Assembly: GCA_021771915.1 (NCBI GenBank)
Contig: JAETNY010000006.1
Span: forward strand, 124,001-188,000
DNA from: Bacillota bacterium
Lineage (GTDB): Bacteria > Bacillota > Dehalobacteriia > UBA4068 > UBA4997
Direction: 5' to 3'
DNA: 64,000 nucleotides
Shown: positions 1-64,000 of the stretch, one piece after another
Numbering within the stretch: the first letter of the stretch is position 1
How the letters are laid out: every line of letters starts with the position of its first letter
The notes under the pieces: model-generated
What the model was told of the DNA's origin: nothing
What the model saw: the letters and a program-made list of their open reading frames with translations, nothing else
Database searches by the model: none
Translations under genes and position numbers: made by a program

Positions 1-711
1 ATAAAAAGTTTCCGCCCGGGCGCCCATGGCACAGCCCAAACGCACAATCTCTTTCAGACCGCGCGTAATCAACGCCGCCTCCGTATTATCACCACAGCCC
101 ATGCCATAACAAATACCGCTGGCCAAAGCCAGAATATTCTTAAGCGAACCGCCCAACTCCACGCCAATTACATCACTGTTGGTATAAACACGCAGGCACG
201 GCGTGCTGAAAAGTTCCTGCACTGCGCGCATAACCTTTTCATCAGCAGCCGCGGCCACAATAGCCGTCGGTATGCGGCGGCTAACCTCCTCGGCATGGCT
301 TGGGCCGGAAAACACCGCCACAGGATTGCTCGGAAAAGCAGCCGCCAAAACCTCGCTCATACGCTGATAGGTTTGGGTATCAAAACCTTTTGCCACTGAA
401 ATCAGCACTGTTTCAGCCGCAACCGTATCGGTTTCTCGCAACTGCCGCGCCACCGGATAAACCGCATGGCTTGGTACTGCCATCACCAGAAAATCCGCCC
501 CAGCCGCACATTCCGCCAGAGAGTTGGTATAAAGCAAACTTTCCGGCAACTCAACCCCCGGCAAAAAGCGCGGATTAGCCTTTGTTTTTTGCAACTCCGC
601 CACATGTTCCGGCTCATTAGACCACAAAATCACCTGATGCTTATTTTCATGCAAAACCAGCGCCAGGGCTGTGCCCCAACTGCCGGCGCCGATAACGCCA
701 ACTTTTGCCAT
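1..711 (-). CDS. gpsA: Glycerol-3-phosphate dehydrogenase [NAD(P)+], C-terminus cut by the window edge
   Basis: It reduces dihydroxyacetone phosphate to sn-glycerol 3-phosphate, the backbone for phospholipids, in the cytoplasm. Translating the minus strand from the ATG at 711 gives 237 residues without a stop before the left edge; the family is about 330 residues. The N-terminus carries the Rossmann motif GAGSWGTALA. Further on are GPSHAEEV and ELGGSLKNILALASG, close to the family's ELAGxLKN signature with its catalytic lysine. The next upstream gene is plsY, which uses the product, so the two probably form a der-plsY-gpsA transcription unit. Identification is firm; only the C-terminal third is unseen. 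Confidence 0.95.
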   Translation of the reverse strand, partial: MAKVGVIGAGSWGTALALVLHENKHQVILWSNEPEHVAELQKTKANPRFLPGVELPESLLYTNSLAECAAGADFLVMAVPSHAVYPVARQLRETDTVAAETVLISVAKGFDTQTYQRMSEVLAAAFPSNPVAVFSGPSHAEEVSRRIPTAIVAAAADEKVMRAVQELFSTPCLRVYTNSDVIGVELGGSLKNILALASGICYGMGCGDNTEAALITRGLKEIVRLGCAMGARAETFY

Positions 712-735
712 ATGCTGTACCTCGCTAATCTCAAA

Positions 736-1335
736 TTATTTTTTTATATGAAAAGTTTTGCTTTCCGTGCCATTCAGCAGACGTTTAATATTGGCGCGGT
801 GCATAAAAAGCACCGTACCGGCCATCAGCAGATAAAGCACGCGGAAAAGTAACGGTTCCGGCAATACCAGCGCAGAAATGATAACCAAAGCGCAGGCACA
901 GATTGAACCAGCGGAAACATAACCGGTAATTACCACCAAAAGAACAAAACCGGCAAGCGCCACGCCGAAAACCAACGGCGATAACGCCAGCAAAGCGCCG
1001 GCGCCGCAAGCCACGCCCTTTCCGCCATGAAATTTCAGCCAAAAAGGAAAGGTATGACCAACAATAACAAAAACAAACGCCAGCAAACCGCCGGTTTCTG
1101 CCGCCAGCCACATGCCAATTTCCGCGCTGACAAAGCCTTTCAAAATATCAAGCGCCATAACCAGCGCCGCCAACGGTTTGCCCACCGCCCGGGCGGTGTT
1201 GGTGGTGCCGGCGCTACCGCTGCCAATGGTACGGATATCCTTACCGGTCACCATTTTGGTGATAATATAAGCAAAAGAAATTGAACCCAGTAAATAGGCT
1301 ATAACAGAAGCCAAAACACAACTTAATATGTCCAT
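736..1335 (-). CDS. plsY: Acyl-phosphate:glycerol-3-phosphate acyltransferase PlsY
   Basis: Integral membrane enzyme that moves an acyl group from acyl-phosphate to glycerol 3-phosphate, the first step of phosphatidic acid synthesis in most Gram-positive bacteria. The 199 residues match family length and are mostly hydrophobic helices. Family motifs are visible: an N-terminal GSISFAYI segment, GSGSAGTTNTARAVG near residue 40 and the HGGKGVA loop near residue 105. It lies 21 bases downstream of der and 24 bases upstream of gpsA, so co-transcription is likely. The context with gpsA supports the role. Confidence 0.96.
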   Translation of the reverse strand: MDILSCVLASVIAYLLGSISFAYIITKMVTGKDIRTIGSGSAGTTNTARAVGKPLAALVMALDILKGFVSAEIGMWLAAETGGLLAFVFVIVGHTFPFWLKFHGGKGVACGAGALLALSPLVFGVALAGFVLLVVITGYVSAGSICACALVIISALVLPEPLLFRVLYLLMAGTVLFMHRANIKRLLNGTESKTFHIKK

Positions 1336-1356
1336 AACCTTATTGTACCCTCCCAG

Positions 1357-2682
1357 CTATTCGTCTTTCTCCTGTTTGCCGATTACCTTAAGTACCAGCG
1401 GCGTACCCTCAAAACCAAAATTCTGGCGCAACTGATTTTCCAGATAACGCAGATAAGAGAAATGCATTAATTCCGGGTCATTAACAAAAAACAGGAAAGT
1501 CGGCGGTTTAATCCCGGCCTGACTGGCATAGAAAATCTTCAAACGCCGCCCTTTATCACTGGGCAGAGGGTTTAGCAAAATCGCCTCATTAAGAACCTCA
1601 TTCAAACGGCTGGAAGATATGCGCTTAACCTGTTCCGAGGCCGCAGAGTCCACATAATCCATAATCTTGTTAACACGCTGCCCCGTCAGTGCCGAAACAT
1701 AAACTACCTGGGCATAAGTCATAAAGGCCAGGTTTTCTTTCAACCTGGCCGCAAATTCCTGCATAGTGCGGTCATTTTTCTTCAGCAAATCCCACTTATT
1801 AACCACCACGACCATACCCTTGCCAGACTCATGCGCATAACCGGCAATCCGCTGGTCCTGCTCAGTAACGCCGTCGCGCGCGTCTAAAACCAACAGCACC
1901 ACATCGCTGCGGTCCACGGCATGCAGGGCTCTGGCCACACTGTAACGCTCCGTAGTTTCCGCAATTCTACCACGCCGGCGCATACCGGCCGTGTCTATAA
2001 TGCGGTATAGTTCGCCATTGCGTCGAAAATCGCTGTCAATCGCATCACGCGTGGTGCCGGCCATATCCGCCACAATACTGCGCTCCTTGCCCAGCAGCCG
2101 GTTGGTCAGCGATGATTTACCCACATTCGGCCGGCCAACCACTGCAATGCTAACGCTGGCTTCTTCCTGCTGCAATTCATGCTTGGGCGGAAAATGCGCC
2201 ACCACTTCGTCCAACAAATCGCCGGTATTCATACCGTGAATAGCCGAAACAGCTATGGGCTCGCCCAGCCCCAACTCGTAAAAATCTATAATTTCATCAA
2301 CCCTGGCAAAATTATCCATTTTATTTACACATAAAATAACCGGTTTACCGCTGCGACGCAGAAAATCAGCTGCTTCCTGATCCTCCAGCGTCAGCCCGGC
2401 ACGGCTATCCGTCACAAAAATAATCACATGCGCTTCTTCAATAGCAATAGCCGCTTGTCGTAATATGCCGGTTAAAATCTGGTCATTTTTATCGGTAAAA
2501 TCTATGCCGCCAGTATCAATTACCGTAAAATCGCGGTCCAGCCAGGTGGCGTCACGATACAGGCGGTCACGTGTTACGCCGGGCACGTCCTCCACGATAG
2601 CATGCCTGGCGCCAATCAACCGGTTAAACAGCGTGCTCTTGCCTACGTTTGGCCGCCCCACGATGGCCACAATCGGTTTCAT
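1357..2682 (-). CDS. der: Ribosome biogenesis GTPase Der (EngA)
   Basis: Essential double GTPase that assists maturation of the 50S subunit. Two G domains are seen, each starting with GRPNVGKS (near residues 9 and 183), each with its own NKxD motif (NKMD, NKWD), followed by a KH-like C-terminal domain from about residue 350. Length is about 441 residues, normal for Der. The ATG at 2682 is preferred to the in-frame TTG at 2685 because AAAGGA lies at a suitable distance upstream. It is read from its own promoter, facing away from the small-gene cassette that starts at 2916. Confidence 0.97.
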   Translation of the reverse strand: MKPIVAIVGRPNVGKSTLFNRLIGARHAIVEDVPGVTRDRLYRDATWLDRDFTVIDTGGIDFTDKNDQILTGILRQAAIAIEEAHVIIFVTDSRAGLTLEDQEAADFLRRSGKPVILCVNKMDNFARVDEIIDFYELGLGEPIAVSAIHGMNTGDLLDEVVAHFPPKHELQQEEASVSIAVVGRPNVGKSSLTNRLLGKERSIVADMAGTTRDAIDSDFRRNGELYRIIDTAGMRRRGRIAETTERYSVARALHAVDRSDVVLLVLDARDGVTEQDQRIAGYAHESGKGMVVVVNKWDLLKKNDRTMQEFAARLKENLAFMTYAQVVYVSALTGQRVNKIMDYVDSAASEQVKRISSSRLNEVLNEAILLNPLPSDKGRRLKIFYASQAGIKPPTFLFFVNDPELMHFSYLRYLENQLRQNFGFEGTPLVLKVIGKQEKDE

Positions 2683-2735
2683 CAAATCAATCCTTTCAAT
2701 CTTCCTATATGCTTATCTAATCTTTATATCATATT

Positions 2736-2764
2736 ATTATAACACATCATAAAAAAAAGTGCAA
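2736..2764 (-). promoter_or_regulatory. Sigma-70 type promoter of der-plsY-gpsA
   Basis: On the minus strand a -35 element TTGCAC (2759-2764) and a -10 element TATAAT (2736-2741) are separated by 17 bases, placed about 50 bases before der. Confidence 0.75.
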
Positions 2765-2780
2765 CTTATCATTTTGTAAA

Positions 2781-2809
2781 TTGCAATTTATTTCTAGGCA
2801 TGGTATAAT
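2781..2809 (+). promoter_or_regulatory. Sigma-70 type promoter of the 2916-4469 cassette
   Basis: TTGCAA (2781-2786) and TATAAT (2804-2809) with a 17-base spacer. It diverges from the der promoter and sits about 100 bases before the first small membrane-protein gene. Confidence 0.7.
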
Positions 2810-2915
2810 ATAATTTAAATACGATTTTGTTAAGCAAAATTTTAGAGATAATTTATTATTTAGCAAAATGATAATCTAATGAACAGTTTTTCTAATTGTG
2901 AGGTGTTGTAGAAAA

Positions 2916-3143
2916 ATGCAGAAAATAATTTTTGGTATGCTGCTAACCTTTATCGCCACCCTTTTTGCCCTCTGCACATTTATAATCGCCGCTTTGCAGC
3001 CTTGGAACTATAACGGTATCGGCGGCTTGCTAGGTTCTTTCCTGGGCACACACATGCTGGTTCCGTTCATCATCTCAATGTCTATAATGTGTCTGGGGCT
3101 GGCCATTTGCGCAAAAGAGGCTTTTTCCAAAAAAAAGAGGTGA
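2916..3143 (+). CDS. Small two-helix membrane protein, unknown function
   Basis: A 75-residue protein with two hydrophobic segments (about residues 5-28 and 45-65) and a short Lys-rich tail, so probably an inner-membrane protein. I do not recognise a family. The ATG at 2916 is chosen over the in-frame GTG at 2898 because GAGGTG (2900-2905) sits ten bases upstream. It is first in a plus-strand cassette with a second membrane protein carrying an HExxH motif and a YjbR-like gene. Confidence 0.7.
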   Translation: MQKIIFGMLLTFIATLFALCTFIIAALQPWNYNGIGGLLGSFLGTHMLVPFIISMSIMCLGLAICAKEAFSKKKR

Positions 3144-3147
3144 GAAT

Positions 3148-3195
3148 ATGATTTACACAATCAATAAAATTAAAGATATTCTAATTGAAAATTAA
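3148..3195 (+). CDS. Possible 15-residue ORF or gene remnant
   Basis: An ATG at 3148 follows AGAGGTGAG at a good distance and opens a 15-codon frame ending in TAA (3193-3195). It begins four bases after the preceding stop and is followed by another ribosome-binding site for the gene at 3218. It could be a translated micro-ORF coupling the two genes, or the leftover start of a deleted gene. The only support is the ribosome-binding site and spacing. Confidence 0.3.
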   Translation: MIYTINKIKDILIEN

Positions 3196-3217
3196 TTTCA
3201 AAGGAGTTTAGCAAAAT

Positions 3218-3721
3218 ATGCAAGAAAACGCCAAACTGCGCAAATGGTGCGCTCTTTTAATCGCCATTATAGCTTATTACATTATCCACGAGGGTGCCCA
3301 TGCCATAACGGCTTTATTTTTTGGTACGTTTGAGCGCATACAAATGCTGGGGCTGGGCGTGCAGGTTGTAATCCAAACGGAACTTATGAACGACTGGCAG
3401 TTAGGTGTTTTCTCTATAATCAGCAGTATCGCCACCCTGTTTGTCGCTTATCTGCTGCTGACTCTGACTAAAAATATCGTGCAGACCAACAGCAAACTAA
3501 TCAAAGCAATTGGCTATTACACAACATTTACCCTGCTGCTGATTGACCCCATATATATGACTTTTTTATATAAATTTGTGGGCGGCGGCGATATGAACGG
3601 CATTAAGCTGCTGTGGCTGCCAGAATTGGGCTGGCAGATAATTTACGGAATTATTGCAATCATCAATGTACTGCTAATTGCCAGATACGTTTATCCTGCT
3701 TATAAAAAAGCTTTTAATTAA
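3218..3721 (+). CDS. Integral membrane protein with HExxH motif (possible M50-like metalloprotease)
   Basis: 167 residues with about four to five hydrophobic segments. The first helix ends in IIHEGAHAI (around residue 24), an HExxH zinc-site motif embedded in a membrane helix, as in site-2-protease-like (M50) families. A later DPIYM segment lies in a second conserved-looking helix region and might supply a third ligand, but the canonical M50 NPxPxLDG motif is not seen. It is preceded by AAGGAG and lies between a small membrane protein and a YjbR-like gene. Proteolytic function is inferred only from HExxH and topology; it could equally be an inactive relative. Confidence 0.55.
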   Translation: MQENAKLRKWCALLIAIIAYYIIHEGAHAITALFFGTFERIQMLGLGVQVVIQTELMNDWQLGVFSIISSIATLFVAYLLLTLTKNIVQTNSKLIKAIGYYTTFTLLLIDPIYMTFLYKFVGGGDMNGIKLLWLPELGWQIIYGIIAIINVLLIARYVYPAYKKAFN

Positions 3722-3746
3722 GCCTAGTTTTTAAGGAGGTTTGATT

Positions 3747-4469
3747 ATGCACGCCGAAAAAGAATTTTTTCAACGGCAAAAGGTAAATTTTAACATTTTG
3801 CCTGATTACGGCTTTGAGCAAACCGCTGACGGCTTTCTTTACATCGCTCCACTGTTAAATAAACAATTTAGTCTGCAAATTTATATTGATATGAACGGTC
3901 AGGTTTGGACAAAATTGCTGGATAACAATGCAAACTCTGAATATGTTCTGCATATGGTTGATGATGCGCAAGGCGAATTTGTGGGCGCAGTACGTGAAGC
4001 CTATCAGGCCGAACTGCAAAAAATTGCAGACAAATGTTTTCAGCCCGATGTTTTTCAAAACCCCACAACACAGGCCGTTATTGCTTATGCCGCCCAAACC
4101 TATCAGGACAAACCGGAATTTCTTTGGCCTAAAACGCCGGATAACGCCATTTTACGCCGTCAGGATAATAAAAAATGGTATGCCGCCCTGCTGACTGTGG
4201 CCAGAAACAAAATCGACTTAACTAATAAAGACGCTAATGAGAAAATCGAAATTATTGATTTACGTCTGCAACCGGATATTTTAAGCCAAACGCTGGACGG
4301 CATAAAATATTTTCCCGGTTATCATATGAACAAAAAGCATTGGTACACCATTTGTCTGGACGGTTCTGTTGAGGACGCAGAAATTTGCCATAGATTGGAC
4401 GTCAGCTATGAACTTGCTAAAAAAAATAGCCGCCGTTCTCTTGAAAAACGGCGGCATTTTTTGTGTTAA
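3747..4469 (+). CDS. MmcQ/YjbR family DNA-binding-like protein with N-terminal extension; 3' end runs through a terminator
   Basis: About 240 residues. The C-terminal 110 match the MmcQ/YjbR (CyaY-like fold) family, with segments such as NKKWYAALLTVARNKI, DLRLQPDILSQTL and PGYHMNKKHWYTICLDG, and then LDVSYELAKK, where relatives usually end. Cellular function of the family is uncertain. The first 120 residues are an unrecognised alpha/beta region. The ATG at 3747 is used because AAGGAGG (3733-3739) is seven bases upstream. After LAKK the frame continues through eight A bases into a GC-rich hairpin and its T-run, adding a 14-residue tail; one more A would give AAA TAG exactly at the expected end. 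The tail is therefore probably a frameshift product or a sequencing error. Confidence 0.75.
   Translation: MHAEKEFFQRQKVNFNILPDYGFEQTADGFLYIAPLLNKQFSLQIYIDMNGQVWTKLLDNNANSEYVLHMVDDAQGEFVGAVREAYQAELQKIADKCFQPDVFQNPTTQAVIAYAAQTYQDKPEFLWPKTPDNAILRRQDNKKWYAALLTVARNKIDLTNKDANEKIEIIDLRLQPDILSQTLDGIKYFPGYHMNKKHWYTICLDGSVEDAEICHRLDVSYELAKKNSRRSLEKRRHFLC
4429..4462 (+). terminator. Rho-independent terminator inside the 3' end of the YjbR-like frame
   Basis: Arms GCCGCCGTT (4429-4437) and AACGGCGGC (4447-4455) are followed by ATTTTTTG. The A-run on the other side would let it also act for the converging ispH-rpsA gene, which ends at 4476. Confidence 0.8.
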
Positions 4470-4475
4470 CTGAAA

Positions 4476-6578
4476 TTATTCTTCTTCAGCAGTGTCTTCG
4501 GAGTTGTCTTTCAACAATTCTTTAATAGAAAGGCTCAGGCGTTTATTATCAGTATCAACGCTCAAAACCTTAACTTCAACAACCTGACCAGGCGCCACAA
4601 CATCTTCGGTTTTTTCCACGCGACCTTTATCCAGCTGGGAAATATGAATTAAACCCTCAACGCCAGGCTCCAGCTGTGCGAATGCACCAAACGGAGCTAA
4701 ACGCATAATGGTTGCGCTGACAACCGCACCCACCGGATATTTTTCAGCTGCCAGACTCCAGGGATTGGGAATTAACTGTTTCAAGCTGAGAGAAATCTTT
4801 TTCTTCTCCGGGTCAACGCTCAAAACATAAACCTCAATCTCATCGCCCTCTTTCAGCACATCAGACGGCTGATTAATTCTATACCAGGCCATCTGGGAAA
4901 CGTGCAGCAAACCGTCCACGCCGCCCAAATCCACAAAAGCGCCAAAATTGGTCAAACGAGAAACCACACCACGGCGAGTCTGCCCCTCGGCAATCTCCGC
5001 CCAGATTGTTTCCTGCTTTTTCTTCAACTCCTCCATCTTCAGCTGTTTGGGAGAAAGCAGCAGACGGTTTTTATCTTTATCACACTCGATAACTTTAGCA
5101 GAGAGTTCCTTGCCAACATAGGCTTTAACGTCCTCTACAAAATGTGTATCCAACTGGGAATAAGGCACAAAGCCACGCACGCCAACGTCCATCAAAACGC
5201 CGCCTTTAACAGCCTCAACCACTTTACCGGTTACCACAGTACCATCTTCCTTGGCAACCTGCAATTTATCCCAAATTTTAACCACGTCAACCATGCGCTT
5301 GGAAACCACAGGATAACCCTCTTTGTTCTCCTTGCGAATAACAATCACGTCAAATTTGTCGCCAACATGGAATTTTTCCCGAATATTTTCAGCTTCTTCC
5401 GCCAAAAGTTGATTGCTGGGCAGAATACCCTCTGACTTACCGCCAATATCCACCAGCATTTCTGTATCGCGTACCTGCACAACAGTACCCTGCACGCACG
5501 AACCACGGTGAATATCCTTAATGCCGTGATTGTAAAATTCCTCAAAAGAAACATCATCACCCATCTGGTCCAGGCTGGGACCCTCTGGTTCAGCCTCTGC
5601 TTTGGCTGCTGCCACCGGTTTGGCCGCACTGGGTACAAATGACATCTCTGCCGCAAAATTGCGTTTAACTTCCTGCGTTTCCTCTTTCACTTCTGCTGTT
5701 TGCTCCATAACTTCTTTCAGTTCTGACATTTTTACTACTACCTCCTCAATTATCCAATCTGGCGTTGATGCGCCGGCACAAACGCCTACGGATTTAATTA
5801 ATCCGCCAAATAAATCAGCCGGCAGCTCGTCTGCCCCCTCCACCAGCAAGGCAGGCACACCGCTCTCCTGACATATCTGCACTAATTTTTTTGTATTGGC
5901 ACTGTTCTTTCCGCCAATAACCACCATCAAATCAACTCTGGCCGCCAAGGCTTTGGCCGCCTGCTGACGCTGACGCGTAGCTCGACAAATCGTATCATGA
6001 AAACAAACTTCCGCCAGCCCGGGCTTCTGCTGCATAACCGCCAAAACCTCGGCCAAATTAGCTTCTGTCTGCGTGGTCTGAGCCACAACGCCCCAACCGA
6101 TTTTGCCCTCTGGTAAATCCGGCAAAGCGGCAGCTTCTGCGGCATTGGCCGCAATCCAGGCCGAATTGGCCGTCCAAGCCTTTATGCCCAAAACTTCCGG
6201 GTGGTTATGGTCACCCACAATCACCACCTGACGGCCAGCTTGAAAAAACCCTCGCGCCGCCCGCTGTGCTTTTTGTACAAACGGACATGTTGCGTCTATC
6301 AAATCCAACCCCAGGGTTTCAGCCTGCGCATAAACCTCTGGCCCAACGCCATGTGAACGAATTACAACCCTGGCCAACACATCTTCATTTGCCAAATCAA
6401 TATTCTCAAGGCTGTCAACTACACAAACATAAACGGAAAGTCTGGCAATTTCTCTGGGATTGTGAATAAGCGGCCCCAACGAATATATCCGCCCGGCGCC
6501 AGCGGCTGTTTTAGCCATTGTCACAGCGCGTTTCACACCGAAACAAAAGCCGGAACCCTCAGCAACCTGAACTTCCAT
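4476..6578 (-). CDS. ispH-rpsA: Fused IspH (HMBPP reductase) and ribosomal protein S1
   Basis: A 700-residue fusion. Residues 1 to about 285 are IspH, the [4Fe-4S] enzyme that ends the MEP isoprenoid pathway. Its three cluster cysteines are seen in GFCFGVKRAV, DATCPFVQ and DTICRATRQRQ, with substrate-binding histidines in PLIHNP and GDHNHPEV. From about residue 350 four S1 RNA-binding repeats follow (for example DIGGKSEGILPSNQ, DVGVRGFVPYSQL, DLGGVDGLLHVSQ, LEPGVEGLIHISQL). Such fusions are known from Clostridia and relatives. At the junction GAGGAGG (5741-5747) lies 11 bases before an in-frame ATG at 5729, so a separate S1 of about 417 residues could also be made. Confidence 0.96.
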   Translation of the reverse strand: MEVQVAEGSGFCFGVKRAVTMAKTAAGAGRIYSLGPLIHNPREIARLSVYVCVVDSLENIDLANEDVLARVVIRSHGVGPEVYAQAETLGLDLIDATCPFVQKAQRAARGFFQAGRQVVIVGDHNHPEVLGIKAWTANSAWIAANAAEAAALPDLPEGKIGWGVVAQTTQTEANLAEVLAVMQQKPGLAEVCFHDTICRATRQRQQAAKALAARVDLMVVIGGKNSANTKKLVQICQESGVPALLVEGADELPADLFGGLIKSVGVCAGASTPDWIIEEVVVKMSELKEVMEQTAEVKEETQEVKRNFAAEMSFVPSAAKPVAAAKAEAEPEGPSLDQMGDDVSFEEFYNHGIKDIHRGSCVQGTVVQVRDTEMLVDIGGKSEGILPSNQLLAEEAENIREKFHVGDKFDVIVIRKENKEGYPVVSKRMVDVVKIWDKLQVAKEDGTVVTGKVVEAVKGGVLMDVGVRGFVPYSQLDTHFVEDVKAYVGKELSAKVIECDKDKNRLLLSPKQLKMEELKKKQETIWAEIAEGQTRRGVVSRLTNFGAFVDLGGVDGLLHVSQMAWYRINQPSDVLKEGDEIEVYVLSVDPEKKKISLSLKQLIPNPWSLAAEKYPVGAVVSATIMRLAPFGAFAQLEPGVEGLIHISQLDKGRVEKTEDVVAPGQVVEVKVLSVDTDNKRLSLSIKELLKDNSEDTAEEE

Positions 6579-6697
6579 AGATTATGCCACCCTTACTCAC
6601 AATGTATTCTGTCCGTTCTTCTATATAACATATGCCAATTCTATATTTTATTCTAGGTAATTTCGGAAAATCCTGCTAGTCATGTAATATTTTTTAA

Positions 6698-7288
6698 TTA
6701 CAACATTTTTTCTATCTGCTGTTGAGCAAAATCAGCCGCCTTCAGTGCGTCCAGTTTATTCTTATCGTCCATAAATTCCTGCAAACCAAACGGCGCCCCA
6801 ACCTGAACCGTCGTTCGCGGTTTGCGCCAGCCAACATAATTGACCGCATTCTGAATGGCCAAAGGCAAAACCTGCGCTTTGCCGCGAGAAGCCAAAACAA
6901 AAGCTCCAGGCTTAAATGGCAAAAGAACATCATCAGTTTTATTGCGTGTTCCCTCGGGAAAAATACCAACAACCTCACCTTTTTTCAAATAGCCCAAAGC
7001 CGTTTTAATTGCTCGCATATCAGCTTCACCGCGCTCCACTGTAAAACTGCCCAGATAATGTATTAAAAAATTAAACGCCCGATTATCGGCATACTCGCTT
7101 TTAGCCATAAAATGAACCTGGCGTGGATAAACCGCCAGCGCCATCAACACAATATCACTCCAATGCCGGTGATTACCGATAAGCACCATAGCGCCGTCAG
7201 ACGGCACCTGTTGGCGCCCTGTAAAATGCACCCCAAACAGTTTGGAAAGACAAGTGAAAAAAATTGCAATAACTCTATAAAGCCACAT
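6698..7288 (-). CDS. plsC: 1-acyl-sn-glycerol-3-phosphate acyltransferase
   Basis: 196-residue membrane-associated acyltransferase that converts lysophosphatidic acid to phosphatidic acid. It has an N-terminal hydrophobic segment, the catalytic NHRHWSD (HX4D) motif near residue 39 and FPEGTR near residue 115, both defining the PlsC family. It lies 24 bases downstream of cmk and upstream of ispH-rpsA, an order common in Clostridia. It completes the phosphatidic acid route begun by PlsY at the window start. Confidence 0.94.
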   Translation of the reverse strand: MWLYRVIAIFFTCLSKLFGVHFTGRQQVPSDGAMVLIGNHRHWSDIVLMALAVYPRQVHFMAKSEYADNRAFNFLIHYLGSFTVERGEADMRAIKTALGYLKKGEVVGIFPEGTRNKTDDVLLPFKPGAFVLASRGKAQVLPLAIQNAVNYVGWRKPRTTVQVGAPFGLQEFMDDKNKLDALKAADFAQQQIEKML

Positions 7289-7312
7289 TTAAGCCTCCCC
7301 GTTCAAGCCAGT

Positions 7313-7972
7313 TCATGCTTCAACCAAATGGCGCACCGCCAACAAAACATCTTCTATCGAAAGGCCGGTAGTATCCAGATACACCGCGTCCTCAGCCTGA
7401 CGCAGTGGTGATGTTTCCCGGTGCATATCCCGATAATCGCGCTCATCAATATCCTGACGCACCTCATTCAAATCAGCTGGCAGACCCTTAGCCAACAACT
7501 CCTTATAACGGCGCTCGGCGCGCTCGTCAAGACTGGCCGTTAAATAAATCTTACAATCAGCCTGCGGCAACACCACGGTGCCAATATCCCGGCCGTCCAG
7601 CACAACCCGACCTCTGGCCGCCAACTCACGCTGCTTGGGCACCATATATTCACGCACCTGCGCCACGGCAGAAACCGGTGAGGCCGCCGCGCTAACCTCT
7701 GGCAAACGAATTTCTCGCGTCACATTCTGGCCGTTCAGAAAAATAAGATTTTCGCCATCTTGCAAACGCATATCAATCTGCACATCGGCAGCAATCTGAG
7801 CCAATTTAGCCTCGTCCGCCAAATCCACATCATTCTGCAATGCCTGATATGCAACAGCCCGATACATCGCGCCCGTATCAATATAAAGATAAGCCAACTC
7901 CTGCGCCAGACTTTTAGCAATCGTGCTTTTTCCTGCTCCCGCAGGGCCATCTATGGCAATAATATTCTTCAT
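7313..7972 (-). CDS. cmk: Cytidylate kinase
   Basis: Phosphorylates CMP and dCMP with ATP in pyrimidine salvage. A 219-residue protein with the P-loop GPAGAGKST at the N-terminus, YIDTGAMYRAVA and GRDIGTVVLPQADCKIYL, all typical of Cmk. The ATG at 7972 is chosen; the upstream in-frame TTG at 7993 lies inside the ribosome-binding site GGGAGGAG. It lies between a HutP-family gene and plsC on the same strand. Confidence 0.96.
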   Translation of the reverse strand: MKNIIAIDGPAGAGKSTIAKSLAQELAYLYIDTGAMYRAVAYQALQNDVDLADEAKLAQIAADVQIDMRLQDGENLIFLNGQNVTREIRLPEVSAAASPVSAVAQVREYMVPKQRELAARGRVVLDGRDIGTVVLPQADCKIYLTASLDERAERRYKELLAKGLPADLNEVRQDIDERDYRDMHRETSPLRQAEDAVYLDTTGLSIEDVLLAVRHLVEA

Positions 7973-8034
7973 ACTAAATAAAACTCCTCCCAATATATGC
8001 CACTATGCGGCCATTTATACATTATTAAGCAGAC

Positions 8035-8466
8035 CTAAACGGCTCGATGCGCCATGCCGACAGCAACCTCATTCAGGTGCAGCAGACCCACCTCCATCAC
8101 CATGGCCACGGTTATGTGGTCATGATAGCGTGCTATGCCGATTTTGCCGCCAATATTAAGCCCCAGGGCTTTGTTAAGTATCTGGGTAAAGGCTTCATGC
8201 GCCGCCCCGGCCACTGCGCCCTCCTCGCCGTGTATGTCGGCAATAACACCCTCACGCTTGGCCGCCACCACTGCGCGTTCAATAACTTTTGGCACTGCCG
8301 ATGAAACCTGACCGCCATAGTTAACGGCAACCACCTGCAAGCCCTGCTCCTGATATTTCTGCTTCAAAAGCAATTCGTCGTCACGGTTTTCTGAAAGCGC
8401 CATATACAAGGCCGCCGCCGCCACCCTTTTGCTGATTGGTTCCGGTTTTATGTTACTCTCACTCAC
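8035..8466 (-). CDS. HutP-family protein
   Basis: A 143-residue protein related to HutP, the histidine- and Mg-dependent RNA-binding antiterminator of Bacillus hut operons. The C-terminal half matches the clostridial branch: AVVAAKREGVI, GEEGAVAGAAHEAF, KALGLNIGGKIGIARY and GLLHLNEVAVGMAHRAV. No histidine-utilisation gene is in the window, and the gene instead precedes cmk, so its RNA target is unknown. A GTG at 8466 with GGAGG seven bases upstream is the best start. It has its own promoter. Confidence 0.85.
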   Translation of the reverse strand: MSESNIKPEPISKRVAAAALYMALSENRDDELLLKQKYQEQGLQVVAVNYGGQVSSAVPKVIERAVVAAKREGVIADIHGEEGAVAGAAHEAFTQILNKALGLNIGGKIGIARYHDHITVAMVMEVGLLHLNEVAVGMAHRAV

Positions 8467-8487
8467 AAGCAATCCTCCTTTGTCTAT

Positions 8488-8516
8488 ATTATACTTGTCC
8501 CAGCCAGTTTTTACAA
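8488..8516 (-). promoter_or_regulatory. Promoter of the HutP-family gene
   Basis: Minus-strand TTGTAA (8511-8516) and TATAAT (8488-8493) with a 17-base spacer, about 20 bases before the start codon. Confidence 0.75.
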
Positions 8517-8566
8517 CATTTTTCTGGTTTTTATTTATTTACTCCTGTCAATATTTATACCAAACA

Positions 8567-8589
8567 GGACGAAGCTGCCGGCTCCGCCC
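8567..8589 (-). terminator. GC-rich hairpin after the gene at 8619
   Basis: Arms GGGCGGAGC and GCTTCGTCC (minus strand) pair over nine bases with two G-U pairs, followed by a weak T-rich stretch. Probably ends the transcript of the gene at 8619-9152. Confidence 0.5.
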
Positions 8590-8618
8590 TGCCCCAACCT
8601 GCTGATTGCCCTTGATTA

Positions 8619-9152
8619 TCACTTAAATTTTATCTCGCCAACCAGTCCGCGTTCACCGCATAAACTCAACTCCGTCCGCAGTTTTGTGCGATCAATACCC
8701 ACGGAAACCTTTTGCAGCACAAAACGCACCGGACGCGAATATGCCGTGCAGTCAATCTCCAGCTTATCACCGTCAAAAACGCGCAGCGTCACCCGATTAC
8801 TGCTGAAACGACCGACTTCATTGCCGTTCAGCAGCACCAGCGCGCGGTGCAGTTCTGTATATTCCGGCAATTCCAGCGTTACGCTGCCCCAAAGTCCCTC
8901 GTTTTGCTGCACAGCCGGCAGAACGTCGGCATAATCCTGACCATACCAGTTTTCTGTGGCTAAATTGATATTCAGCCAGGGTAATTTCTGGTTCTGCCCC
9001 CAATAAAGCCAACCCTGATAAAAAAGCAGCAAAAACAGGCTCAACAGCAGTAAAATCGCCAATAAACGCTCCAACCGCCGCCGACGCAGCAGATAAAGCA
9101 CGCGCTCATTGTTAGCTTTTTCATTATTATTAGTATTTTTATTTTCAGGCAT
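8619..9152 (-). CDS. Single-pass membrane protein, unknown function
   Basis: 177 residues: an Asn-rich N-terminus, a basic RRRRLERL patch and one strong transmembrane helix (about residues 28-46), then a roughly 130-residue probably extracytoplasmic domain rich in beta-type sequence. I recognise no family. The ATG at 9152 follows AAAGGCGG; the longer frame from a TTG at 9173 starts inside that site. The ribosome-binding site lies in the 3' arm of a 15-base-pair hairpin (see 9158-9209), so translation may be controlled. Confidence 0.65.
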   Translation of the reverse strand: MPENKNTNNNEKANNERVLYLLRRRRLERLLAILLLLSLFLLLFYQGWLYWGQNQKLPWLNINLATENWYGQDYADVLPAVQQNEGLWGSVTLELPEYTELHRALVLLNGNEVGRFSSNRVTLRVFDGDKLEIDCTAYSRPVRFVLQKVSVGIDRTKLRTELSLCGERGLVGEIKFK

Positions 9153-9157
9153 AACAA

Positions 9158-9209
9158 CACCGCCTTTTGCCAAAGATATTGAACATATCTAGTATGGCAA
9201 AAAGCGGTG
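9158..9209 (-). promoter_or_regulatory. Long hairpin covering the ribosome-binding site of the 8619-9152 gene
   Basis: Minus-strand arms at 9195-9209 and 9158-9172 pair over 15 bases with one G-U pair. The loop holds a second small stem (AGATAT/ATATCT). The 3' arm contains AAAGGCGG, the ribosome-binding site of the next gene. There is no T-run, so a plain terminator is less likely than a translation-masking structure. Confidence 0.55.
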
Positions 9210-9228
9210 AATTTATTGCATTGTGCTA

Positions 9229-10062
9229 TTAAGCAACATCATTTTCCGGCTGTGTTTCGGCCGCCGGCTGATTATCCGCCACCGACTTGGTCGCGGTTCT
9301 GGTTGTTCCGCCAGAAATGTAAACCTTGCCGCACTCCGGACAAATGGCTGTATGTAAAGTAACCGACTGGCTTACAACCTTGCGCCCCTCGCGCTGGGCC
9401 TTGGCCTGTTCCCGATATACATGTTCCATTTCATGACCACGCACGGCAGAAGCTACCTGGCCGGGGTCAATCCGGGTTGGCGTTTTAAAGGAAACACCAG
9501 CGTCATCAGAGCCGTCCTGATATTTGCGCTGCTCACAGGTCTGGCATTTACCATCTTCAGCTGCTTTCTGCGCACCATTCAGGCCGCCGGCTTCGTCCGT
9601 CTTTTTATTCGCCGGCACTCCGGCAGTATTTTGCTTATTTTCAGCATCGCCCAAAAGCCGCATGCGCGTTGCTTCATCAGCTGAATTTGTGCCTCTGGCG
9701 GCTGGCTCCGCCGGATTTTGTCCATTAGCCAAACGCAACAGCTGACCGGGAATTTCTGTTGAACCAGCGCGTTCTCCCCACCAGGCGCCGCCCACAGAAG
9801 TTGCCAGAATTTGTTCTCCCTCAAACGGCTGCATATTCTGGCGCACATTCATCTCTGCCAAATCAGCCGCGGCTCCCTGCGGCAGACCCAAACCAATCGG
9901 CTCCGGCTTGCTGCTAACGTCAACCACCGGTGTAACCGGACGAACAGGCTCCACCGGAACACCCGGCATCGCCGCTTTTTGCGCGCGCCAAACATGAGAA
10001 GCACCATTAACCGCCTGATTATTGCTAATATAAGGGTTTACACCAGAAATAGCATCTAACAT
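9229..10062 (-). CDS. Protein with HExxH motif and two CxxC knuckles, possible SprA-like metalloprotease relative
   Basis: 277 residues. The first 165 are Pro-, Ala- and Asn-rich and look disordered. The conserved-looking part starts with CQTCEQRKYQDGSDDAGVSF (about residue 170), then VRGHEMEHVYREQAKAQREG with an HExxH zinc motif, then TAICPECGKVYISGGTTRT. Similar CQTC...HExEHV...CPECG proteins occur in Clostridia as uncharacterised proteins, and the HEMEHV element recalls the SprA-related putative metalloprotease family. No signal peptide is seen. The gene has its own promoter and stands alone between rpe and the 8619 gene. Catalytic activity is inference. Confidence 0.6.
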   Translation of the reverse strand: MLDAISGVNPYISNNQAVNGASHVWRAQKAAMPGVPVEPVRPVTPVVDVSSKPEPIGLGLPQGAAADLAEMNVRQNMQPFEGEQILATSVGGAWWGERAGSTEIPGQLLRLANGQNPAEPAARGTNSADEATRMRLLGDAENKQNTAGVPANKKTDEAGGLNGAQKAAEDGKCQTCEQRKYQDGSDDAGVSFKTPTRIDPGQVASAVRGHEMEHVYREQAKAQREGRKVVSQSVTLHTAICPECGKVYISGGTTRTATKSVADNQPAAETQPENDVA

Positions 10063-10111
10063 AAAAAATCCCCCCTATATAATTTATATTTTAAGATATT
10101 CTATCAAATTA

Positions 10112-10140
10112 ATTATAACACTTTGCCCGGCAAAAAACAA
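10112..10140 (-). promoter_or_regulatory. Promoter of the HExxH-motif gene at 9229-10062
   Basis: Minus-strand TTGTTT (10135-10140) and TATAAT (10112-10117) with a 17-base spacer. Confidence 0.7.
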
Positions 10141-10169
10141 TAGTTCAGCGCATTTTTTAACAGCTTTTT

Positions 10170-10820
10170 TTAATCCGCACTGCGCAGCCCGGCAATCGCC
10201 GCCGCCCAATCCGGCTGACCAAAAACGCCGGTGCCAGACACCAGAACATTAGCGCCAGCCTTAATAACCTGCCCGGCATTGCCGGCATAAATACCGCCGT
10301 CCACCTCCAGTTCCGCCGTTGAGCCGGCTTTTTGCAGCAGCGCAGCCGCCCGGGCAATTTTAGCCGTGCTGGAGGGAATAAAGGACTGCCCACCAAAACC
10401 GGGATTAACGCTCATCAACAGCAGCAAATCAATTTCCGGCAGAATATCCGTCAGAACCTCCACCGGCGTAGCCGGATTAAGCGCCACACCAGCCTTTAGC
10501 CCCAAAGCCTTAATCTGCTGAATAACCCGATGCAAATGCCGGCAGGCTTCATAATGCACCGTCAGCAAATCCGCTCCAGCCGCCGCAAAATCCGCCAAAA
10601 AGCGCCCCGGCTCCTCCACCATCAAATGCACGTCAAAAAACAAAGCTGAACCCGGCCGCAAAGCCTTAATCACCGCCGCGCCATAAGAAATGTTCGGCAC
10701 AAAGGTTCCGTCCATCACGTCCAAATGCAGATAATCAGCGCCAGCCTGTTCCACATCGGCCACAGACCTGCGCAGGTCGCCCATATCCGCGGCCAGCAAT
10801 GAGGGGGCAATTTTAATCAT
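10170..10820 (-). CDS. rpe: Ribulose-phosphate 3-epimerase
   Basis: Interconverts ribulose 5-phosphate and xylulose 5-phosphate in the pentose phosphate pathway. The 216-residue TIM-barrel protein shows APSLLAAD at the N-terminus, YLHLDVMDGTFVPNISYG with metal-binding His and Asp, DVHLMVEEP, LLMSVNPGFGGQSFI and EVDGGI. It lies 36 bases downstream of rsgA, the usual rsgA-rpe order in Firmicutes, and is last in the long minus-strand cluster. Confidence 0.97.
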   Translation of the reverse strand: MIKIAPSLLAADMGDLRRSVADVEQAGADYLHLDVMDGTFVPNISYGAAVIKALRPGSALFFDVHLMVEEPGRFLADFAAAGADLLTVHYEACRHLHRVIQQIKALGLKAGVALNPATPVEVLTDILPEIDLLLLMSVNPGFGGQSFIPSSTAKIARAAALLQKAGSTAELEVDGGIYAGNAGQVIKAGANVLVSGTGVFGQPDWAAAIAGLRSAD

Positions 10821-10856
10821 TTCATCAGCTCCATTTCTGTTTTATACCTTGTTTAA

Positions 10857-11762
10857 TTAAAATTTTTCGCTTAAAGAGGTCAAAAGCTGTAAATATCTTT
10901 GATAACGGAGTTTGTCCAACCGTCCCTCCGCCACGGCCGCCTTAACCTGACAATCCGGTTCTTTATCATGACGACAGCCATCGAAACGACATTTACAGCC
11001 AAAATTTTGCAAATCCGGCCAGAACTCCGCAAGATTTTCTGTCGTAATCAACTCCGGCATATTCAAACGGGAAAAACCCGGCGTGTCGGCAATCCAACCC
11101 TGAGCACCGTCGGCCAACGGCAAAAGTTCAACCATGCGCGTGGTGTGCCGGCCGCGTTGCAGCTTCTGGCTAATACTGCCCGTCAACAGCTTCTGCGTCT
11201 GCACCTGATTAAGCAGCGTTGATTTGCCAACGCCGCTTTGACCGGCCACCACTGTAATCTTGTTGGCAAGCAACTGTTTTAACTCGTCAATTCCCTGCTG
11301 CTGCAAGGCGCTGACCGGCTGTACGACAAAACCTGCCTGCCGATAAACCGCCATTTGCGGCGCAAATTTTTCCAGCTTCTGCGGTTTATCCAGCTTATTA
11401 AAACAGATAATCGGCTGAATTTTGGCCGCCAGCAAACAGACCAGCAGCCTGTCCAGCAGCAGATAATCCGGCTTGGGGTGTTCCGCCGCCAAAACCACCA
11501 AACATTGGTCAACATTGGCAATTTTGGGACGCAACAAAAAATTGCGGCGCGGCAGGCGCTCCGTAATCACACCGGCCGCCGTTTCATTCGGCAAAACCTC
11601 CAGCAACAGCTTATCCCCCACCAGCAGCCCCAGCGGTTCCTGCTTCAATTCCTGCTTCAGGCGGCCGCGCAGGCTGCAAGTATAAAGCTGACTTGCTGCC
11701 TGCACAAAATAGAAACCGCCGTGAGCCTTCAACAAAACTCCCTGCAAAACTTTTTCTTCCAT
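10857..11762 (-). CDS. rsgA: Ribosome small-subunit-dependent GTPase RsgA
   Basis: Late 30S assembly factor with circularly permuted GTPase motifs. In the 301 residues, NKLD (G4) near residue 122 comes before the P-loop GQSGVGKSTLLN near residue 172 and DTPGF near residue 225. An N-terminal OB-like region and a C-terminal zinc knuckle (CKCRFDGCRHDKEPDC) complete the family layout. It starts two bases after the prkC stop, so the two are probably translationally coupled. Confidence 0.97.
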   Translation of the reverse strand: MEEKVLQGVLLKAHGGFYFVQAASQLYTCSLRGRLKQELKQEPLGLLVGDKLLLEVLPNETAAGVITERLPRRNFLLRPKIANVDQCLVVLAAEHPKPDYLLLDRLLVCLLAAKIQPIICFNKLDKPQKLEKFAPQMAVYRQAGFVVQPVSALQQQGIDELKQLLANKITVVAGQSGVGKSTLLNQVQTQKLLTGSISQKLQRGRHTTRMVELLPLADGAQGWIADTPGFSRLNMPELITTENLAEFWPDLQNFGCKCRFDGCRHDKEPDCQVKAAVAEGRLDKLRYQRYLQLLTSLSEKF

Positions 11763-11764
11763 AT

Positions 11765-13681
11765 TTAAGTTATATCCTGATTGTAAACTACATCGCCGTC
11801 CAAATAAACCTTAACCGTGCCGCTGCCATTAATCGTAACATCGCGCACAATTGTTTCCCCACCATGATGCTGGTTTTTATATTCCTCACGCGTACCCTTG
11901 ATATCCGTAACTTCAATAGACAAGGTATAGGTCACGTCCTCGCCGGAAGGCAGAGTATAAGAAACTCTGGCCGTTTTACTCTGCGGTCCCGGCCCGGAAG
12001 ATACAACCAAATCAATGCTGTTGCCCTCCAAAATCGGGTCGCCAGGGTTCAAACTCTGGCCAATTACAAAGCCCTCTTCATATTCAAAACTTTCCTGCCT
12101 TGTGGTTTCGCCCAAAGTCAAACCTTGCAGCACCAGATAAACCATAGCATCGTCTTCCGTGCGGCCGCGCAAATCCGGCACGACAATCTCCTTGCCCTTG
12201 CTGACCACCACCGAAATCACGCTGCCAGCCGCCACTTCCTCGCCCTGTTTGGGCTCCTGACTGATAATACGCCCGGCCGGCACCTCATCGCTCACCGTTT
12301 CCGTGGTTTGCAGCTGCACCCGATTATTACCCAATGTCACATTAGCCTCGGAAAGGGTCATACCCTCAATCTGCGGCATCACAAACGTCTGTTTGCCCTG
12401 ACTCACCGTCAGTTCAATGAAACGTCCTTTTTTAACGCGCTGCCCCTCGGCAATATTCTGATTAATTACAATATCCTTTTCATATTCCGTGCTGTATGCA
12501 TAACTGATACTGTGCTGCAACTCGTCGGCCGCAATCAGAGCCACGGCCTCCTCCAGCGGCAGGCCGCAATATTGTTTCACTTCAACCTCCTGGTTCTCAT
12601 TCCAGATACTTCGCAAAATGCTGAAACCAGAAAAACCAAGCACCATAACCAGCAAAATCATAAACAGGATTATGTAAAAGGCAGAAGTTGGCTTTTTATC
12701 CCGGAAAAGGGCAAAGCCACTCCGGTTAGTTTCCGGCATTGTCATATGCCGCTTAACTACCACCTTGCGCGGCTCCTCATCAGCCGCGTCAGCCGGGCCT
12801 CCGCCCACCGTTGGGCTAACCGGAATAATAATCGGCTTAACGCGCACTCGCCTGCTGCGGTTCTGCATAGCCCGAAATTCAGCCAGCATCTGCCCGGCGT
12901 CAGCAAAACGCAGCTGCTTATCCCGACGCACTGCTTTCATCACAAAAGAAGAAAGTTCCGTAGGAATATCCGGGTTCAGCTTATGCGGCGGCGTCACATT
13001 GCCCTTTAAATGCTGCCGGGCAATCTCCACTGCGCTATCCCCCGTAAAAGGCCGCCGATGACAAAGCATTTCATAAAGCAACAGACCGGCTGAATAAGTA
13101 TCCGTAGCCGCCGTAATCTGCTCGCCCTTAATCTGCTCCGGCGACATATAATAAACCGAGCCCATAACATCATTATTGGTCTGGTTCGTCAAATTCGTAG
13201 TCGTCACGGCCAGACCAAAATCCGTCACGCGCACATTATGCTTAACATCCAGCAGGATATTATGCGGCTTGATGTCACGATGAATTACATTATTTTCATG
13301 CGCATGCTGAAGCGCATTAAGCAGCTGATGAAAAATATCCAGCGTTTCATCAACCGGCAAAGGCCCATGCTGGTCGATATATTCCTTTAAACTGCCGCCT
13401 TCAACATACTCCATAATCAGATAATGCACGCCCTCGGCAAAGGCAACGTCATAAATGCTGACGATATTGGGGTGTGAAAGCCGCGCCACGGCCTGGGCCT
13501 CATTACGAAAACGGCTAACAAATTTTTCGTCCCGGGCAAACTGCTCACGCAAAATTTTAATTGTTACCAGCCTGTTCAGCAAAATATCCTTAGCCTTATA
13601 AACCACCGAAGTGCCGCCGGAACCCAAAACCTCCAAAACCTGATAGCGGTCGTTAAAAAGAGTACCAACCAAATTACTCAT
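11765..13681 (-). CDS. prkC: Serine/threonine protein kinase with PASTA domains
   Basis: Membrane sensor kinase of 638 residues. The N-terminal Hanks-type kinase shows GSGGTSVVYKA, HRDIKPHNILL and DFGLA. A transmembrane helix at about 335-357 is followed by three extracellular PASTA repeats, which in relatives bind muropeptides or lipid II and control cell-wall growth and spore germination. Its start overlaps the prpC stop by eight bases, the usual phosphatase-kinase pair, and rsgA follows at two bases. A short C-terminal beta-rich region after the PASTA repeats is unassigned. Confidence 0.96.
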   Translation of the reverse strand: MSNLVGTLFNDRYQVLEVLGSGGTSVVYKAKDILLNRLVTIKILREQFARDEKFVSRFRNEAQAVARLSHPNIVSIYDVAFAEGVHYLIMEYVEGGSLKEYIDQHGPLPVDETLDIFHQLLNALQHAHENNVIHRDIKPHNILLDVKHNVRVTDFGLAVTTTNLTNQTNNDVMGSVYYMSPEQIKGEQITAATDTYSAGLLLYEMLCHRRPFTGDSAVEIARQHLKGNVTPPHKLNPDIPTELSSFVMKAVRRDKQLRFADAGQMLAEFRAMQNRSRRVRVKPIIIPVSPTVGGGPADAADEEPRKVVVKRHMTMPETNRSGFALFRDKKPTSAFYIILFMILLVMVLGFSGFSILRSIWNENQEVEVKQYCGLPLEEAVALIAADELQHSISYAYSTEYEKDIVINQNIAEGQRVKKGRFIELTVSQGKQTFVMPQIEGMTLSEANVTLGNNRVQLQTTETVSDEVPAGRIISQEPKQGEEVAAGSVISVVVSKGKEIVVPDLRGRTEDDAMVYLVLQGLTLGETTRQESFEYEEGFVIGQSLNPGDPILEGNSIDLVVSSGPGPQSKTARVSYTLPSGEDVTYTLSIEVTDIKGTREEYKNQHHGGETIVRDVTINGSGTVKVYLDGDVVYNQDIT

Positions 13682-14405
13682 TGGTCACGCCTCCTTTGCC
13701 CTGCCACAAAAGTATGCAGGTAATATCGTCCTGACTGCCGGCTTCCTTGGCCAGTTCCGCCAAAACCGGCAGAATCTGCTCAGAGCGCACCTTAGCCGCC
13801 ACCTGCGGCAAAACGGTGGTCATCGGCAAATAAGAACTCAAACCGTCCGTGCAAAGCAGCAAAAACCCCGGCAAAGGCAACTCAAAAATGCGCAAATCCG
13901 GCTGCACATTAGCTTCCACACCCAAAGCACGGGTTAAAACATTTTTCTTGGGGTGATTAATAGCCTCATTAGGTGTGATAGTTCCATTGCGCAGCATCTG
14001 CCCCACCAATGAATGATCGTTAGTCAGCTGCCGCGCCTGCCCCTGATTAAAATGATAAATTCGACTATCGCCAATATGCGCCAGATAAACGCGCTCCTGC
14101 TGCTGCCAGACCAAGGCAATGGTGGAGCCCATATTACAATGCTCCTCCCGGTGCTGGCTATCTACGTATATTTTACCATTAGCATAGGCAATAGCGCTGC
14201 GCAGTCTGGTTTCCGGCGTCTGGCTCTGGTTTTGCAGCAGATAATCGGAAATTGCTTCCACGGCAATCTTACTGGCCACCTCGCCGGCCAGATGACCACC
14301 CATACCGTCCGCGACCATGAAAAGACCAGCCTCCGGCAAAACGCGCAGGCAGTCCTCATTGTTAGCTCGGCCTTTGCCCCGAACCGTTAAAGTCGCATAT
14401 TCCAT
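13674..14405 (-). CDS. prpC: PP2C-type serine/threonine phosphatase
   Basis: 243-residue metal-dependent phosphatase that reverses PrkC phosphorylation. PP2C metal-site motifs are visible: NEDCLRV near the N-terminus, VADGMGGHLAGEVAS, IGDSRIY, CTDGLSSYL and SQDDITCILL. The eight-base overlap with prkC supports co-expression. Family and context are unambiguous. Confidence 0.96.
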   Translation of the reverse strand: MEYATLTVRGKGRANNEDCLRVLPEAGLFMVADGMGGHLAGEVASKIAVEAISDYLLQNQSQTPETRLRSAIAYANGKIYVDSQHREEHCNMGSTIALVWQQQERVYLAHIGDSRIYHFNQGQARQLTNDHSLVGQMLRNGTITPNEAINHPKKNVLTRALGVEANVQPDLRIFELPLPGFLLLCTDGLSSYLPMTTVLPQVAAKVRSEQILPVLAELAKEAGSQDDITCILLWQGKGGVTNE

Positions 14406-14460
14406 ATTTGCTCATTACCTCCCGGATTTCCCTAAATTAAAACATTATAAACATACGCAG

Positions 14461-15567
14461 TTAAAGCTGTTTTTCATCGTTGCGGCGGCGCAGCTGACCA
14501 CAGGCGCCGTCAATATCCAAACCACGCTTTTCTCGCACCGTGGCCTCCAGACCCCGTTTTTTCAGCAGCGCGGCAAATTTATTTAATGTTTCGTCACTGC
14601 TGGGCCAAAATCCTGTTTCCGCCACAAAATTTACTGGTATCAGATTTACATGCGCCAGCCGGCCGGCTAAAAGTTCCGCCAAAACCTGCGCCTGTCGGGA
14701 ACTGTCGTTAACATCACGCAGCAACGCATATTCATAACTGATACGCCGATGGGTTTTATTCGTGTAGTAATCGCAGGCCGCCAACAACTCCGCCAGCGGA
14801 AAACGCCGGTTTACCGGCAACAGCCGGGAGCGCAAATAATCATCAGGCGCATGCAGAGAAACCGCCAAATTTACCTCCCAACCCTCGTCAGCAAAACGGC
14901 GTATCTGCGCCGGCAGACCACAGGTGGAAACTGTAATACGCCGCCAGCCGATATTCTGACCATTTTCCGAATTCAACACGCGCAAAGCCCGGCAAACCTG
15001 TTCATAATTGGCAAAAGGCTCGCCCATACCCATCAACACCAGATTTGTCACCTTGCCAAGCCCCTGTCGCTGTAGCCAAAGCTGACCCTGCAAAACTTGC
15101 GCCACAATCTCGCCGGCCGTCAGATTACGCACCAAACCGGAAAGGCCGGTGGCGCAAAAAGCACAACCCATTGCACAGCCAGCCTGGGTGCTGATACAAA
15201 GCGTATGACGGCTGCGGCTCTGCTGACGCTGATAGTTCATGATTACCAACTCCACCAAAATACCGCCGCCAAAATCCAGCAGCAGTTTGGCCGTGGTGCC
15301 GTCAGCACTGCGCCGCTCACGGCGAATAACCGGCAAATGCAGCGGATAATGCTCTTGCAGCAAACTGCGCTCCGCCTTGCTCAAGTTAGTCATCTGGTCA
15401 TAAGCCAGTTCACCGGCTTGCAGCCATTTAAACAATATGCCGCCCTTATAGACCGGCAGACCATGCTCCCGGCAGATTTCTCGCAATTCTGCTTCATTTT
15501 TACCCAACAAAGCGCAAAAATCCTTATCACACGCCATATTAGTATTTTCTGTTATATTTTTTTCCAC
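14461..15567 (-). CDS. rlmN: 23S rRNA (A2503-C2)/tRNA (A37-C2) methyltransferase RlmN
   Basis: Radical-SAM enzyme that methylates A2503 of 23S rRNA and A37 of some tRNAs. The 368 residues contain the radical-SAM triad CAMGCAFC, MGMGEPFANY and, near the C-terminus, the region with the second catalytic cysteine (DIDGACGQL). The annotated GTG at 15567 has only a weak AAGAGA upstream; the in-frame ATG ten codons later is an alternative. It lies between rsmB and prpC on the same strand. Confidence 0.96.
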   Translation of the reverse strand: MEKNITENTNMACDKDFCALLGKNEAELREICREHGLPVYKGGILFKWLQAGELAYDQMTNLSKAERSLLQEHYPLHLPVIRRERRSADGTTAKLLLDFGGGILVELVIMNYQRQQSRSRHTLCISTQAGCAMGCAFCATGLSGLVRNLTAGEIVAQVLQGQLWLQRQGLGKVTNLVLMGMGEPFANYEQVCRALRVLNSENGQNIGWRRITVSTCGLPAQIRRFADEGWEVNLAVSLHAPDDYLRSRLLPVNRRFPLAELLAACDYYTNKTHRRISYEYALLRDVNDSSRQAQVLAELLAGRLAHVNLIPVNFVAETGFWPSSDETLNKFAALLKKRGLEATVREKRGLDIDGACGQLRRRNDEKQL

Positions 15568-15595
15568 GTTTTTATTTCTCTTATTTTCAAATTTT

Positions 15596-16948
15596 TCAGC
15601 TTAAACGCCGCAATTTAGCGTAAAAGAAGCCCTCAAGCCCCTGCCGCTGCGGCAAAACCTGTAACGACGACGCGCCGGCAAAAATTTCCGGCGCAAAGCT
15701 AATCGACTCCGGCGCAAAATCGGAATTATCCGCCAAAAAACGCGCCAGATTACCCTCGTTTTCCTCCTCGCTAATCGTACAGGTGGAAAACAACATAACA
15801 CCACCCGGCTTAACCTTATCAGCCGCCGCCTGCAAAATAGCCAGAGCCAGCGGAGCCATCTCCGCACTGATATTCGGCTCCTTTCGCCAGCGCGCGTCTG
15901 GCCGGGAACGCAAAACGCCCAGACCAGAACAGGGTACGTCGGCCAGAACATAATCAGCAAAATGCTCCGGCAAATCCAACAGATTACGGCTGTCCGCCGC
16001 CTTGGTCTGGATACATTCAATACCCAGCCGCGCTGCATTTTCACGCAAAAGCTGCAATTTATGTTCATGTAAATCCAGCGCCAGAATTTCGCCGCGGTTT
16101 TGCATCAACGCCGCCAAATGCGTGGTTTTACCACCAGGTGCGGCGCAAACATCTAAAACCCGGCTGCCTGGCTGCGGCTGCAAAACATGGGCAGCCAGCA
16201 TGGAACTCTCCTGTTGCGGATAAAGCAAACCCTCCGCCAGCATATCAGATAGCGCCGCGGTGCCGCCGCTGACAATACTAATCCCCTCTGGCGCAAAATG
16301 CAGCGGCTGCGCCGCAACCTGGCAATCAGCCAGACGCTGCAAAACCGCCCTCCGGCTGGTTTTCAAAGTATTCACGCGCAGAGTATAAGGCGCCGGCTGA
16401 TTATCGAATTCACACATAGCCTGCGTTTCAGCCAACCCAAAACGCTCCAGCCATTGCTGAACCAGCCAAAGTGGGTGAGAAAAACGCGTTGCCAGATGTT
16501 CGGCCGGCTGCGCCTGTTTATCCGGAAAACTCAAGCTGTCGCGCCCACGCTCCACATTACGCAACACCGCATTGGTTAACGCCGCTGTTCCCTGATGTCC
16601 ATAAATTTTAGCCAGCTTAACGCTCTCATTAACCGCGGCGGAAACTGGTATTTTCTCCATAAACAGCAGTTGATAAACGCCCAGCCGCAAAATCAGCAAA
16701 ATTTTCAGCGGCAGCTTGGTTAACGGCTGCTTAACAAACTGGCTCAGTATATAATCTATGGTACCCTGCATGCGCAAAGTACCATAAACCAACTCCGTCA
16801 ACAAAGCGCGCTCTGCCGGCTGGTGCTGACGCAAAACCCTGTTCAGCGCCAGATTGCTGTAAGCCCCCTCAAGCGCCACCGCCAACAAAACCTCCAACGC
16901 CAACTCTCTGGCGCTTTTATTTTTTTTAGTGTTCTGCATATTCTTCAT
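15596..16948 (-). CDS. rsmB: 16S rRNA (C967-m5) methyltransferase RsmB
   Basis: Cytosine-5 methyltransferase of about 450 residues. The N-terminal NusB-like domain (about 1-140) includes ALLTELVYGTLR. The catalytic domain has VLDVCAAPGGKTTHLA (SAM binding), DVPCSGLGVLRSRPDARW (PCS motif) and FSTCTISEEENEGNL (TC motif), giving both catalytic cysteines. The ATG at 16948 is used; a TTG two codons earlier and an ATG three codons later are alternatives, and none has a strong ribosome-binding site. It starts 10 bases after the preceding gene. Confidence 0.95.
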   Translation of the reverse strand: MKNMQNTKKNKSARELALEVLLAVALEGAYSNLALNRVLRQHQPAERALLTELVYGTLRMQGTIDYILSQFVKQPLTKLPLKILLILRLGVYQLLFMEKIPVSAAVNESVKLAKIYGHQGTAALTNAVLRNVERGRDSLSFPDKQAQPAEHLATRFSHPLWLVQQWLERFGLAETQAMCEFDNQPAPYTLRVNTLKTSRRAVLQRLADCQVAAQPLHFAPEGISIVSGGTAALSDMLAEGLLYPQQESSMLAAHVLQPQPGSRVLDVCAAPGGKTTHLAALMQNRGEILALDLHEHKLQLLRENAARLGIECIQTKAADSRNLLDLPEHFADYVLADVPCSGLGVLRSRPDARWRKEPNISAEMAPLALAILQAAADKVKPGGVMLFSTCTISEEENEGNLARFLADNSDFAPESISFAPEIFAGASSLQVLPQRQGLEGFFYAKLRRLS

Positions 16949-16958
16949 AGCCAAATTT

Positions 16959-17663
16959 TTACCAACGATTGCGCCGATACATTATAATCATGCGCATGAT
17001 ATTCAAAAAGGATACAATCGCCGCCACCAAGGAAGCCACATAGGTCAGTGCCGCCGCGCTCAAAACCTTTTTGGCGCCGCCAACTTCATCGCGCTCCAAT
17101 ATGCCCTCGCTCTCCAAAATACTCAACGCACGTGAAGAAGCGTTATATTCCACCGGCAATGTCACCAGCTGAAACAGCACCACAATGCCAAACAATAACG
17201 CACCAATCATAGCCAGACCGTACATGCTCAAAACAAAACCAATCATCAAAATAGCCCAGGAAGCCTGCGTAGCCACACTGGCCGCTGGTGCAATAGCTGA
17301 ACGCCAGCGCATCGGCTGATATTCCTCCGCGTCCTGAATAGCATGGCCACATTCATGCGCCGCCACCGCCACTGCCGCCAATGAGGTGCTGTTAAAAACA
17401 TTATCGGAAAGCCGTACCACTTTACTGCGTGGGTCATAATGGTCAGAAAGTTCACCACTAACATGCTGAATTGCCACATAAGAAAGACCGTTGGCATTCA
17501 AAATTTTGCGCGCTGTTTCCGCTCCGGTAATACATTGTGCAGACTGCACCCGGGAATATTTATTAAAATTTCCGCTAACCTTAGCCTGCGCCCAGGCCGC
17601 CAGCAAAATACCCGGCAACATAAATAACAGAGAGGTCAAATCAAAAGTACCATAATATAGCAT
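16959..17663 (-). CDS. YugP-type membrane zinc metallopeptidase
   Basis: 234-residue integral membrane protein of the neutral zinc metallopeptidase type 2 family. The N-terminal helix is followed by a soluble segment with VAAHECGHAIQDAEEY (HExxH) near residue 120 and two to three further helices. The physiological substrate is not established. It sits between fmt and rsmB, a placement often seen in Firmicutes. Confidence 0.9.
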   Translation of the reverse strand: MLYYGTFDLTSLLFMLPGILLAAWAQAKVSGNFNKYSRVQSAQCITGAETARKILNANGLSYVAIQHVSGELSDHYDPRSKVVRLSDNVFNSTSLAAVAVAAHECGHAIQDAEEYQPMRWRSAIAPAASVATQASWAILMIGFVLSMYGLAMIGALLFGIVVLFQLVTLPVEYNASSRALSILESEGILERDEVGGAKKVLSAAALTYVASLVAAIVSFLNIMRMIIMYRRNRW

Positions 17664-17686
17664 TGCTATTTCCCCTTTCCAGCGGC

Positions 17687-18670
17687 TTAATTATCTTCTG
17701 ACCCGGTAAAACACAACCCGGCTTTATGCAAATCCTGCCGGCCGCGCCACCAGTCAACCGCCGCCATACGCCCTTTGCCAGCCGGCTGAACCTGCACAAG
17801 CCGCACGGCTCCCTCGCCGGCTGCCACCAGCAGGCCGCCCTTATCCGCGTCAAAAAGAGTGCCAGGCGTTGCCGCATTGCCCGTGGCCTCGGCCAACTCC
17901 ATCTGCCAGATTTTCATGCGCTGCCAGCCATGACTGTCTTTATAACAGGTATATGCGGAAGTATCCGGCGTTAAACCACGCAGCAAATTACACAAATCCT
18001 CCGCCTTAGCCTGCCAGTCCAGCAACTCATGCGCCGCCGTAATCTTACCGGCATAAGTGGCCAGTGTTTCGTCCTGCGGCTCGGCCGCCAGCTGACCGGC
18101 CAAAAGCAGCGGCAATTTTTCAAGCAGCAAATCCGCGCCCAAAGCTGCCAGACGCTCACGCAAAGTGCCGGCATTATCCTCCGGCAAAATAGCGCATTCC
18201 GCCTTAGCCAGCATATCACCGGCGTCCAGACGCTCCGCAATATACATCAGAGTCACGCCGGTTTTTTTCCGGCCGTCAATCAGCGCCTGCTGAATAGGCG
18301 CAGCGCCGCGATATTCCGGTAACAATGACGCGTGGATATTAACAGCGCCAAAAGGCGCCGCCTGCCAAACCGCCGGCCGCAGCAGCTGCCCAAAAGCCGC
18401 CACCACCAACAAGTCCGGCTCGGCCGCCCTGATTTCTGCCAGAACTTCAGGCTGATTAACATTCGGCACGGCCAAAACTCTCAAACTGGCGTTTTCCGCA
18501 AATTGTTTAACGGCCGTAGGCGTCAACTGCCTTTTGCGCCCTTTGGGGCGGTCTGGCTGAGTTATAACCAGCGGCAGGGAGTAGCCAGCCTGCATTAAAG
18601 CGGCAAGTGCCGGCACAGCAAAATCCGGGCTGCCCAAATATACTATTTTCGGCTTGCGTCCGTTATTCAT
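17687..18670 (-). CDS. fmt: Methionyl-tRNA formyltransferase
   Basis: Formylates initiator Met-tRNA using 10-formyl-tetrahydrofolate. The 327 residues show YLGSPDFAVPAL at the N-terminus, the catalytic NIHASLLPEYRGAAPIQQAL block (Asn, His and later Asp in ERLDAGDML) and a C-terminal OB-type tRNA-binding domain. The start has GAGG upstream. It follows def by 26 bases, forming the conserved def-fmt pair whose products add and remove the formyl group. Confidence 0.97.
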   Translation of the reverse strand: MNNGRKPKIVYLGSPDFAVPALAALMQAGYSLPLVITQPDRPKGRKRQLTPTAVKQFAENASLRVLAVPNVNQPEVLAEIRAAEPDLLVVAAFGQLLRPAVWQAAPFGAVNIHASLLPEYRGAAPIQQALIDGRKKTGVTLMYIAERLDAGDMLAKAECAILPEDNAGTLRERLAALGADLLLEKLPLLLAGQLAAEPQDETLATYAGKITAAHELLDWQAKAEDLCNLLRGLTPDTSAYTCYKDSHGWQRMKIWQMELAEATGNAATPGTLFDADKGGLLVAAGEGAVRLVQVQPAGKGRMAAVDWWRGRQDLHKAGLCFTGSEDN

Positions 18671-18696
18671 ATAAATCCTCCGTCATTTTTCAGATT

Positions 18697-19173
18697 TTAT
18701 TCTTCGTCCATTTCCGCCAATTCCTGCTCGGTGGGGTGAGCCAGCTTATCCACATACAAAACTCCATTCAGGTGGTCAATCTCATGCTGACAGGCACGGG
18801 CAAAATAGTTCTCCGCCTCAAACTCAAACGGCTCGCCATAACGATTCTGCGCCCGCACCAGAATTTTTTGTGCCCGATAAACATAACCCTGTTTCTCCGG
18901 CACGCTCAAACAGCCCTCCAAACCCAGAACATTGCCAGATTTCTCCACAATCTTCGGGTTAATCAACTCCCAAAGGCCTTCACCAACGTCAATCACCACA
19001 ATCTGTTTGCTTATACCAATCTGGGGCGCCGCCAAACCAACACCGTCAAATTCATACATGGTTTCCGCCATAGCGTCCAGCATATTGTGCAGTCTGGCGT
19101 CAAAACGCCTCACCAGAACTGCCTTTTCTCGCAAAATTTCATCACCAATAGTTACTACATTATAAGTTGCCAT
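18697..19173 (-). CDS. def: Peptide deformylase
   Basis: Removes the formyl group from nascent proteins. A 158-residue metalloenzyme with the three family motifs GVGLAAPQIG, EGCLSVP (metal Cys) and QHEIDHLNGVLY (HExxH). The start has TGAGGT upstream. It is first in the def-fmt-yugP-rsmB-rlmN-prpC-prkC-rsgA-rpe minus-strand series. Confidence 0.97.
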   Translation of the reverse strand: MATYNVVTIGDEILREKAVLVRRFDARLHNMLDAMAETMYEFDGVGLAAPQIGISKQIVVIDVGEGLWELINPKIVEKSGNVLGLEGCLSVPEKQGYVYRAQKILVRAQNRYGEPFEFEAENYFARACQHEIDHLNGVLYVDKLAHPTEQELAEMDEE

Positions 19174-19226
19174 TTTTACCTCAACATCTTTTCTATACTA
19201 ATATTTTTTGCGTTTTTAAAAACAGA

Positions 19227-20291
19227 TTAATCCGTATCGCCCGTATTTGTATTAATCGTCGCAAAATTCTGCATGGAAGCCACCAACTCCTGAGTTTTCG
19301 CCAAATCATACTGCCAATAGCTGATACCGTTAATATAAACGCCGTCACCCGGCACCATGGCTGAGTTGAAATCTACTGAAACAAACTGCTGATAAATTTC
19401 AATAAGCGACGTCAATTCTTTCAGACTAAAATCCGTTTGAATACTATCATTAATAGTGCCAATCAGCTTGGGCAGACGAAAAATAGTACCAACACTCATA
19501 ACCTGGTCTAAAACCGCGCCCAGAAAAGCCTGTTGGCGCTCCACCCGGCCAATATCCGCTTTAACCGGCTCCCTCCAGCGCACATATGACAGCGCCTGAC
19601 TGCCATTCAAATGCTGCTGACCCGGCTGCAAATCAATGTTTTCCCATTCATTCAGCATACGCTGCTCAACATTATAATCAATGCCGCCCAACGCGTCAAT
19701 AATATCTGCAAAACCCTGAAAATCCACCGTAACATAACGGTCAATTTCCACATTTAAAAAGTTTTCAATCGTTTTGCGCACCAAAGGCACCCGACCATAA
19801 GCAAAAGCATGATTAATCTTGGTAACGCCCCTGCCCTCTGCCAGTTCCACTCTGGTATCGCGCGGAATGGAAAGCAAATTAATGCCGCCGCCCTGCAAAT
19901 CAACAAAAGCCAGCATAATCGTATCAGAACGCCCCACATCTTCGCCCTCACGCATATCACAGCCCAAAAGCAAAACCGTTAATATACCGTCACTGCCCAG
20001 ATAATCCTTAAAAACCGCCTGCGCCGCCTTCTGATTCTCATAATAACTGTCAGAGGTCACATAAGGCACGTCAATCGGACGCGGATTTTGGCAGCTATAC
20101 CAAAAACCCAGATAAAAACCGCCGCATATCATTAAAAGCGTGCAGCAAAACAGCCAGCATTTACCCTCAAAGGTCAGCCGCCGCCAACCGCGCGGCCTTT
20201 CCGGCTCCGGAGCCGACTTTTCCGCCTCTGGCAAGGTCAATCCCACCGCCAAATCTATATCATTACTCAAAATATTCTCCTTAGACATCAT
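19227..20291 (-). CDS. LytR-CpsA-Psr family cell-wall glycopolymer ligase
   Basis: 354-residue membrane-anchored protein. A cytoplasmic N-terminus of about 35 residues is followed by one transmembrane helix and the LCP domain, with LLLGCDMREGEDVGRSDTIM, LSIPRDTRVEL and TKINHAFAYGR. Family members transfer wall teichoic acid-like polymers from lipid carriers to peptidoglycan; the polymer here cannot be told. A promoter lies just upstream. Two adjacent ATG codons at the start leave the exact first residue open. Confidence 0.93.
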   Translation of the reverse strand: MMSKENILSNDIDLAVGLTLPEAEKSAPEPERPRGWRRLTFEGKCWLFCCTLLMICGGFYLGFWYSCQNPRPIDVPYVTSDSYYENQKAAQAVFKDYLGSDGILTVLLLGCDMREGEDVGRSDTIMLAFVDLQGGGINLLSIPRDTRVELAEGRGVTKINHAFAYGRVPLVRKTIENFLNVEIDRYVTVDFQGFADIIDALGGIDYNVEQRMLNEWENIDLQPGQQHLNGSQALSYVRWREPVKADIGRVERQQAFLGAVLDQVMSVGTIFRLPKLIGTINDSIQTDFSLKELTSLIEIYQQFVSVDFNSAMVPGDGVYINGISYWQYDLAKTQELVASMQNFATINTNTGDTD

Positions 20292-20323
20292 AGTTTATTG
20301 ACATTTCATATAGTATCTTTTTT

Positions 20324-20352
20324 ATTATAGCATTTTTTTAGTCAATCGACAA
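20324..20352 (-). promoter_or_regulatory. Promoter of the LCP gene
   Basis: Minus-strand TTGTCG (20347-20352) and TATAAT (20324-20329) with a 17-base spacer, about 35 bases before the gene. Confidence 0.65.
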
Positions 20353-20383
20353 CCTGTTTTTTTTATTTTTAACCAATTTTAGA

Positions 20384-21172
20384 CTAAATATATTTTTCAA
20401 TTCGCAGCCAGATACGATTCTTACGCGTTTTACTGCCAATCTCCGCCAAACACACCAGCCCCTTGCCGCGCCAGGAAATTTTCATACCCTCGTCCAGTGC
20501 ATAATCCGGTTTTAACAGCGTCAGACCGTTTACTGCCAGCAAACCGGCCGCGGCCGCCGCCGCGGCCCTGCTGCGTGAAACGCCAAAAGCCGCCGCGGCC
20601 ACTGCGTCTAAACGCAGAGAACTGACATTCAAACGCAAAGTTTCCGTCCGCGGCTGCACATTCTGCAAAATCGTTGCCGGCAACAACTCCAGCTGCAAAG
20701 TACAGCGACCGGCACGCTCAAAATTCAACAACAAATAATCAGCCAATTCCGGCAAAATGATAATATCAGCATAATCAGGCTGAACCAGCAAATCGCCCAG
20801 CTTACCGCGATTAATGCCCAGCGCCAGCAGCGCGCCCAGATAATCACGGTGCGTCAAATTGCTTTGCCGAGCCGAAGGTGCAGCGCGCAGAACCGCCAGC
20901 GCGCTAACTGCATCTTGCTGCTGCCAGTCGGCAAAATCCAGATAATCAGGCAAAAATATCATCAAACGTCTTTCCGCCTCGGCAAAGCCGCCCCAAAACG
21001 CATAGCTGCAATGCCGCCCAAAATGCGCCGCCGCAAGCGCCTGCTGTCTGGCGTCCAGAAAATCACTGAAAACCGGATACTGCCGCTGCTCACATTGCTG
21101 CTGTTTATCCGCCAAACGCGCTAAAAGCAATTTATCTTCCTTGCTCTCACCTATCAACTCCGCCAACCTCAC
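20384..21172 (-). CDS. YlmH-type S4-domain RNA-binding protein
   Basis: 262-residue protein with an N-terminal region typical of YlmH (FLDARQQALAAAH, FWGGFAEAERRLMIFLPDY), a central GALLALGINRGKLGDLLV block and a C-terminal S4 RNA-binding domain (SRSRAAAAAAAGLLAVNGL). Relatives lie in the ylm cell-division cluster and associate with ribosomes; here no sepF or divIVA neighbour is seen. The GTG at 21172 has no clear ribosome-binding site. A TTG six codons later with GTGAGG upstream is an alternative start. Confidence 0.85.
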   Translation of the reverse strand: MRLAELIGESKEDKLLLARLADKQQQCEQRQYPVFSDFLDARQQALAAAHFGRHCSYAFWGGFAEAERRLMIFLPDYLDFADWQQQDAVSALAVLRAAPSARQSNLTHRDYLGALLALGINRGKLGDLLVQPDYADIIILPELADYLLLNFERAGRCTLQLELLPATILQNVQPRTETLRLNVSSLRLDAVAAAAFGVSRSRAAAAAAAGLLAVNGLTLLKPDYALDEGMKISWRGKGLVCLAEIGSKTRKNRIWLRIEKYI

Positions 21173-21259
21173 TTGGTTTTTATTTTCTTCTTCCTATTTA
21201 TATATGCAATTTATATCTATATCCATAATTAATTATAAATAAGCAATATTAACACAGGT

Positions 21260-22060
21260 TTAACTTTGCCGCTGCCGCAGAACCTCGCCCAGCACCATGG
21301 CACAGCTGACACTGACGTTAAATGAGTTAATCCGTCCGCACATGGGAATTTTCACCATAAAATCGCATTTTTTCGCCACCAAAGGCGGCAAACCGCGCCC
21401 CTCGCTGCCCATAACCAGCGCCAGTGCGCCGGTCAAATCGGCCTGCCAAAGCGTTTGCGCCCCCTCCTGATGTGTGCCGCAAACCCAAAGCCCCCGGGCT
21501 TTCAATTCATCAAGCGTGGCGGCAATGCTGGAAACACGAGCCACCGGCACATATTCCGCCGCCCCGGCCGCCACTCTGGCCGCAGTTTCATTTAACGGCG
21601 CCGCGCCATGCTTGGCAATAATCACGCCATGCGCGCCCACACCCTCCGCCGTGCGCAGCACCGCGCCAAGATTGTGTGGATCCTCCACCCCTGCCAGCAC
21701 AATCACCAATGGCGCTTCGCCTTTGGCCTCCGCCGCCGCCAATATGTCTTCCACCTCAGCATAGGCAAAAGGCGCAGCCAACGCCACTACACCGCGGTTA
21801 TCCGGATACATCGCCAGCGCGGAACGCTCAACCTGCAAAAACGGCACATGCTTCTCCCGACATAATTCTCGCACCTGGCGCAGAAAACCCGGCTCCTGTC
21901 CGGCTGCCGCCAAAACCTTGTTTAGTGTGCGGTCAGAACGCAGCGCCTCCAGCACCGGATTTTTACCGCAAATAACGCCCTCGATCTGCGGCCGGTGCAA
22001 ACTCCGCTGTTTTTTATTAGATTGATACTCTTTATTTTTCTGATAATTGCTATTTTTCAT
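21260..22060 (-). CDS. rlmB: 23S rRNA (G2251-2'-O)-methyltransferase RlmB/TrmH family
   Basis: SpoU-class 2'-O-methyltransferase of 266 residues. An N-terminal substrate-binding domain (GKNPVLEAL) is followed by the knotted catalytic domain with NLGAVLRTAEGVGAHGVI, VMGSEGRGL and IPMCGRINSFNVSVSCAM. The ATG at 22060 is preferred over 22081 because GGAGAGG is positioned for it. Exact target (23S G2251 or another site) rests on similarity. It is divergent from alaS. Confidence 0.92.
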   Translation of the reverse strand: MKNSNYQKNKEYQSNKKQRSLHRPQIEGVICGKNPVLEALRSDRTLNKVLAAAGQEPGFLRQVRELCREKHVPFLQVERSALAMYPDNRGVVALAAPFAYAEVEDILAAAEAKGEAPLVIVLAGVEDPHNLGAVLRTAEGVGAHGVIIAKHGAAPLNETAARVAAGAAEYVPVARVSSIAATLDELKARGLWVCGTHQEGAQTLWQADLTGALALVMGSEGRGLPPLVAKKCDFMVKIPMCGRINSFNVSVSCAMVLGEVLRQRQS

Positions 22061-22093
22061 GCCAAACCTCTCCGCTTTCAATTTTTTATAATA

Positions 22094-22122
22094 ATTATAA
22101 GCTTAACCAGCAAAAAATACAA
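22094..22122 (-). promoter_or_regulatory. Promoter of rlmB
   Basis: Minus-strand TTGTAT (22117-22122) and TATAAT (22094-22099), 17-base spacer. Confidence 0.7.
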
Positions 22123-22131
22123 GTCATAAAC

Positions 22132-22160
22132 TTGTATTCGCTGAATGTGTGTGCTATAAT
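22132..22160 (+). promoter_or_regulatory. Promoter of alaS and following genes
   Basis: TTGTAT (22132-22137) and TATAAT (22155-22160) with a 17-base spacer, 56 bases before alaS. The short leader has no T-box-like GGTGGCACC sequence. Confidence 0.75.
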
Positions 22161-22215
22161 AAGTTGATAAAATAAATTTTTTGGCAATCTGCCAGAAAGG
22201 GAGTATATTACACCA

Positions 22216-24906
22216 ATGACGCAGTATAAATATGGTGAATACACCACAGAAGCCCAAATCCGTGAGGCTTTTTTACATTTTTTTGAAAGTAAAGGCCATA
22301 CCAGAGTGGCCAGTTCTCCGCTGGTGCCGCATAACGACCCCACCCTGCTGTTCGTAAACGCCGGTATGGTGCAGTTTAAGGACACTTTCCTGGGGTTGGA
22401 AAAGCGCCCCTATACACGCGCAACCACTGCCCAGAAATGCGTGCGCGCCGGCGGCAAGCATAATGATTTGGATACCGTTGGCCGCACCGCCCGGCACCAT
22501 ACCTTTTTTGAAATGCTCGGCAATTTCTCATTTGGCGATTATTTCAAGGAGGACGCTATCAAAAACGCCTGGGAGTTTATTACCGAGGTTTTGAAGCTGC
22601 CCAAGGAGCGTTTATACGTTACGGTTTATAAGGACGACGATGAAGCGCGCCAAATCTGGAAACGCGTCAGCGGCTTTGATGACAGCCGCATTTACAGCAT
22701 GGGCGAGAAAGATAACTTCTGGGCCATGGGCGAAACCGGCCCCTGCGGCCCCTGCTCTGAAATTTTCTTTGACCGCGGTGAGAAATACACCTGTAACGCG
22801 CCGGAATGTGCGATGGGTGTTTGCGACTGCGACCGCTGGATGGAAATTTGGAACCTGGTTTTCATGCAATATGAACGTGATGAAAACGGCAATCTGTCTC
22901 CCCTGCCCAAACCCAGCATTGATACCGGCATGGGGCTGGAGCGCATAACCTCAATCATGCAGGACGTTGACAGCAACTATGAAATCCCGGTAATGCGCCA
23001 GCTGATTGCTTTTATTGAAAAGCTGACCAACACCGCCTATGACCCCGGCAAGGCCGGTTTTCCTTACCGGGTAATTGCCGATCATATTCGTGCCTGCACG
23101 TTTTTAATCGCTGACGGCGTGGTACCCGGCAATGACGGCCGCAATTATGTGCTGCGCCGCATTTTCCGCCGCGCTGTCCGTTACGGCACCGCGCTTAACA
23201 TCACAGAACCGTTTATGCATACCATGGTGCCTCTGGTTTGTGAACTGATGGGCGACGCTTATCCGGAAATCCGTGAACAGCAGGATTTCATTGCCAAAGT
23301 GATGTTGACTGAAGAAGAAAAATTCCGCGAAACCATTCTGGACGGCTTAAGCATGGTAAGCAATATCATCAAAAAGATGAAAGAAAACGGCTCCACCATT
23401 TTTTCCGGTCAGGACGCATTCAAACTTTACGATACCTACGGCTTCCCACTGGATTTAACCAAAGATATTTTGGAAGAAAACAATTTGCAGTTTGACGAAG
23501 CGCAGTTTGAAGCGGCTTTGGAGGAGCAGCGGCAGCGTGCCCGGGCGGCGCGCAACGTCAAGACCAATTTTGAAAGTCTGCAAACCCTGACCAACCTGTT
23601 AACCGATATCCCGGCTACCAAATTTATCGGTTATGAGCAAACCACCAGCAACGCCAAAGTTCTGGCTTTGCTGGTGGACGAGCCCAAACGTCTGGTTCAG
23701 TCAATCAACGGCGGCGAGGACGGTTATATCATTTTAGACGAAACGCCGTTTTATGCCGAAAGCGGCGGTCAGGCCGGCGATAACGGCACAATGCAGCTGA
23801 CAACAGCCGATGGCGCCCAGACCGAACTTCTGATTAAAGACACTACCAAACTGCCCAACGGCATTTTCCTGCACCATTTTATTGCGCGCGGCGGCTTAAA
23901 AGTTGGCGATACGGTACAGGTACAAATTGATACTGAACAGCGAATGGCGGCCGCACGCAACCATTCGGCTACCCACCTTTTGCAGTTTGCCCTGCGGCAG
24001 GTTCTTGGCAACCATGTGCATCAGGCCGGCTCACTGGTAACGCCGGAACGTCTGCGCTTTGACTTTGCGCATATCGCTCCCCTGAAGCCGACAGAAATCG
24101 AGGTTATTGAGGGCATTGTTAACGGACTGATTTTGCAGAATATACCAGTGCAGACCGTTGCCATGAGTAAACCGGAGGCCGAAGCCAAAGGCTTTTTGGC
24201 TTTCTTTGGCGATAAATACGGCGAAACCGTGCGCACTGTAACCATGGGGCCGTCTATGGAACTTTGCGGCGGCACCCACGTTAAAGCCACCGGTGATATT
24301 GGCTCCTTTAAGATTATCAGCGAGGGCGGTATCGGTTCAGGTATTCGCCGTATTGAAGCTATCACTGGTAATGCCGTACAGAAATTTATGCGTGAACACC
24401 TGGAGCATTTATTCAAAGCGGCAGCGCTACTAAAAACACCGCTGCAAAATCTGGAACAGCGCATTAGCGCCCTGATTGAAGAAAATAAAGAAAAGGACCG
24501 CGAAATCAAAGCCCTGCGCCAGCAGCTGAATCAGCAGGCGGTTAACGATATTACCGCCACAGTTAAGGAAATCAGCGGCGTAAAAGTTCTGGCAGCTAAA
24601 GTTCCGGCGGAGGACATGGACGCTTTGCGCCGCACACTGGACAGCGCCCGGGACAAGCTTGGTGAAAACAGCGCGATTGTGCTGGCGGCAGAAGCTGGCG
24701 GCAAGGTTATGCTGGTTGCCGCCGTTAGCAAAGATTTGTTGGCTAAAAAGCTGCATGCCGGCAATATTATTAAAGCTGCGGCCACAGCCTGCGGCGGCGG
24801 CGGCGGCGGCCGTCCGGATATGGCGCAGGCCGGCGGCAAAGACCCGGCCAAAATTCAAGAAGCATTGCAGGCTGCCTGCCGGATAATCACCGAACAACTG
24901 GCATAA
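22216..24906 (+). CDS. alaS: Alanyl-tRNA synthetase
   Basis: Charges tRNA-Ala and edits mischarged Ser or Gly. The 896 residues include the class II catalytic core (residues 1-460, with RNAGMVQFKDTFLG-like start and TGPCGPCSEIFFD), the editing domain with NHSATHLLQFALR and CGGTHV zinc ligands, and the C-Ala domain ending in a Gly-rich GGGGGGRPDMAQAGGK. The ribosome-binding site is AAAGGGAG. It heads the alaS-ireB-ruvX-DUF1292 run. Length is normal. Confidence 0.98.
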   Translation: MTQYKYGEYTTEAQIREAFLHFFESKGHTRVASSPLVPHNDPTLLFVNAGMVQFKDTFLGLEKRPYTRATTAQKCVRAGGKHNDLDTVGRTARHHTFFEMLGNFSFGDYFKEDAIKNAWEFITEVLKLPKERLYVTVYKDDDEARQIWKRVSGFDDSRIYSMGEKDNFWAMGETGPCGPCSEIFFDRGEKYTCNAPECAMGVCDCDRWMEIWNLVFMQYERDENGNLSPLPKPSIDTGMGLERITSIMQDVDSNYEIPVMRQLIAFIEKLTNTAYDPGKAGFPYRVIADHIRACTFLIADGVVPGNDGRNYVLRRIFRRAVRYGTALNITEPFMHTMVPLVCELMGDAYPEIREQQDFIAKVMLTEEEKFRETILDGLSMVSNIIKKMKENGSTIFSGQDAFKLYDTYGFPLDLTKDILEENNLQFDEAQFEAALEEQRQRARAARNVKTNFESLQTLTNLLTDIPATKFIGYEQTTSNAKVLALLVDEPKRLVQSINGGEDGYIILDETPFYAESGGQAGDNGTMQLTTADGAQTELLIKDTTKLPNGIFLHHFIARGGLKVGDTVQVQIDTEQRMAAARNHSATHLLQFALRQVLGNHVHQAGSLVTPERLRFDFAHIAPLKPTEIEVIEGIVNGLILQNIPVQTVAMSKPEAEAKGFLAFFGDKYGETVRTVTMGPSMELCGGTHVKATGDIGSFKIISEGGIGSGIRRIEAITGNAVQKFMREHLEHLFKAAALLKTPLQNLEQRISALIEENKEKDREIKALRQQLNQQAVNDITATVKEISGVKVLAAKVPAEDMDALRRTLDSARDKLGENSAIVLAAEAGGKVMLVAAVSKDLLAKKLHAGNIIKAAATACGGGGGGRPDMAQAGGKDPAKIQEALQAACRIITEQLA

Positions 24907-24948
24907 AATCCCAAGCAGCTGCTTAAATTAAAGTAAGGAGGTTGCCAA

Positions 24949-25221
24949 ATGCCTGACAACAAGCTGGAAGAAACAATGTATTTCAAAAAAAGCGATGAGG
25001 ACAACTTAAATCCTCGTGATGTTCTGCTCACCGTTTATGAGGCGCTGGTGGAAAAGGGCTATAACCCCGTAAACCAGCTGGTAGGTTATTTTATCTCCGG
25101 TGACCCGGCCTACATCACCAGCCATAAGCAGGCACGCAGCCTGATTAGGCGTATTGAACGTGATGATTTGCTGGAGGAACTGCTGATTCATTATTTGAAA
25201 AATCAGGAGCCATTAAGATGA
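24949..25221 (+). CDS. IreB family (UPF0297) protein
   Basis: 90-residue cytoplasmic protein with the family pattern YVTSHxxAR, here [20 protein letters not shown]. In Enterococcus IreB is a phosphorylation substrate of the PASTA kinase IreK, which connects it to the prkC/prpC pair at 11,765-14,405. AAGGAGG precedes the ATG. It overlaps ruvX by four bases, giving translational coupling. Confidence 0.93.
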
Positions 25222-25637
25222 GATTATTGGCGCTGGATTTTGGCAGTACCAACATTGGCGTTGCCGTAAGCGACCCTCTGGGACTGACGGCGCAGGGCGT
25301 TTGCACACTGCGCCGACGCAGTCATGCTGAGGATATGGCGGCAATCCGGGCTTATGTTGACGAATATCAGCCAGAAGCCTTTGTTATGGGTCTGCCCTTA
25401 AATATGGACGGCAGCCGCGGCCCGGCCGTGGACAAGGTGCAATCATTTGCCAGTTTGCTCAAACAGGAATTTGCCCTGCCCGTTTATTTTCAGGACGAAC
25501 GCCTGACCACAGTGGCCGCGCAAAAAACCTTAATCGCCGGTGATACGCGCCGGCAAAAGCGTCGCCAGCTGGTTGATAAGCTGGCCGCCACGCTGATTTT
25601 ATCAACGTATCTGGAAAATCCTAATAATATTAAGTGA
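25218..25637 (+). CDS. ruvX: Putative pre-16S rRNA nuclease / Holliday junction resolvase-like RuvX (YqgF)
   Basis: 139-residue RNase H-fold nuclease. It shows [16 protein letters not shown] with the first catalytic Asp, [15 protein letters not shown], and [16 protein letters not shown] with the conserved Asp-Glu. YqgF is needed for 16S rRNA 5'-end maturation in E. coli; a junction-resolving role is debated. It starts within the end of ireB (ATGA overlap). Confidence 0.95.
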
Positions 25638-25649
25638 GGCTATTAAATT

Positions 25650-25943
25650 ATGACCCAAAATGAACTTATCAATGAAAATATCATCACTCTGCTGGACGAC
25701 AACGATGAGGCGATTGATTTTGAGATAATCGAAATGCTGGAGATAGCCGGCAAACGCTATGCCTTTTTGCTGCCGCTTAATGATGAAAACGCTGATGCTG
25801 AAGCAGAAGAAGACGAAGCTGTGATTTTCCGTATCGACACCAATGAGGACGGCGAGGAAATTTTTGCCTATATCGAAGATGACCAGGAATGGGAAATGGT
25901 TGTTGATACCTACAATGATATGCTGTTTGAAGACGAAGATTAA
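25650..25943 (+). CDS. DUF1292 (YrzB-like) acidic protein
   Basis: 97-residue very acidic protein with the DUF1292 pattern: IITLLDDNDEAIDFEIIEM, GKRYAFLLPL, EAVIFRI and EEIFAYIEDDQEWEMV. The family follows ruvX widely in Firmicutes; its function is unknown. It ends the plus-strand operon just before a strong terminator. Confidence 0.9.
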   Translation: MTQNELINENIITLLDDNDEAIDFEIIEMLEIAGKRYAFLLPLNDENADAEAEEDEAVIFRIDTNEDGEEIFAYIEDDQEWEMVVDTYNDMLFEDED

Positions 25944-25950
25944 ATTTTTT

Positions 25951-25996
25951 CATAGAAAAACCCCAGCCTATTTTAACGGTTGGGGTTTTTCTATAT
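25951..25996 (+). terminator. Bidirectional terminator between DUF1292 gene and Rpn-type gene
   Basis: AGAAAAACCCCAGCC pairs with GGTTGGGGTTTTTCT around a nine-base loop. A- and T-runs on both sides allow use by both converging genes. Confidence 0.85.
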
Positions 25997-26003
25997 GAAA
26001 TTT

Positions 26004-26819
26004 TTAAGCGCTTTTTTCATTTTGCAGCTGCTTGACCTCATCAATAGACAAACCAGAAATATTGATTATTTCTTCTAACGAATATTTTCCAGCAGAAAGC
26101 ATACGGCGAGCCGCTTCTTTTTTTTCTTCTCGTTGTCCTTCTTTTCTTCCTTCTCGCTGTCCGCGCGTTAAAATTTCATCTACAACACTACTCATAATTT
26201 CGACCTCCTTTTTATCCTCTTTCAAAAACCTTACTTTATCCGCTAATGTTTTGTATTTCATATCATCTGCTTTTTTGCATGAAAAATCATGCATTAACCA
26301 GCCCAGCGGTGTATCATCACGATAGGCTCCATTAACATATATTATATGCGCGCCATCGTTAAATATCTCATTTGTATCTAAATTGCAGCGCTCAATTCTG
26401 TATAGCGGTAAACCTTTCTTCATAACATCATTTTCGGTAATAAAAATAATGTAGGTTTCCGGCAAATCATCAAAATCGGAGCCTTTTTGCATTATTTTGC
26501 TGTCCAGCAAACTGCTGTGATAACGAGCACGCTTTTCACCAGCGCCTTTATCGGCGCGCTGAATTTCAATATTATATTTTTTGCCGGTGCTGTCGGTGGC
26601 TAAAACGTCCAGCCGTACCGAACGGTTTCGCAGATTAGCCAAAAAGTCTTGCGTGTGGGCCTCTGTAACCTGTAAATCATCTTTATTCAAAATAATACGC
26701 AGTACTAATTCAACGCAGGGAATATCATCTTCAAAGCATTTTGTCATGAAAATGTCGTCCAGCAAACAAAAGTTTTGTATGTACTCCAAATTGGTCTGGT
26801 TTATAGTTTCTTTTGCCAA
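26004..26819 (-). CDS. Rpn family recombination-promoting nuclease / PD-(D/E)XK transposase-like protein
   Basis: About 271 residues. The core has DDIFMTKCF, SVRLDVLATDSTGKKYNIEIQ (PD-(D/E)XK core: Asp, then Glu-x-Gln) and YHSSLLDSKIMQKG, typical of the Rpn (former transposase_31) family of DNA nucleases spread among gut bacteria. The C-terminal tail has REGRKEGQREEKKEAARR repeats and a helix-turn-helix-like ending SLEEIINISGLSIDEV. A TTG at 26819 with GCAGGTG upstream is the likely start; an upstream ATG at 26870 lacks a site. It stands alone in an AT-rich island and has a C-terminal fragment copy at 28234-28440 in inverted orientation. Confidence 0.85.
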   Translation of the reverse strand: MAKETINQTNLEYIQNFCLLDDIFMTKCFEDDIPCVELVLRIILNKDDLQVTEAHTQDFLANLRNRSVRLDVLATDSTGKKYNIEIQRADKGAGEKRARYHSSLLDSKIMQKGSDFDDLPETYIIFITENDVMKKGLPLYRIERCNLDTNEIFNDGAHIIYVNGAYRDDTPLGWLMHDFSCKKADDMKYKTLADKVRFLKEDKKEVEIMSSVVDEILTRGQREGRKEGQREEKKEAARRMLSAGKYSLEEIINISGLSIDEVKQLQNEKSA

Positions 26820-26919
26820 ATAAATCACCTGCCTTGTATTTATTCTAACATCATTTATATTTTTTTGCAATGTTTTTTGCTTAAAACAAGTTCAAATTCT
26901 TGATTGGTAAATTTTAAGA

Positions 26920-26957
26920 AAATAGAACCATTTCTTTTTAAGAAATGGTTCTATTTT
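26920..26957 (-). terminator. Terminator after HTH gene copy 1
   Basis: Perfect 17-base arms (26920-26936 and 26940-26956, core CCATTTCTT/AAGAAATGG) flanked by A and T tracts. Its central 21 bases recur in reverse complement inside the hairpin at 28452-28495. Confidence 0.75.
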
Positions 26958-27212
26958 TTATGTTTCTGGATTAAATTTTAGTAATAAATATGGTTCAATC
27001 TCTAAAACAGTTGCTATATTGAATAGTGTTTCTATTGATATACCTCTAAACATATTAGGCGCTTCAATAGAACCCATATGCTGCCTGCTAATTCCCACCA
27101 TTTGCGCTAATTGTTCTTGCGTTAAATGGCGTTTTTTACGATAATAAGCAATGGCAAAGGATAGATTTTGATATCTGATAGTATTGTCGAAAAGTCGTTT
27201 CTCCTTTGACAC
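26958..27212 (-). CDS. XRE-type helix-turn-helix regulator, copy 1
   Basis: 84-residue small DNA-binding protein. HTH region about residues 30-52 is LTQEQLAQMVGISRQHMGSI. It starts at GTG with GAGGTG upstream. It is about 85 percent identical by eye to the gene at 27386-27640, and the upstream region (CGACTATTGACGTGTAA) is shared too. This marks a tandem duplication of a regulator with a divergent partner gene. Such small repressors usually control their own divergent promoter. Confidence 0.85.
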   Translation of the reverse strand: MSKEKRLFDNTIRYQNLSFAIAYYRKKRHLTQEQLAQMVGISRQHMGSIEAPNMFRGISIETLFNIATVLEIEPYLLLKFNPET

Positions 27213-27349
27213 AATATCACCTCAATAATATATTTTATACAAAATTGAGAAATAATTAAATGCTTTATTTTACGACTATTGACGTGTAACAGATAATAAT
27301 ATGTAATTACATAGAAAAAAATAGTATTGTAACTAGAGGAGTAGAAAGA

Positions 27350-27406
27350 ATGAACAACTTAAAATCAGTTTTTAATCTGTATATTTTACATCTCTGGATT
27401 GAATTT
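27350..27406 (+). pseudogene. Remnant of the divergent partner gene, copy 1
   Basis: An 18-codon frame with AGAGGAG upstream. Its DNA aligns with an internal part of the gene at 27745-28137 (AGAAAGAA, TTAAA, TTTTAATCTGT, then TATT), while the rest of that gene is missing. It reads as a deletion remnant between the first regulator copy and the second. It overlaps the 3' end of copy 2 of the HTH gene. Confidence 0.55.
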
Positions 27407-27640
27407 TAGCAGTATACATGGTTCAATCTCCAAAACACAGGCTATATTGAATAATGTATCTAGTGATAATCCTCTAAACATATTAGGCGCTTCAATAGAA
27501 CCCATATGCTGTCTGCTTATTCCTGCCATTTCTGCTAACTGTTCTTGGCTTAAATGGCGTTTTTTACGATAATAAGCAATAGCAAAGGATAGATTTTGAT
27601 ATCTATTAGTATGGTCAAAAAGCCATCTTTCTTTCCCCAC
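27386..27640 (-). CDS. XRE-type helix-turn-helix regulator, copy 2
   Basis: 84 residues, HTH region LSQEQLAEMAGISRQHMGSI, paralogous to 26958-27212. GTG start with GAGGTG five bases upstream, the same arrangement as copy 1. It is divergent from the intact partner gene at 27745, with about 100 bases between them holding TTGACG and AT-rich -10-like sequence. Confidence 0.85.
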   Translation of the reverse strand: MGKERWLFDHTNRYQNLSFAIAYYRKKRHLSQEQLAEMAGISRQHMGSIEAPNMFRGLSLDTLFNIACVLEIEPCILLKFNPEM

Positions 27641-27744
27641 ATTATCACCTCTATAATATATTGTATATAAAATTAAGAAAATATTAAATACTCTGTTTCA
27701 CGACTATTGACGTGTAATAAATAACAATATATAATTGTATAGAG

Positions 27745-28137
27745 GTGAAAAATATTGAAAGAGAGGCGATTGTCGTGCATGAATGTGTGAAAAAAGATTT
27801 ACAGGGCAGCATTGAGCGGAAAGTTGAAGAGATAGTATTGGAATTGTCGGAGGACAAAGAAAGAACGCCATTAAACCAGCTTTTAATCTGTGTATTAAAG
27901 GCGCAAGTAGAAATTTATAAGGAATTGGATAAGCTGGAGGGTTTGGCCGAAAATTTGCAAAGTAAAAAAGCAAAAATTGATAGAAATTCCAAGGATTTTC
28001 TGACCCTCCGCGGAGTTTTGGTCGAAATGTGGATAAATAATATTATGGCCGTACGTTTGAATTGCGTTGATGAGGACGTTCTAAATGAAATGATAAAAAT
28101 GGACGAAAGAATGATAGAAATTGAAAATAAAATCTAA
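27745..28137 (+). CDS. Charged helical protein divergent from HTH copy 2, unknown function
   Basis: Up to 130 residues, almost all alpha-helical and rich in Lys, Glu and Leu (IERKVEEIVLELSEDKERTP, LDKLEGLAENLQSKKAKIDR), probably coiled-coil. No family recognised. The GTG at 27745 lies inside its own AGAGGTG, so the GTG at 27775 preceded by AGAGG is a better start. As the divergent neighbour of an XRE regulator it may be the regulated partner, possibly part of a toxin-antitoxin-like or plasmid-type module; this is inference only. Confidence 0.55.
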   Translation: MKNIEREAIVVHECVKKDLQGSIERKVEEIVLELSEDKERTPLNQLLICVLKAQVEIYKELDKLEGLAENLQSKKAKIDRNSKDFLTLRGVLVEMWINNIMAVRLNCVDEDVLNEMIKMDERMIEIENKI

Positions 28138-28233
28138 TAAACATATGAATAAAATTATCAGGCCAAAGTTATTTATTTTATATTTAAAATATAAATAATG
28201 TGTGATAAAAAATAAATTATTCATTTAATAATA

Positions 28234-28440
28234 TTGGCTGATAAAGTAAGGTTTTTGAAAGAGGACAAAAAGGAGGCCGAGATTATGAGTAGTGTTGTAG
28301 ATGAAATGTTAAAAGAAGGAAAAAAAGAAGTGGCTCGCCGTTTGCTGACCAATGGTAAACTTAGCATTGAGGAGATTGCTGAATATTCCGGCTTGTCTAT
28401 TGATGAGGTCAAGCAGCTGCAAAATGAAAAAAGCGCTTAA
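28234..28440 (+). pseudogene. C-terminal fragment of a second Rpn-family nuclease gene
   Basis: 68 codons nearly identical in sequence to the C-terminus of 26004-26819 (LADKVRFLKEDKKE, EIMSSVVDE, GLSIDEVKQLQNEKSA) but lacking the REGQREE repeats and the whole nuclease core. There is no ribosome-binding site before its TTG. It is in the opposite orientation to the complete gene, so the two form an inverted repeat around the HTH module. Confidence 0.8.
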
Positions 28441-28451
28441 AAATTTTATAT

Positions 28452-28495
28452 AAAAGATATAGCCATTTCTTAAAAAGAAATGGCTATATCTTTTA
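28452..28495 (+). terminator. Terminator after the Rpn fragment
   Basis: AAAGATATAGCCATTTCTT pairs with AAGAAATGGCTATATCTTT around a four-base loop, then T-rich sequence. Could also serve nusB from the other side. Confidence 0.75.
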
Positions 28496-28557
28496 TTATA
28501 AAACTAAAGTTTATGTTATAACCGCATATTATCCACAAATTATGCGACAATCGGCAA

Positions 28558-29259
28558 TCAGAACAAATCTTCCGGTTCCGGAGCAATTTTGTCCGCTTCT
28601 GTAATATCCACTTTACGAATTTTGCGAAAAGTTTTAACTGGTTCTGGCGCTGGCTGCAATTTACTGCGTCTGGCATAATTTTTATCTGCCTTTTTGCGCG
28701 CCATCACCATGGCGTCCTCCGCCGCCTTGTCCGCCCAGGCCTGCTCTGCCGCTTTGGCAATATCCGCGGCCGCGGCCTGTTGCTGCGCCTCTGCCTGCTG
28801 TAAACGCTCGTCAGCCTGACGCATCTGAACCTCATCAAGCTGATAATCGGCCGCTTTATCCGTCAAAACCGCATGCACAAACTTGTCCAAAACCGCATTA
28901 ATAAAACTTGGCGAATCATCAGTACCAAACTCTCGCGCCAGTTCAATCGCCTCATCAATTACAATCGGCGGCGGACTATCCGGCAGATATTTCAGCTCAT
29001 ACATGGACAAATGCAGTAAAAGCCTGTCCACCGAGCATAAACGCTCATATTGCCAGCCCTTTGCCAAACGGCGAATATATTGCTCTGTTTCAAAATGTTT
29101 CTGCCAGGCTCCTTGCGCCAAAACCACGGCAAAAGCTGCCGATTTCTGCGGCAGTTCCGCTTGCGCCAAAGTATGCTCCGCCATTTTCCAATCATTCGCG
29201 CCCTCAATCAACTGAAACAGCATCTGAAAAGCTGCTTCTCGCGCCTTATGCCTGCTCAA
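28558..29259 (-). CDS. nusB: Transcription antitermination factor NusB with long C-terminal extension
   Basis: Component of rRNA antitermination complexes. Residues 1-140 are a normal NusB: MSRHKAREAAFQMLFQ, SVDRLLLHLSMYELKYLP and AIELAREFGTDDSPSFINAV. The family is usually 130-150 residues; here about 90 more follow, Ala/Gln-rich helical (AQQQAAAADIAKAAEQAW), then basic, then acidic. It overlaps the DUF2273 gene by four bases and closes the asp23-amaP-DUF2273-nusB run. The frame is open with no sign of a frameshift. Confidence 0.95.
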   Translation of the reverse strand: MSRHKAREAAFQMLFQLIEGANDWKMAEHTLAQAELPQKSAAFAVVLAQGAWQKHFETEQYIRRLAKGWQYERLCSVDRLLLHLSMYELKYLPDSPPPIVIDEAIELAREFGTDDSPSFINAVLDKFVHAVLTDKAADYQLDEVQMRQADERLQQAEAQQQAAAADIAKAAEQAWADKAAEDAMVMARKKADKNYARRSKLQPAPEPVKTFRKIRKVDITEADKIAPEPEDLF

Positions 29260-29507
29260 AAGCCATGTCCTCCTTGCTTCTTATGCCGATTTTGCCAACG
29301 CTCCTTAATGGCCTGAAAATCCGGACCCTCTCCGGCGTCAACCTTAACGCCAACATAAAGCCCGATAGCAATGCACAAGCCCACCACAAAGGTTCGCCAG
29401 AAGCCGAAGGCGGCAAAGGATAAACCCAAAAGCACACCCAACAGCAAACCAAGCGAGGTTGCCGGGTGCTTATAAATAAACTCTCTGCACCAATCAATAA
29501 AATTCAT
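29256..29507 (-). CDS. DUF2273 small membrane protein
   Basis: 83 residues with two hydrophobic segments (SLGLLLGVLLGLSFAAFGF, VVGLCIAIGLYVGV) and a basic tail. The family accompanies Asp23 and AmaP in Firmicutes; function unknown, thought to belong to the same membrane-anchored envelope-stress complex. The ATG at 29507 with GGAAGG upstream is preferred to 29531. The ATGA overlap with nusB gives coupling. Confidence 0.85.
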   Translation of the reverse strand: MNFIDWCREFIYKHPATSLGLLLGVLLGLSFAAFGFWRTFVVGLCIAIGLYVGVKVDAGEGPDFQAIKERWQNRHKKQGGHGF

Positions 29508-29537
29508 AGTCAACCGCCTTCCTTTTTTCATCTGATT

Positions 29538-30125
29538 TTAAACTGTTGGCTCATTCTTATCAGTATTAATATGCTGTGTAAAATTATCAGTTATAACATC
29601 AGCAACAATAATTTTCACGGAAGCGACTTTCAAACCGACCATATTTTCCAGCTGGGTTTTTACAGAATTTTGCAAATTATTAGCCAACTCCGGAATATTA
29701 GCATCTGCCGAAGCCACAACCTTAAGCATAATCTGTGCGCCGTCAGCCATCTGGGAAATCTTGCTTTCCAACTCCTTAACAGCCGGATAATCCTTTTTTT
29801 GCTGCTGAATGATACAATCCACGGCCGCTGTGCTAATCTGCACATTAGAACCGCTTTCACCCACCATAATCACATTGACTGCCATGCCATTTTCTTTTTT
29901 GCGGCCAGAAGAATGAAAAACCACGCCAAACAGCAACAAAATAGCCAAAAGCAGCAGACAGGCCGATGCGACCAGCGTAATCCAGCGATTTTGCGTCATC
30001 ATTGTAGCCAGCCAATTCACATAACGCAACAAATTAGCGTCATAACAAGCCCAAATACCGCCAACGCCCAGCGCGGCCAGACACAAACTAAATATAAACA
30101 GAAAAAATTTCTCTAAAAATCTCAT
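29538..30125 (-). CDS. amaP: Alkaline shock response membrane anchor protein AmaP
   Basis: 195 residues with two N-terminal transmembrane helices (about 5-27 and 48-68) and a soluble Asp23-like C-terminal domain. In Staphylococcus AmaP anchors Asp23 to the membrane. It lies between the asp23 gene and the DUF2273 gene, the conserved order. The family call rests on topology, the VSTAAVxxII-like segment (here ISTAAVDCIIQQ) and context. Confidence 0.85.
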   Translation of the reverse strand: MRFLEKFFLFIFSLCLAALGVGGIWACYDANLLRYVNWLATMMTQNRWITLVASACLLLLAILLLFGVVFHSSGRKKENGMAVNVIMVGESGSNVQISTAAVDCIIQQQKKDYPAVKELESKISQMADGAQIMLKVVASADANIPELANNLQNSVKTQLENMVGLKVASVKIIVADVITDNFTQHINTDKNEPTV

Positions 30126-30286
30126 ACCTATCCACCCTTAAATCTGCCCACATTTAAAATGCCCCAAACCAGCAAAGGGCTATGGCCAAAAGGCAATAGC
30201 CCCTGCAATTATACCGGCCGCCAAACTGCCAAAAGCAACAGGCTGACCGCTATAATTTAGTCCAAGACAATCAGGCAAAACAAAGC

Positions 30287-30706
30287 CTATTCCTCAACAG
30301 CAGGGGTTGTTTCAACAACCTCATCTGTCTTTTCTTCCACAAACTGAACGCCTGTTACGTGTACATTTACAGCAGTTACGTTCAGGCCGGTCATATCGCC
30401 AACCGCTGTGGAAACGGCATACTGAATATTGCCGGCCACTTCCGGAATTTTTTTGCCATACTCAATAATGATGCTGATATCCAGCGCCACATCATTATCA
30501 GTGATTTCAACTTTAACACCTTTGGTCAGCTGTTTTTTGCCCAACATCTGGGAAAGACCGCTCACCATGTTACCGCTCATACCGGCAACGCCCTCAATTT
30601 CTGAAGCTGCAATACCTGCAATCGTAGCCACAACATCATTGGCAATCTTTACAGTATTTGTATCTTCCTGGTTTTGAACCTCAACTTCCAAAATCTGTTC
30701 ATCCAT
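30287..30706 (-). CDS. Asp23/Gls24 family envelope stress protein
   Basis: 139-residue soluble protein of the Asp23 family (VKIANDVVATIAGIAASEIE, VSGLSQMLGKK, VALDISIIIEYGKKIPEVA, TGLNVTAVNVHVTGVQF). It sits downstream of spoIIIAH and upstream of amaP, as yqhY does in Bacillus. The ATG at 30706 follows GGAGGTG. It has its own sigma-70 promoter, so it is not solely dependent on the sporulation operon. Confidence 0.93.
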   Translation of the reverse strand: MDEQILEVEVQNQEDTNTVKIANDVVATIAGIAASEIEGVAGMSGNMVSGLSQMLGKKQLTKGVKVEITDNDVALDISIIIEYGKKIPEVAGNIQYAVSTAVGDMTGLNVTAVNVHVTGVQFVEEKTDEVVETTPAVEE

Positions 30707-30735
30707 GGAACACACCTCCTATTTTTTATAGCTAC

Positions 30736-30764
30736 ATTATATCATAGCAACCAAAAGAAAACAA
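30736..30764 (-). promoter_or_regulatory. Promoter of asp23-amaP-DUF2273-nusB
   Basis: Minus-strand TTGTTT (30759-30764) and TATAAT (30736-30741), 17-base spacer, with GGAGG about 20 bases downstream. Confidence 0.7.
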
Positions 30765-30898
30765 CTAATTTTTTAGAATATGAGAAATTTTTTCTTTATA
30801 TTTTGTTTACAGTTTAATAATTTTATTTATTTTGCTGACACTTTAAGCCTTTTGTATACCTCCCCGGGCACAAAAATCCAATTCTTAATCCTTAATCC

Positions 30899-31750
30899 TT
30901 AATTTTTAAGGACAATTATTACATTTTCAAAACCAATAGCTGTATAATTGTCAACCAAACGGGCTATTTTTTCCGCTTCATTATCCGCAATGCCATTTTC
31001 CTTGCTCAAAGACAAAACCACATTCACCTTTTCCGGCTGAATAAACACAACCGCTTCGCCGCCATACTGCGCCACCAAAATACTCTCCAGCATCAACTCC
31101 TGCTCAATCGCCTCAGCCTGTTCAATCACTTTATGCTGAGCCTCCGCGCGCATTTCTGACGTTGTTTTCTCATCATCAATCAAAGACTGCAAAAGTTCCA
31201 GCTGACGCGAACGAGCCTTTTCTCTCTCCAAACGATAATTGATGAAAAAATCACTATCGCTGTTGATTGAATAATTGCCTGATGTACCCTGCTTGTTTTC
31301 TTCAGGCTTGTTTTCTTCAGGCTTACTTTCTGCTGTTTTATTTTCTGCCAGCTTATTTTCTTCTGCCTGCGCTCCGGCTTTATCATCTTTATTTTCCGCC
31401 GGCTGGCCGTTAGACTTCTGTCCCTCCATATTCTGCGCCCCATCGGCAGAATTTGCCAAAACCTCAACACTTCCTGGCTTATCCGCATTATCAGAATTAT
31501 CCGTATTCACTCTCTGAATATCATACGGTATGGTGTCCGTCACATATAAAATATCCTGCTGACCGGCTGCAATATGCTTATCCACCTCCTCCAGCCCCAG
31601 CCAGGCCGAAAACATCACCAGCATCACAGCAAAAGTCAGACTCCATTTGTTGAGCGTCAGCTTTTTCAGCATGCTCTCCTGCGGTTCCTCCTGCGTGCTC
31701 AATGTGCGCCGGCTCCAGCCCTGATAACCATTTTTACTCTGCTTATTCAT
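30899..31750 (-). CDS. spoIIIAH: Stage III sporulation protein AH
   Basis: 283 residues: one N-terminal transmembrane helix (about 33-50), a Glu/Lys/Asn-rich low-complexity linker with repeated PEENKPEENK units, then a C-terminal ring-building domain (DDEKTTSEMRAEAQHKVIE, VVFIQPEKVNVVL, KIARLVDNYTAIGFENV). SpoIIIAH sits in the mother-cell membrane and binds SpoIIQ across the intermembrane space, forming the feeding-tube channel. It is the last gene of the complete spoIIIA operon. The linker is longer than in Bacillus. Confidence 0.93.
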   Translation of the reverse strand: MNKQSKNGYQGWSRRTLSTQEEPQESMLKKLTLNKWSLTFAVMLVMFSAWLGLEEVDKHIAAGQQDILYVTDTIPYDIQRVNTDNSDNADKPGSVEVLANSADGAQNMEGQKSNGQPAENKDDKAGAQAEENKLAENKTAESKPEENKPEENKQGTSGNYSINSDSDFFINYRLEREKARSRQLELLQSLIDDEKTTSEMRAEAQHKVIEQAEAIEQELMLESILVAQYGGEAVVFIQPEKVNVVLSLSKENGIADNEAEKIARLVDNYTAIGFENVIIVLKN

Positions 31751-31789
31751 TATTCCGCCACCTCCAAAATTTTGCTTAAATTATATTTA

Positions 31790-32356
31790 TTAAACTTTTT
31801 CAGCCTGACAAATAACAATTTTATGCGCCGGCACCGCCAACAGATTTTGCAGCGCCTCGGCAATCTGAGCGCGCACATTAGGGTTATCGCCGCCCTCGGC
31901 CACCACTAACACCCCCTGCACCTCCGCCATGCTCTGCTGCACCATAACCGGGCCGCCCTTGCCGTCCGCCAAAACCAGATTATCACTGGAAGTTTGCTCT
32001 CTGGTGCTGCGCTTCTGGCCACTATCCGTCGTTTCATCAGTCGTCCGCACGGTAGTGCTGGCGTTAATGGCATATTCCGTCTGCGCGCTGCGCGCAAAGG
32101 TTAAAGAAACGCTAACCTGGCCGGCTCCCTGAATACGGCTTAAAACCGCCGCCAGCCGCTGTTCCAGTTCAGCCTCAGGCGATAAATCCGCCACCGGCGC
32201 TGCAACCATTGGCAGGTCGCTGCTTACAGCATCATTTTGCCCGGTTGAAAGCCAGGCAGAACTCCCCATCAAAAGCAGCCCCACAAGCAGCAGTCCGCCC
32301 AGCTGCCAGATACGCCTTTTTTCCTTATCACGCAATCCCTCCAACATCATTACCAC
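31790..32356 (-). CDS. spoIIIAG: Stage III sporulation protein AG
   Basis: 188-residue single-pass protein that forms a large ring in the mother-cell membrane during engulfment. Transmembrane helix at about 17-37, then a ring domain with LEQRLAAVLSRIQGAGQVSV, a short Ser/Thr-rich insertion, and VQGVLVVAEGGDNPNVRAQI. Starts one base after spoIIIAF ends. Confidence 0.93.
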   Translation of the reverse strand: MVMMLEGLRDKEKRRIWQLGGLLLVGLLLMGSSAWLSTGQNDAVSSDLPMVAAPVADLSPEAELEQRLAAVLSRIQGAGQVSVSLTFARSAQTEYAINASTTVRTTDETTDSGQKRSTREQTSSDNLVLADGKGGPVMVQQSMAEVQGVLVVAEGGDNPNVRAQIAEALQNLLAVPAHKIVICQAEKV

Positions 32357-32357
32357 C

Positions 32358-32993
32358 TCACTCCGCCTTTATGTTTTCTGCCGCCAAATTGGAGCTTTGA
32401 TAGTTGGCAATCGAAACCTGCACCGCAGCCGGTTCAATATCATAAAAATCAGCCACAGTCTGACGCACCGCCCGGCCAATATTCTCCGCCTGCTCCTGTC
32501 TGGCCTGCTCAACAGTTAATACTATGATAACCTGTCCCCAATTATGCCACCCACCTTGTTCCGCCGCATCATATAATAAATCCGCGTTCAGGCTAACCTC
32601 AACCGTACAGTTTTCCACCCCGGCCGCCAGCCCCACCAGAGAAGCAATCTGCCGCTCCAAACCGCTGGCCAGTTCCTGCGCCGCCTGCGCCCGAACACCA
32701 TCAGCCAAATTACTGCCAGCCGTAACAATCTGCTCGGTTGTATCCGCCTGTCCGGACAAAATCTGCTGCATATCACTGAAAACGCTGGCTTTAACCTCCG
32801 GCGCCAAACCTCGCGTTAAGCCCAGCAACGGATTTAACAGCGCCGCCACCAGCAAAAGCCCCATCACGAACTGCGTATATTTTTTCAAATTGCCGCCCGG
32901 CAGCAACACTTCCAAAAACAGGCTTAAACCGGCCAAAACCAGAACTTGTCGGCAAACTTCCGTCAATCCCTCCACCAAAAGCAAAATCATCAC
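32358..32993 (-). CDS. spoIIIAF: Stage III sporulation protein AF
   Basis: 211 residues, two N-terminal hydrophobic helices (FLEVLLPGGNLKKYTQFVMG between them is typical of the family) and a soluble C-terminal domain ending near AAAVQVSI. Position between AE and AG and the LPxGxLKKYxxFVxGL signature identify it. Ten bases separate it from spoIIIAE. Confidence 0.92.
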   Translation of the reverse strand: MMILLLVEGLTEVCRQVLVLAGLSLFLEVLLPGGNLKKYTQFVMGLLLVAALLNPLLGLTRGLAPEVKASVFSDMQQILSGQADTTEQIVTAGSNLADGVRAQAAQELASGLERQIASLVGLAAGVENCTVEVSLNADLLYDAAEQGGWHNWGQVIIVLTVEQARQEQAENIGRAVRQTVADFYDIEPAAVQVSIANYQSSNLAAENIKAE

Positions 32994-33003
32994 CTCCGCC
33001 CAA

Positions 33004-34206
33004 TCAACGCAACGCCACCAGCAAATTTCCCATACTAATGGTTATGCTGACAATGAAAAAAAAGAATAGGCCGCTAATTGCTGTAACGGCGAAAAACAAT
33101 AACACTACGCCGCCCATGCTGTTCATTGCTTTAGCCAGCGTGCTATCGCCCAACGGTTCCACCAAAGCCGCCGTCAGGCGCAGCAGCAGTGAAAGCAACA
33201 GAATTTTCACCGCTGGTACAATACAGATAAGCAACAAAACAACCAGACCCAAAACGCCAATCAGATTTTTCAGCAACAGCGCCGTGCTGATTACAGTATC
33301 CAGCGTATCGGCCAAAGTACGCCCCACCACTGGAATAAACAGGCCGGCCGCGCTTTTGGCCGCTTTTATCCCCAAACCATCAATAACTGAACTGCCCAAC
33401 CCCAACAAACCCAGCAACGCACCAAACAGCGTTAGCATAATGCTGAACACGCCCATCGCCAAATCGCGGCACAGCTTGGCCAAACCGCTTAGTTTAATTT
33501 GTGGCGAAATCTGACCGCCCACTGTCAGCGCGCCACAGATATACAGCAGCGGCAGAACAAAAATACGCAGAATATGCAACGCGCTGGCCACTGCGCCCAA
33601 CAACAGCGGATTATACAAACCAACCGCTGAAGTTGCTCCCAATGATACCAGCAACGTCAGCAAAACCGGCAGCAGCGCATATAAAAAACCGCTCATCAAT
33701 TCCACTGCCTCCGCCGCCGCACCGCCAGCCAGCTGAAATACCTGCAAAACCACGCCAAACAAAGCCAGATAAACAATACGCCGCGCCAGTTCAGCCACTC
33801 CATTGCCTGGTAAATGCACCAGCAACAGGCCAAAAACCGCCAAAACCAGCAGTTGCCCCAAAATCCGCACCGATGCATTAATCTCACGCAGAAACACGGC
33901 CACCAGAACCTTACCCAGCAAAGCAGCGTCAATGCGGATTTCCCCGGCCCAAACCCCTTGCCAAAGTTCGCGCAGGGCTTCAGTACCAGCCGTTTCGCGC
34001 AGATATTCAGCCACATCATCAATAGCCTGCTGCAAATCGCCAGTATCCAAAGCTGACGTCATCAACTCTGGTGCAGCCGCCGAAGTGCTTGCAAACGTCA
34101 ACGCCGGCCGCGCCCAAGTCAACACCAAACCAAGCATGATAACCAGAGGTAAAAGCAACAGCCACCGCCGCCAGCCGCGCGCCGTCCGGCAATAGTATCT
34201 AATCAT
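33004..34206 (-). CDS. spoIIIAE: Stage III sporulation protein AE
   Basis: 400-residue polytopic membrane protein, with a signal-like first helix and about seven further helices. It includes the family segments SSVIDGLGIKAAKSAAGLFI and PVVGRTLADTLDTV. It is the largest membrane component of the SpoIIIA complex. Start overlaps spoIIIAD by four bases. Confidence 0.94.
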   Translation of the reverse strand: MIRYYCRTARGWRRWLLLLPLVIMLGLVLTWARPALTFASTSAAAPELMTSALDTGDLQQAIDDVAEYLRETAGTEALRELWQGVWAGEIRIDAALLGKVLVAVFLREINASVRILGQLLVLAVFGLLLVHLPGNGVAELARRIVYLALFGVVLQVFQLAGGAAAEAVELMSGFLYALLPVLLTLLVSLGATSAVGLYNPLLLGAVASALHILRIFVLPLLYICGALTVGGQISPQIKLSGLAKLCRDLAMGVFSIMLTLFGALLGLLGLGSSVIDGLGIKAAKSAAGLFIPVVGRTLADTLDTVISTALLLKNLIGVLGLVVLLLICIVPAVKILLLSLLLRLTAALVEPLGDSTLAKAMNSMGGVVLLFFAVTAISGLFFFFIVSITISMGNLLVALR

Positions 34207-34595
34207 GGCAATATATTCACCACACTATCCAAAATGTTTACCACAATCGGCACGGCCAGCAGCAACACCACCACCTTGGCGGCCAATTCCACCTTGGCGC
34301 CCAAAGCGCTTTCCCCGGCGTCGCGGCAAAGGCCGGCAGCAAATTCCGCAACATAGCTTACCGCAATAATTTTCAGCAAAACACTCAAATAAAGCTGATT
34401 AAGCCCGGAAGTATCCGCCACTCGCCGAAAGACCTGCAAAACATCGCCCAACAACGGCAGCAACCGCCAGATTATTAAGACGCCCAGCGCCAGCTGCAAA
34501 ATCACCGCCAGCGGCGGCAGGCCGCTCTGCTTCAGCAACAGACTGCCCAACAGCCCGGCCAGCGCCAAACCAATCACAGCCACAAAAGTATTCAT
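34203..34595 (-). CDS. spoIIIAD: Stage III sporulation protein AD
   Basis: 130-residue membrane protein with three to four helices; family segments ALAGLLGSLLLKQSGLPPLA and LLKIIAVSYVAEFAAGLCRD are seen. Follows spoIIIAC by nine bases and overlaps spoIIIAE by four. Confidence 0.93.
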   Translation of the reverse strand: MNTFVAVIGLALAGLLGSLLLKQSGLPPLAVILQLALGVLIIWRLLPLLGDVLQVFRRVADTSGLNQLYLSVLLKIIAVSYVAEFAAGLCRDAGESALGAKVELAAKVVVLLLAVPIVVNILDSVVNILP

Positions 34596-34604
34596 CTAAA
34601 TCAC

Positions 34605-34805
34605 CTAATACAGACTGAAAACGCTCTGCACCTCCGCAAAAAGCGAAAGCACCAGCGGCAAAACACGCAGCAACGCCACAATCAGCCCCACCAGCAGCAC
34701 CAGATAGCTATATTCTTCACGCCCGGCCTGCTTTAACAGGGCGTTTATTACCGTCACCGCAATGGCCAGCCCAGCCAGAAAAAAAATAACGCTCACTTCC
34801 ACCAC
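34605..34805 (-). CDS. spoIIIAC: Stage III sporulation protein AC
   Basis: 66-residue two-helix membrane protein with ALLKQAGREEYSYLVLLVG, the family signature. Located between AB and AD in the canonical operon order. A 54-base gap separates it from spoIIIAB; no separate promoter is evident. Confidence 0.93.
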   Translation of the reverse strand: MVEVSVIFFLAGLAIAVTVINALLKQAGREEYSYLVLLVGLIVALLRVLPLVLSLFAEVQSVFSLY

Positions 34806-34859
34806 AAGCCAGACCCCCTCTTTCCCTTAAACAGATTTCTCCAAACCAATCCCACCACA

Positions 34860-35378
34860 TCACAGCCACAGACAAATCAGCAGCAAACCGCTGCACCAGC
34901 CCAAACCGCCCAGCAAACGCGTCAGCCTGGCACACTGCGCCGCCGCTTCATCAGCCAAATTTTGCAGCCGCCGCTCCGTCAAACCCAAAAGCCGCTGCTG
35001 ATTGTTCAGACCAGAAGCCCCTAGCCCCTGCCCCAACTCCATTAACACCTGCAAATCCGCCGCCAGCAAATGCCAACCGCCCTTTTGCTCAACCAAAAAC
35101 CGCTGCCAGATTTCCGGCAAAGCCTGCGCCGTTTGCGTTTCCAACTCCTGCGCCAGAGTTTGCCAAAACCGCCCCACCACGCCGTTGTTTTGAGCCGCCG
35201 CCAAAGCGCAAAGCCGCGGCAACGTCAACAAGCCATAATTCATTTCACTTTGCAGCAAACGCACAACCGCCAGCCAGTCCAGCAATTCTCGCGGTCTTTG
35301 CCGCAAAGCACAGCGCAGCTGCCCAAAGCCGCCCACCGTAGCCAACAAAATAAAAACAGCCCCCAACATACTCAACAT
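34860..35378 (-). CDS. spoIIIAB: Stage III sporulation protein AB
   Basis: 172 residues with helices at both ends and a soluble middle containing LQSEMNYGLLTLP and LLGLTERRLQNLADEA. The fold resembles type II secretion F-domain proteins, consistent with a platform for the AA ATPase. Start overlaps spoIIIAA by seven bases. Confidence 0.92.
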   Translation of the reverse strand: MLSMLGAVFILLATVGGFGQLRCALRQRPRELLDWLAVVRLLQSEMNYGLLTLPRLCALAAAQNNGVVGRFWQTLAQELETQTAQALPEIWQRFLVEQKGGWHLLAADLQVLMELGQGLGASGLNNQQRLLGLTERRLQNLADEAAAQCARLTRLLGGLGWCSGLLLICLWL

Positions 35379-36319
35379 GACAACGCCCGACCCTGCTTAT
35401 CATAAACTGCCGCTGGTAAAAGCCTGCCGCCAATCCGCTTGAGCAGCAGCAAACGCTCAAAAAACCCCTCTCGCAGCAAATCGCCCAGCCAAGGGCGCGC
35501 CAAAAGTTCCGCCCGGCTACCGCCATGCGCACTTGCCAACACCGATACCCCGGCATTTAGCGCCGCCGCCAAAGCCTGACAATCCTCCTCGCTGCCAATT
35601 TCATCGGTAACCACCAGCTGTGGCCCCATAGAACGCAATAAAATCATCACCGCCTGCGCCTTACCACAGGCGGAAATTACATCACAGCGACTGCCCACCG
35701 CCAACTGCGGCACACCGTCAACAGCCGCTGCAATTTCCATACGCTCGTCGGCCAAACCAATATTCAGCGGCGGCAAACCAGCCTCTCCCTCGGCCAGACT
35801 GCGCACCAAATCACGCAGCAGCGTAGTTTTACCAACACCCGGAGGCGCGGCCAGCAACGTCCGCAATACTCGTCCCTGCTGCACAATATGAGGCAGAAAA
35901 GGCTTGGCCACCCCCAGCACGGCGCGTGCCAACCGAATATTCAAACTGGCAATATGCTTAAAACCACCCAGCCGCCCCTCAATAAACCAAGCCTCGCCAA
36001 CCAGCCCCACACGATGACCGCCCGGTAAAGTAACAAACCCCTGCCGCAGCTGCTCCTCATAGGCATAAACTGAATTATGCAAAAACAACATCAGCTGCCG
36101 TTCCTGCAAGGCTGCGTCCCAACGCAGCGGCAAAGTGCGCTCCCCCTCAGCCAGACAAAGACGCACCGGCTGACCAACGCGCAGACGAATTTCCTGCATG
36201 CTTTGCCAAATCTGCCCCGGCAAAGTCTGCAAAGCGGCGGACAGGGACGGCACCAACAACGCTTTAAGCTCCGCAAACTGGCTGCCCGACTGCACTAACA
36301 ATTTAACAGCTGTATTCAT
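35372..36319 (-). CDS. spoIIIAA: Stage III sporulation protein AA (secretion-type ATPase)
   Basis: 315-residue cytoplasmic ATPase of the type II/IV secretion family, believed to power the SpoIIIA-SpoIIQ complex that sustains forespore gene expression. P-loop APPGVGKTTLLRDL near residue 165, Walker B LVVTDEIGSEED and an N-terminal EIRLRVGQPV block are clear. It is first in the operon with GGAGG before the ATG. I could not recognise a sigma-E promoter in the upstream 130 bases. Confidence 0.95.
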   Translation of the reverse strand: MNTAVKLLVQSGSQFAELKALLVPSLSAALQTLPGQIWQSMQEIRLRVGQPVRLCLAEGERTLPLRWDAALQERQLMLFLHNSVYAYEEQLRQGFVTLPGGHRVGLVGEAWFIEGRLGGFKHIASLNIRLARAVLGVAKPFLPHIVQQGRVLRTLLAAPPGVGKTTLLRDLVRSLAEGEAGLPPLNIGLADERMEIAAAVDGVPQLAVGSRCDVISACGKAQAVMILLRSMGPQLVVTDEIGSEEDCQALAAALNAGVSVLASAHGGSRAELLARPWLGDLLREGFFERLLLLKRIGGRLLPAAVYDKQGRALSC

Positions 36320-36390
36320 GCGGCCACCTCCATTTCCTTTTGCTTTATTTTATTAGGCTTGACCGCAACAAAGAACATTTTTTAAAACAC

Positions 36391-36425
36391 AAAAAGAACC
36401 AGATTTTTTCACTCTGGTTCTTTTT
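36391..36425 (-). terminator. Terminator after the flavodiiron protein gene
   Basis: AAAAAGAACCAGA and TCTGGTTCTTTTT form a 13-base stem with A/T tracts on both sides, between the gene end at 36455 and spoIIIAA. Confidence 0.85.
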
Positions 36426-36454
36426 GCTATTTATAATTTTAATAGAAGCTTTTT

Positions 36455-38251
36455 TCAGGCAATCGGTTCAAAATCAGCCGCGCCGTGTTTGCAAAGCGGA
36501 CAGATAAAATCCTCCGGCAATTCGTCGCCCTCATACACATAACCGCAAACCTTGCAGACAAAACCTTTTTTGCCGGCGGTTTCCGGCTTGGGCTTAATAT
36601 TGCTCTGATAATAGCTATAAGTCACCGTTTCCTTATCTGAAAGCACTCTGGCCTCCGTCACCGAACAGATGAACATGCCGTGTGTGTCCAAATCCAGATA
36701 TTGTTCCACTTTAAGCGACATAAAGGAGTTAATATATTTAGGCAGGAAAGCCAGCCCATTATCGGAGTGCAGCGGCACCATTTCAGAAAATTTATCCACA
36801 CTGCGGCCGCTCTGAAAACCAAAATTCTCAAATATCTTAAACGGCGTTTCCACCGACAGACAGTTGACATTCATAATCCCGGTCTGTTTGATAACATGAT
36901 GTGAATAATTTTGCTTATTGATAGTAACAGCAATGCGGTTTGGCGTGCTGGTAACCTGCGCCACGGTGTTTACAATCAGACCGTTATCGCGCTTGCCGTC
37001 ATGACATGTGACAACATACAGGCCATAGCCAATTTTAAATAGCGCGGAAAGGTCGTTCTTATTGGCCGTTTCATCATGCTGCGCCAGATAATCACGACAA
37101 AGTTCGTCAGCCAAATCATTCAGCTGCTGCGAACTGGTTTCATTCAGGGCCGACATTATTTTTACCGTCGTATCAGTAAAGGTCAGATTTTTGCAGCCGG
37201 CCAGCATATTACGCATGGTCTTGGCGGCCAGCGGCGCCCAGGAACCATTCTCAATCAGCGCCACCGTTTTATTCTGAAAATTGCGCTCCGTCAAATGATT
37301 AATAAACTCTTTCATAAACGGAAAAATATCCGCATTATAGGTGGTAGTTGCCAAAACCAGCCGACCAAAGCGGAATGCGTCCGCCACTGCCTGCGCCATA
37401 TCACAGCGCGCCAAATCATAAGCAACAACCTCCGGGCAGCCACGACTGCGCAACTTATCAGCCAGCTGCTCCACGGCCTTTTTGGTATGCCCATAAACTG
37501 AGGTATAAGCCAGCATAATACCCTCGCTCTCCGTGCTGTAAGACGACCAGAGATTATACAAATTCAGATAATAGCCCAGATTTTCCGTCAGAACCGGACC
37601 ATGCAGCGGACAAATTCTGGCAATATCCAAAGCGCCGGCCTTTTTCAGCAACGCCTGGACCTGCGCGCCATATTTGCCAACAATACCAATAAAATACCGG
37701 CGCGCCTCATCGGCCCAGGGCTCGTCCACATCTAAAGCGCCAAACTTGCCAAAACCATCGGCGGAAAACAAAACCTTATCCACATTATCATAAGTAACAA
37801 TAACCTCCGGCCAATGCACCATTGGCGCGGTTACAAAGGTCAGAGTGTGCTGCCCCAGGCAGAGAGTATCATTTTCGCCCACCACCAGACGGCGCTCCGC
37901 AAAATCGGTGCCGAAAAAATTCTGCATCATGGCAAAAGCTTTGGCCGAAGCCACAATCACCGCCTGCGGATAATGTTTCATAAAATTTGCAATATTTGCC
38001 GAATGGTCCGGCTCCATATGCTGCACAATCAAATAATCCGGCTGACGGTTCTGCAACACTGCTGCCAGATTATCCAGCCATTCATGCGCAAAATTGCGGT
38101 CCACCGTATCCATAACGGCAATCTTCTCATCTAAAATCACATAAGAATTGTAAGAAATGCCGTTCGGCACCGGATACTGCCCCTCAAACAAATCAACCTG
38201 ATGGTCATTAACACCAACATAACGTATATCCTGCGTAATTTCAACATTCAT
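36455..38251 (-). CDS. Multidomain flavodiiron protein (FprA type) with flavin reductase and rubredoxin domains
   Basis: 598 residues in four parts. The di-iron metallo-beta-lactamase domain (1-250) has HMEPDHSANI, VHWPEV and CPLHGPVL ligands. A flavodoxin domain (about 253-395, YTSVYGHTKKAVEQLADKL) is followed by a flavin-reductase-like domain (about 405-540) and a C-terminal rubredoxin (CKVCGYVYEG, CPLCKHG). Such proteins reduce O2 to water or NO to N2O in anaerobes. The extra domains should let one chain take electrons from NAD(P)H through flavin and rubredoxin to the di-iron site, which is inference from the domains. It has its own promoter and terminator. Confidence 0.93.
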   Translation of the reverse strand: MNVEITQDIRYVGVNDHQVDLFEGQYPVPNGISYNSYVILDEKIAVMDTVDRNFAHEWLDNLAAVLQNRQPDYLIVQHMEPDHSANIANFMKHYPQAVIVASAKAFAMMQNFFGTDFAERRLVVGENDTLCLGQHTLTFVTAPMVHWPEVIVTYDNVDKVLFSADGFGKFGALDVDEPWADEARRYFIGIVGKYGAQVQALLKKAGALDIARICPLHGPVLTENLGYYLNLYNLWSSYSTESEGIMLAYTSVYGHTKKAVEQLADKLRSRGCPEVVAYDLARCDMAQAVADAFRFGRLVLATTTYNADIFPFMKEFINHLTERNFQNKTVALIENGSWAPLAAKTMRNMLAGCKNLTFTDTTVKIMSALNETSSQQLNDLADELCRDYLAQHDETANKNDLSALFKIGYGLYVVTCHDGKRDNGLIVNTVAQVTSTPNRIAVTINKQNYSHHVIKQTGIMNVNCLSVETPFKIFENFGFQSGRSVDKFSEMVPLHSDNGLAFLPKYINSFMSLKVEQYLDLDTHGMFICSVTEARVLSDKETVTYSYYQSNIKPKPETAGKKGFVCKVCGYVYEGDELPEDFICPLCKHGAADFEPIA

Positions 38252-38299
38252 TTGCTTTCATCTCCTCCGTTTATCTGTAAACATTTGGAACTTATAAAA

Positions 38300-38328
38300 A
38301 TTATACTACATTTTAATTTGCCTGGCAA
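38300..38328 (-). promoter_or_regulatory. Promoter of the flavodiiron protein gene
   Basis: Minus-strand TTGCCA (38323-38328) and TATAAT (38300-38305), 17-base spacer; GGAGG precedes the start. Confidence 0.75.
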
Positions 38329-38398
38329 GCAAAAAAATGCAGTATAACTAAGTATATAAGAATGGTCACAGATAATACCCGGCTCAGAGCAATCATAT

Positions 38399-39091
38399 TC
38401 AGTCAATTTCCCGATACAGAGCCGCCAAATCTGCCGCCGCCAGCGCCAAATCCGTGCAGCCCGGCGCAACCACCGCCAAAGGCGGCCGACCGGTTAATTT
38501 CTCAATCATCAGCCGATTATCACGATGCATAAACTGGTTTTCATCATAATTATTCAAAATAATGCCGGCCAGCGGCAAATTATGGTTCTGCATATATTCG
38601 CAGGTGGTAACAACCGAATTAAGCGTACCCAGCCCGGCGTCGGCCACCAGCAGCACTGGCAGACGCAGCGTCTGAATAATATCCGCCAAAAACAGCTGCT
38701 GTTCCTCATCATACCGAATCGGGCAGACAATGCCGCCGCTGCCCTCCATGGTTACATAATCATAGGCCGCCGCCACGCTGTAAAAATCTTTTTTAATCCG
38801 ACTCAACTCCACCGGCAACTGCTCCAGACGAGCCGCCAAATGCGGCGAAACAGCATTTTCATACACATATGACACCATCTCCGAATAGGTCTGCTTCAAA
38901 CCGGCCACCCGGCGCACATAATCCGCATCGCCCGGCACCAGCTGGCCGTTCTGACATTCCGCGCCGCTTAAAGCCGCTTTATAATAACCAGCCGCCAGCC
39001 CAGACTGCACCAACTTTTTCACCAGCAGCGCCGTAACATAGGTTTTGCCTACATCGGTGCCAGTAGCGCTCACAAAAAGCCCTTTACTCAT
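38399..39091 (-). CDS. bioD: Dethiobiotin synthetase
   Basis: ATP-dependent closure of the ureido ring from 7,8-diaminopelargonate and CO2. The 230 residues have P-loop SATGTDVGKTYVTALL at the N-terminus, YKAALSG, MEGSGGIVCPI and VADAGLGTLNSVV. It overlaps the bioB stop by eight bases, so the two are translationally coupled in a bioB-bioD operon under the BirA-type operators at 40099-40185. Confidence 0.95.
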   Translation of the reverse strand: MSKGLFVSATGTDVGKTYVTALLVKKLVQSGLAAGYYKAALSGAECQNGQLVPGDADYVRRVAGLKQTYSEMVSYVYENAVSPHLAARLEQLPVELSRIKKDFYSVAAAYDYVTMEGSGGIVCPIRYDEEQQLFLADIIQTLRLPVLLVADAGLGTLNSVVTTCEYMQNHNLPLAGIILNNYDENQFMHRDNRLMIEKLTGRPPLAVVAPGCTDLALAAADLAALYREID

Positions 39092-40073
39092 CTAAAAGCG
39101 CCCTCCTGTAACCCAAACCGGCAATTATCTCTTTATCTGAAGCAATCGTTTCGCCAGTAGTAGTCAGCATATCACCGGAAATTGCCGCATTAGCGCCAGA
39201 CTGAAAACAACCGCGGCCGCTATCGCCCAAAAGCAGACGACCGCCCGCCAGACGAATTGCCGCCCGGGGCAAAATAAAGCGAAAAACAGCGCAAATTCGG
39301 CGCATATCATCATTAGTCAGCAAATCATTATCCGCAAAAGGCGTACCGGCAATCGGGTTCAGCATATTCACCGGCACCGAGTTCACACCCAAATCGCGCA
39401 AATCCAACGCCATATCAATTCTATCCGCCATGCTCTCGCCCAGACCCATAATGCCGCCACTGCAAACAGATAAACCGACCGCCTGCGCCGCTTTGATAGC
39501 GGCAATTTTATCATCATAGCTGTGGGTGGTGCAGACATTCGGGAAAAAACGGCGTGAAGCCTCCAGATTATTATGTACGCGCATCAGCCCGGCCGCTTTC
39601 AGCCTGGCAAACTGTGCCTCTTCCAGCAGACCAAAAGAAGCACAAACGGCAATATCACAGCTTTGGCAGATTTCCTGAATAATCGCACAGGCTTTATCAA
39701 CCTCCCAATCTGCCAGCCGCTTGCCGGAGGTCACCAGAGAAAAGCGCATCACGCCCTGCTCTGCGCTGTATTTAGCCGCCTCCACAATTTTCTCACTTTC
39801 CAGCAGTGGATATTCCTCCACATCAGTGCTATAACAGCCAGCCTGCGCACAATATTTGCAGTTCTCACTGCAACGGCCGCTCTTTGCATTGATTATCGTA
39901 CACATATCAAAGGCATCGCCACAAAAGGAGCATCGAATTTCATCGGCCGCCGCACACAAAGCCGCCAAATCCGCTGCCGCAAGCGCCAAAGCCTCCTCAC
40001 GGCTGATATTATAGCCAGCCAAAACCTTTTCCTTTAAAATATCAACTAAATTTTCCGCTTTGCTGTCCTGCAC
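39084..40073 (-). CDS. bioB: Biotin synthase
   Basis: Radical-SAM enzyme that inserts sulfur into dethiobiotin. The 329 residues show the SAM cluster motif GRCSENCKYCAQ, the GGIMGLGE segment, NMLNPIAGTPF and the C-terminal SGANAAISGDMLTTTG. The start is a GTG with a GGGGG site upstream. It is the first gene of the bioB-bioD operon. Confidence 0.97.
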   Translation of the reverse strand: MQDSKAENLVDILKEKVLAGYNISREEALALAAADLAALCAAADEIRCSFCGDAFDMCTIINAKSGRCSENCKYCAQAGCYSTDVEEYPLLESEKIVEAAKYSAEQGVMRFSLVTSGKRLADWEVDKACAIIQEICQSCDIAVCASFGLLEEAQFARLKAAGLMRVHNNLEASRRFFPNVCTTHSYDDKIAAIKAAQAVGLSVCSGGIMGLGESMADRIDMALDLRDLGVNSVPVNMLNPIAGTPFADNDLLTNDDMRRICAVFRFILPRAAIRLAGGRLLLGDSGRGCFQSGANAAISGDMLTTTGETIASDKEIIAGLGYRRALLDE

Positions 40074-40098
40074 TTTATTTGCCCCCTAATATAACAAA

Positions 40099-40130
40099 TT
40101 GTAAACTATTTTTTTTATAATTTTATACAA
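40099..40130. promoter_or_regulatory. BirA-type operator 1 of bioB
   Basis: TTGTAAACT (40099-40107), 14 bases, TTTATACAA (40122-40130). This is the spaced inverted repeat recognised by biotin repressor-ligases in Firmicutes, overlapping the -10 and start region. Confidence 0.7.
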
Positions 40131-40158
40131 TTATAGCATGCGCCAAGCAATTTGTCAA
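40130..40158 (-). promoter_or_regulatory. Promoter of bioB-bioD
   Basis: Consensus minus-strand elements TTGACA (40153-40158) and TATAAT (40130-40135) with a 17-base spacer. Both elements are overlapped by BirA-type operators. Confidence 0.9.
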
Positions 40159-40185
40159 CCATATATAGACAATTTTAGTTTACAA
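40152..40185. promoter_or_regulatory. BirA-type operator 2 of bioB
   Basis: TTGTCAACC (40152-40160), 16 bases, AGTTTACAA (40177-40185). It covers the -35 element of the bioB promoter. Confidence 0.7.
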
Positions 40186-40247
40186 ATTTCCTGTGCCCAT
40201 TAATTAAAACAAAATTAGCTTATTTGCCCCAAAAACTTAAATATAGC

Positions 40248-40276
40248 TTGACTTTTCGCCAAAACTTCTTTATAAT
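40248..40276 (+). promoter_or_regulatory. Promoter of the glutamate synthase-like/rubrerythrin gene
   Basis: TTGACT (40248-40253) and TATAAT (40271-40276), 17-base spacer, with AAAGGAGG before the start at 40330. Confidence 0.8.
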
Positions 40277-40329
40277 TAATGATAATAAATACTGATAAGC
40301 AACTTTTCAGCCCCAAAAGGAGGTAAAAC

Positions 40330-42426
40330 ATGGCTATATATAAATGTAGCGTTTGCGGAAAAATTTTTGATGAGGAAAAAGAGGGTCAAAAACTCTCTGA
40401 TTTGGACGCCTGCCCGGTTTGCAAACAGCCGGTCAGCAAATTTGTGTGCATTGACCAGAAAACAGAAGCTCCGGCTGCACCCAGCTTAAACGCCGGCGAG
40501 TTGGCGTATGACGCGGCAACCGCCCGACACGACCAGTCAATCCGCTATATGGCGGAAATTCACGAAATGGCTGTTTCCGGCAAAACCATCGGCGGCGCAA
40601 TGTCCACCCAAATGCCACTGCCCAGCTGGGACGATATTCTGCTGATTGGCGCACAGCTGGCTAGAATGCCACTGAACGACCATGACCCGGTTGACACCAG
40701 AACCATTATCGGCAAAAAAGCCTTAAAACCTATGGTTTTGGAAAGCCCGATTTACATATCGCATATGTCTTTCGGCGCGCTTTCGCAGGAAATAAAGGTA
40801 GCGCTGGCTAAAGGTTCGGCGCTGGCCAAAACTGCCATGTGCAGCGGTGAGGGCGGTATTCTGCCGGCTGAACAGGCCGCCGCCTATAAATATATTTTTG
40901 AATATGTGCCAAACAAATACAGCGTCACCGATGAAAACCTGCGCAATGCCGATGCGATTGAAATTAAAATTGGTCAGGGCACCAAACCAGGTATGGGCGG
41001 TCATCTGCCCGGCGAAAAGGTAACGGCAGAGATTGCGGCACTGCGCGGTAAAAAGCAGGGCGAGGACGTGCAAAGCCCCAGCAAATTTGCCGAGTTAAAC
41101 TCACCAGACGACGTTAAAGCCATGGTGGAAATGCTAAGAGAACGCTCCGCCGGACGGCCGATTGGTCTGAAAATTGCCGCCGGCAATATTGAGCAGGATT
41201 TAGCCGTCTGCGTTTATGCCGGCGCAGATTTTGTCACTATTGACGGGCGTGGCGGCGCTACTGGCTCCAGCCCTCTGCTGCTCAGAGAAGCTACCACCGT
41301 TCCGACTATCTATGCCCTGCACCGCGCCAGAAAATATCTTAACGCTGTTAAATCTGATATGCAGCTGATAATTACCGGCGGCCTGCGCGTTTCCGCCGAT
41401 TTTGCCAAAGCCTTAGCCATGGGCGCCGACGCGGTTGCCATTGCCAGCGCGGCCTTGATTGCCGCTGCCTGTCAGCAATATCGCATATGCGGCAGCGGTA
41501 ACTGCCCGGTTGGTGTAGCCACACAAAATCCGGAACTGCGTGCTCGTCTGAAAATTGACGCCGCCGCCCAGCGCACAGCCAACTTCCTGAATGTGTCCAG
41601 AGCAGAACTGCAAACCTTTGCCAGAGTTACCGGGCACACCTCTGTACACGATTTAAGCATTGCCGACCTCATCACCTTAAACGAGGATATAGCCAAATAT
41701 ACAGATATTCCGCATGCCGGCATTGCCCAGACAGAACCCCAAATTAACATAAAAAAGGAGCATAACAACATGGTACAAGTTAAATGTAAGCTCTGCGGCA
41801 CAGTTTTTGAGGCCACCAGTCTGGCCGAGGCCACCTGCCCGGTCTGCAAAGCCACTGGCGATAAGCTGGAATTATTAACAGCAGAAACCGCCAATCCCTA
41901 TGCCGGCACGCAAACTGAACAAAATTTGCTGGCCGCCTTTGCCGGTGAATCACAGGCGCGCAATAAATACAGCTATTTTGCCTCCAAGGCCAAAAAAGAG
42001 GGTTTTGAGCAGATTGCCGCTTTGTTCCTGCAAACCGCCGATAACGAGAAAGAACACGCCAAAATGTGGTTTAAAGAATTGAACGGCATTGGCAGCACCG
42101 CCGAAAATCTGGCCGCCGCAGCTGCCGGTGAAAATCATGAATGGACAGATATGTATGTTGGCTTTGCAGAAACTGCTGAACGCGAGGGTTTTCCGGAGTT
42201 GGCGCAGAAATTCCGCATGGTTGCCGATATTGAAAAACGCCATGAGGAGCGTTACCGCGCTTTGCTGAAAAATGTGGAGACCCAACAGGTATTCCAGAAA
42301 AGCGAGGTTAAAGTTTGGGAGTGTCGCAACTGCGGCCATATCGTGGTTGGCACTGCCGCGCCGGAAATCTGCCCGGTTTGCGCCCACCCACAGTCTTATT
42401 TTGAAGTTCATGCCGAAAATTATTAA
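40330..42426 (+). CDS. Rubredoxin-like/FMN-binding glutamate synthase-like protein joined to rubrerythrin
   Basis: 698 residues. Residues 1-45 are a rubredoxin-like knuckle ([18 protein letters not shown]). Residues about 80-470 are the FMN-binding glutamate synthase domain ([46 protein letters not shown], and the CGSGNCPVG cluster motif). From Met481 follows a full rubrerythrin: zinc-knuckle [10 protein letters not shown], four-helix di-iron domain ([44 protein letters not shown]) and rubredoxin [10 protein letters not shown]...CPVCAHP. Rubrerythrin removes peroxide. AAAGGAG (41754-41760) stands nine bases before that Met, and one C fewer in CCCC (near 41737) would place a TAA just before it. 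The fusion may thus be two genes joined by an indel. Confidence 0.85.
41754..41772 (+). promoter_or_regulatory. Internal ribosome-binding site and start codon of the rubrerythrin part
   Basis: AAAGGAG followed after nine bases by the in-frame ATG at 41770. Translation from here would give a free rubrerythrin of 218 residues. Confidence 0.7.
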
Positions 42427-42445
42427 TTGCTGATACCTATAAATA

Positions 42446-42490
42446 AAAAAGTACGCCGCCTTTCCACAAACTAAAGGCGACGTACTTTTT
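42446..42490 (+). terminator. Terminator after the rubrerythrin part
   Basis: AAAAAGTACGCCGCCTTT pairs with AAAGGCGACGTACTTTTT with one mismatch region, then T-rich sequence, 20 bases after the stop. Confidence 0.8.
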
Positions 42491-42556
42491 GTATGAACAC
42501 TCAGCGATTGGCAAGGCCACTTTAGTGGACGCAGACAGAGTTTAGTGTGAACCATT

Positions 42557-42592
42557 TCAACCGGCCGCACCCTTTATGGTAGCGGCTGGTTG
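42557..42592 (-). terminator. Hairpin after the TrpB2-type gene
   Basis: Minus-strand CAACCAGCCGC pairs with GCGGCCGGTTG around a 12-base loop, 16 bases after the stop. No strong T-run follows, so termination is plausible but not certain. Confidence 0.5.
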
Positions 42593-42607
42593 ATTATTTA
42601 ATCAATT

Positions 42608-43981
42608 TTAATCAACTTTGGGCAGAGAAGCCAACGCGGCGGCAATTTCCGCGTCACTGGGAATATAATTGCTCATTTCACCATTATGAAACTTTTCATA
42701 AGCCACCAAATCAAAATAGCCAGTGCCGGTTAAACCAAATAAAATATTTTTTTCTTCACCGGTTTCCTGACATTTTTTAGCTTCATTTATCGCCACCAAA
42801 ATAGCATGGCTGGATTCCGGCGCTGGCAAAATGCCCTCCACCCGGGCAAATTCTTCCGCCGCCTGAAAAACCTCCGTCTGGCGCACAGACTGCGCCTCCA
42901 TATAACCATCGGCATAAAGCTGGCTTAAAATGCTGCTCATGCCATGAAAACGCAAACCGCCGGCATGGTCAGCAGATGGCATAAAACAGCTTCCCAGCGT
43001 ATACATCTTCGCCAACGGACAAACCATACCCGTATCGCAAAAATCATAGCGATATTCGCCGCGCGTCAACGTGGGACAAGAGGCCGGCTCCACCGCAATA
43101 AAGCGATAATCCGCTTCACCACGCAGCTTTTCGCCCATAAATGGTGCAATCAAACCGCCCAAATTGCTGCCACCGCCAGCACAGCCAATGATAATATCCG
43201 GCTTAACACCATATTTATCAAGCGCCAGCTTGGCCTCCAGACCGATAATAGACTGATGCAGCAATACCTGATTAAGCACACTGCCCAAAACATAACGGTA
43301 ACCGGGCGTGTTTACAGCAACCTCCACGGCTTCGCTGATAGCGCAGCCTAATGAACCAGTGGTGCCGGGAAATTCAGCCAAAATTTTGCGGCCAACCTGA
43401 GTAATTTCCGAGGGCGAAGGTGTTACGGAAGCGCCATATACGCGCATAACCTCTCGCCGGAAAGGTTTTTGCTCATATGAACATTTTACCATAAATACCT
43501 GACAATCAAGTCCCAGATAACCGCAAGCCATGGAAAGCGCCGTACCCCACTGCCCGGCCCCGGTTTCTGTGGTAACGCCCTTTAACCCCTGGGCCTTGGC
43601 ATAATAGGCCTGCGCAATAGCAGAATTTAACTTGTGCGAACCAGATGTGTTATTGCCCTCAAATTTATAATAAATTTTAGCCGGAGTTTGCAACTTTTCT
43701 TCCAGACAATAGGCACGCACCAGCGGCGCCGGCCGATACATTTTATAAAAATCGCGAATTTCCTGCGGAATATCAAAATAAGGCGTATCATTATCCAGTT
43801 CCTGCTGCACCAATTCAGCGCAAAACACAGTTTCCAACTCCGCCGCTGTCATCGGCTGCAATGTGCCGGGATTCAGCAGCGGCGCGGGCTTATTGCTCAT
43901 ATCTGCGCGCAGATTATACCACTGACGCGGCATTTCATCTTCAGTTAAATAAATTTTGTAAGGAATTTTGTTTTCAGCCAT
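42608..43981 (-). CDS. TrpB2-type tryptophan synthase beta-like PLP enzyme
   Basis: 457-residue PLP enzyme of the TrpB2 branch, longer than the TrpB that pairs with TrpA. It makes tryptophan from indole and serine, probably without a TrpA partner. PLP lysine in NTSGSHKLNSAIAQAYYAK, ETGAGQWGTALSMAC and the phosphate loop GCAGGGSNLGG are visible. The ATG at 43981 follows AAAGGAGC; the open frame up to 44194 is the leader RNA and not coding. No other trp gene is in the window. A Trp-specific T-box controls it, which supports a role in tryptophan supply by indole salvage. Confidence 0.92.
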   Translation of the reverse strand: MAENKIPYKIYLTEDEMPRQWYNLRADMSNKPAPLLNPGTLQPMTAAELETVFCAELVQQELDNDTPYFDIPQEIRDFYKMYRPAPLVRAYCLEEKLQTPAKIYYKFEGNNTSGSHKLNSAIAQAYYAKAQGLKGVTTETGAGQWGTALSMACGYLGLDCQVFMVKCSYEQKPFRREVMRVYGASVTPSPSEITQVGRKILAEFPGTTGSLGCAISEAVEVAVNTPGYRYVLGSVLNQVLLHQSIIGLEAKLALDKYGVKPDIIIGCAGGGSNLGGLIAPFMGEKLRGEADYRFIAVEPASCPTLTRGEYRYDFCDTGMVCPLAKMYTLGSCFMPSADHAGGLRFHGMSSILSQLYADGYMEAQSVRQTEVFQAAEEFARVEGILPAPESSHAILVAINEAKKCQETGEEKNILFGLTGTGYFDLVAYEKFHNGEMSNYIPSDAEIAAALASLPKVD

Positions 43982-44061
43982 TTTCGTTTGCTCCTTTATC
44001 TTTTTTTCTGGAACAAAGTCACAATTAGTTTGTACTGTATCCAATTTTTTATAACAAGCAC

Positions 44062-44103
44062 AAAAAAACGCCTTTGTCCCAAATAACTGCTGGGACAAAA
44101 GCG
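44062..44103 (-). terminator. T-box-controlled terminator
   Basis: Stem TTTTGTCCC/GGGACAAAGG with GC closing pairs and a T7 run (44062-44068 on the plus strand as A7). Confidence 0.85.
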
Positions 44104-44378
44104 ATAAAATGCTTCTGCGGTGCCACCCGGCTTGACGCTCAGAATTTATATTCCCCAAACGGTAAAAAGCGCCCACCTCTGCACGTACTAACATACGCCG
44201 GTTTTGATAACGGAGTTCCCTCTCCGGCGCGCCTACTTGCCAACGTCAAAAGCCTGACACTGGTTTCAGTTTGCCCTCAAAAGCCCATTCAGCCAAACGC
44301 TCCCTGCCGCATTCCCACCGCCGGCGACTCTCTGTGAGGTACCTGCCTGACTTACTTACACTTTTTCTTCGGTTTATG
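44062..44378 (-). promoter_or_regulatory. T-box leader, probable tryptophan specifier
   Basis: Transcribed leader of the TrpB2-type gene. It has the conserved GGGTGGCACCGC (44128-44117 on the minus strand), an AGAGAG stem-I start near 44332, and GAATGGGC with TGG (44287-44285) where the specifier codon is expected. It ends in a terminator hairpin, TTTTGTCCC and GGGACAAAGGC (about 44103-44069), followed by seven T. Uncharged tRNA-Trp should open the antiterminator. The specifier assignment is by position and not by a computed fold. Confidence 0.88.
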
Positions 44379-44384
44379 TTTAGC

Positions 44385-44413
44385 ATTATATCACTTTACC
44401 GTGCTAATGTCAA
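44385..44413 (-). promoter_or_regulatory. Promoter of the T-box-TrpB2 unit
   Basis: Consensus minus-strand TTGACA (44408-44413) and TATAAT (44385-44390), 17-base spacer. Confidence 0.9.
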
Positions 44414-44446
44414 GAAGTTTTTTTCGCCTTAAGCTGTTTTTATCAA

Positions 44447-45643
44447 TCAACTTTGCGCAATAGCCCGGGCAATTGCTCCGGCCGCCTGCGCCAATTCCTG
44501 CCGGGTATGACTTGACATCAAAGCGGCGCGCAAAATCGCCTGCCCTCGCTTAACGGTGGGATAACGAATAGCCGAAATAAAATATCCCTCTGCCAACAAA
44601 TGGTCCGAAACTCTGACCGCCTGCGCTTCATCGCCAATATGAATCGGTATAATCGCCGTGGCGGCCTGCTCCGGTATGTTATCAGCCAGCCCCTCCTGAC
44701 GCAAACACTGACAAAACCAGCGCACATTCTCCTGCAATCTGTGCACGCGCTGCGGTTCTCGCTCAATAACCTGCAAAGCAGCCAAAGCGGCAGCCATAGT
44801 ACCAGGCCCCAGAGATGTAGAAAAAATGTAGCTGCGCGTTTTGTTGCGCAAGAAATCAATCAGCTTTTGCGAGCCGCAGACGTAACCGCCCTCCGCGCCC
44901 AGCGCTTTGCTCATCGTTCCCATCAAAATATCCACACAGCCCGGCAAATTATAATGCTCCTCCGTGCCATGCCCGGTCCGCCCGATAACACCGGTGGCGT
45001 GGGCTTCGTCCAGCATGGAAAGCAGGTTATATTTTTCTGCCAGCTGCACCAGACCTGGCAGGTCGACAATATCACCGTCCATGCTGAAAACCGCATCGCT
45101 GACAATCAAACCATGGCCGCGCACCTCTGTAGCCTTAATTTTTTGCTCCAAATCAGCCATATCATTATGACGATAAACAATAGTCCGCCCCGGGCTTTGC
45201 CGGCAGCCATCAATAATACTGGCATGGTTCAGCTCATCACTGAAAATCACATCATCAGCCGATGAACAAAGCGCCGGAATAATGCCGGAATTGGCCGCAA
45301 AACCCGTGTTAAAAACAATCGCCGCTTCTCTCCCCTTAAAACCTGCCAAAGTCTCCTCCAGCTGCACATGAATATCACTGGTGCCTGTGGTAAGGCGCGA
45401 GCCGCCGGAACCGGTGCCATGACTCAAAATATACTGCACCGCCATACGCTTAACCTCATCATTATTGCACAAATCCAGATAAGCATTGGAAGCCAGCATC
45501 AGCATATCACGCCCCTGCCAAAGGACATGCGAACTCTGCGCTCCCTCCAGCACCTTAAGCGTGCGGTATAAATTATGCTGCCGCAGTCGCTGCAACTCTG
45601 CCTCCAGCCACTGCCATTTATCTGCATTTTGGCTCGCCTGCAT
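44447..45643 (-). CDS. bioF: 8-amino-7-oxononanoate synthase
   Basis: PLP enzyme that condenses pimeloyl-CoA with alanine. The 398 residues show the alpha-oxoamine synthase pattern: GTGSGGSRLTTG, SDELNHASIIDGCR, LDEAHATGVIGRTGHG and the PLP lysine in GTMSKALGAEGGYVCG. It is the last gene of bioY-bioW-bioF. Family relatives such as KBL are distinguished by its biotin-operon context. Confidence 0.95.
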   Translation of the reverse strand: MQASQNADKWQWLEAELQRLRQHNLYRTLKVLEGAQSSHVLWQGRDMLMLASNAYLDLCNNDEVKRMAVQYILSHGTGSGGSRLTTGTSDIHVQLEETLAGFKGREAAIVFNTGFAANSGIIPALCSSADDVIFSDELNHASIIDGCRQSPGRTIVYRHNDMADLEQKIKATEVRGHGLIVSDAVFSMDGDIVDLPGLVQLAEKYNLLSMLDEAHATGVIGRTGHGTEEHYNLPGCVDILMGTMSKALGAEGGYVCGSQKLIDFLRNKTRSYIFSTSLGPGTMAAALAALQVIEREPQRVHRLQENVRWFCQCLRQEGLADNIPEQAATAIIPIHIGDEAQAVRVSDHLLAEGYFISAIRYPTVKRGQAILRAALMSSHTRQELAQAAGAIARAIAQS

Positions 45644-45660
45644 ACGCTAATCCTCCTCTC

Positions 45661-46389
45661 CTAAATCTGCACCAACACCTTTTGATGCTGCAAATAGTCT
45701 ATACAATCCGCCAATTCGCTCTGGCTGCCACGGAACAGGAAAATCCGGCCGCCGTCCGGACTACCCAGCGGCTTCAGCGTGGTTATGCGCACATAACCAA
45801 TTTCCCGGCTGGCGATATAACCGGTTACATAATCCGGGTCGTCAGAAATACAAAGTTCCGCCACAATATTGGGGTGATGGGCCACTTTGGTAGCCAGAAC
45901 CAGTGCTTCATTATAATGATTTTTGCCGCTGTCAGATTGAATATCAGCGTTTGCCGTTGCGTCCATGTAAGTGGCGCGCACACCACGCGTCGGGTTCGGC
46001 TCCAAACGCTGCAAGCTATCCACATCTAACAACATGGCTCCACGCATAGCGTAACTTTGCTGCCAAAGCTGTAAAATTTCATCAATATGCGGTAAACCAA
46101 GTCGCTCCATCTCCAGGCGCACCGCCAACAATCCCTCTGCCGGCGTGGCCGTAGTAACGGTACGCACCGGCAAAGCCGGCAATGTTAATATCTCCTCGGA
46201 ACAAAGGGCTTCAATCTTCAGATTGATAAAATCCGGCTTGCCCTTGCTGTGATGCAGAGCACGCTGCAAAAGCTGGGCGCAGCAGCTTTGCAATTCCTCC
46301 TCTGTCAGGATTCTTTCTGCGCCGGATATGTGCTCATTTTGCTGTGACGCGCGCATTTTCAAGCTATATAGCTGAGGACTCGTTGTCAT
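45661..46389 (-). CDS. bioW: 6-carboxyhexanoate-CoA ligase (pimeloyl-CoA synthetase)
   Basis: Activates pimelate to pimeloyl-CoA with ATP. The 242 residues match BioW: YSLKMRAS near the N-terminus, HISGAERI, HSKGKPDFINLKIE, GVRATYMDA and GRIFLFRG. The start lies within bioY (26-base overlap), giving tight coupling. Its presence implies free pimelate as the biotin precursor here and not the BioC-BioH route. Confidence 0.95.
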   Translation of the reverse strand: MTTSPQLYSLKMRASQQNEHISGAERILTEEELQSCCAQLLQRALHHSKGKPDFINLKIEALCSEEILTLPALPVRTVTTATPAEGLLAVRLEMERLGLPHIDEILQLWQQSYAMRGAMLLDVDSLQRLEPNPTRGVRATYMDATANADIQSDSGKNHYNEALVLATKVAHHPNIVAELCISDDPDYVTGYIASREIGYVRITTLKPLGSPDGGRIFLFRGSQSELADCIDYLQHQKVLVQI

Positions 46390-46909
46390 TTGTCAATCTT
46401 CCTTTCCCAAGCTTGGCCAGCTGACCGCCGCTGGCCGGTAATTCGCCATAAAACCGCAGCGTCAGGCGTTTCATTAACGGATAAAGCAACAAAGCGCCGG
46501 CCGCCGTATAAAACATGCCCGGCAACGCCGCCAGCAGAAGCGGCAAAGGACTAACCCCCAAAATCGGCGCCAACACCAACCGGCCGGCCGCAGTTCCCAA
46601 AGGGCCGCCCAACAGCAGCGTTATAGGATTACTGCCTAACAGCGCAATAAAACCACCGGCCACCAGACGAAAAACCATAGCCACAGTGATGTTAATTATG
46701 GTGTGCGTCCCCAGCATAAAATTAATCAGGCTGGCCAAAATGCCAATTTTGAAATACATTTTGAAACCAAAACAGGCCGCGATACAAACAGCAAACGGCG
46801 CAGAAAGCTGAAACTCCGTGCCGGGCAGCAGCCCCGGCAGTTTGAAAGTTCCCAAAATGGCTAAAATAGTGGCCAGCAAGGCCATGGTGGTAAGGTTTTT
46901 GGTCTGCAT
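46364..46909 (-). CDS. bioY: Biotin transporter substrate-binding membrane protein BioY
   Basis: S-component of ECF-type biotin uptake. 181 residues, about six helices; LPGTEFQLSAPFAVCIAACF, GGFIALLGSNPITLLLGGPLG and GMFYTAAGALLLYPLMKR fit BioY. First gene of the bioY-bioW-bioF operon, so uptake and synthesis respond together to BirA. Confidence 0.93.
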   Translation of the reverse strand: MQTKNLTTMALLATILAILGTFKLPGLLPGTEFQLSAPFAVCIAACFGFKMYFKIGILASLINFMLGTHTIINITVAMVFRLVAGGFIALLGSNPITLLLGGPLGTAAGRLVLAPILGVSPLPLLLAALPGMFYTAAGALLLYPLMKRLTLRFYGELPASGGQLAKLGKGRLTNDNESSAI

Positions 46910-46947
46910 AAGCGTTTTTCCTTCTCCTGTTATAATATTTTATATAT

Positions 46948-46976
46948 ATTTTAACAGGGAACATGGAAATTGTCAA
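46948..46976 (-). promoter_or_regulatory. Promoter of bioY-bioW-bioF
   Basis: Minus-strand TTGACA (46971-46976) and TAAAAT (46948-46953), 17-base spacer. Confidence 0.85.
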
Positions 46977-47015
46977 GTATTTTTGTAAACTTAAGTTTAC
47001 AATATAAGTAAACAA
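46970..47015. promoter_or_regulatory. Two interleaved BirA-type operators upstream of bioY
   Basis: TTGTCAAGT (46970-46978) pairs with AGTTTACAA (46994-47002) at a 15-base spacing. TTGTAAACT (46983-46991) pairs with AGTAAACAA (47007-47015), also at 15. The inner half-sites together form the perfect 20-base palindrome TTGTAAACTTAAGTTTACAA (46983-47002). The first operator covers the -35 element. Confidence 0.7.
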
Positions 47016-47056
47016 ATATCCCTCCCGATTGTCAGCCAACAACCAGAGAGGGATTT
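47014..47056 (-). terminator. Probable terminator after the APS-kinase-like/methyltransferase gene
   Basis: Minus-strand AAATCCCTC and GAGGGATATTT form a stem with a loop of about 25 bases, followed by T-rich sequence, just after the gene end at 47067 and before the bioY operators. Confidence 0.5.
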
Positions 47057-47066
47057 TAAGCCAAAA

Positions 47067-48209
47067 CTATTTATCTCGTCTGGCCACCACGCGTATAACA
47101 GAGGGGTCCTCATTGCCATAGGGTGCAAACCCTTTGCTGTCCTTGGCATATTCAACCAAAAAGCCGCACTCCTCCAACTCCGCCACCAACTCATCCAAGA
47201 CAATAAAACGGCGGTAATGATTATCATAAAAAAATGCATTATGCTCCAGCTGCCGACCCTTGCCAAACAACGGGTCTTTCACACTGCGCACCTCAATAAA
47301 CAACTTCCCACCCGGACGCAGACTGGCATACACCCTTTGCAGCAGTAACTGCTCCTGATTCTTATTTATTGAATGCATTGTAAAACGACTGTACGCATAA
47401 TCATAACCATTCGGGCGATGTATGTCGGAATTGATAAAATCTTCACAAATAAATTCCGCATTCGGAATATTCTGCTCCCGCAAATGCTCAATCGTCACCG
47501 ATGACAAATCCAACGCCGTAACCTTTAACCCCTGCGCCGCCAGATACACCGCGTCCCGGCCGTTGCCGCAGCCCAACTCCACCAGCCGCCGTCCCGGCTC
47601 TATCAGCGTCGCCACATATTGCGCAAACGGCGATGGCTGTTTACTGCAAACATCATTCTTATAATACTGATTCCAATAATCACGATTATCCACCGGGTTC
47701 TGCACAATATTCGGATACAGCTGACGCTCCAACTGCTCCACAATCTGCTCAGGCGTTTCTGCACCGTCATTCTCAATAACGATGTCCGGATTTTGAGGCT
47801 CATCAAAGGGCAGGCTGACCCCCACCACCGCACTGTCCGAAGTATAAAGGCCTTTCTGGTTGCGGCTTTGCAGAGTTTCCGGCTTTACCTTGATGTATAT
47901 TTCCTTATAATTGGTAATGTTTTCCCGGTTCCAGGCGCGCACGTCGGCATACATGGCGATTGAACAGCAGACCACGTCTATACCCTGCTCGGCCAGCATA
48001 CGGCAGACGCGGAAGATTCGCCAGGCACGTTTAACCCTGTCCTCATGGGTATAGCCGGTGTCCTCACAGAAAACCGGGCGAATTTGGTCGCCGTCCAGCA
48101 GAACCGCATTGGGCTTGGTGGCTTTCAGGCGGCGGAAAAACAGACCGCCAACAGTGGTTTTGCCAGCTCCGGCCAGACCGGTGAAAAAGTAAACCGTTCC
48201 TTTATCCAT
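47067..48209 (-). CDS. APS-kinase-like domain fused to a class I SAM methyltransferase
   Basis: 380 residues. Residues 1-165 have the APS kinase (CysC) fold: P-loop FTGLAGAGKTT, LLDGDQIRPVF, GYTHEDRV, EIYIKVKPETLQSRNQKGLY and VVGVSLPFDEPQNPDIVI. The family's usual Asn after the DRxE element appears replaced (DRVKRAW), so the substrate may be a nucleotide other than APS. Residues about 175-375 are a methyltransferase with VELGCGNGRDAVYLAAQG. There is no internal ribosome-binding site, so it is a true fusion. It starts directly after the sulfotransferase-like gene and lies downstream of flagellin. No ATP sulfurylase is in the window. A role in making a modifying group for flagellin or its glycan is inference. 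Confidence 0.8.
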   Translation of the reverse strand: MDKGTVYFFTGLAGAGKTTVGGLFFRRLKATKPNAVLLDGDQIRPVFCEDTGYTHEDRVKRAWRIFRVCRMLAEQGIDVVCCSIAMYADVRAWNRENITNYKEIYIKVKPETLQSRNQKGLYTSDSAVVGVSLPFDEPQNPDIVIENDGAETPEQIVEQLERQLYPNIVQNPVDNRDYWNQYYKNDVCSKQPSPFAQYVATLIEPGRRLVELGCGNGRDAVYLAAQGLKVTALDLSSVTIEHLREQNIPNAEFICEDFINSDIHRPNGYDYAYSRFTMHSINKNQEQLLLQRVYASLRPGGKLFIEVRSVKDPLFGKGRQLEHNAFFYDNHYRRFIVLDELVAELEECGFLVEYAKDSKGFAPYGNEDPSVIRVVARRDK

Positions 48210-50180
48210 TTAAAGCGGCTGGCCGTTTTTGTTGACAAAACGCAAACCGTCCATCAAAATTTGGGCTACATTCAAACGGTTTTCTTCAATGCTTTGCATA
48301 TACCAGTCCACCATAGCCTGGGTTAGTTTTTCCTCCGCTTCTGGCACCATCTCCGGCGATATGGATTTGTCTGTTTTCTGCTGCTCGGCCAGCTGACTGG
48401 CAGCTTGCTTAACCAGAACTCTGGGCAAACTATCACGCATAAACTTATCAATTTTCTCAAAATTACGCACCCACGCCAAAACCTGAATTTTATCCACCGG
48501 CTGCCCCTGATAATAATGGAAATCATAGCCATAGTATTCGTAAACATCACGCATAAAATATTCAATAAAAGCGCGCTCCGCATCACAAGCATAATCGTCA
48601 TAGGTTCTGTAAACAGCAGCCGTGCTGAAGCCAATATCGTTACCCTCCAGAGATTCCGGGTCGCGTTCACCATACAAAGAACAATAGGTCATGCTTTCAG
48701 TGTAGGGCAAATCGAGAAAAGCGGCCAACGCCTTAAAAGTGGCTTTGGGGTTCAGCTTACCGTCCTCAAAGCGCACCAAAATGCTATCCTTGAAAAGCCT
48801 GTCCTGCCAGTCTATCATAAAGCTGCGGTTCAAAACATAATTCACCAAAGCGTCGTCCATAACATGATTTTCGTCTTTATCCCCAGATTTAAATCTGATT
48901 GTTGCTGCATAACTGCTAGTCATGCGGCGCATAGGCGTAAATGTTTTGATATATTTGAAACCGCGGAACAAAGGCGATTGACGTATATTCTCAAACTGCT
49001 TGGAATATATCTGCGCCACTCCGGGCTGAAAATTATAAATCCCAAAAAATATATTAGTAAAGTGCGGCTGAAAGAAGATTGCCGGCACAATGCGCGACGA
49101 TTCGTCAAAGTTGGGAGAAGTCCTTTTCAGCGTCATCATAAAAAAAGCCACTAAAATATCTTTCAGAGTGCGGTTGGGCAGAGAGTATAATTCAAACAAA
49201 AGTTTTTTATCCACCCACTCAATTTTCTCCTGAACTTCCTCAAAATTTCTGGCATTATCCAAAATTTTGGCATGTTTGGTTAAGGTTTCCAAGGTTTCAT
49301 CAAAAAAAACGGAAGGTTCTGCCAGCAAATTAGGATGAGCGTCAAAAATCTCATTAAAAAAGTCACCGCCGTTATGCGCGGAAAGCTGGGTGTGCCAGAT
49401 AAGACGGTTATATTCACGGATACCAGGCATACGCACCGGATATTGAGTGTAATCTATGCCAAAACGCTCTTTAAAGTCAATCGGATACTGCTCTATTTCA
49501 TCTGCAATCAGATAAACAATTTTGCGCTCCTTTAATATCTTCGCCAAATCCCAAACCGCCAGATATGAGCAGAAAACACCCCAATCTGCATAATGCAGAT
49601 AAATATGGTTCTCCTTTGCCACATATTCGCTCTTGCGCACATTATCATTAAGATACTCCAACTCATACTGCGAGAAAACGTCTGCCGCTAAAATCGGTTT
49701 ATCCAAATCAGCAAAAAAGTTGCGGCTGATTACCTGATTATATGGCGCAAAAAATTCGCCAAACTCTCGCGCCTGCATATCATAAGGCACATATTTATTA
49801 TCATCAAAAGGATAAAATTTAACAGGCAAATCTTCAAAATCAAGAAAATCTTTGCGGAAAAGATACGGATATTTCTTCAGCAAACGGCAATTTTTATCAT
49901 AACGCTTTTTCTGCATTTTGCTGTTCGGCTGATAAAAAGCCAGCGTCATGATATCCTTGATTTCAGACGGCATAAAACCGCGTTTGTGCAAATCAACAAA
50001 AGTGCTGAAAGAAATTTGATAATCCTTGCCGCCGCCAAACTGCAATATATATAAGGCACACTCCATTTCCACCGCCTCATCAGCGCCCTGGCATTCATTA
50101 AGCGCCAGCTTAAAAGCCTTAACGGCCTCTGCCTTCTCCCCCAGAGTAGCCATTTTTCTGGCTATATCCAGCGTATTCAT
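48210..50180 (-). CDS. Large protein with a sulfotransferase-like C-terminal half, unknown substrate
   Basis: 656 residues. The first 50 residues look like a TPR-type helical pair (ARKMATLGEKAEAVKAFKLA). The middle is aromatic-rich and unrecognised. From about residue 270 the sequence resembles P-loop sulfotransferases: TQLSAHNGGDFFNEIFDAHP could be the PAPS 5'-phosphate loop, and SILVRFEDGKLNPKATFKAL plus FLDLPYTESM resemble the family's RYEDL-NP-LDIPY region. The ATG follows AAAGGAG. It ends immediately before the APS-kinase-like/methyltransferase gene and lies downstream of flagellin and yjfB, suggesting surface or flagellar modification. The assignment is moderate, from motif resemblance only. 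Confidence 0.55.
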   Translation of the reverse strand: MNTLDIARKMATLGEKAEAVKAFKLALNECQGADEAVEMECALYILQFGGGKDYQISFSTFVDLHKRGFMPSEIKDIMTLAFYQPNSKMQKKRYDKNCRLLKKYPYLFRKDFLDFEDLPVKFYPFDDNKYVPYDMQAREFGEFFAPYNQVISRNFFADLDKPILAADVFSQYELEYLNDNVRKSEYVAKENHIYLHYADWGVFCSYLAVWDLAKILKERKIVYLIADEIEQYPIDFKERFGIDYTQYPVRMPGIREYNRLIWHTQLSAHNGGDFFNEIFDAHPNLLAEPSVFFDETLETLTKHAKILDNARNFEEVQEKIEWVDKKLLFELYSLPNRTLKDILVAFFMMTLKRTSPNFDESSRIVPAIFFQPHFTNIFFGIYNFQPGVAQIYSKQFENIRQSPLFRGFKYIKTFTPMRRMTSSYAATIRFKSGDKDENHVMDDALVNYVLNRSFMIDWQDRLFKDSILVRFEDGKLNPKATFKALAAFLDLPYTESMTYCSLYGERDPESLEGNDIGFSTAAVYRTYDDYACDAERAFIEYFMRDVYEYYGYDFHYYQGQPVDKIQVLAWVRNFEKIDKFMRDSLPRVLVKQAASQLAEQQKTDKSISPEMVPEAEEKLTQAMVDWYMQSIEENRLNVAQILMDGLRFVNKNGQPL

Positions 50181-50207
50181 TCACAAAAACTCCTTTTATT
50201 TTATATA

Positions 50208-50240
50208 GAAAGTGGAGCGAGCCGAAGCCCGCCCCACTTA
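50208..50240 (-). terminator. Hairpin between yjfB and the sulfotransferase-like gene
   Basis: Minus-strand AAGTGGGGCGGGC and GCTCGCTCCACTT pair around a TTCG tetraloop. No long T-run follows, so it may be a partial terminator or an RNA-processing stem. Confidence 0.55.
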
Positions 50241-50255
50241 ATTGCGTTTCATTAA

Positions 50256-50429
50256 TTAGGCTTTAACATCAAACCCATAGGGGCTTGGTGGGAGCATTTC
50301 CTGCAATTCCTGCAAGGCCAGCTCCTCAACGTCCATCGCTTTTTTCTGCATGGAAATTGAATACTGCTGCTCCAACTTTGCCGCACTCATTTGCATTGCG
50401 CCAGAGGCGATACTATTCATCATATCCAT
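50256..50429 (-). CDS. YjfB-like putative motility protein
   Basis: 57-residue protein. Reading from the ATG at 50429 gives an Ala/Gln/Met-rich helical segment containing SISMQKKAMDVEEL and ending PYGFDVKA, the pattern of the YjfB family (putative motility protein, DUF of Firmicutes). GAGG precedes the start. It lies 31 bases after the flagellin stop, so it probably shares its transcript. Confidence 0.8.
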   Translation of the reverse strand: MDMMNSIASGAMQMSAAKLEQQYSISMQKKAMDVEELALQELQEMLPPSPYGFDVKA

Positions 50430-50460
50430 AGTTCAAACCTCATTTCATTATGCCGTCAGC

Positions 50461-52710
50461 TTACTGCAACAGCTGCAAAACGCCCTGCGGAACCTGATTA
50501 GCCTGTGCCAGCATAGCCTGTGCAGACTGTACCAGAATGTTGTTCTTGGTGTAGCTCATCATTTCCTCAGCTACGTCAGTATCGCGGATAGAGGACTCAG
50601 CGTCCTGAATGTTCTCACGCATTACAGACAGGTTGTTAGATGTGTGGTCCAAACGGTTGCTGATAGCGCCCAGTTTACCACGAACAGCAGACACCTGATT
50701 GATAGCGTCTTTGATTACATTGATAGCAGCCTTAGCGCCATCAGCGGTGCTGATATCAATAGCGTCAATGCCCAAAGCCTTGGTGTGCATATCCTGAATA
50801 GAAACAGCCAGCTGGTTGTAACTGTCAGAGGTATCGCCAATCTGCAAATTCAAAGCTGTGCCCTCATAGCTGTTGCTGGAAAGTTTAACGTCTGCCGCCA
50901 CGCGCTGTTCCTGTGTATCCGTACCAGCTACGTCTTTAGATGTAATGGTCATCTTGTTACCATCAACGGAAAGGGTATACTTGCCCGGCAATTCCTTATT
51001 AATAGCTGTCTTCAAAGCGTCCAGAACATCTTTGGTGTTATACTCCGGAACAGTGCCGCCCTCAGCCAGACCCAATTTGCTCAAATCAACAGCAATGCCG
51101 TTCTTGGTGGAAGCATTGGCGCCGTCAGTAAACTCAAAGGTGATGCCGTCAATTGTGATGCTGTCGCCCTCTTTAATCTTGGTAACGTCCATCTCAAAGG
51201 ATACGTTAGCCGCAGACTCTTTGCTGCTGGAGTAGAACTGTTTCATAACATCAGCTTCAGTGCTCATGTTACAAGTTGGCGCGCCGGCAGCTGTGCTTCC
51301 GCCAATAGCAGTCGCATCATCAGTATAGGTGGACAAGGACTGGAATGTCAGTGTGCCTTTGCCGTCTTTAACGCCGCCATTACCTGTAGACCAGGTTGTG
51401 CTGTTTGCAGCACCCATATCGCCAACGATTTTATCCAAAGCCAGTTTCTGTTTGTCAACATCAGCCAAATCAGCTTCACTCTTGAAGATAGTAGACAAAT
51501 CAATCAGTGTTTGGCTAGCAGTGGCCGCTGTTGTACTGTTTGCGCCAACCTTGAACACATAATTCTTCTCGCCAACAGTCAGAACGTCGCCGTCTTTCAG
51601 CTTGTTGAAATCAATATCAACCTGCGCCTGAGCCTGGTGGCTGGCGCCAACGCCCATACCGGTTGTGGTCTTCTGAACCTGCCAGTTAACCGTACCAGTG
51701 TTGTCGCCCACTCTGGCTTTAACTTCAATCGGGAAATCAGGGTGAATAACTTCGCCGCCGCTTGTGCCCATAAAGTCAGCCTGCTCAAAGTTAACAGTGT
51801 TGCCGTTAACCGTCATCTTATAGTAGTGGTCGCCAATCTTAATGGCTGCTTGTGTTGCTGTGCTGGAAGCGTCAGCCAGACCGTCATATTCTGCGTCCCA
51901 GGTAGCGGTACCGGCCTTGCTGGCTTCAGTTGCAGCGCCGTTGGCAGAGCAGGCAACATCAGATGTAATCTTTTTGCCAGCCTGCATAACAGCTTTGGCA
52001 ATCTGAGTGCCAGTCATAGCAGTGGCAGCACTGCCAGCCTCAGCAATAATAGAATCATTACCAATCATAACTTCAATCTTGGCAGTTTTGCCGCTGCCGG
52101 GATTGGGCATGGTCACATCATCGAAGCTGATGGAGAACTTGGTGTTGGTCTGCGTAGTTTGCGCCGGCGGACGGTTGGTGATATAAGCAACATCAAAAGC
52201 GCCGCTGGGGCCGGCTGCCTTAAAATCATTAACAGTCAAATTCTGAATTGGGCTGCCAGCACTGATGTTGGCAGTGCTTTCAGAATCCAGAGAGCCGTCC
52301 AACAATTTAATGCCGTTGAAGTTAGCGCTGTCTGCGATACGGTTAATTTCATCGCGCAGCTGGTCAACTTCCTGCTGCAGGTTCTTACGGTCAACTTCGT
52401 TATCGTAAGTGCCGTTAGCAGACTGTGTGGAAAGGTAAACCATACGGTTCAACATATCCTGAATTTCCTGCATAGCGCCCTCAGAGGTGTTTACCAGAGA
52501 GATGCCGTCTTTTACGTTCTTCTGAGCAGCTTCCAAGCCGGTAATCTGTGCGCGCATTTTTTCGGAGATAGCCAGACCAGCAGCGTCGTCGCCAGCGCGG
52601 TTAATCTTGTAACCAGATGACAATTTCTCCAAGTTTTTGCTCAAAGCAGAAGTGTTTTTGTTGTAGTTACGATAGGCGTTCATCGCCATAATGTTGTGTT
52701 GAATACGCAT
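50461..52710 (-). CDS. Flagellin, large form
   Basis: 749-residue filament protein, secreted by the flagellar type III system. The N-terminal D0/D1 region (about 1-170) is canonical: MRIQHNIMAMNAYRN, LEKLSSGYKINRAGDDAAGL and NFNGIKLLDG. So is the C-terminal region (about 620-749): RGKLGAISNRLDHTSNNL, RDTDVAEEMM and NILVQSAQAMLAQANQ. The 450 central residues are a variable surface region rich in Thr, Ala and Gly, about 2.5 times longer than in short flagellins (around 270-300 residues). The start follows ACAAGGAGCG. csrA lies immediately upstream. Ser/Thr-rich exposed domains are typical sites of glycosylation. Confidence 0.97.
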   Translation of the reverse strand: MRIQHNIMAMNAYRNYNKNTSALSKNLEKLSSGYKINRAGDDAAGLAISEKMRAQITGLEAAQKNVKDGISLVNTSEGAMQEIQDMLNRMVYLSTQSANGTYDNEVDRKNLQQEVDQLRDEINRIADSANFNGIKLLDGSLDSESTANISAGSPIQNLTVNDFKAAGPSGAFDVAYITNRPPAQTTQTNTKFSISFDDVTMPNPGSGKTAKIEVMIGNDSIIAEAGSAATAMTGTQIAKAVMQAGKKITSDVACSANGAATEASKAGTATWDAEYDGLADASSTATQAAIKIGDHYYKMTVNGNTVNFEQADFMGTSGGEVIHPDFPIEVKARVGDNTGTVNWQVQKTTTGMGVGASHQAQAQVDIDFNKLKDGDVLTVGEKNYVFKVGANSTTAATASQTLIDLSTIFKSEADLADVDKQKLALDKIVGDMGAANSTTWSTGNGGVKDGKGTLTFQSLSTYTDDATAIGGSTAAGAPTCNMSTEADVMKQFYSSSKESAANVSFEMDVTKIKEGDSITIDGITFEFTDGANASTKNGIAVDLSKLGLAEGGTVPEYNTKDVLDALKTAINKELPGKYTLSVDGNKMTITSKDVAGTDTQEQRVAADVKLSSNSYEGTALNLQIGDTSDSYNQLAVSIQDMHTKALGIDAIDISTADGAKAAINVIKDAINQVSAVRGKLGAISNRLDHTSNNLSVMRENIQDAESSIRDTDVAEEMMSYTKNNILVQSAQAMLAQANQVPQGVLQLLQ

Positions 52711-52718
52711 AATTTTTA

Positions 52719-52759
52719 CGCTCCTTGTAAAATTTTTTTTTGGCGCTTTCCCTCGCGCC
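52719..52759 (-). promoter_or_regulatory. Candidate CsrA binding region in the flagellin leader
   Basis: Minus-strand ACAAGGAGCG (52728-52719) is the flagellin ribosome-binding site and matches the core of the CsrA consensus. Just upstream GGCGC-GAGGGAAA-GCGCC (52759-52742) forms a hairpin with a GGGA in the loop. This two-site layout is like that of hag in Bacillus. Further stems lie at 52787-52803 and 52843-52863. Confidence 0.6.
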
Positions 52760-52924
52760 GTTTTTTAGTGAGTTTTTATACACTCCGTCGTTGGCCAACC
52801 GACATCGTGCATAAAACTCTATATTTCAACCAAATTACCCAAGGCAACCTCGCGAAAGCCGCCAATAAAGATAGTTTGTTTGAAAACCAAATATGTTACC
52901 GCTTAATAAATTGATACCATTTTT

Positions 52925-53125
52925 TTATTTGCCATATTTTTCTCTTACTCTGCGGATACATTCCGGTGTTTCTCCGTTGCGCTCATGCACCTTGGCGCGT
53001 TCTATCGCCAACTCACGCGGCGCGTCAATCGCCACCCGGCACACATCGCCAACTTTCAAAATCTGGATAACCACGTTATCGCCGATTGTAATGTAATCCC
53101 CAGCATGAACCGTTAAAGCTAACAT
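52925..53125 (-). CDS. csrA: Carbon storage regulator CsrA
   Basis: 66-residue homodimeric RNA-binding protein that blocks translation of flagellin mRNA in Bacillus-type systems. The pattern is MLALTVHAGDYITIGDNVVI, followed by VRVAIDAP-type (here CRVAIDAPRELAIER) sequence. The ATG at 53125 with AGGGAGG upstream is chosen; the longer frame to 53194 adds non-conserved residues. It is directly upstream of flagellin. The usual antagonist gene fliW is not in the window. Confidence 0.95.
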   Translation of the reverse strand: MLALTVHAGDYITIGDNVVIQILKVGDVCRVAIDAPRELAIERAKVHERNGETPECIRRVREKYGK

Positions 53126-53255
53126 TTTACATACCTCCCTGTGAAAACGCCCAACCACCGGCAAGCCGGCAGCCTGACGCAAAACATACACCAACCGCCG
53201 GCTGATGTAGTCCTCTTAAATCCATTTGTTTAAATCGACAATTGCAAAACTACCA

Positions 53256-53281
53256 CTATCAAAAACTATAATTTGTGATAG
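53256..53281. repeat. Spaced inverted repeat CTATCA-N14-TGATAG, copy B
   Basis: Half-sites at 53256-53261 and 53276-53281. On the minus strand it reads GCTATCACAAATTATA, identical over 16 bases to copy A on the plus strand. Located between the csrA promoter and csrA. Confidence 0.7.
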
Positions 53282-53297
53282 CGCCTTTGTCATTTTT

Positions 53298-53326
53298 AGT
53301 TTAACATATTTCTTTAACGATTTCAA
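53298..53326 (-). promoter_or_regulatory. Promoter of csrA (and possibly flagellin)
   Basis: Minus-strand TTGAAA (53321-53326) and TAAACT (53298-53303), 17-base spacer. An inverted repeat CTATCA-N14-TGATAG lies just downstream (53256-53281) and a second upstream (53391-53416). I found no convincing sigma-28 promoter. Confidence 0.6.
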
Positions 53327-53390
53327 GATATTTTATGTTTTTTTTTCTGGGCTGACTCAAAATTTTTTTGCTTATATCAACAAAATTTTG

Positions 53391-53416
53391 CTATCACAAA
53401 TTATACAATGTGATAG
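53391..53416. repeat. Spaced inverted repeat CTATCA-N14-TGATAG, copy A
   Basis: Half-sites at 53391-53396 and 53411-53416, extended to GCTATCACA/TGTGATAGC. Located about 65 bases upstream of the csrA -35 element. Confidence 0.7.
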
Positions 53417-53501
53417 CGCTTATTTCTTTTTCAGACATTTTGAGATATAAAAATCAAGCATATTCGGCCAAAATCAGCAAAATTTATTAAAAACACTTTT
53501 A

Positions 53502-53525
53502 CTATCAATATAAAAAAAGTGATAG
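53502..53525. repeat. Spaced inverted repeat CTATCA-N12-TGATAG, copy C
   Basis: Half-sites at 53502-53507 and 53520-53525 with an A-rich 12-base spacer. It overlaps the 5' arm of the terminator at 53515-53565. Confidence 0.6.
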
Positions 53526-53565
53526 TGCCTGACTGCTTTCAAAGTAATCAGACGCTATCACTTTT
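53515..53565 (-). terminator. Terminator after the sensor kinase gene
   Basis: 18-base arms AAAAGTGATAG.. (53515-53532) and ..CTATCACTTTT (53548-53565) with few mismatches and a 15-base loop; on the minus strand a T7 run follows. Confidence 0.8.
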
Positions 53566-53620
53566 AAATTTACCAGAAAAAGTTGTTAAAATTACCAAAA
53601 ATTACAGTTATATTTATCTG

Positions 53621-54823
53621 TTAAAACATTTCCGCAATTTCAGAATACAAATCCTCCCTGTTAAATAGCTGCCCTCCGCGCAAGGGCAGTTCAATAACAA
53701 CGCAACAGCCTTCTCCCGGCTGGCCGCAAACCGACATTCTGCCGCCGTGCAGCCGCACAATAGACTCGCTGATACTGGTGCCAATGCCGTTGCCCTGCGG
53801 TTTGGTTGTGTAATAAGGCTTGAAGAAATTGGCCTGCTGCTCCGCCGATAAGCCAACGCCGTTATCCTCCACCAACAGCCGCACCATGCCTCGGGCTTTG
53901 TCAAGCTGTGTGGTCAGCAAAACCCGGCCGCCGGGCTGCCCCTTGGCCAAAATCGCCTCAAAGCTGTTATCCATACAACTAATTATAACCTGCTTAATTC
54001 TTTGCCTGTCCAGCCAGACTTTTGGCAAATCCTCCGCCAGAGCGGTTTCCAAATCAATCCGCTTAACCACAAAATGTGATTTCTGCATACTCACCACGTC
54101 CAAAACCAGCTGATTTAAATCGTAGCTACCAACATTGGCCTGCAAATTACCCTCCTGCACGAAATCTGCCAGCAATTTAACGGCTTCTGCATGCTCCTGC
54201 CGCAACAAATCCAGCGTTTCCAGATGAATATTGTTAACTTCACATTTTTTGTCCAGAACCTGCAACATGCCGCCAATATTCTGCAAACGGTTTTTCACCA
54301 TATGGATTGCGTCCTGATAGCGCGCCGCCTGATTACGCCGGCGCAAATCTTCCTCCAAAGCGGCCGCATCGCGCTGACGCTCCAAAAACACCAAAACTGC
54401 CGCCAGCCAGCTGCCGTCTTTGCCCAGCAGCGGCGCCACTTTAACCTGCCAGGGCAAACTGTTATTCGGCAAATGAAGTTGACCAGACCAGGAACCAAAA
54501 CCCTCCAAAGCCTCCTGAACCGCCAAAACCTCGGCCAGATGCTCCACACAACCGCCCTGTTCCGCAAAGCCCAGCGCCACCGGCAAAAACTGCATTAAAA
54601 CTGCCGCGCGCTCCCTATGTAAAACTTGCTGCAAACAATCTTCTGTAACAGCCAAAACTCTGCTTTGCTTATCCAAAAGTAAAATACGCTGCTGCGTTGC
54701 TGCCAAAATCTGCAAGGCCATATGGGTAATATCAGAACCCTCCATATTTAAAATATTATCCCAAACTTCAGCCGAATTTTGCGGAATATCCCCAGCCTGC
54801 TGCTGATTTAAGAAATTTACCAT
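53621..54823 (-). CDS. PAS-containing sensor histidine kinase, sporulation-kinase-like
   Basis: 400 residues, apparently soluble (no membrane helices). A PAS-like region (about 35-160, ITHMALQILAATQQRILLLDK start, SWSGQLHLPNNSLPW) is followed by a dimerisation helix with AIHMVKNRLQNIGGMLQ, whose His is the likely phosphoacceptor. The ATPase domain has DNSFEAI (N box), DNGVGLS (G1), FFKPYYTTKPQGNGIGTSIS (F and G2 boxes). No response regulator lies next to it, as with orphan kinases that feed Spo0A. The ATG at 54823 with GGAGGGAGG upstream is chosen; a GTG a few codons earlier sits too close to that site. Confidence 0.88.
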   Translation of the reverse strand: MVNFLNQQQAGDIPQNSAEVWDNILNMEGSDITHMALQILAATQQRILLLDKQSRVLAVTEDCLQQVLHRERAAVLMQFLPVALGFAEQGGCVEHLAEVLAVQEALEGFGSWSGQLHLPNNSLPWQVKVAPLLGKDGSWLAAVLVFLERQRDAAALEEDLRRRNQAARYQDAIHMVKNRLQNIGGMLQVLDKKCEVNNIHLETLDLLRQEHAEAVKLLADFVQEGNLQANVGSYDLNQLVLDVVSMQKSHFVVKRIDLETALAEDLPKVWLDRQRIKQVIISCMDNSFEAILAKGQPGGRVLLTTQLDKARGMVRLLVEDNGVGLSAEQQANFFKPYYTTKPQGNGIGTSISESIVRLHGGRMSVCGQPGEGCCVVIELPLRGGQLFNREDLYSEIAEMF

Positions 54824-54951
54824 CTCAAGCACAACCCTCCCTCCAAAAAGCATTATACTTATTATTTTCCGCAAATATCTTTATAAAACCTGCACTGCTT
54901 TCCGCCATTACCCCGACAAATTATTGTAAAATCAGCTCAAATCCGACAACC

Positions 54952-55848
54952 TCAATCATCTGGCAATTCCGCCGAAATAACACTCTCATAACTAACCTGA
55001 CCATTCTGATAAGTTATGCGGCAGGAGCCATGCAGGTCTGTGCGCCAAACCGGAACCCCCAGCCGCTGCCAGTATTCCACAACCTCCGCGCCCGGCTGGC
55101 CAAAGCTGTTATCCCGGCCCACCGAAATCAAAACCGCCTGCGGCGCAAAATTGGCATACCAATCCTCCGCATAGCTATACCGACTACCATGATGCGGCAG
55201 CTGCAAAACCTCAATATCACTGCAATCCAAATCCGCCACCGCCGACTGTAACTGCTCGCCCACCAAATCGCCCGTCAGCAGCACGCCAAAATCCTGATAA
55301 CTAACTTGCAGCACCAGAGAACCATTATTCACCATATCTGCGCCAAATTCAGCCCCAGCAGGCGGCGACAGCACTCTAACCGAAAAGTTTTCCGAAAAAT
55401 GAAAAACATCACCAGCCGCCACCGACAGAATTTCAACCTTTTTCGCCGCCGCCAACTGCAAAAGCTGCGCCTGCCGCTCATTCCCCGGATAACCAGAAAA
55501 AACAGCCAGCCTTTTCACTGAAATTTCATCTAAAACTGCAAAAAGCCCACCAATATGGTCAATATCCGGGTGCGTATTAAAAACCATATCCAGTCGGGCA
55601 ATTCCCTGCGTTTTCAAATACGGAATAACCACATATTCCGCCGCGCCCACGGCGTCAGTCGGCCGCCCACCAGCGTCAACCAATACGTTAAAACCGTCCG
55701 CCGTCAGCAAAATAGCGTCACCCTGACCAACATCAAAAGAGATTAGCGTCAGCCCCTCCGGCTCAATTCGCCGCCCCGGCAGCAACAAAACCAACAAGGC
55801 AACCGCCAGCAAAGCTATTGCCGCCCATTTATATCTCTGCTTCATCAA
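54952..55848 (-). CDS. ComEC-type metallo-beta-lactamase-fold hydrolase, membrane-anchored
   Basis: 298 residues: an N-terminal transmembrane anchor (about 8-24), then an MBL-fold domain like the C-terminal domain of ComEC, with ISFDVGQGDAILL, NTHPDIDHIGG (metal ligands), LLTGDLVGE and LQLPHHGSRYSYAEDW. The DNA channel (Competence) domain is absent. It follows the comEA gene by five bases. It may degrade DNA strands or other phosphodiesters outside the membrane, helping DNA uptake; this is inferred from the pairing. Confidence 0.85.
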   Translation of the reverse strand: MMKQRYKWAAIALLAVALLVLLLPGRRIEPEGLTLISFDVGQGDAILLTADGFNVLVDAGGRPTDAVGAAEYVVIPYLKTQGIARLDMVFNTHPDIDHIGGLFAVLDEISVKRLAVFSGYPGNERQAQLLQLAAAKKVEILSVAAGDVFHFSENFSVRVLSPPAGAEFGADMVNNGSLVLQVSYQDFGVLLTGDLVGEQLQSAVADLDCSDIEVLQLPHHGSRYSYAEDWYANFAPQAVLISVGRDNSFGQPGAEVVEYWQRLGVPVWRTDLHGSCRITYQNGQVSYESVISAELPDD

Positions 55849-55853
55849 ATCAA

Positions 55854-56468
55854 TTAAACCTTAATCCTGTCTTGCAGCTGCTCATAAATTTTTTCGCCAA
55901 TGCCCTTAACGCCCAGCAACTCCTCCACATAACGAAAACCGTTATGCTCGACCCGATAATTTATGATAGCCTGCGCCCGGCTTGGACCAATTCCCGGCAG
56001 CTGCTGCAACTCCTCCAGCGTTGCCGTGTTGATGTTCAAACGCTCCGTTGGCTTTGTTGCCGCCGGCTCCGGATATGTTTCATTAAGCAACCAATCCGGC
56101 GGCTCTGTTTCCAGACCATTCGCCACATAATATTGGTCGCCATGCTGCGGCTGATGCGCCAAATCCCAGGCCGAAACGTCACTCTCCGCCTGCAAACCGA
56201 TAAAATCCAGAAAATCACGCAATTCCATATCCGCCGGCAAAGCATAATAACCCCGGTTCTTAACCGCGCCGCTCACTGCCACAACCACGCTGTTCTCCGG
56301 CTTTACCGCGTCAAACCCAGCCACGGCCACTGCCACAGACGGTGCGGCCGCCGGCAGAATTCCGGCTTGATAAGCCGAGTACTGCGCCCATACCCCATAA
56401 AACAGCAAAAGCAGCAGCGGCAAGGCCAAACCAAAACGCTTATCAAGTTTTTTCAGCCTGTTAATCAT
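55854..56468 (-). CDS. comEA: ComEA-family helix-hairpin-helix DNA-binding protein
   Basis: About 204 residues. One transmembrane helix (about 14-32), a SLBB-like region (VSGAVKNRGYYALPADMELR) and a C-terminal ComEA helix-hairpin-helix domain (LNINTATLEELQQLPGIGPS, ELLGVKGIGEKIYEQL). ComEA captures double-stranded DNA at the outer face of the membrane during transformation. The start is uncertain between ATG 56492 and ATG 56468; neither has a strong site. comEC proper is not in the window. Confidence 0.88.
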   Translation of the reverse strand: MINRLKKLDKRFGLALPLLLLLFYGVWAQYSAYQAGILPAAAPSVAVAVAGFDAVKPENSVVVAVSGAVKNRGYYALPADMELRDFLDFIGLQAESDVSAWDLAHQPQHGDQYYVANGLETEPPDWLLNETYPEPAATKPTERLNINTATLEELQQLPGIGPSRAQAIINYRVEHNGFRYVEELLGVKGIGEKIYEQLQDRIKV

Positions 56469-56523
56469 GCCGTTCCAATGCCAGCAGCGCATATTCCAGC
56501 CAACCTAAACATAAGTTATTCAC

Positions 56524-57720
56524 CTATTTCACGCGTTGCAACTCGCCATTTTCGTCACGCTTATAAACAGTACGCCCATCGCCGCTCATCAAAAATTCAC
56601 CCACATAAGCGTTAGTATGCGTTACTTCGTCCAACTCATAAACGATAAACTTGCGATAAATCCGGCCGTCCAACACAACACTACCCTCCTGATTATAGAT
56701 GTTATACTGCGCCATAGAATCACCCGGCAAACCCAAATCAGACGGGCGCTGACCCTTTATGTAATCCAGCGCGCCGGTGCTGTTCATCATCGGTTCTTCC
56801 GGGAAAGCGGCCTCCGGACAACTAACCTCAACATTACATTCGCCCTCTGCCGTCCAGGTTAAACGAACCTGGAAAAGCCGCCCTTCAACGCTGGCCTCGC
56901 GCGCCAGCAAAATTGTTCCGGCCGCCATGGCAGATTCCGCCTCTTTATCTTCCTTGTCGTCCTTTTTATCATCTTTGTCATCTTCAGCATCTTTATCGTC
57001 CGCCGCTGCGTCTTCCGCCGCTTCAGCAAAAACCGGCCGCTGCTCAATTTCGTTATAATTTTCGTCCACCATAACAAAACCCTGGTCTTCCGCCAAAAGT
57101 GCGTCAAGATATTGCTCCAGAGCCGCCGGAGTCACACCAATATAATCATAAAGCGCTATTGTATCAACAGGCACCGGCTGCGGTTCAGCATTTTCCGAAT
57201 TCTCCGCTTTCTCCTCCTGCTTCTCATCTTCCTTTTCCGCTTCTTCTTCCTCGGCCTCGCCTTCCGGCTGTTGCAGGGTTATAGCTTTAATTTTGCCGCC
57301 CTCCTCCAGAAAACCGTCCAAAACGATAGTACTTTCCTCAGCAATCACATAAGCCGTTGGCGGCTGCAATTCCTCGCCGCCTTTCAGGAAAAAGAAAGCG
57401 CCGGCCCCACCGGCAGCCAACAAAATAACCAGCGGTATAACCACTTTCATATTAAGTCTTCTCTTGCCGCCTTCATTAGCGCCATCGTCCTTGCCCTTTT
57501 TGGCCGCCTGCTTTTTAGCCTTAGCCTCCTGTTTTTTTGCTTTAGCTGCCTGCTGTTCCTTTTGTTTCTTGGCCTTAGCCTCTTTTTTGGCGGCCTGCTT
57601 TTTGGCTTTGGCTTCTTTTTTTTCAGCCTGCTTTTTGGCTTTAGCTTCCTGTTTTTTAGCTTTGGCCTCCTGCTTCTTGGCCTTAGCCTCCTGTTTTGCT
57701 TTATTATCTTTCTTTTTCAT
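56524..57720 (-). CDS. Membrane protein with cytoplasmic Lys-rich repeats and acidic outer domain, unknown function
   Basis: 398 residues. Residues 1 to about 85 are tandem, imperfect units of EAKAKKQ/AAKKEAKAKKQ, strongly basic. A transmembrane helix (about 92-112) is followed by an extracytoplasmic part with two acidic stretches (EGEAEEEEAEKEDEKQEEK; DDKDAEDDKDDKKDDKEDK) set between folded-looking segments. The ATG at 57720 overlaps the stop of the FtsE-like ATPase gene (ATGA), so they are co-expressed. No family recognised. The basic tail could bind RNA, DNA or lipids, or contact the ATPase. The repeats may vary in number between strains. Confidence 0.7.
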   Translation of the reverse strand: MKKKDNKAKQEAKAKKQEAKAKKQEAKAKKQAEKKEAKAKKQAAKKEAKAKKQKEQQAAKAKKQEAKAKKQAAKKGKDDGANEGGKRRLNMKVVIPLVILLAAGGAGAFFFLKGGEELQPPTAYVIAEESTIVLDGFLEEGGKIKAITLQQPEGEAEEEEAEKEDEKQEEKAENSENAEPQPVPVDTIALYDYIGVTPAALEQYLDALLAEDQGFVMVDENYNEIEQRPVFAEAAEDAAADDKDAEDDKDDKKDDKEDKEAESAMAAGTILLAREASVEGRLFQVRLTWTAEGECNVEVSCPEAAFPEEPMMNSTGALDYIKGQRPSDLGLPGDSMAQYNIYNQEGSVVLDGRIYRKFIVYELDEVTHTNAYVGEFLMSGDGRTVYKRDENGELQRVK

Positions 57721-58496
57721 TTCCGCTCCCACCTTCTGCGTCTATTTTTCTGATTTTTGGCCCAGGCGTCAGCAAAAATATTTTCCGGCTTGGGCTCCTT
57801 TTCACCATAACGACCATTGCGCACATCGCTGGTGATATGCCCATCAGTCAACATCACCACACGCCGCCGCATAATATTAACATACTGACTGGCATGTGTA
57901 GCCATAATAATTGTAATACCACGGTTATTCAACTCATTCAAAAGATACATAATATCCCAGATATTATCATCATCTAAATTTGCCGTCAATTCATCTAAAA
58001 TCAAAATCGGAGGGCTATTAACCAAAGCGCGCGCCAATTCCACCAGCCGCACCTCGCCCAGAGAAAGGTCTGCCGGAAAGCAATGCTCCACGCCCTGCAT
58101 ACCAACCAGCGCCAAAGCCTTGCCCACAGCCTTATCCCACTTGACGCGCCGTCCGATTGAACGTGCCGCCAGCGCCATAAACAAATTTTCATATATGGTA
58201 CGCTTGCGCAGCAGCTGAGGTTCCTGCCAAACATAACCAAAGCTGCGCCGCAACCGAAATTGCAGAGGCCCAAAAAAATGGTTCATATTGGTTTCACCAA
58301 GATAGGCCGAGCCGGCGTCCGGCTTCAAATCACCGCCCAGCATACGCAAAACCGTGGTTTTGCCGGCCCCACTGCTGCCAATTAAAAAAACAAACTCGCC
58401 CTGTTCAATCGTCAAATTGATATCTTCCACAGCCAGCAGTTTTTTCTTTTCCACCTTATAATATTTTGTTGCCCCTTCAAGCCGCAAATCGGGCAT
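57717..58496 (-). CDS. FtsE-like ABC transporter ATP-binding protein
   Basis: 259 residues. Walker A GSSGAGKTTVLRML, Q-loop WQEPQLL, a divergent signature LSLGEVRLVELARAL (LSGGQ changed to LSLGE), Walker B PILILDEL and H-loop MATHAS. The short ATPase and AYLGETNMNHF-type sequence resemble FtsE/LolD. No FtsX or other permease follows; instead the overlapping next gene is a single-pass Lys-repeat protein. The start at 58496 has GGGTGG upstream. It may act as a mechanotransmission-type ATPase with that partner, but this is inference. Confidence 0.85.
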   Translation of the reverse strand: MPDLRLEGATKYYKVEKKKLLAVEDINLTIEQGEFVFLIGSSGAGKTTVLRMLGGDLKPDAGSAYLGETNMNHFFGPLQFRLRRSFGYVWQEPQLLRKRTIYENLFMALAARSIGRRVKWDKAVGKALALVGMQGVEHCFPADLSLGEVRLVELARALVNSPPILILDELTANLDDDNIWDIMYLLNELNNRGITIIMATHASQYVNIMRRRVVMLTDGHITSDVRNGRYGEKEPKPENIFADAWAKNQKNRRRRWERK

Positions 58497-58691
58497 TATC
58501 TCGTCCACCCTTCAATTTTGCTACTGGACACTTGCCGACATTAATGCTATAATATAATAAACTATATTTTCAGTTTGCCATTTTGATTTTTTTATTATAT
58601 CATAGAAATAAACAAAGTGCAATCCATTTTATAAATTGCAAATTGATTTTACTGCAAAATCACAACTATATATTAAAAAAAGGAAAAAATT

Positions 58692-59594
58692 ATGCGCCAA
58701 TCAGAGCACAAAACCTTTCACATTATTCTCGCTGTGCTGCTGCTGGCTATAATCTGCATCGGTGGCACAGAACTCATCGTCTGCCGCATTGCCGCGCCAG
58801 AAGTTTATCAAACAATAACTGAACCCGTCAAACAATTTGTGGTCGATAAAAGGGAAAATCTGCTGCAACTCAATCAAACTATTGTCCAAAACATAACCAC
58901 CACAGCCGAAAACATAACCCAACAAACGGCCGCCATAGCTGCCGCCGTGGAGGAAGCCCAGCTACCGCAGGACGATGAACCTCTGCCGCCGGCGCCCCTG
59001 GCCGGCAATCCGGATATTACCAGCCTGATTGAAAAGGACGGCCACCTTTACTTAACCGGCAGCGAGCCAGAAATGATTTATTATAATCAGAAATCAGAAC
59101 CCTGGGCAAGCCAAAACTATGGTACTGACCCCATAGCCGGCTATGGCTGCGGCCCCACTGCTTTGGCAATGGTGGTTTCAACCCTGCGTCCGGAAAATGT
59201 CAACCCCATTGAAATGGCTCAATTCTGTACTGACAGTGGTTATTGGGCCAACCGCCAGGGTTCTTATCTTTCTATTGTCAACGGCGTAGCCGACGCTTAT
59301 AGCCTGACCTGCACCTCTCTGCCGCCGGCCGAATTAAATCATGATGATTTTAAAGCCCAGTTAAGCAGCAACAAACTGGCCATAGCTTTAATGCGCAAAG
59401 GCCACTTCACCTCCAGCGGTCATTTCATCGTACTGCGCGGCGTTACCAATGACGGCAAAATTCTGGTATCTGACCCGGCCAGCCTGGAGCGCAGCCTAAT
59501 CCCCTGGGATTTACAGCTAATCCTTGATGAACTTTCATACAGCAGGTCTGCCGGCTCACCGCTCTGGCTGCTTTCCTATGATGTACAGCCATAA
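58692..59594 (+). CDS. C39-like cysteine peptidase family protein, membrane-anchored
   Basis: 300 residues. An N-terminal signal anchor (about 9-30), a helical linker, then a papain-like C39 domain from about residue 128: YYNQKSEPWASQNYGTDPIA, GYGCGPTALAMVVS with the catalytic Cys, and GHFTSSGHFIVLRGV with the His, then SDPAS. Similar extracellular proteins are cell-wall or bacteriocin-type peptidases; the substrate here is unknown. AAAGGA precedes the ATG. A TTGATT-N18-TATATA promoter-like pair lies 20-50 bases upstream. It is divergent from the FtsE-like operon. Confidence 0.85.
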   Translation: MRQSEHKTFHIILAVLLLAIICIGGTELIVCRIAAPEVYQTITEPVKQFVVDKRENLLQLNQTIVQNITTTAENITQQTAAIAAAVEEAQLPQDDEPLPPAPLAGNPDITSLIEKDGHLYLTGSEPEMIYYNQKSEPWASQNYGTDPIAGYGCGPTALAMVVSTLRPENVNPIEMAQFCTDSGYWANRQGSYLSIVNGVADAYSLTCTSLPPAELNHDDFKAQLSSNKLAIALMRKGHFTSSGHFIVLRGVTNDGKILVSDPASLERSLIPWDLQLILDELSYSRSAGSPLWLLSYDVQP

Positions 59595-59621
59595 AGTGGC
59601 CTTGCAATCGCTAACTGCTCA

Positions 59622-59665
59622 CAAAAAAACCCCTCCAAGCTTTGTTGCTCAGAGGGGTTTTTTTA
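59622..59665 (+). terminator. Terminator between the C39-like gene and the CD1247-type gene
   Basis: AAAAAAACCCCTC and GAGGGGTTTTTTT pair around a 16-base loop. A- and T-runs on both sides make it usable by both converging genes. Confidence 0.9.
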
Positions 59666-59675
59666 TCTCTTATAA

Positions 59676-60173
59676 TTATTTATCTTCGTCCTCGCTCTGC
59701 TTTGTTTCGTCCTCAACTTCAACATATTCAGCATCATTAGAGAACACAGCAGCATCACAAACCGGGCAAACAACCTCAATCGGTTCGTCAGCCTCTAAAA
59801 TATCGGAACTGAAGCAAACGGTTTCATGGCAGTTCGGACAGGTAACTTCCACATAGTCCTCCTCGTCCTCACAACAGCAATCGTCATCATCACAATCGCA
59901 TTCATCATCGTCATGATGATGGTGATGACAACAGCAATCATCATCTTCATCGCCGTAAACTTCTTCCTCAATCTCAGCCAAATCCTCGTCCAATTCATCA
60001 ACGTAATCATAGATTTCGTCCAAATCAGCAGACATATCGGCCATTTCATCAGCCATATCGGCCAGAATATCCAATATGGATTTCAGCAGCTTACCCTCTT
60101 TGGTGGTTTCGTCAACCTCCATTCCCTGAGCCAAGCCCTGCAAAAATACAACTTTTTCTTTCAGTTCACTCAT
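59676..60173 (-). CDS. CD1247-type protein with Cys/His/Asp-rich segment and zinc ribbon
   Basis: 165 residues in three parts. The N-terminal helical domain (1-70, LKEKVVFLQGLAQGMEVDET, KLLKSILDILADMADEM) fits the CD1247 N-terminal domain found in Clostridia. Then comes a low-complexity run with clustered Cys (three triplets or pairs), five His in a row and many Asp (about 78-102). The end has a zinc-ribbon-like pair CPNC...CPVC. The net charge is extremely negative. The middle segment should bind divalent metal ions. Function unknown; regulatory or metal-storage roles are guesses. Confidence 0.75.
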   Translation of the reverse strand: MSELKEKVVFLQGLAQGMEVDETTKEGKLLKSILDILADMADEMADMSADLDEIYDYVDELDEDLAEIEEEVYGDEDDDCCCHHHHHDDDECDCDDDDCCCEDEEDYVEVTCPNCHETVCFSSDILEADEPIEVVCPVCDAAVFSNDAEYVEVEDETKQSEDEDK

Positions 60174-60227
60174 AAGCGCAAACCTCCCTTTTGCAAATTT
60201 TCGGTATAGAACGCTGAATTAAAACAT

Positions 60228-60257
60228 TTATATGAATATACCCACACATTCATATAA
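60228..60257. repeat. Perfect inverted repeat upstream of the CD1247-type gene
   Basis: TTATATGAAT (60228-60237) and ATTCATATAA (60248-60257) are perfect 10-base arms with a 10-base centre, about 55 bases before the start. It could be an operator or the leader hairpin. Confidence 0.5.
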
Positions 60258-60334
60258 TATGCTAAATCTACCGATATTTTATCGGTAAAATATTAAAAAA
60301 TATCAAATAAACCAATATTGAAACGAATTTTTAA

Positions 60335-60889
60335 TTAAACACGCTCAATATATTCGTTGGTTTCGGTGTTAACGCGAATAACATCGCCCTCATTAATGAA
60401 AATCGGAACTTTAACCGTAGCGCCAGTATCCGTAACCGCCGGTTTGGTGCCGCCGGTGGCAGTTGCGCCAGGAATACCAGGGTCAGTCTGAACCACAGTC
60501 AGTTCAACCTGGGGTGGGAAATCCACGCCTAAAATATCGCCCTTAAAGAACAGAATATACAAATCCATGTTCTCTTTCAAATATTTCAGTTTGGGACCAA
60601 TCTGGTCAGCAGTCAAAGACATCTGCTCATAACTCTGATTATCCATAAATACATAATCGCCATCATTATACAGATATTGCATCTGTTTGCGCTCCAAATG
60701 AGCCTTCGGCACTTTCTCGCCAGCAGCAAAGGTACGCTCCACCACGCCGCCAGTGCGCACATTTTTCAGCTTGGTACGCACAAAAGCCGAGCCTTTTCCG
60801 GGCTTAACGTGCTGAAAATCAACCACAATAAAGGCATCGCCATCTAAATCAATGGAAACACCATTTCTAAAATCATTACTGGAAATCAC
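60335..60889 (-). CDS. efp: Elongation factor P
   Basis: 184-residue three-domain factor that relieves ribosome stalling at proline runs. [39 protein letters not shown] with the loop lysine that is modified in many species, and a C-terminal [20 protein letters not shown] are all typical. The start is a GTG at 60889 with CAGGAGG upstream; the frame continues to 60916 without support. It has its own promoter. Confidence 0.96.
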
Positions 60890-60953
60890 TAATATTACCT
60901 CCTGCCTTTTTATCAACTTTCTGCCGAAATGTAGGCTATAATTTTTCGCTTAT

Positions 60954-60982
60954 ATTATACCACATAAAATCAGATTGCACAA
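60954..60982 (-). promoter_or_regulatory. Promoter of efp
   Basis: Minus-strand TTGTGC (60977-60982) and TATAAT (60954-60959), 17-base spacer, in the gap between rplS and efp. Confidence 0.7.
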
Positions 60983-61021
60983 GCTTTTTTTTCCAATCCT
61001 AACAAATCGGTTCAAAGAAAT

Positions 61022-61058
61022 AAATGCCGCCGTTTTCCACGGGAACGGCGGCATTTGT
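61022..61058 (-). terminator. Terminator after rplS
   Basis: AAATGCCGCCGTT and AACGGCGGCATTT (minus strand, with small mismatches next to the loop) followed by ATTTCTTTG. Lies 27 bases after the rplS stop and before the efp promoter. Confidence 0.8.
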
Positions 61059-61084
61059 TAATTTTACAGACTAAAAACTCCGGC

Positions 61085-61426
61085 CTAGCGGATATCCTTA
61101 ATACGTGCAGCCTTACCGGTGAGGTTACGCAGATAATAAAGCTTCGCCCGACGCACTTTGCCGCGACGCATAACCTGAATTTTAGCCAGTCTGGGGGAAT
61201 GCACAGGGAAAGTTCTCTCCACGCCAACGCCATAGCTTACACGGCGCACGGTAAATGTTTCCCGAATACCACTGTTCTGGCGTTTAATTACCACGCCCTC
61301 ATACTGCTGAATTCTCTCCTTGCCGCCCTCAACAACGCGTACGGAAAGGCGAACAGTATCACCAGGTTTAAACTCCGGAATATCATCACGCAACTGTTCT
61401 TTTTCCAATTCTTCGATTACGTTCAT
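61085..61426 (-). CDS. rplS: 50S ribosomal protein L19
   Basis: 113-residue ribosomal protein at the 30S-50S interface. It shows [40 protein letters not shown] and the C-terminal [22 protein letters not shown] 61426 with AAGGAGG is the start, not 61447. Usually accompanied by trmD and rimM, which are not adjacent here; it stands as a single gene ending in a strong terminator. Confidence 0.97.
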
Positions 61427-61600
61427 GGTCTGTTTCCTCCTTAACATCTCGGAGCGTTCATACCCGGCGGCCTCAATCGAATAAAGCCGCGGCAGCGGAC
61501 CGTCCGTTCATTCATATTAAATCAGCCTGAATGTTGGCCTAAAATACTTAACTATTTTAACACATCGCCAATCGTTTGGCAAGCTTTTTTTGAAATTTTT

Positions 61601-62581
61601 TCAATTCTTATCCTCTTGCGTCTGCTCCACAGCGCTCACAATCTGATTTTGCAGGCTGGCCGCAAAACGCTTAAAACGCTCCTTATCCAACTCTTCCACC
61701 ATCTCTTTCAATTCAGACGGCGTAAAATAATATTTCTCACCACAGAACCGGCAAACCAACTCCGTCTGCTCACCGGCCTGCTCCTTTTCCTGCCAAAGTT
61801 CTTTCAGCTGCTTATAGCCCAGGCTTAAAAGCGCACCACGCAGACGTTCCTGGCTACATGAGCAGCGATAAGCCAAAGGCGCGCGCGCCAACTCGCGCCA
61901 CGGCACGCCCAACATAACCTCATCAGCCATTTCCGTCAGCGTCAGACCATTTGCCACCATCTGACTAATCGGCAGCAAATTGCTGATATTAAACTCCAGC
62001 TGTTTAATCACCTTTTCGTCGGCATGCGGCAAAACCTGCAACAGAAAACCACCGGCCGCGTCAACCGCACCGCCCGGTGCAATCCGCACGCCCAGCCCAA
62101 CAGCAGCCGGCGTTTGCTCTGACTCCAAATAATATTGGGTGACGTCATCGCCAATTTCACCACTCACCAAATCCACCGTACCCGTGTATGGCTCGCCAAA
62201 GCCCATATCCTTAATTACGGTTAATGTGCCGCGCCCCACAGCGCCGCCCACATCAAGCTTGCTGTCCGACCGCCGGGCAATATCTACCTGCGGATTAGCT
62301 ACAAAACCACGCACCGCACCGTCCGGTTCGGCCACCACCGCCAGACTGCCCAACGGGCCGTCGCCGTTCACACGCAGGGTCACGCTGTCGCCCTCGCCTT
62401 TCAGGTTCAGGCCAAAAAACACGCCGGCCGTCAAAAGACGCCCCAAAGCGGCCGCCGCCACACTCCAGGCGTCATGCCGCCGGCGCCCCTCCTCGCACAA
62501 ATTAGTAGTCTGCGCCAGCCAAAGCTTAACGCTGCCGTCCTCGCTCACCCCACGCAGGCAATAATCCTGCTGCTCTGTCAT
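61601..62581 (-). CDS. hslO: Redox-regulated chaperone Hsp33
   Basis: 326-residue holdase activated by oxidative unfolding. The N-terminal domain has VTLRVNGDGPLGSL, while the C-terminal zinc switch has CSCSQERL and CRFCGEKYYF (CxC and CxxC). ATG 62581 with GAGGTG upstream is preferred to 62590. Lies 39 bases downstream of ackA. It adds to the oxygen-stress genes of this window. Confidence 0.95.
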   Translation of the reverse strand: MTEQQDYCLRGVSEDGSVKLWLAQTTNLCEEGRRRHDAWSVAAAALGRLLTAGVFFGLNLKGEGDSVTLRVNGDGPLGSLAVVAEPDGAVRGFVANPQVDIARRSDSKLDVGGAVGRGTLTVIKDMGFGEPYTGTVDLVSGEIGDDVTQYYLESEQTPAAVGLGVRIAPGGAVDAAGGFLLQVLPHADEKVIKQLEFNISNLLPISQMVANGLTLTEMADEVMLGVPWRELARAPLAYRCSCSQERLRGALLSLGYKQLKELWQEKEQAGEQTELVCRFCGEKYYFTPSELKEMVEELDKERFKRFAASLQNQIVSAVEQTQEDKN

Positions 62582-62620
62582 CTGCAACACCTCTATATTT
62601 TCTACTATTTTATTGCAACT

Positions 62621-63865
62621 TTATTTTAACAAATTATGCTTCAAAACAACCTCGCGCGTATCACGCGCAATCATCAGTTCTTCGTTAGTCGGCACCACAT
62701 AAACCTTAACCCGGGACTCCGGTGCAGAAATCAGCTTAAAATCCTGCTCGGAACTGTTAATTTCCAAATCCAACTCCACACCGATATAACTCAGACGCTG
62801 ACAAACGTCTTTACGCATCTGCGCATCATTTTCACCCATACCGGCCGTAAACACAATCGCGTCCACACCACCCATTAATACCACATAGCCGCCAATCAGC
62901 TTAACCAGCTGATGATACAGCATGTCTACCGCCAACTTGGAACGCTTATGGCCATTACCAAGCGCCTTACGGATATCACGCATATCGCTGCTGATGCCAG
63001 AAATACCTAAAAGACCGCACTCCTTGTTCAGATACTCGCTTAAGCGCGCCGGCGTCCAGCCCTCCTGCTCCATCAAAAAGGCCGCAATCGAGGAATCAAT
63101 CGTACCACAGCGCGTACCCATCATCAAACCCTCCAACGGCGTGAAACCCATGGTGGTATCCAAAACCCGGCCACCCTTAATTGCCGCCAGACTGCTGCCA
63201 TTACCAATATGGCAGGTGATAATTCTGGTTTCCTCCTGCGGCTTATTCAAAAGGCCAATAATCTGGTCACAAACATAAGCATGGGAGGTGCCATGAAAAC
63301 CATAACGCCGAATATTGTATTTCTCATACATATCATAGCTGATAGGATACATATAAGCCTCCGGCGGCATGGTTTGATGAAATGCCGTGTCAAAAACGCC
63401 CACATTCGGCACGCCGGGCATCTCGTCCAGACAGGCCTGCACGCCAAGCAGCGCCGGCGGATTATGCAGCGGCGCCAGTTCATTAAGCTTAACCAGAAGC
63501 TGCAAATTCTCCGGCGTCAGTTCCACCGCCTCACTAAACAAATCACCGCCATGTACAATACGATGCCCAACCGCGCTTATCTCACTCAAATCATGAACAA
63601 CACCCAAATCAGAATGAGTCAGCAGTTTAATCACCATCGCCAGGGCGTCCCTGGAATTTTTCAGTTCACATTCAATAGTATCCTTCTTTTTGCGGTGTTC
63701 AATACCCAAACTGGTTTCCATTTCCAGATAAACAGTATGCTCAATATAAGAATCTGACAGTCCAATCTTATCCGCCACGCCTTTGGCCAAAGCCCTCTCA
63801 GAATTCGTGTTGAACAGCTGATATTTTAACGAAGAACTACCAGAATTTAATACCAAAATCAACAT
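62621..63865 (-). CDS. ackA: Acetate kinase
   Basis: Interconverts acetyl phosphate plus ADP and acetate plus ATP, the energy-yielding end of acetate fermentation. The 414 residues show LNSGSSSLKYQ, GHRIVHGG, RRYGFHGTSHAYV, TCHIGNGSSLAAI, DTTMGFTPLEGLMMGTRCG and FTAGMGEN. GGGGGGAC precedes the ATG. pta, its usual partner, is not visible; the next 135 bases to the window end hold no clear gene. Confidence 0.97.
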   Translation of the reverse strand: MLILVLNSGSSSLKYQLFNTNSERALAKGVADKIGLSDSYIEHTVYLEMETSLGIEHRKKKDTIECELKNSRDALAMVIKLLTHSDLGVVHDLSEISAVGHRIVHGGDLFSEAVELTPENLQLLVKLNELAPLHNPPALLGVQACLDEMPGVPNVGVFDTAFHQTMPPEAYMYPISYDMYEKYNIRRYGFHGTSHAYVCDQIIGLLNKPQEETRIITCHIGNGSSLAAIKGGRVLDTTMGFTPLEGLMMGTRCGTIDSSIAAFLMEQEGWTPARLSEYLNKECGLLGISGISSDMRDIRKALGNGHKRSKLAVDMLYHQLVKLIGGYVVLMGGVDAIVFTAGMGENDAQMRKDVCQRLSYIGVELDLEINSSEQDFKLISAPESRVKVYVVPTNEELMIARDTREVVLKHNLLK

Positions 63866-63961
63866 TTTGCGTCCCCCCTTAAGCGAAACAACATTTTTTC
63901 AATCCTATTGCCGCTTTAGGAGGCATATTACCGCCAATGCAGCCATAACTTGTTAAATAAC

Positions 63962-63989
63962 AAAAATCTGCCGCTGCAAACAGCGCGGC
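63962..63989 (-). terminator. Terminator of a gene beyond the right edge
   Basis: Minus-strand GCCGCGCTG and CAGCGGC form a hairpin (63989-63970) followed by AGATTTTTG. It should end a minus-strand gene lying to the right of the window. Confidence 0.6.
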
Positions 63990-64000
63990 CATATTAAAAA

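Follow-up and report, generated by a model that had tools for sequence, protein, structure and literature searches.

Two tandem XRE regulator genes and a single divergent partner: a duplicated module beside a stray RpnS-like ORF in a Bacillota genome

Why does a bacterial genome carry two closely similar helix-turn-helix (HTH) regulator genes side by side, when only one of them faces an intact divergent partner gene, and what might such a module do? These questions are raised by a locus in the window analyzed here, a 64,000-nucleotide stretch of a Bacillota genome (assembly GCA_021771915.1, contig JAETNY010000006.1, positions 124,001 to 188,000). Two minus-strand genes, XRE1 (26958–27212, without an intact partner) and XRE2 (27386–27640), each encode an 84-aa regulator of the HTH_3/Cro-C1 type (PF01381, E = 2.2e-9 and 2.7e-9; 37.6 and 37.3 bits, both above the gathering cut-off of 23). 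The initial annotation proposed that an HTH module had been duplicated and that the effector-like gene of one copy had then been deleted, as in toxin–antitoxin or immunity-type modules. The two-copy, colinear similarity bears out the duplication. Specifically, a repeat search of the window returned a 300-nt repeat, 26952–27251 against 27380–27679, 85% identical at a spacing of 428, which takes in the minus-strand HTH gene with its upstream intergenic DNA, and local alignment extends the similarity without interruption as far as about 27330 and, if one gap is admitted, to 27340/27766. The HTH coding sequences are identical at 216 of 255 positions (85%); the intergenic region of unit 1 (27213–27329, homologous to 27641–27757) matches that of unit 2 at 90 of 113 positions (80%) over 27213–27325. 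The similarity thus extends through the intergenic DNA and into the partner fragment described below, which excludes a resemblance confined to the HTH genes, but the description of the HTH genes and their upstream regions as near-identical was overstated, the two proteins sharing 82% identity. In the source genome the XRE family has five matches and the partner one.

The scrap of a partner gene reported in unit 1 is real, and its DNA matches the inside of the intact gene, but it lies at about 27330–27385 on the plus strand (equivalent to about 27841–27896) rather than at 27350–27406. The segment 27316–27385 is identical to 27827–27896, within the partner gene, at 53 of 70 positions; its local alignment score is 72, whereas 500 mononucleotide-shuffled versions of 27300–27390 scored at most 47 and 2000 first-order Markov sequences modeled on 27316–27385 at most 44. 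The best register switches from +428 to +511 near 27320–27330, the two registers overlapping around a shared TATTG, and the end of the remnant coincides with the start of unit 2 (27380–27385), while 27386–27406 is the 3′ end of XRE2. Read directly in the frame of the partner, the remnant contains several stops. An ATG frame at 27350–27409 was rejected as the scrap, being out of the partner's frame and running into the 3′ end of XRE2.

Equivalent bases are spaced by 511 in the partner gene and by 428 in the HTH gene, a difference of 83, and from these values we infer an order of events. First, a segment of 511 bp, reaching from immediately beyond the HTH stop codon to roughly codon 41 of the partner gene, would have been duplicated in tandem, giving an extra repressor and operator beside a partner gene cut short. 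The short shared TATTG would then have been the site of an 83-bp deletion that took away the ribosome-binding site and start of the truncated gene. The start signals of the two HTH genes are indeed alike, as first described, but those of the partner are absent from unit 1. The unit 1 partner was therefore probably truncated at birth and never whole, rather than deleted later: this is the simplest account because the fragment ends exactly at the start of unit 2 and because the spacings of 511, 428, and 83 fit. Loss of the effector-like gene alone explains these breakpoints less simply, although the same arrangement could have arisen if a whole unit was first duplicated and a larger deletion then chanced to stop at the unit boundary. 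The Jukes–Cantor-corrected divergence of the fragment is about 0.29 (p = 17/70), about half the synonymous divergence of the HTH pair (dS 0.58). Such a ratio would follow if constraint had been absent from the fragment's own lineage only, although the comparison is weak at 70 sites. That dS is high for a tandem pair, and the sister genomes G004 and G005 lack the accessory site, carrying two other genes at the orthologous place, so one may ask whether there was any local duplication, or whether one unit is instead a homologous but diverged module brought in beside the other by recombination. Such a non-local origin appears improbable, as the units exactly adjoin, the relation 511 − 428 = 83 makes a second donor unneeded, and the two HTH copies share 82% identity, far above the 62% of the next-nearest copy found. 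Duplication with a truncated neighbor is ordinary genome evolution, yet this instance can be read unusually well, down to both breakpoints and the subsequent deletion, and it offers a clean test case for why a partnerless regulator is kept.

Comparison of XRE1 with XRE2 gave 21 synonymous changes over 52.2 sites and 18 nonsynonymous changes over 199.8 sites (dS 0.58, dN 0.096, dN/dS 0.17; Fisher p 4e-7). When the 15 amino acid differences were polarized with G004 as outgroup, 4 were assigned to XRE1 and 5 to XRE2, with 6 ambiguous. Both regulators are thus under purifying selection and are kept.

The control region was retained with them. An operator-like palindrome of 16 bp, ACGACTATTGACGTGT, lies at 27272–27287 in unit 1 and again at 27700–27715 in unit 2, the copies being identical at 16 of 16 positions, and a search of the window at up to three mismatches found only these two sites, both exact (shuffle mean 0.15). 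The second copy overlaps the −35 element (TTGACG, 27707) of a good partner promoter, TTGACG-17-TATAAT at 27707–27735, which a promoter scan listed in unit 2 only; promoter-like sites across the region numbered 10 against 9.7 in shuffles, so that there is no excess of them. In unit 1 the operator is intact and the corresponding −10 element has changed from TATAAT to TGTAAT, losing the second-position A. The 12-mer ACGACTATTGAC is invariant (12/12) at the homologous site of G004, where synonymous sites are saturated; in the source genome it occurs solely at the two unit sites, and across the nine genomes of the genus its four matches, in three genomes, fall at both units, on contig C48 of G004 (G004:C48), and on contig C36 of G005 (G005:C36). 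Only these places, and not the number of matches, are informative, because a reversed control pattern gave 11. Conservation of the operator could in part be conservation of the promoter, since the partner −35 lies within it. Operator architecture also varies, with the palindrome of the window standing against three CGTGTTT direct repeats at the homologous site of G004:C48 (L077 6959–7007), spaced by exactly 21 bp. At G005:C36 the same operator precedes an XRE of quite different sequence (27% identity), which would be awkward if the operator were specific to the XRE of the window.

The intact divergent partner gene is real as well, but probably encodes 120 aa from GTG 27775 (27775–28137, plus strand) rather than 130 aa from GTG 27745, because the later start aligns with the starts of both sister-species homologs. 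Its ribosome-binding site reads GAGAGG in the window and AGGAGG in G004. The product is predicted to be all-helical; a single-sequence structure model shows four helices at a mean pLDDT of 64, a low confidence that says little about the fold. The family is unnamed, and searches of Pfam, PHROGs, PADLOC-DB, and NCBIfam gave nothing beyond chance-level E-values. The suggestion that the partner–XRE pairing be sought in other genomes was fruitful: relatives at 23–28% identity, each divergent from an XRE gene, are present in both sisters, at G004:C48 and at contig C40 of G005. The pair in G004 is 59–62% identical to that of the window in the XRE and 24–28% in the partner, while in G005 the partner relative is paired with another XRE type. 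By a single-sequence search the partner was found in two of nine genus genomes (the source genome and G004), by a two-row profile in three of 10 family genomes, and by a three-row profile in four of 35 order genomes, one of which was judged unrelated. That match, in G028 (E 0.006), lay inside a 737-residue frame and was dropped. Among 23 XRE loci screened for divergent ORFs, this partner appeared only at unit 2 of the source genome and in G004; other small divergent ORFs stood beside the XRE loci L012, L043, and L048. Beyond the genus, no partner relative was detected in phages or plasmids (tblastn), genome contigs, or viral contigs, the last including a scan with the XRE alignment. XRE relatives themselves were matched on six phage records and on eight plasmid-collection records (Monoglobus, Subdoligranulum); in three of four plasmid-collection records examined, all Monoglobus, further HTH genes adjoin the XRE relative, and no annotated divergent partner was present in those records. 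Rfam gave no match over 25900–28600.

The layout of an XRE gene divergent from a small ORF is not limited to this partner family. A second family, of 84 aa, to which belongs the small ORF lying opposite an XRE gene in divergent orientation on contig C14 of G005 (G005:C14), has seven matches in four of 35 order genomes, and a divergent XRE-like ORF accompanies six of the seven, one confirmed by Pfam and the others judged by eye; the place without one is L080. Homology between the 84-aa and 120-aa families was considered and rejected (hhalign probability 0.2%). That an XRE gene recurs divergent from an unnamed, small, helical protein suggests a class of small regulated proteins that has received little description.

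A second partnerless site bears on the persistence of the regulators. The site at G005:C36 (L087 1480–1880) is syntenic with G004:C48 (L077 6581–7320), the flanks matching at 85% and 94%, and the G004 stretch that holds the partner gene (L077 6585–6973) is missing from it save for 2 bases. The control region is kept (77% over 87 bp), while the XRE reading frame differs from the XRE of G004:C48 (27% identity). In this sister, an operator and some XRE therefore appear to persist without the partner, which lends independent support to regulators outliving their partners. Persistence of the regulator, as put forward in the initial annotation, is supported.

We put the probability at roughly 60% that the locus is a compact accessory module in which an 84-aa XRE repressor and a divergent, ~120-aa helical protein share a control region, and which underwent a 511-bp tandem duplication and an 83-bp deletion with the extra repressor kept. 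The repressor would most likely bind the palindrome overlapping the partner −35, shutting the partner off and tuning its own expression; the partner, when made, would act by protein–protein contact, most likely antagonizing the repressor or serving as a small effector; and the extra repressor, retained by selection, could act on both operators. This reading of a repressor with a small helical antagonist or effector fits the locus better than the toxin–antitoxin or immunity reading of the initial annotation, under which the partner is a toxin, the XRE its antitoxin, and deletion of only the toxin copy from a completely duplicated unit left an orphan antitoxin. In favor of the latter, antitoxins often carry XRE domains, the partner diverges more rapidly than the XRE between the source genome and G004, and a regulator kept where the partner is absent is seen twice; the best NCBIfam match of the XRE is TIGR03070 (Y4mF/HipB-like), although far below its cut-off (31 against 71.65 bits). 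Nevertheless, a toxin–antitoxin pair is unlikely here: the genes are divergent rather than cotranscribed in all three species in which the pair was found, the partner matches no toxin or defense family in the four collections searched, one partner family is paired in G004 and G005 with XREs of different types, and the remnant stops at the duplication junction.

The surroundings add a nuclease to the locus. Downstream of XRE1 lies a minus-strand gene of the Rpn family of PD-(D/E)XK nucleases (RpnL, 26004–26870; TIGR01784 at 76.2 bits against a cut-off of 52.1, PF12784 at 46.8 against 27.4). Beyond its Rpn profile, it shows the other marks of an Rpn toxin–antitoxin gene: AAAAAGGAGG stands 8 nt before an internal ATG, sequence evidence for an internal RpnS start, and a 12-bp tandem repeat at 26126–26162 corresponds to variable four-residue repeats. 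Internal RpnS genes, four-residue repeats, and tandem duplication of rpn regions have been described (PMC10327210), as have RpnS copies that stand apart from the parent gene, downstream of rpnE and of rpnC. In the window, a 51-aa orphan RpnS-like ORF (28285–28440, plus strand) reproduces the Rpn C-terminal domain in the orientation opposite to the full gene, with 73% identity to Rpn residues 198–288 and one TAA upstream; the repeat arms formed by the rpn 3′ end and the inverted copy are 92–97% complementary. Its ATG (28285) retains the AAGGAGG of the internal RpnS start, and it is 12 residues shorter than the internal 63-aa RpnS, the missing residues falling in the repeat region. Perfect hairpins lie at 26919–26957, between XRE1 and rpn (z −9.4, likely a bidirectional terminator), and at 28450–28496, after RpnS (z −9.3); they are alike, with a AAGAAATGG core, and bracket the XRE/partner/RpnS stretch. 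Flanking the island are what we take, from their sequences, to be a DUF1292-type gene and nusB, and the orthologous site between these genes in G004 and G005 has two other genes and no Rpn/XRE island. The replacing genes (L072, L073), which stand where the window has the island (25943–28558), encode 324 or 337 aa, and 292 aa.

The orphan RpnS and the partner gene share a strand, the scan found no terminator-like site between them, and a hairpin follows RpnS, an arrangement that could mean that both genes form one XRE-controlled operon through which the module gates the Rpn antitoxin. The order at G005:C14, an XRE gene divergent from a small helical ORF and then an orphan RpnS overlapping that ORF by 11 bp, would agree with this. 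Such an operon is doubtful, however, given the gap of ~147 bp between partner and rpnS in the window, the lack of detectable homology between the G005:C14 small ORF and the partner (the hhalign result above), and the convergent orientation of a third orphan RpnS, on contig C60 of G004, with its XRE neighbor. The G005:C14 locus (L075 338–1178) is in itself a case of window-like gene order built around an unrelated 84-aa helical ORF. Orphan RpnS ORFs were found in all three genus genomes with Rpn matches, each within ~1 kb of an XRE gene, a count made with an XRE model built partly from those same genes; at other Rpn loci of G004 and G005, an XRE gene stood in the examined flanks in two of nine cases. 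The proximity is a lead only, because XRE genes are common in these genomes. A broader, quite unlikely version holds that XRE/small-helical modules in the genus capture orphan RpnS genes into a regulated transcript, the window and G005:C14 being two separate instances, so that the state of the XRE would set the level of Rpn antitoxin and arm or disarm the Rpn nucleases; if this is true, duplication of the XRE would alter the dosage of an RpnS-controlling switch. The neighboring orphan RpnS is nonetheless the most interesting lead at this locus, as it raises the question of how free Rpn antitoxin is controlled. Literature searches returned no paper on Rpn together with XRE, on such modules, or on orphan antitoxins arising by tandem duplication, and the module with a stray nuclease-antitoxin gene beside it is little described.

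Set beside known systems, the window shares with the described Rpn genes-within-genes (PMC10327210) an internal ribosome-binding site and ATG, four-residue repeats, and a separate RpnS copy nearby, and it differs in that its orphan RpnS is inverted, is parted from rpn by the XRE module, and falls short of the internal RpnS by 12 aa, the length of three four-residue repeats. The module itself is of a known kind, a repressor with a divergent small gene. As in type II toxin–antitoxin systems with XRE antitoxins, an XRE gene lies beside a small, fast-changing gene and the pairing is modular, but the window genes are divergent and the partner matches no toxin family in the collections searched. Like phage CI/Cro, the window has divergent genes around shared operators, with one XRE repressor, but its second gene encodes no HTH detectable with Pfam, and no partner relative occurred in the phage collection or the viral contigs. 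The SinR/SinI system offers a further comparison. SinR has a C-terminal oligomerization domain, for which the 84-aa XRE has no room, and SinI is a small helical antagonist; the SinR/SinI layout is not divergent, unlike that of the window, and a profile of three partners matched no SinI chain among PDB sequences at E up to 5. The closest solved relative of the window XRE is the SinR DNA-binding domain (3qq6 and 5tn0, E ~4e-6 with the XRE profile), and a small helical antagonist serves as the working model for the partner.

Follow-up and report, generated by a model that had tools for sequence, protein, structure and literature searches.

In Campylobacter jejuni, the enzymes Cj1415-1418 give rise to CDP-phosphoramidate 3'-phosphate (PMC11800397), and the O-methyl phosphoramidate (MeOPN) group, whose acceptor is the capsule, is handled by separate transferases, Cj1421 and Cj1422 (PMC3907429). 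Phosphonyl tailoring follows a PepM-Ppd-PntC route that includes NTase-PepM fusions (PMC6697681); the loci described for it use LicD-like phosphotransferases or glycosyltransferases, and the paper mentions neither a sulfotransferase nor a sulfate kinase. On flagellin, the type A modification of C. difficile is a phosphate-linked, methylated group, and a 2-AEP variant has been identified on the flagellin glycan by mass spectrometry (PMC8861647). The locus analysed here lies in a 64,000-nucleotide stretch of DNA (the window) from a Bacillota gut bacterium, in which a flagellin gene is followed by a two-gene cassette. Our best reading is that the logic of this cassette resembles that of Campylobacter MeOPN, but that it is linked to flagellin and able to swap its cargo. 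We propose that it probably decorates flagellin with a phosphate or phosphonate group by way of a 3'-phosphocytidine carrier, used as PAPS is in the sulfation reactions of animals. No description of a flagellin-linked pair of a 3'-kinase and a sulfotransferase-fold protein was found in the open-access papers searched.

On the minus strand of the window, which carries all features listed below, the genes for CsrA (52925-53194; PF02599, with the true start probably at residue 24 of the ORF), a flagellin of 749 residues (50461-52710; Flagellin_N, 5.2e-43; Flagellin_C, 1.1e-27), a YjfB-type putative motility protein of 57 residues (50256-50429; PF14070 (YjfB_motility), 40.7 bits against a cut-off of 27), a 656-residue transferase (48210-50180) and a 380-residue kinase-methyltransferase fusion (47067-48209) follow one another in this order. 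The initial annotation had correctly placed the last two ORFs at these positions, directly next to each other and downstream of flagellin and yjfB, and the stop of the 656-residue ORF leads into the start codon of the 380-residue ORF with no gap. The flagellin of the window is the presumed acceptor of the modification. The corresponding genome (G000) is a draft of 2.3 Mb, in which a genome-wide search detected a single full APS-kinase-like gene, the fusion in the window. A second transferase copy, 74% identical to the first, is located on contig C18, preceded by a YjfB copy (91%) and followed by the start of a kinase that is identical over 37 residues, up to the contig end.

When 84,980 species genomes were scanned, 18 transferase loci were obtained, all in Peptococcaceae and Oscillospiraceae gut genomes, and three additional loci were read from their own genomes; in total, gut bacteria of these two families contributed 22 further transferase copies. 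No transferase homologue was found in the plasmids and phages searched or, beyond the bacterium's own genus, in a 299-genome sample of the phylum. Flagellin is the immediate upstream neighbour, encoded on the same strand, wherever enough upstream sequence is available; this applies to 11 loci out of the 18 from the scan, to the three additional ones and to the window, and is in line with the suspected link of the pair to this protein. In addition, a flagellin gene is partly present upstream in L046, traces of a flagellin 3' end are found in L045, L051, L054 and C18, and a YjfB trace in L040; CsrA upstream of flagellin is likewise kept in several relatives. Of the 18 loci, 16 have the kinase behind the transferase, as do the three additional ones. 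In two genomes of the same genus, G029 and G032 (92% and 96% complete), the transferase has AEP-import genes and an NTase as neighbours, but no kinase was detected. This counts against the mechanism that we propose, but may reflect an assembly gap, because the cassettes break contigs. Several cassettes can coexist in one genome: G328 has three, each with its own flagellin (L047, L096 and L097), and the MAG G324 has four.

The initial annotation had also recognized a likeness of the C-terminal half of the 656-residue protein to sulfotransferases. By sequence, this likeness is weak. PF13469 matches residues 416-495 with an E-value of 0.0014 and 19.4 bits, below the cut-off of 27, a Pfam sulfotransferase match is obtained for one of 19 members of the transferase family, and searches of the PDB with the single sequence and with a profile returned nothing meaningful. 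By predicted structure, by contrast, the likeness is clear. In an AlphaFold model built from 19 homologues (mean pLDDT 69.7, pTM 0.57), Foldseek matched residues ~250-557 to tyrosylprotein sulfotransferases (E 5.9e-5, probability 1.00), and VIA-align superimposed the model on TPST2 with a Z-score of 10.1 over 226 residues (rmsd 5.0, model range 251-557); predicted by itself, the domain led to the same top family. Residues ~250-557 (48510-49433) are thus clearly predicted to adopt a sulfotransferase fold, whose nearest solved counterparts are TPST1/2. The cassette transferase differs from these enzymes in its donor loops and its bacterial origin, in having no PAPS supply and in its N-terminus, the first ~85 residues of which resemble TPR repeats in a structure comparison of the model; a middle region separates this part from the sulfotransferase-fold domain, and C-terminal helices complete the protein.

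An alignment of the 19 homologues places three motifs in this domain. The first, IWHTQLSAHNGGDFFNEIFDAHPNLLA (residues 261-287; 49320-49400), is an altered 5'-phosphosulfate-loop-like motif with the consensus IWHTQLSxHNGGDFFNEIFDxHPNLL, the second, FKYIKTFTPMRRMTSSYAAT (residues 408-427; 48900-48959), an altered 3'-phosphate-loop-like motif with the consensus FKYIKTFTPMRRxTTS, in which K412, R418 and T421 are invariant, and the third, LVRFEDGKLNPKATFKALAAFLDLPYT (residues 468-494; 48699-48779), a sulfotransferase-type motif that is also covered by the PF13469 match and has the consensus LVRFEDGKLNPKATFxALAAFLDLPYT. With the register relative to TPST set by eye, for the 5' loop from a common DAHP, an invariant N270-G-G-D, preceded by H, D or G, occupies the place where sulfotransferases have (K/R)xGTT. 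The homologues do not conserve the Lys/Arg that is catalytic in the 5' loop of sulfotransferases, so that transferase activity is not assured. This feature would also suit a role as a sulfotransferase-like but non-catalytic scaffold, or as a chaperone of flagellin, with the modification left to other genes, as would the TPR-like N-terminus, which is weak evidence because the arrangement is common. We nevertheless consider such a role quite unlikely, given that the domain is strongly conserved among the homologues and almost always paired with the kinase, and that the core cassette includes no other conserved transferase.

The 380-residue protein, described from the outset as a kinase and a methyltransferase in one chain, indeed contains both domains in a single unbroken frame, with Pfam matches to APS_kinase at residues 3-146 (E 6.6e-27) and to Methyltransf_23/25 at residues 197-352. 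An APS-kinase-like, PRK05541-type putative nucleotide 3'-kinase domain (residues 1-165; 47715-48209; NCBIfam NF004041, 147.6 bits, cut-off 127) is thus followed by a class I SAM methyltransferase domain (residues 166-380; 47070-47714). The fusion recurs in five more genomes with about 70-83% identity (L041, L043, L044, L047 and L048 (= G028)) and is therefore no sequencing artefact. For comparison, we aligned 19 kinases of the cassette family with 27 APS kinases obtained from a phylum search. Several of the latter lie in long frames, suggesting fusion to other sulfate-activation domains. The window kinase shares with CysC the P-loop, DGD and KGLY core, which is mostly kept in the 19 cassette kinases, but its APS-binding residues are replaced. 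The altered DRVKRAW element pointed out in the initial annotation is borne out by this comparison: at the Asn position of the NIRR motif, APS kinases have Asn (24 of 27) or Gln (3 of 27), neither of which is the commonest residue among the cassette kinases. The Pro of the ISPY motif, found in all 27 APS kinases, is Met in all 19 cassette kinases; in the window, it corresponds to Met86 of a diagnostic SIAMY (residues 83-87; 47949-47963), a Met shared by 22 of the 22 members of the kinase clade. Also replaced, in the window kinase and throughout the set of 19, are the lid Lys and the Phe-Thr-Gly of APS kinases.

In the kinase tree, the cassette kinases and three kinases from phosphoramidate-type operons lie on one side of a branch with 100/100 support, opposite the 27 APS kinases; the divergent kinase of L051, on a long branch, is placed among the APS kinases. 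The six methyltransferase-fused kinases form one clade (support 96/86). Alignment and tree thus support the view that the window kinase falls outside the APS kinases and is closer to those of phosphoramidate operons. These results bear on one alternative, ordinary PAPS-dependent sulfation of flagellin by a true APS kinase and a protein sulfotransferase, for which the TPST-like fold and the APS_kinase match would speak. ATP sulfurylase (PF01747), whose absence from the window had been noted, is missing from the entire genome and from 15 of 16 carrier genomes overall, G000 among the 15, and PF01507 finds no full-length match in G000, only weak, partial ones. We rejected PAPS-dependent sulfation on these grounds and in view of the replaced Asn, ISPY Pro and lid Lys/Phe of the APS pocket; with a kinase outside the APS kinases, and phosphonate and CDP-X genes in the relatives instead, it appears very unlikely.

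The phosphoramidate-type operons that share the kinase clade are found on Azospirillum and Smac51 plasmids and comprise a PRK05849 PEP-utilising enzyme, a peptidase-C26 amidohydrolase, a cytidylyltransferase and a methyltransferase. Their gene content, the one that in C. jejuni yields CDP-phosphoramidate 3'-phosphate, suggests that they produce a phosphoramidate, and we take their single enzymes to correspond to Cj1416-1418. The N-terminal 650 residues of the Azospirillum kinase fusion were considered as a sulfotransferase because of a likeness seen by eye, and dropped (Pfam E 0.055, in one of two proteins). In its PRK05541 score and clade, the window kinase matches the kinases of these operons and is, by these two measures, a candidate Cj1415-like 3'-kinase. 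With the MeOPN system, whose Campylobacter proteins were compared by description only, the cassette shares an APS-kinase-like enzyme and a separate transferase, and in both the likely donor is a small P-group linked to 3'-phospho-CDP. An actual MeOPN group on flagellin, made as for the Campylobacter capsule, would agree with this shared clade, and the combination of a kinase with a methyltransferase suits a methylated group. However, the glutamine kinase required for the phosphoramidate cargo of Campylobacter is absent from G000, no glutamine-kinase-like PRK05849 protein exceeds the cut-off in seven other carriers, and G000 has no close LicC/PntC-like cytidylyltransferase, making MeOPN on flagellin highly improbable.

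The genes behind the kinase fall into several types. In L042, L045, L049, L054, L056, L096 and L097, a PEP mutase, often in the form of a fusion with nucleotidyltransferase domains, is mostly accompanied by phosphonopyruvate decarboxylase and an Fe-ADH or transaminase, as illustrated by L056 (flagellin, transferase, kinase, NTase-PEP mutase, Fe-ADH, phosphonopyruvate decarboxylase, PHP). Matches to the PEP mutase, phosphonopyruvate decarboxylase and PhnW models exceed the curated cut-offs; the AEP transaminase over the cut-off is an addition found in L096. L046, L050, L052 and L053 contain an IspD-like cytidylyltransferase, in most cases with an NAD-dependent epimerase, and L055 a TagD-like cytidylyltransferase fused to a dehydrogenase, while the window, L041, L043, L044, L047 and L048 represent the fused-methyltransferase type; L052 belongs to a named isolate, Flintibacter muris DSM 110149. 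L040 and L057 have an AEP-type ABC transporter instead, followed by a nucleotidyltransferase in L040, whereas for L057 one is present in its genome. At least seven loci also encode a PHP protein, whose best NCBIfam model is mostly 3',5'-nucleoside bisphosphate phosphatase, with scores under the curated cut-offs and in a near tie with RNase RNM. The loci of the PEP-mutase type resemble phosphonyl tailoring systems in having PEP mutase, phosphonopyruvate decarboxylase and a cytidylyltransferase, NTase-PepM fusions included. G000, in contrast, contains no PEP mutase over the cut-off, no close LicC/PntC-like cytidylyltransferase or NTase and no close phnS2, so that a dedicated phosphonate cargo was discarded for this genome.

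The transferases paired with methyltransferase-fused kinases are scattered through the transferase tree, whose pattern looks shaped by taxon rather than cargo. Cargo-specific transferase subfamilies were therefore dropped as an explanation, since the phylogeny does not track the methyltransferase or PEP-mutase forms. A single clade of fused kinases alongside scattered transferases, like the coexistence of several cassettes in one genome, is what would be expected if the kinase were passed on jointly with the cargo genes and the transferase read the constant part of the donor, 3'-phosphocytidine. Fold, kinase clade, gene linkage and the identities of the cargo genes are the computed parts of our reading.

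From these, we infer the reactions, the acceptor and the cargo of the window as follows. In the relatives, a cytidylyltransferase would generate CMP- or CDP-X, with X being a small phosphate or phosphonate such as 2-aminoethyl- or hydroxyethylphosphonate or a glycerol-/polyol-phosphate-like group. The APS-kinase-like enzyme would place a 3'-phosphate on the cytidine to yield 3'-phospho-CMP/CDP-X, whose constant 3'-phosphocytidine handle would be bound by the 656-residue transferase. Phospho-X could then be transferred to a hydroxyl group on flagellin or on the glycan that flagellin carries, with release of 3',5'-bisphosphocytidine that the PHP phosphatase, where encoded, may recycle. As no cargo pathway was found in G000, the donor in the window would probably derive from a housekeeping nucleotide and SAM, for example as 3'-phospho-CDP-OMe. 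O-methyl phosphate is our tentative candidate for the cargo, based on the lack of alternatives in a draft that is 98.6% complete. C. difficile flagellin carries methylated phosphate-linked groups and AEP, which makes this class of product plausible; both systems would attach a phosphate-type group to flagellin from a dedicated gene cluster, although cd0240-cd0244, by their description (PMC8861647), are a different set of genes.

The lack of dedicated cargo genes in G000 would also accord with a direct capping reaction, in which the kinase phosphorylates the flagellin glycan, the methyltransferase methylates this phosphate and the 656-residue protein acts in a separate transfer. WbdD, a known kinase-methyltransferase fusion that forms a methyl phosphate on a sugar, provides a precedent. 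We regard such capping as unlikely, because the kinase is a member of a nucleotide-3'-OH kinase superfamily, its closest relatives adjoin cytidylyltransferases rather than glycosyltransferases, and the bisphosphate-phosphatase-like PHP neighbour would be left unexplained. For a 3'-phosphocytidine donor, as we favour it, phylogeny, the lost APS-pocket residues, the CMP/CDP-X genes of the relatives and the bisphosphatase-like gene together support the earlier proposal that the kinase makes a 3'-phosphonucleotide, specifically one other than PAPS. The proposed group transfer to flagellin is supported as a mechanism, whereas its cargo, initially left broad, narrows to a phosphate- or phosphonate-linked group and is probably not sulfate.

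The cassette would extend the 3'-phosphocytidyl donors of the MeOPN type, and there is a real chance that it defines a broader class. Whether 3'-phosphocytidine serves as a general handle, as a cytidine-based equivalent of PAPS that lets one sulfotransferase-fold family transfer many CMP/CDP-activated phosphonates and phosphate esters from cassettes swapped at flagellin genes, seems to us an evenly balanced proposition. If the proposed mechanism is true, phosphonate and MeOPN-type surface tailoring in bacteria would gain a concrete enzyme family for its missing transfer step, and the unusual 3'-phosphate of the nucleotide would be explained. The mechanism also predicts phosphonates or other phosphate groups on the flagellins of common gut Oscillospiraceae, with one kind per flagellin. 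The flagellins of gut Oscillospiraceae are strong immune ligands. Moreover, annotations as 'adenylyl-sulfate kinase' and 'sulfotransferase' may be wrong in genomes without ATP sulfurylase and, should 3'-phosphocytidine prove to be a general handle, many genes annotated in this way in genomes without sulfate activation would belong to 3'-phosphocytidine chemistry.

The 656-residue sulfotransferase-fold protein of the window ends with the sequence NGQPL (48210-48240), and the start codon (ATG) of the fused kinase-methyltransferase gene immediately follows its stop codon. In an alignment of its homologues, the transferases run about 20 residues further and share the conserved tail HMMPxLELDPALLEQPLY. 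Elsewhere in the window, inspection by eye places an open reading frame for an Rpn-like recombination-promoting nuclease at 26004-26870, inside a stretch of low GC content (26000-29000; 0.33-0.35 versus ~0.49). Judged likewise by eye only, a 698-residue reading frame (40330-42426) combines a glutamate-synthase-like domain with rubredoxin/rubrerythrin segments and may represent an unusual fusion.

In a related cassette (L040, 2281-3278), the gene for the 2-aminoethylphosphonate (AEP)-binding protein lies in two overlapping frames, which could reflect either a sequencing error or decay; its counterpart at L057 is a single frame of 332 residues. An AEP-type cassette (L096, 3758-4472) carries truncated genes for phosphonopyruvate decarboxylase and the PHP protein that merge into one another, and an intact decarboxylase is found at L097 of the same genome. 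In the tree, a very long branch leads to the more distant kinase of one cassette (L051, 2346-2864), which groups with the APS kinases. On Azospirillum plasmids, the 3'-kinase of the phosphoramidate-type operon (L099, 10033-12573; L100, 10033-12549) carries a fused N-terminal part of ~650 residues, for which no significant match was found in Pfam; genes annotated with a sulfotransferase domain lie downstream.

The genome of the window contains a second cassette on contig C18 (L083, 2590-2670 and 2737-5956). There, two large recombinase-like reading frames terminate next to a flagellin remnant, the last 27 codons of the gene, which is followed by YjfB, the transferase and the start of the kinase. 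The flagellin gene at this locus appears to be interrupted.

In several relatives, a second copy of the final ~45-50 bp of the flagellin gene, encoding AQANQVPQGVLQLL(Q/G) and the stop codon, sits between flagellin and transferase. The two copies are identical over 50 nt at L050 (3246-3295 and 3461-3510; 100% identity); a duplicate is also present at L045 (54-108 and 276-330), with traces at L046, L053, L054 and L056. This duplication looks as if modification cassettes had been exchanged at the 3' terminus of the flagellin gene.
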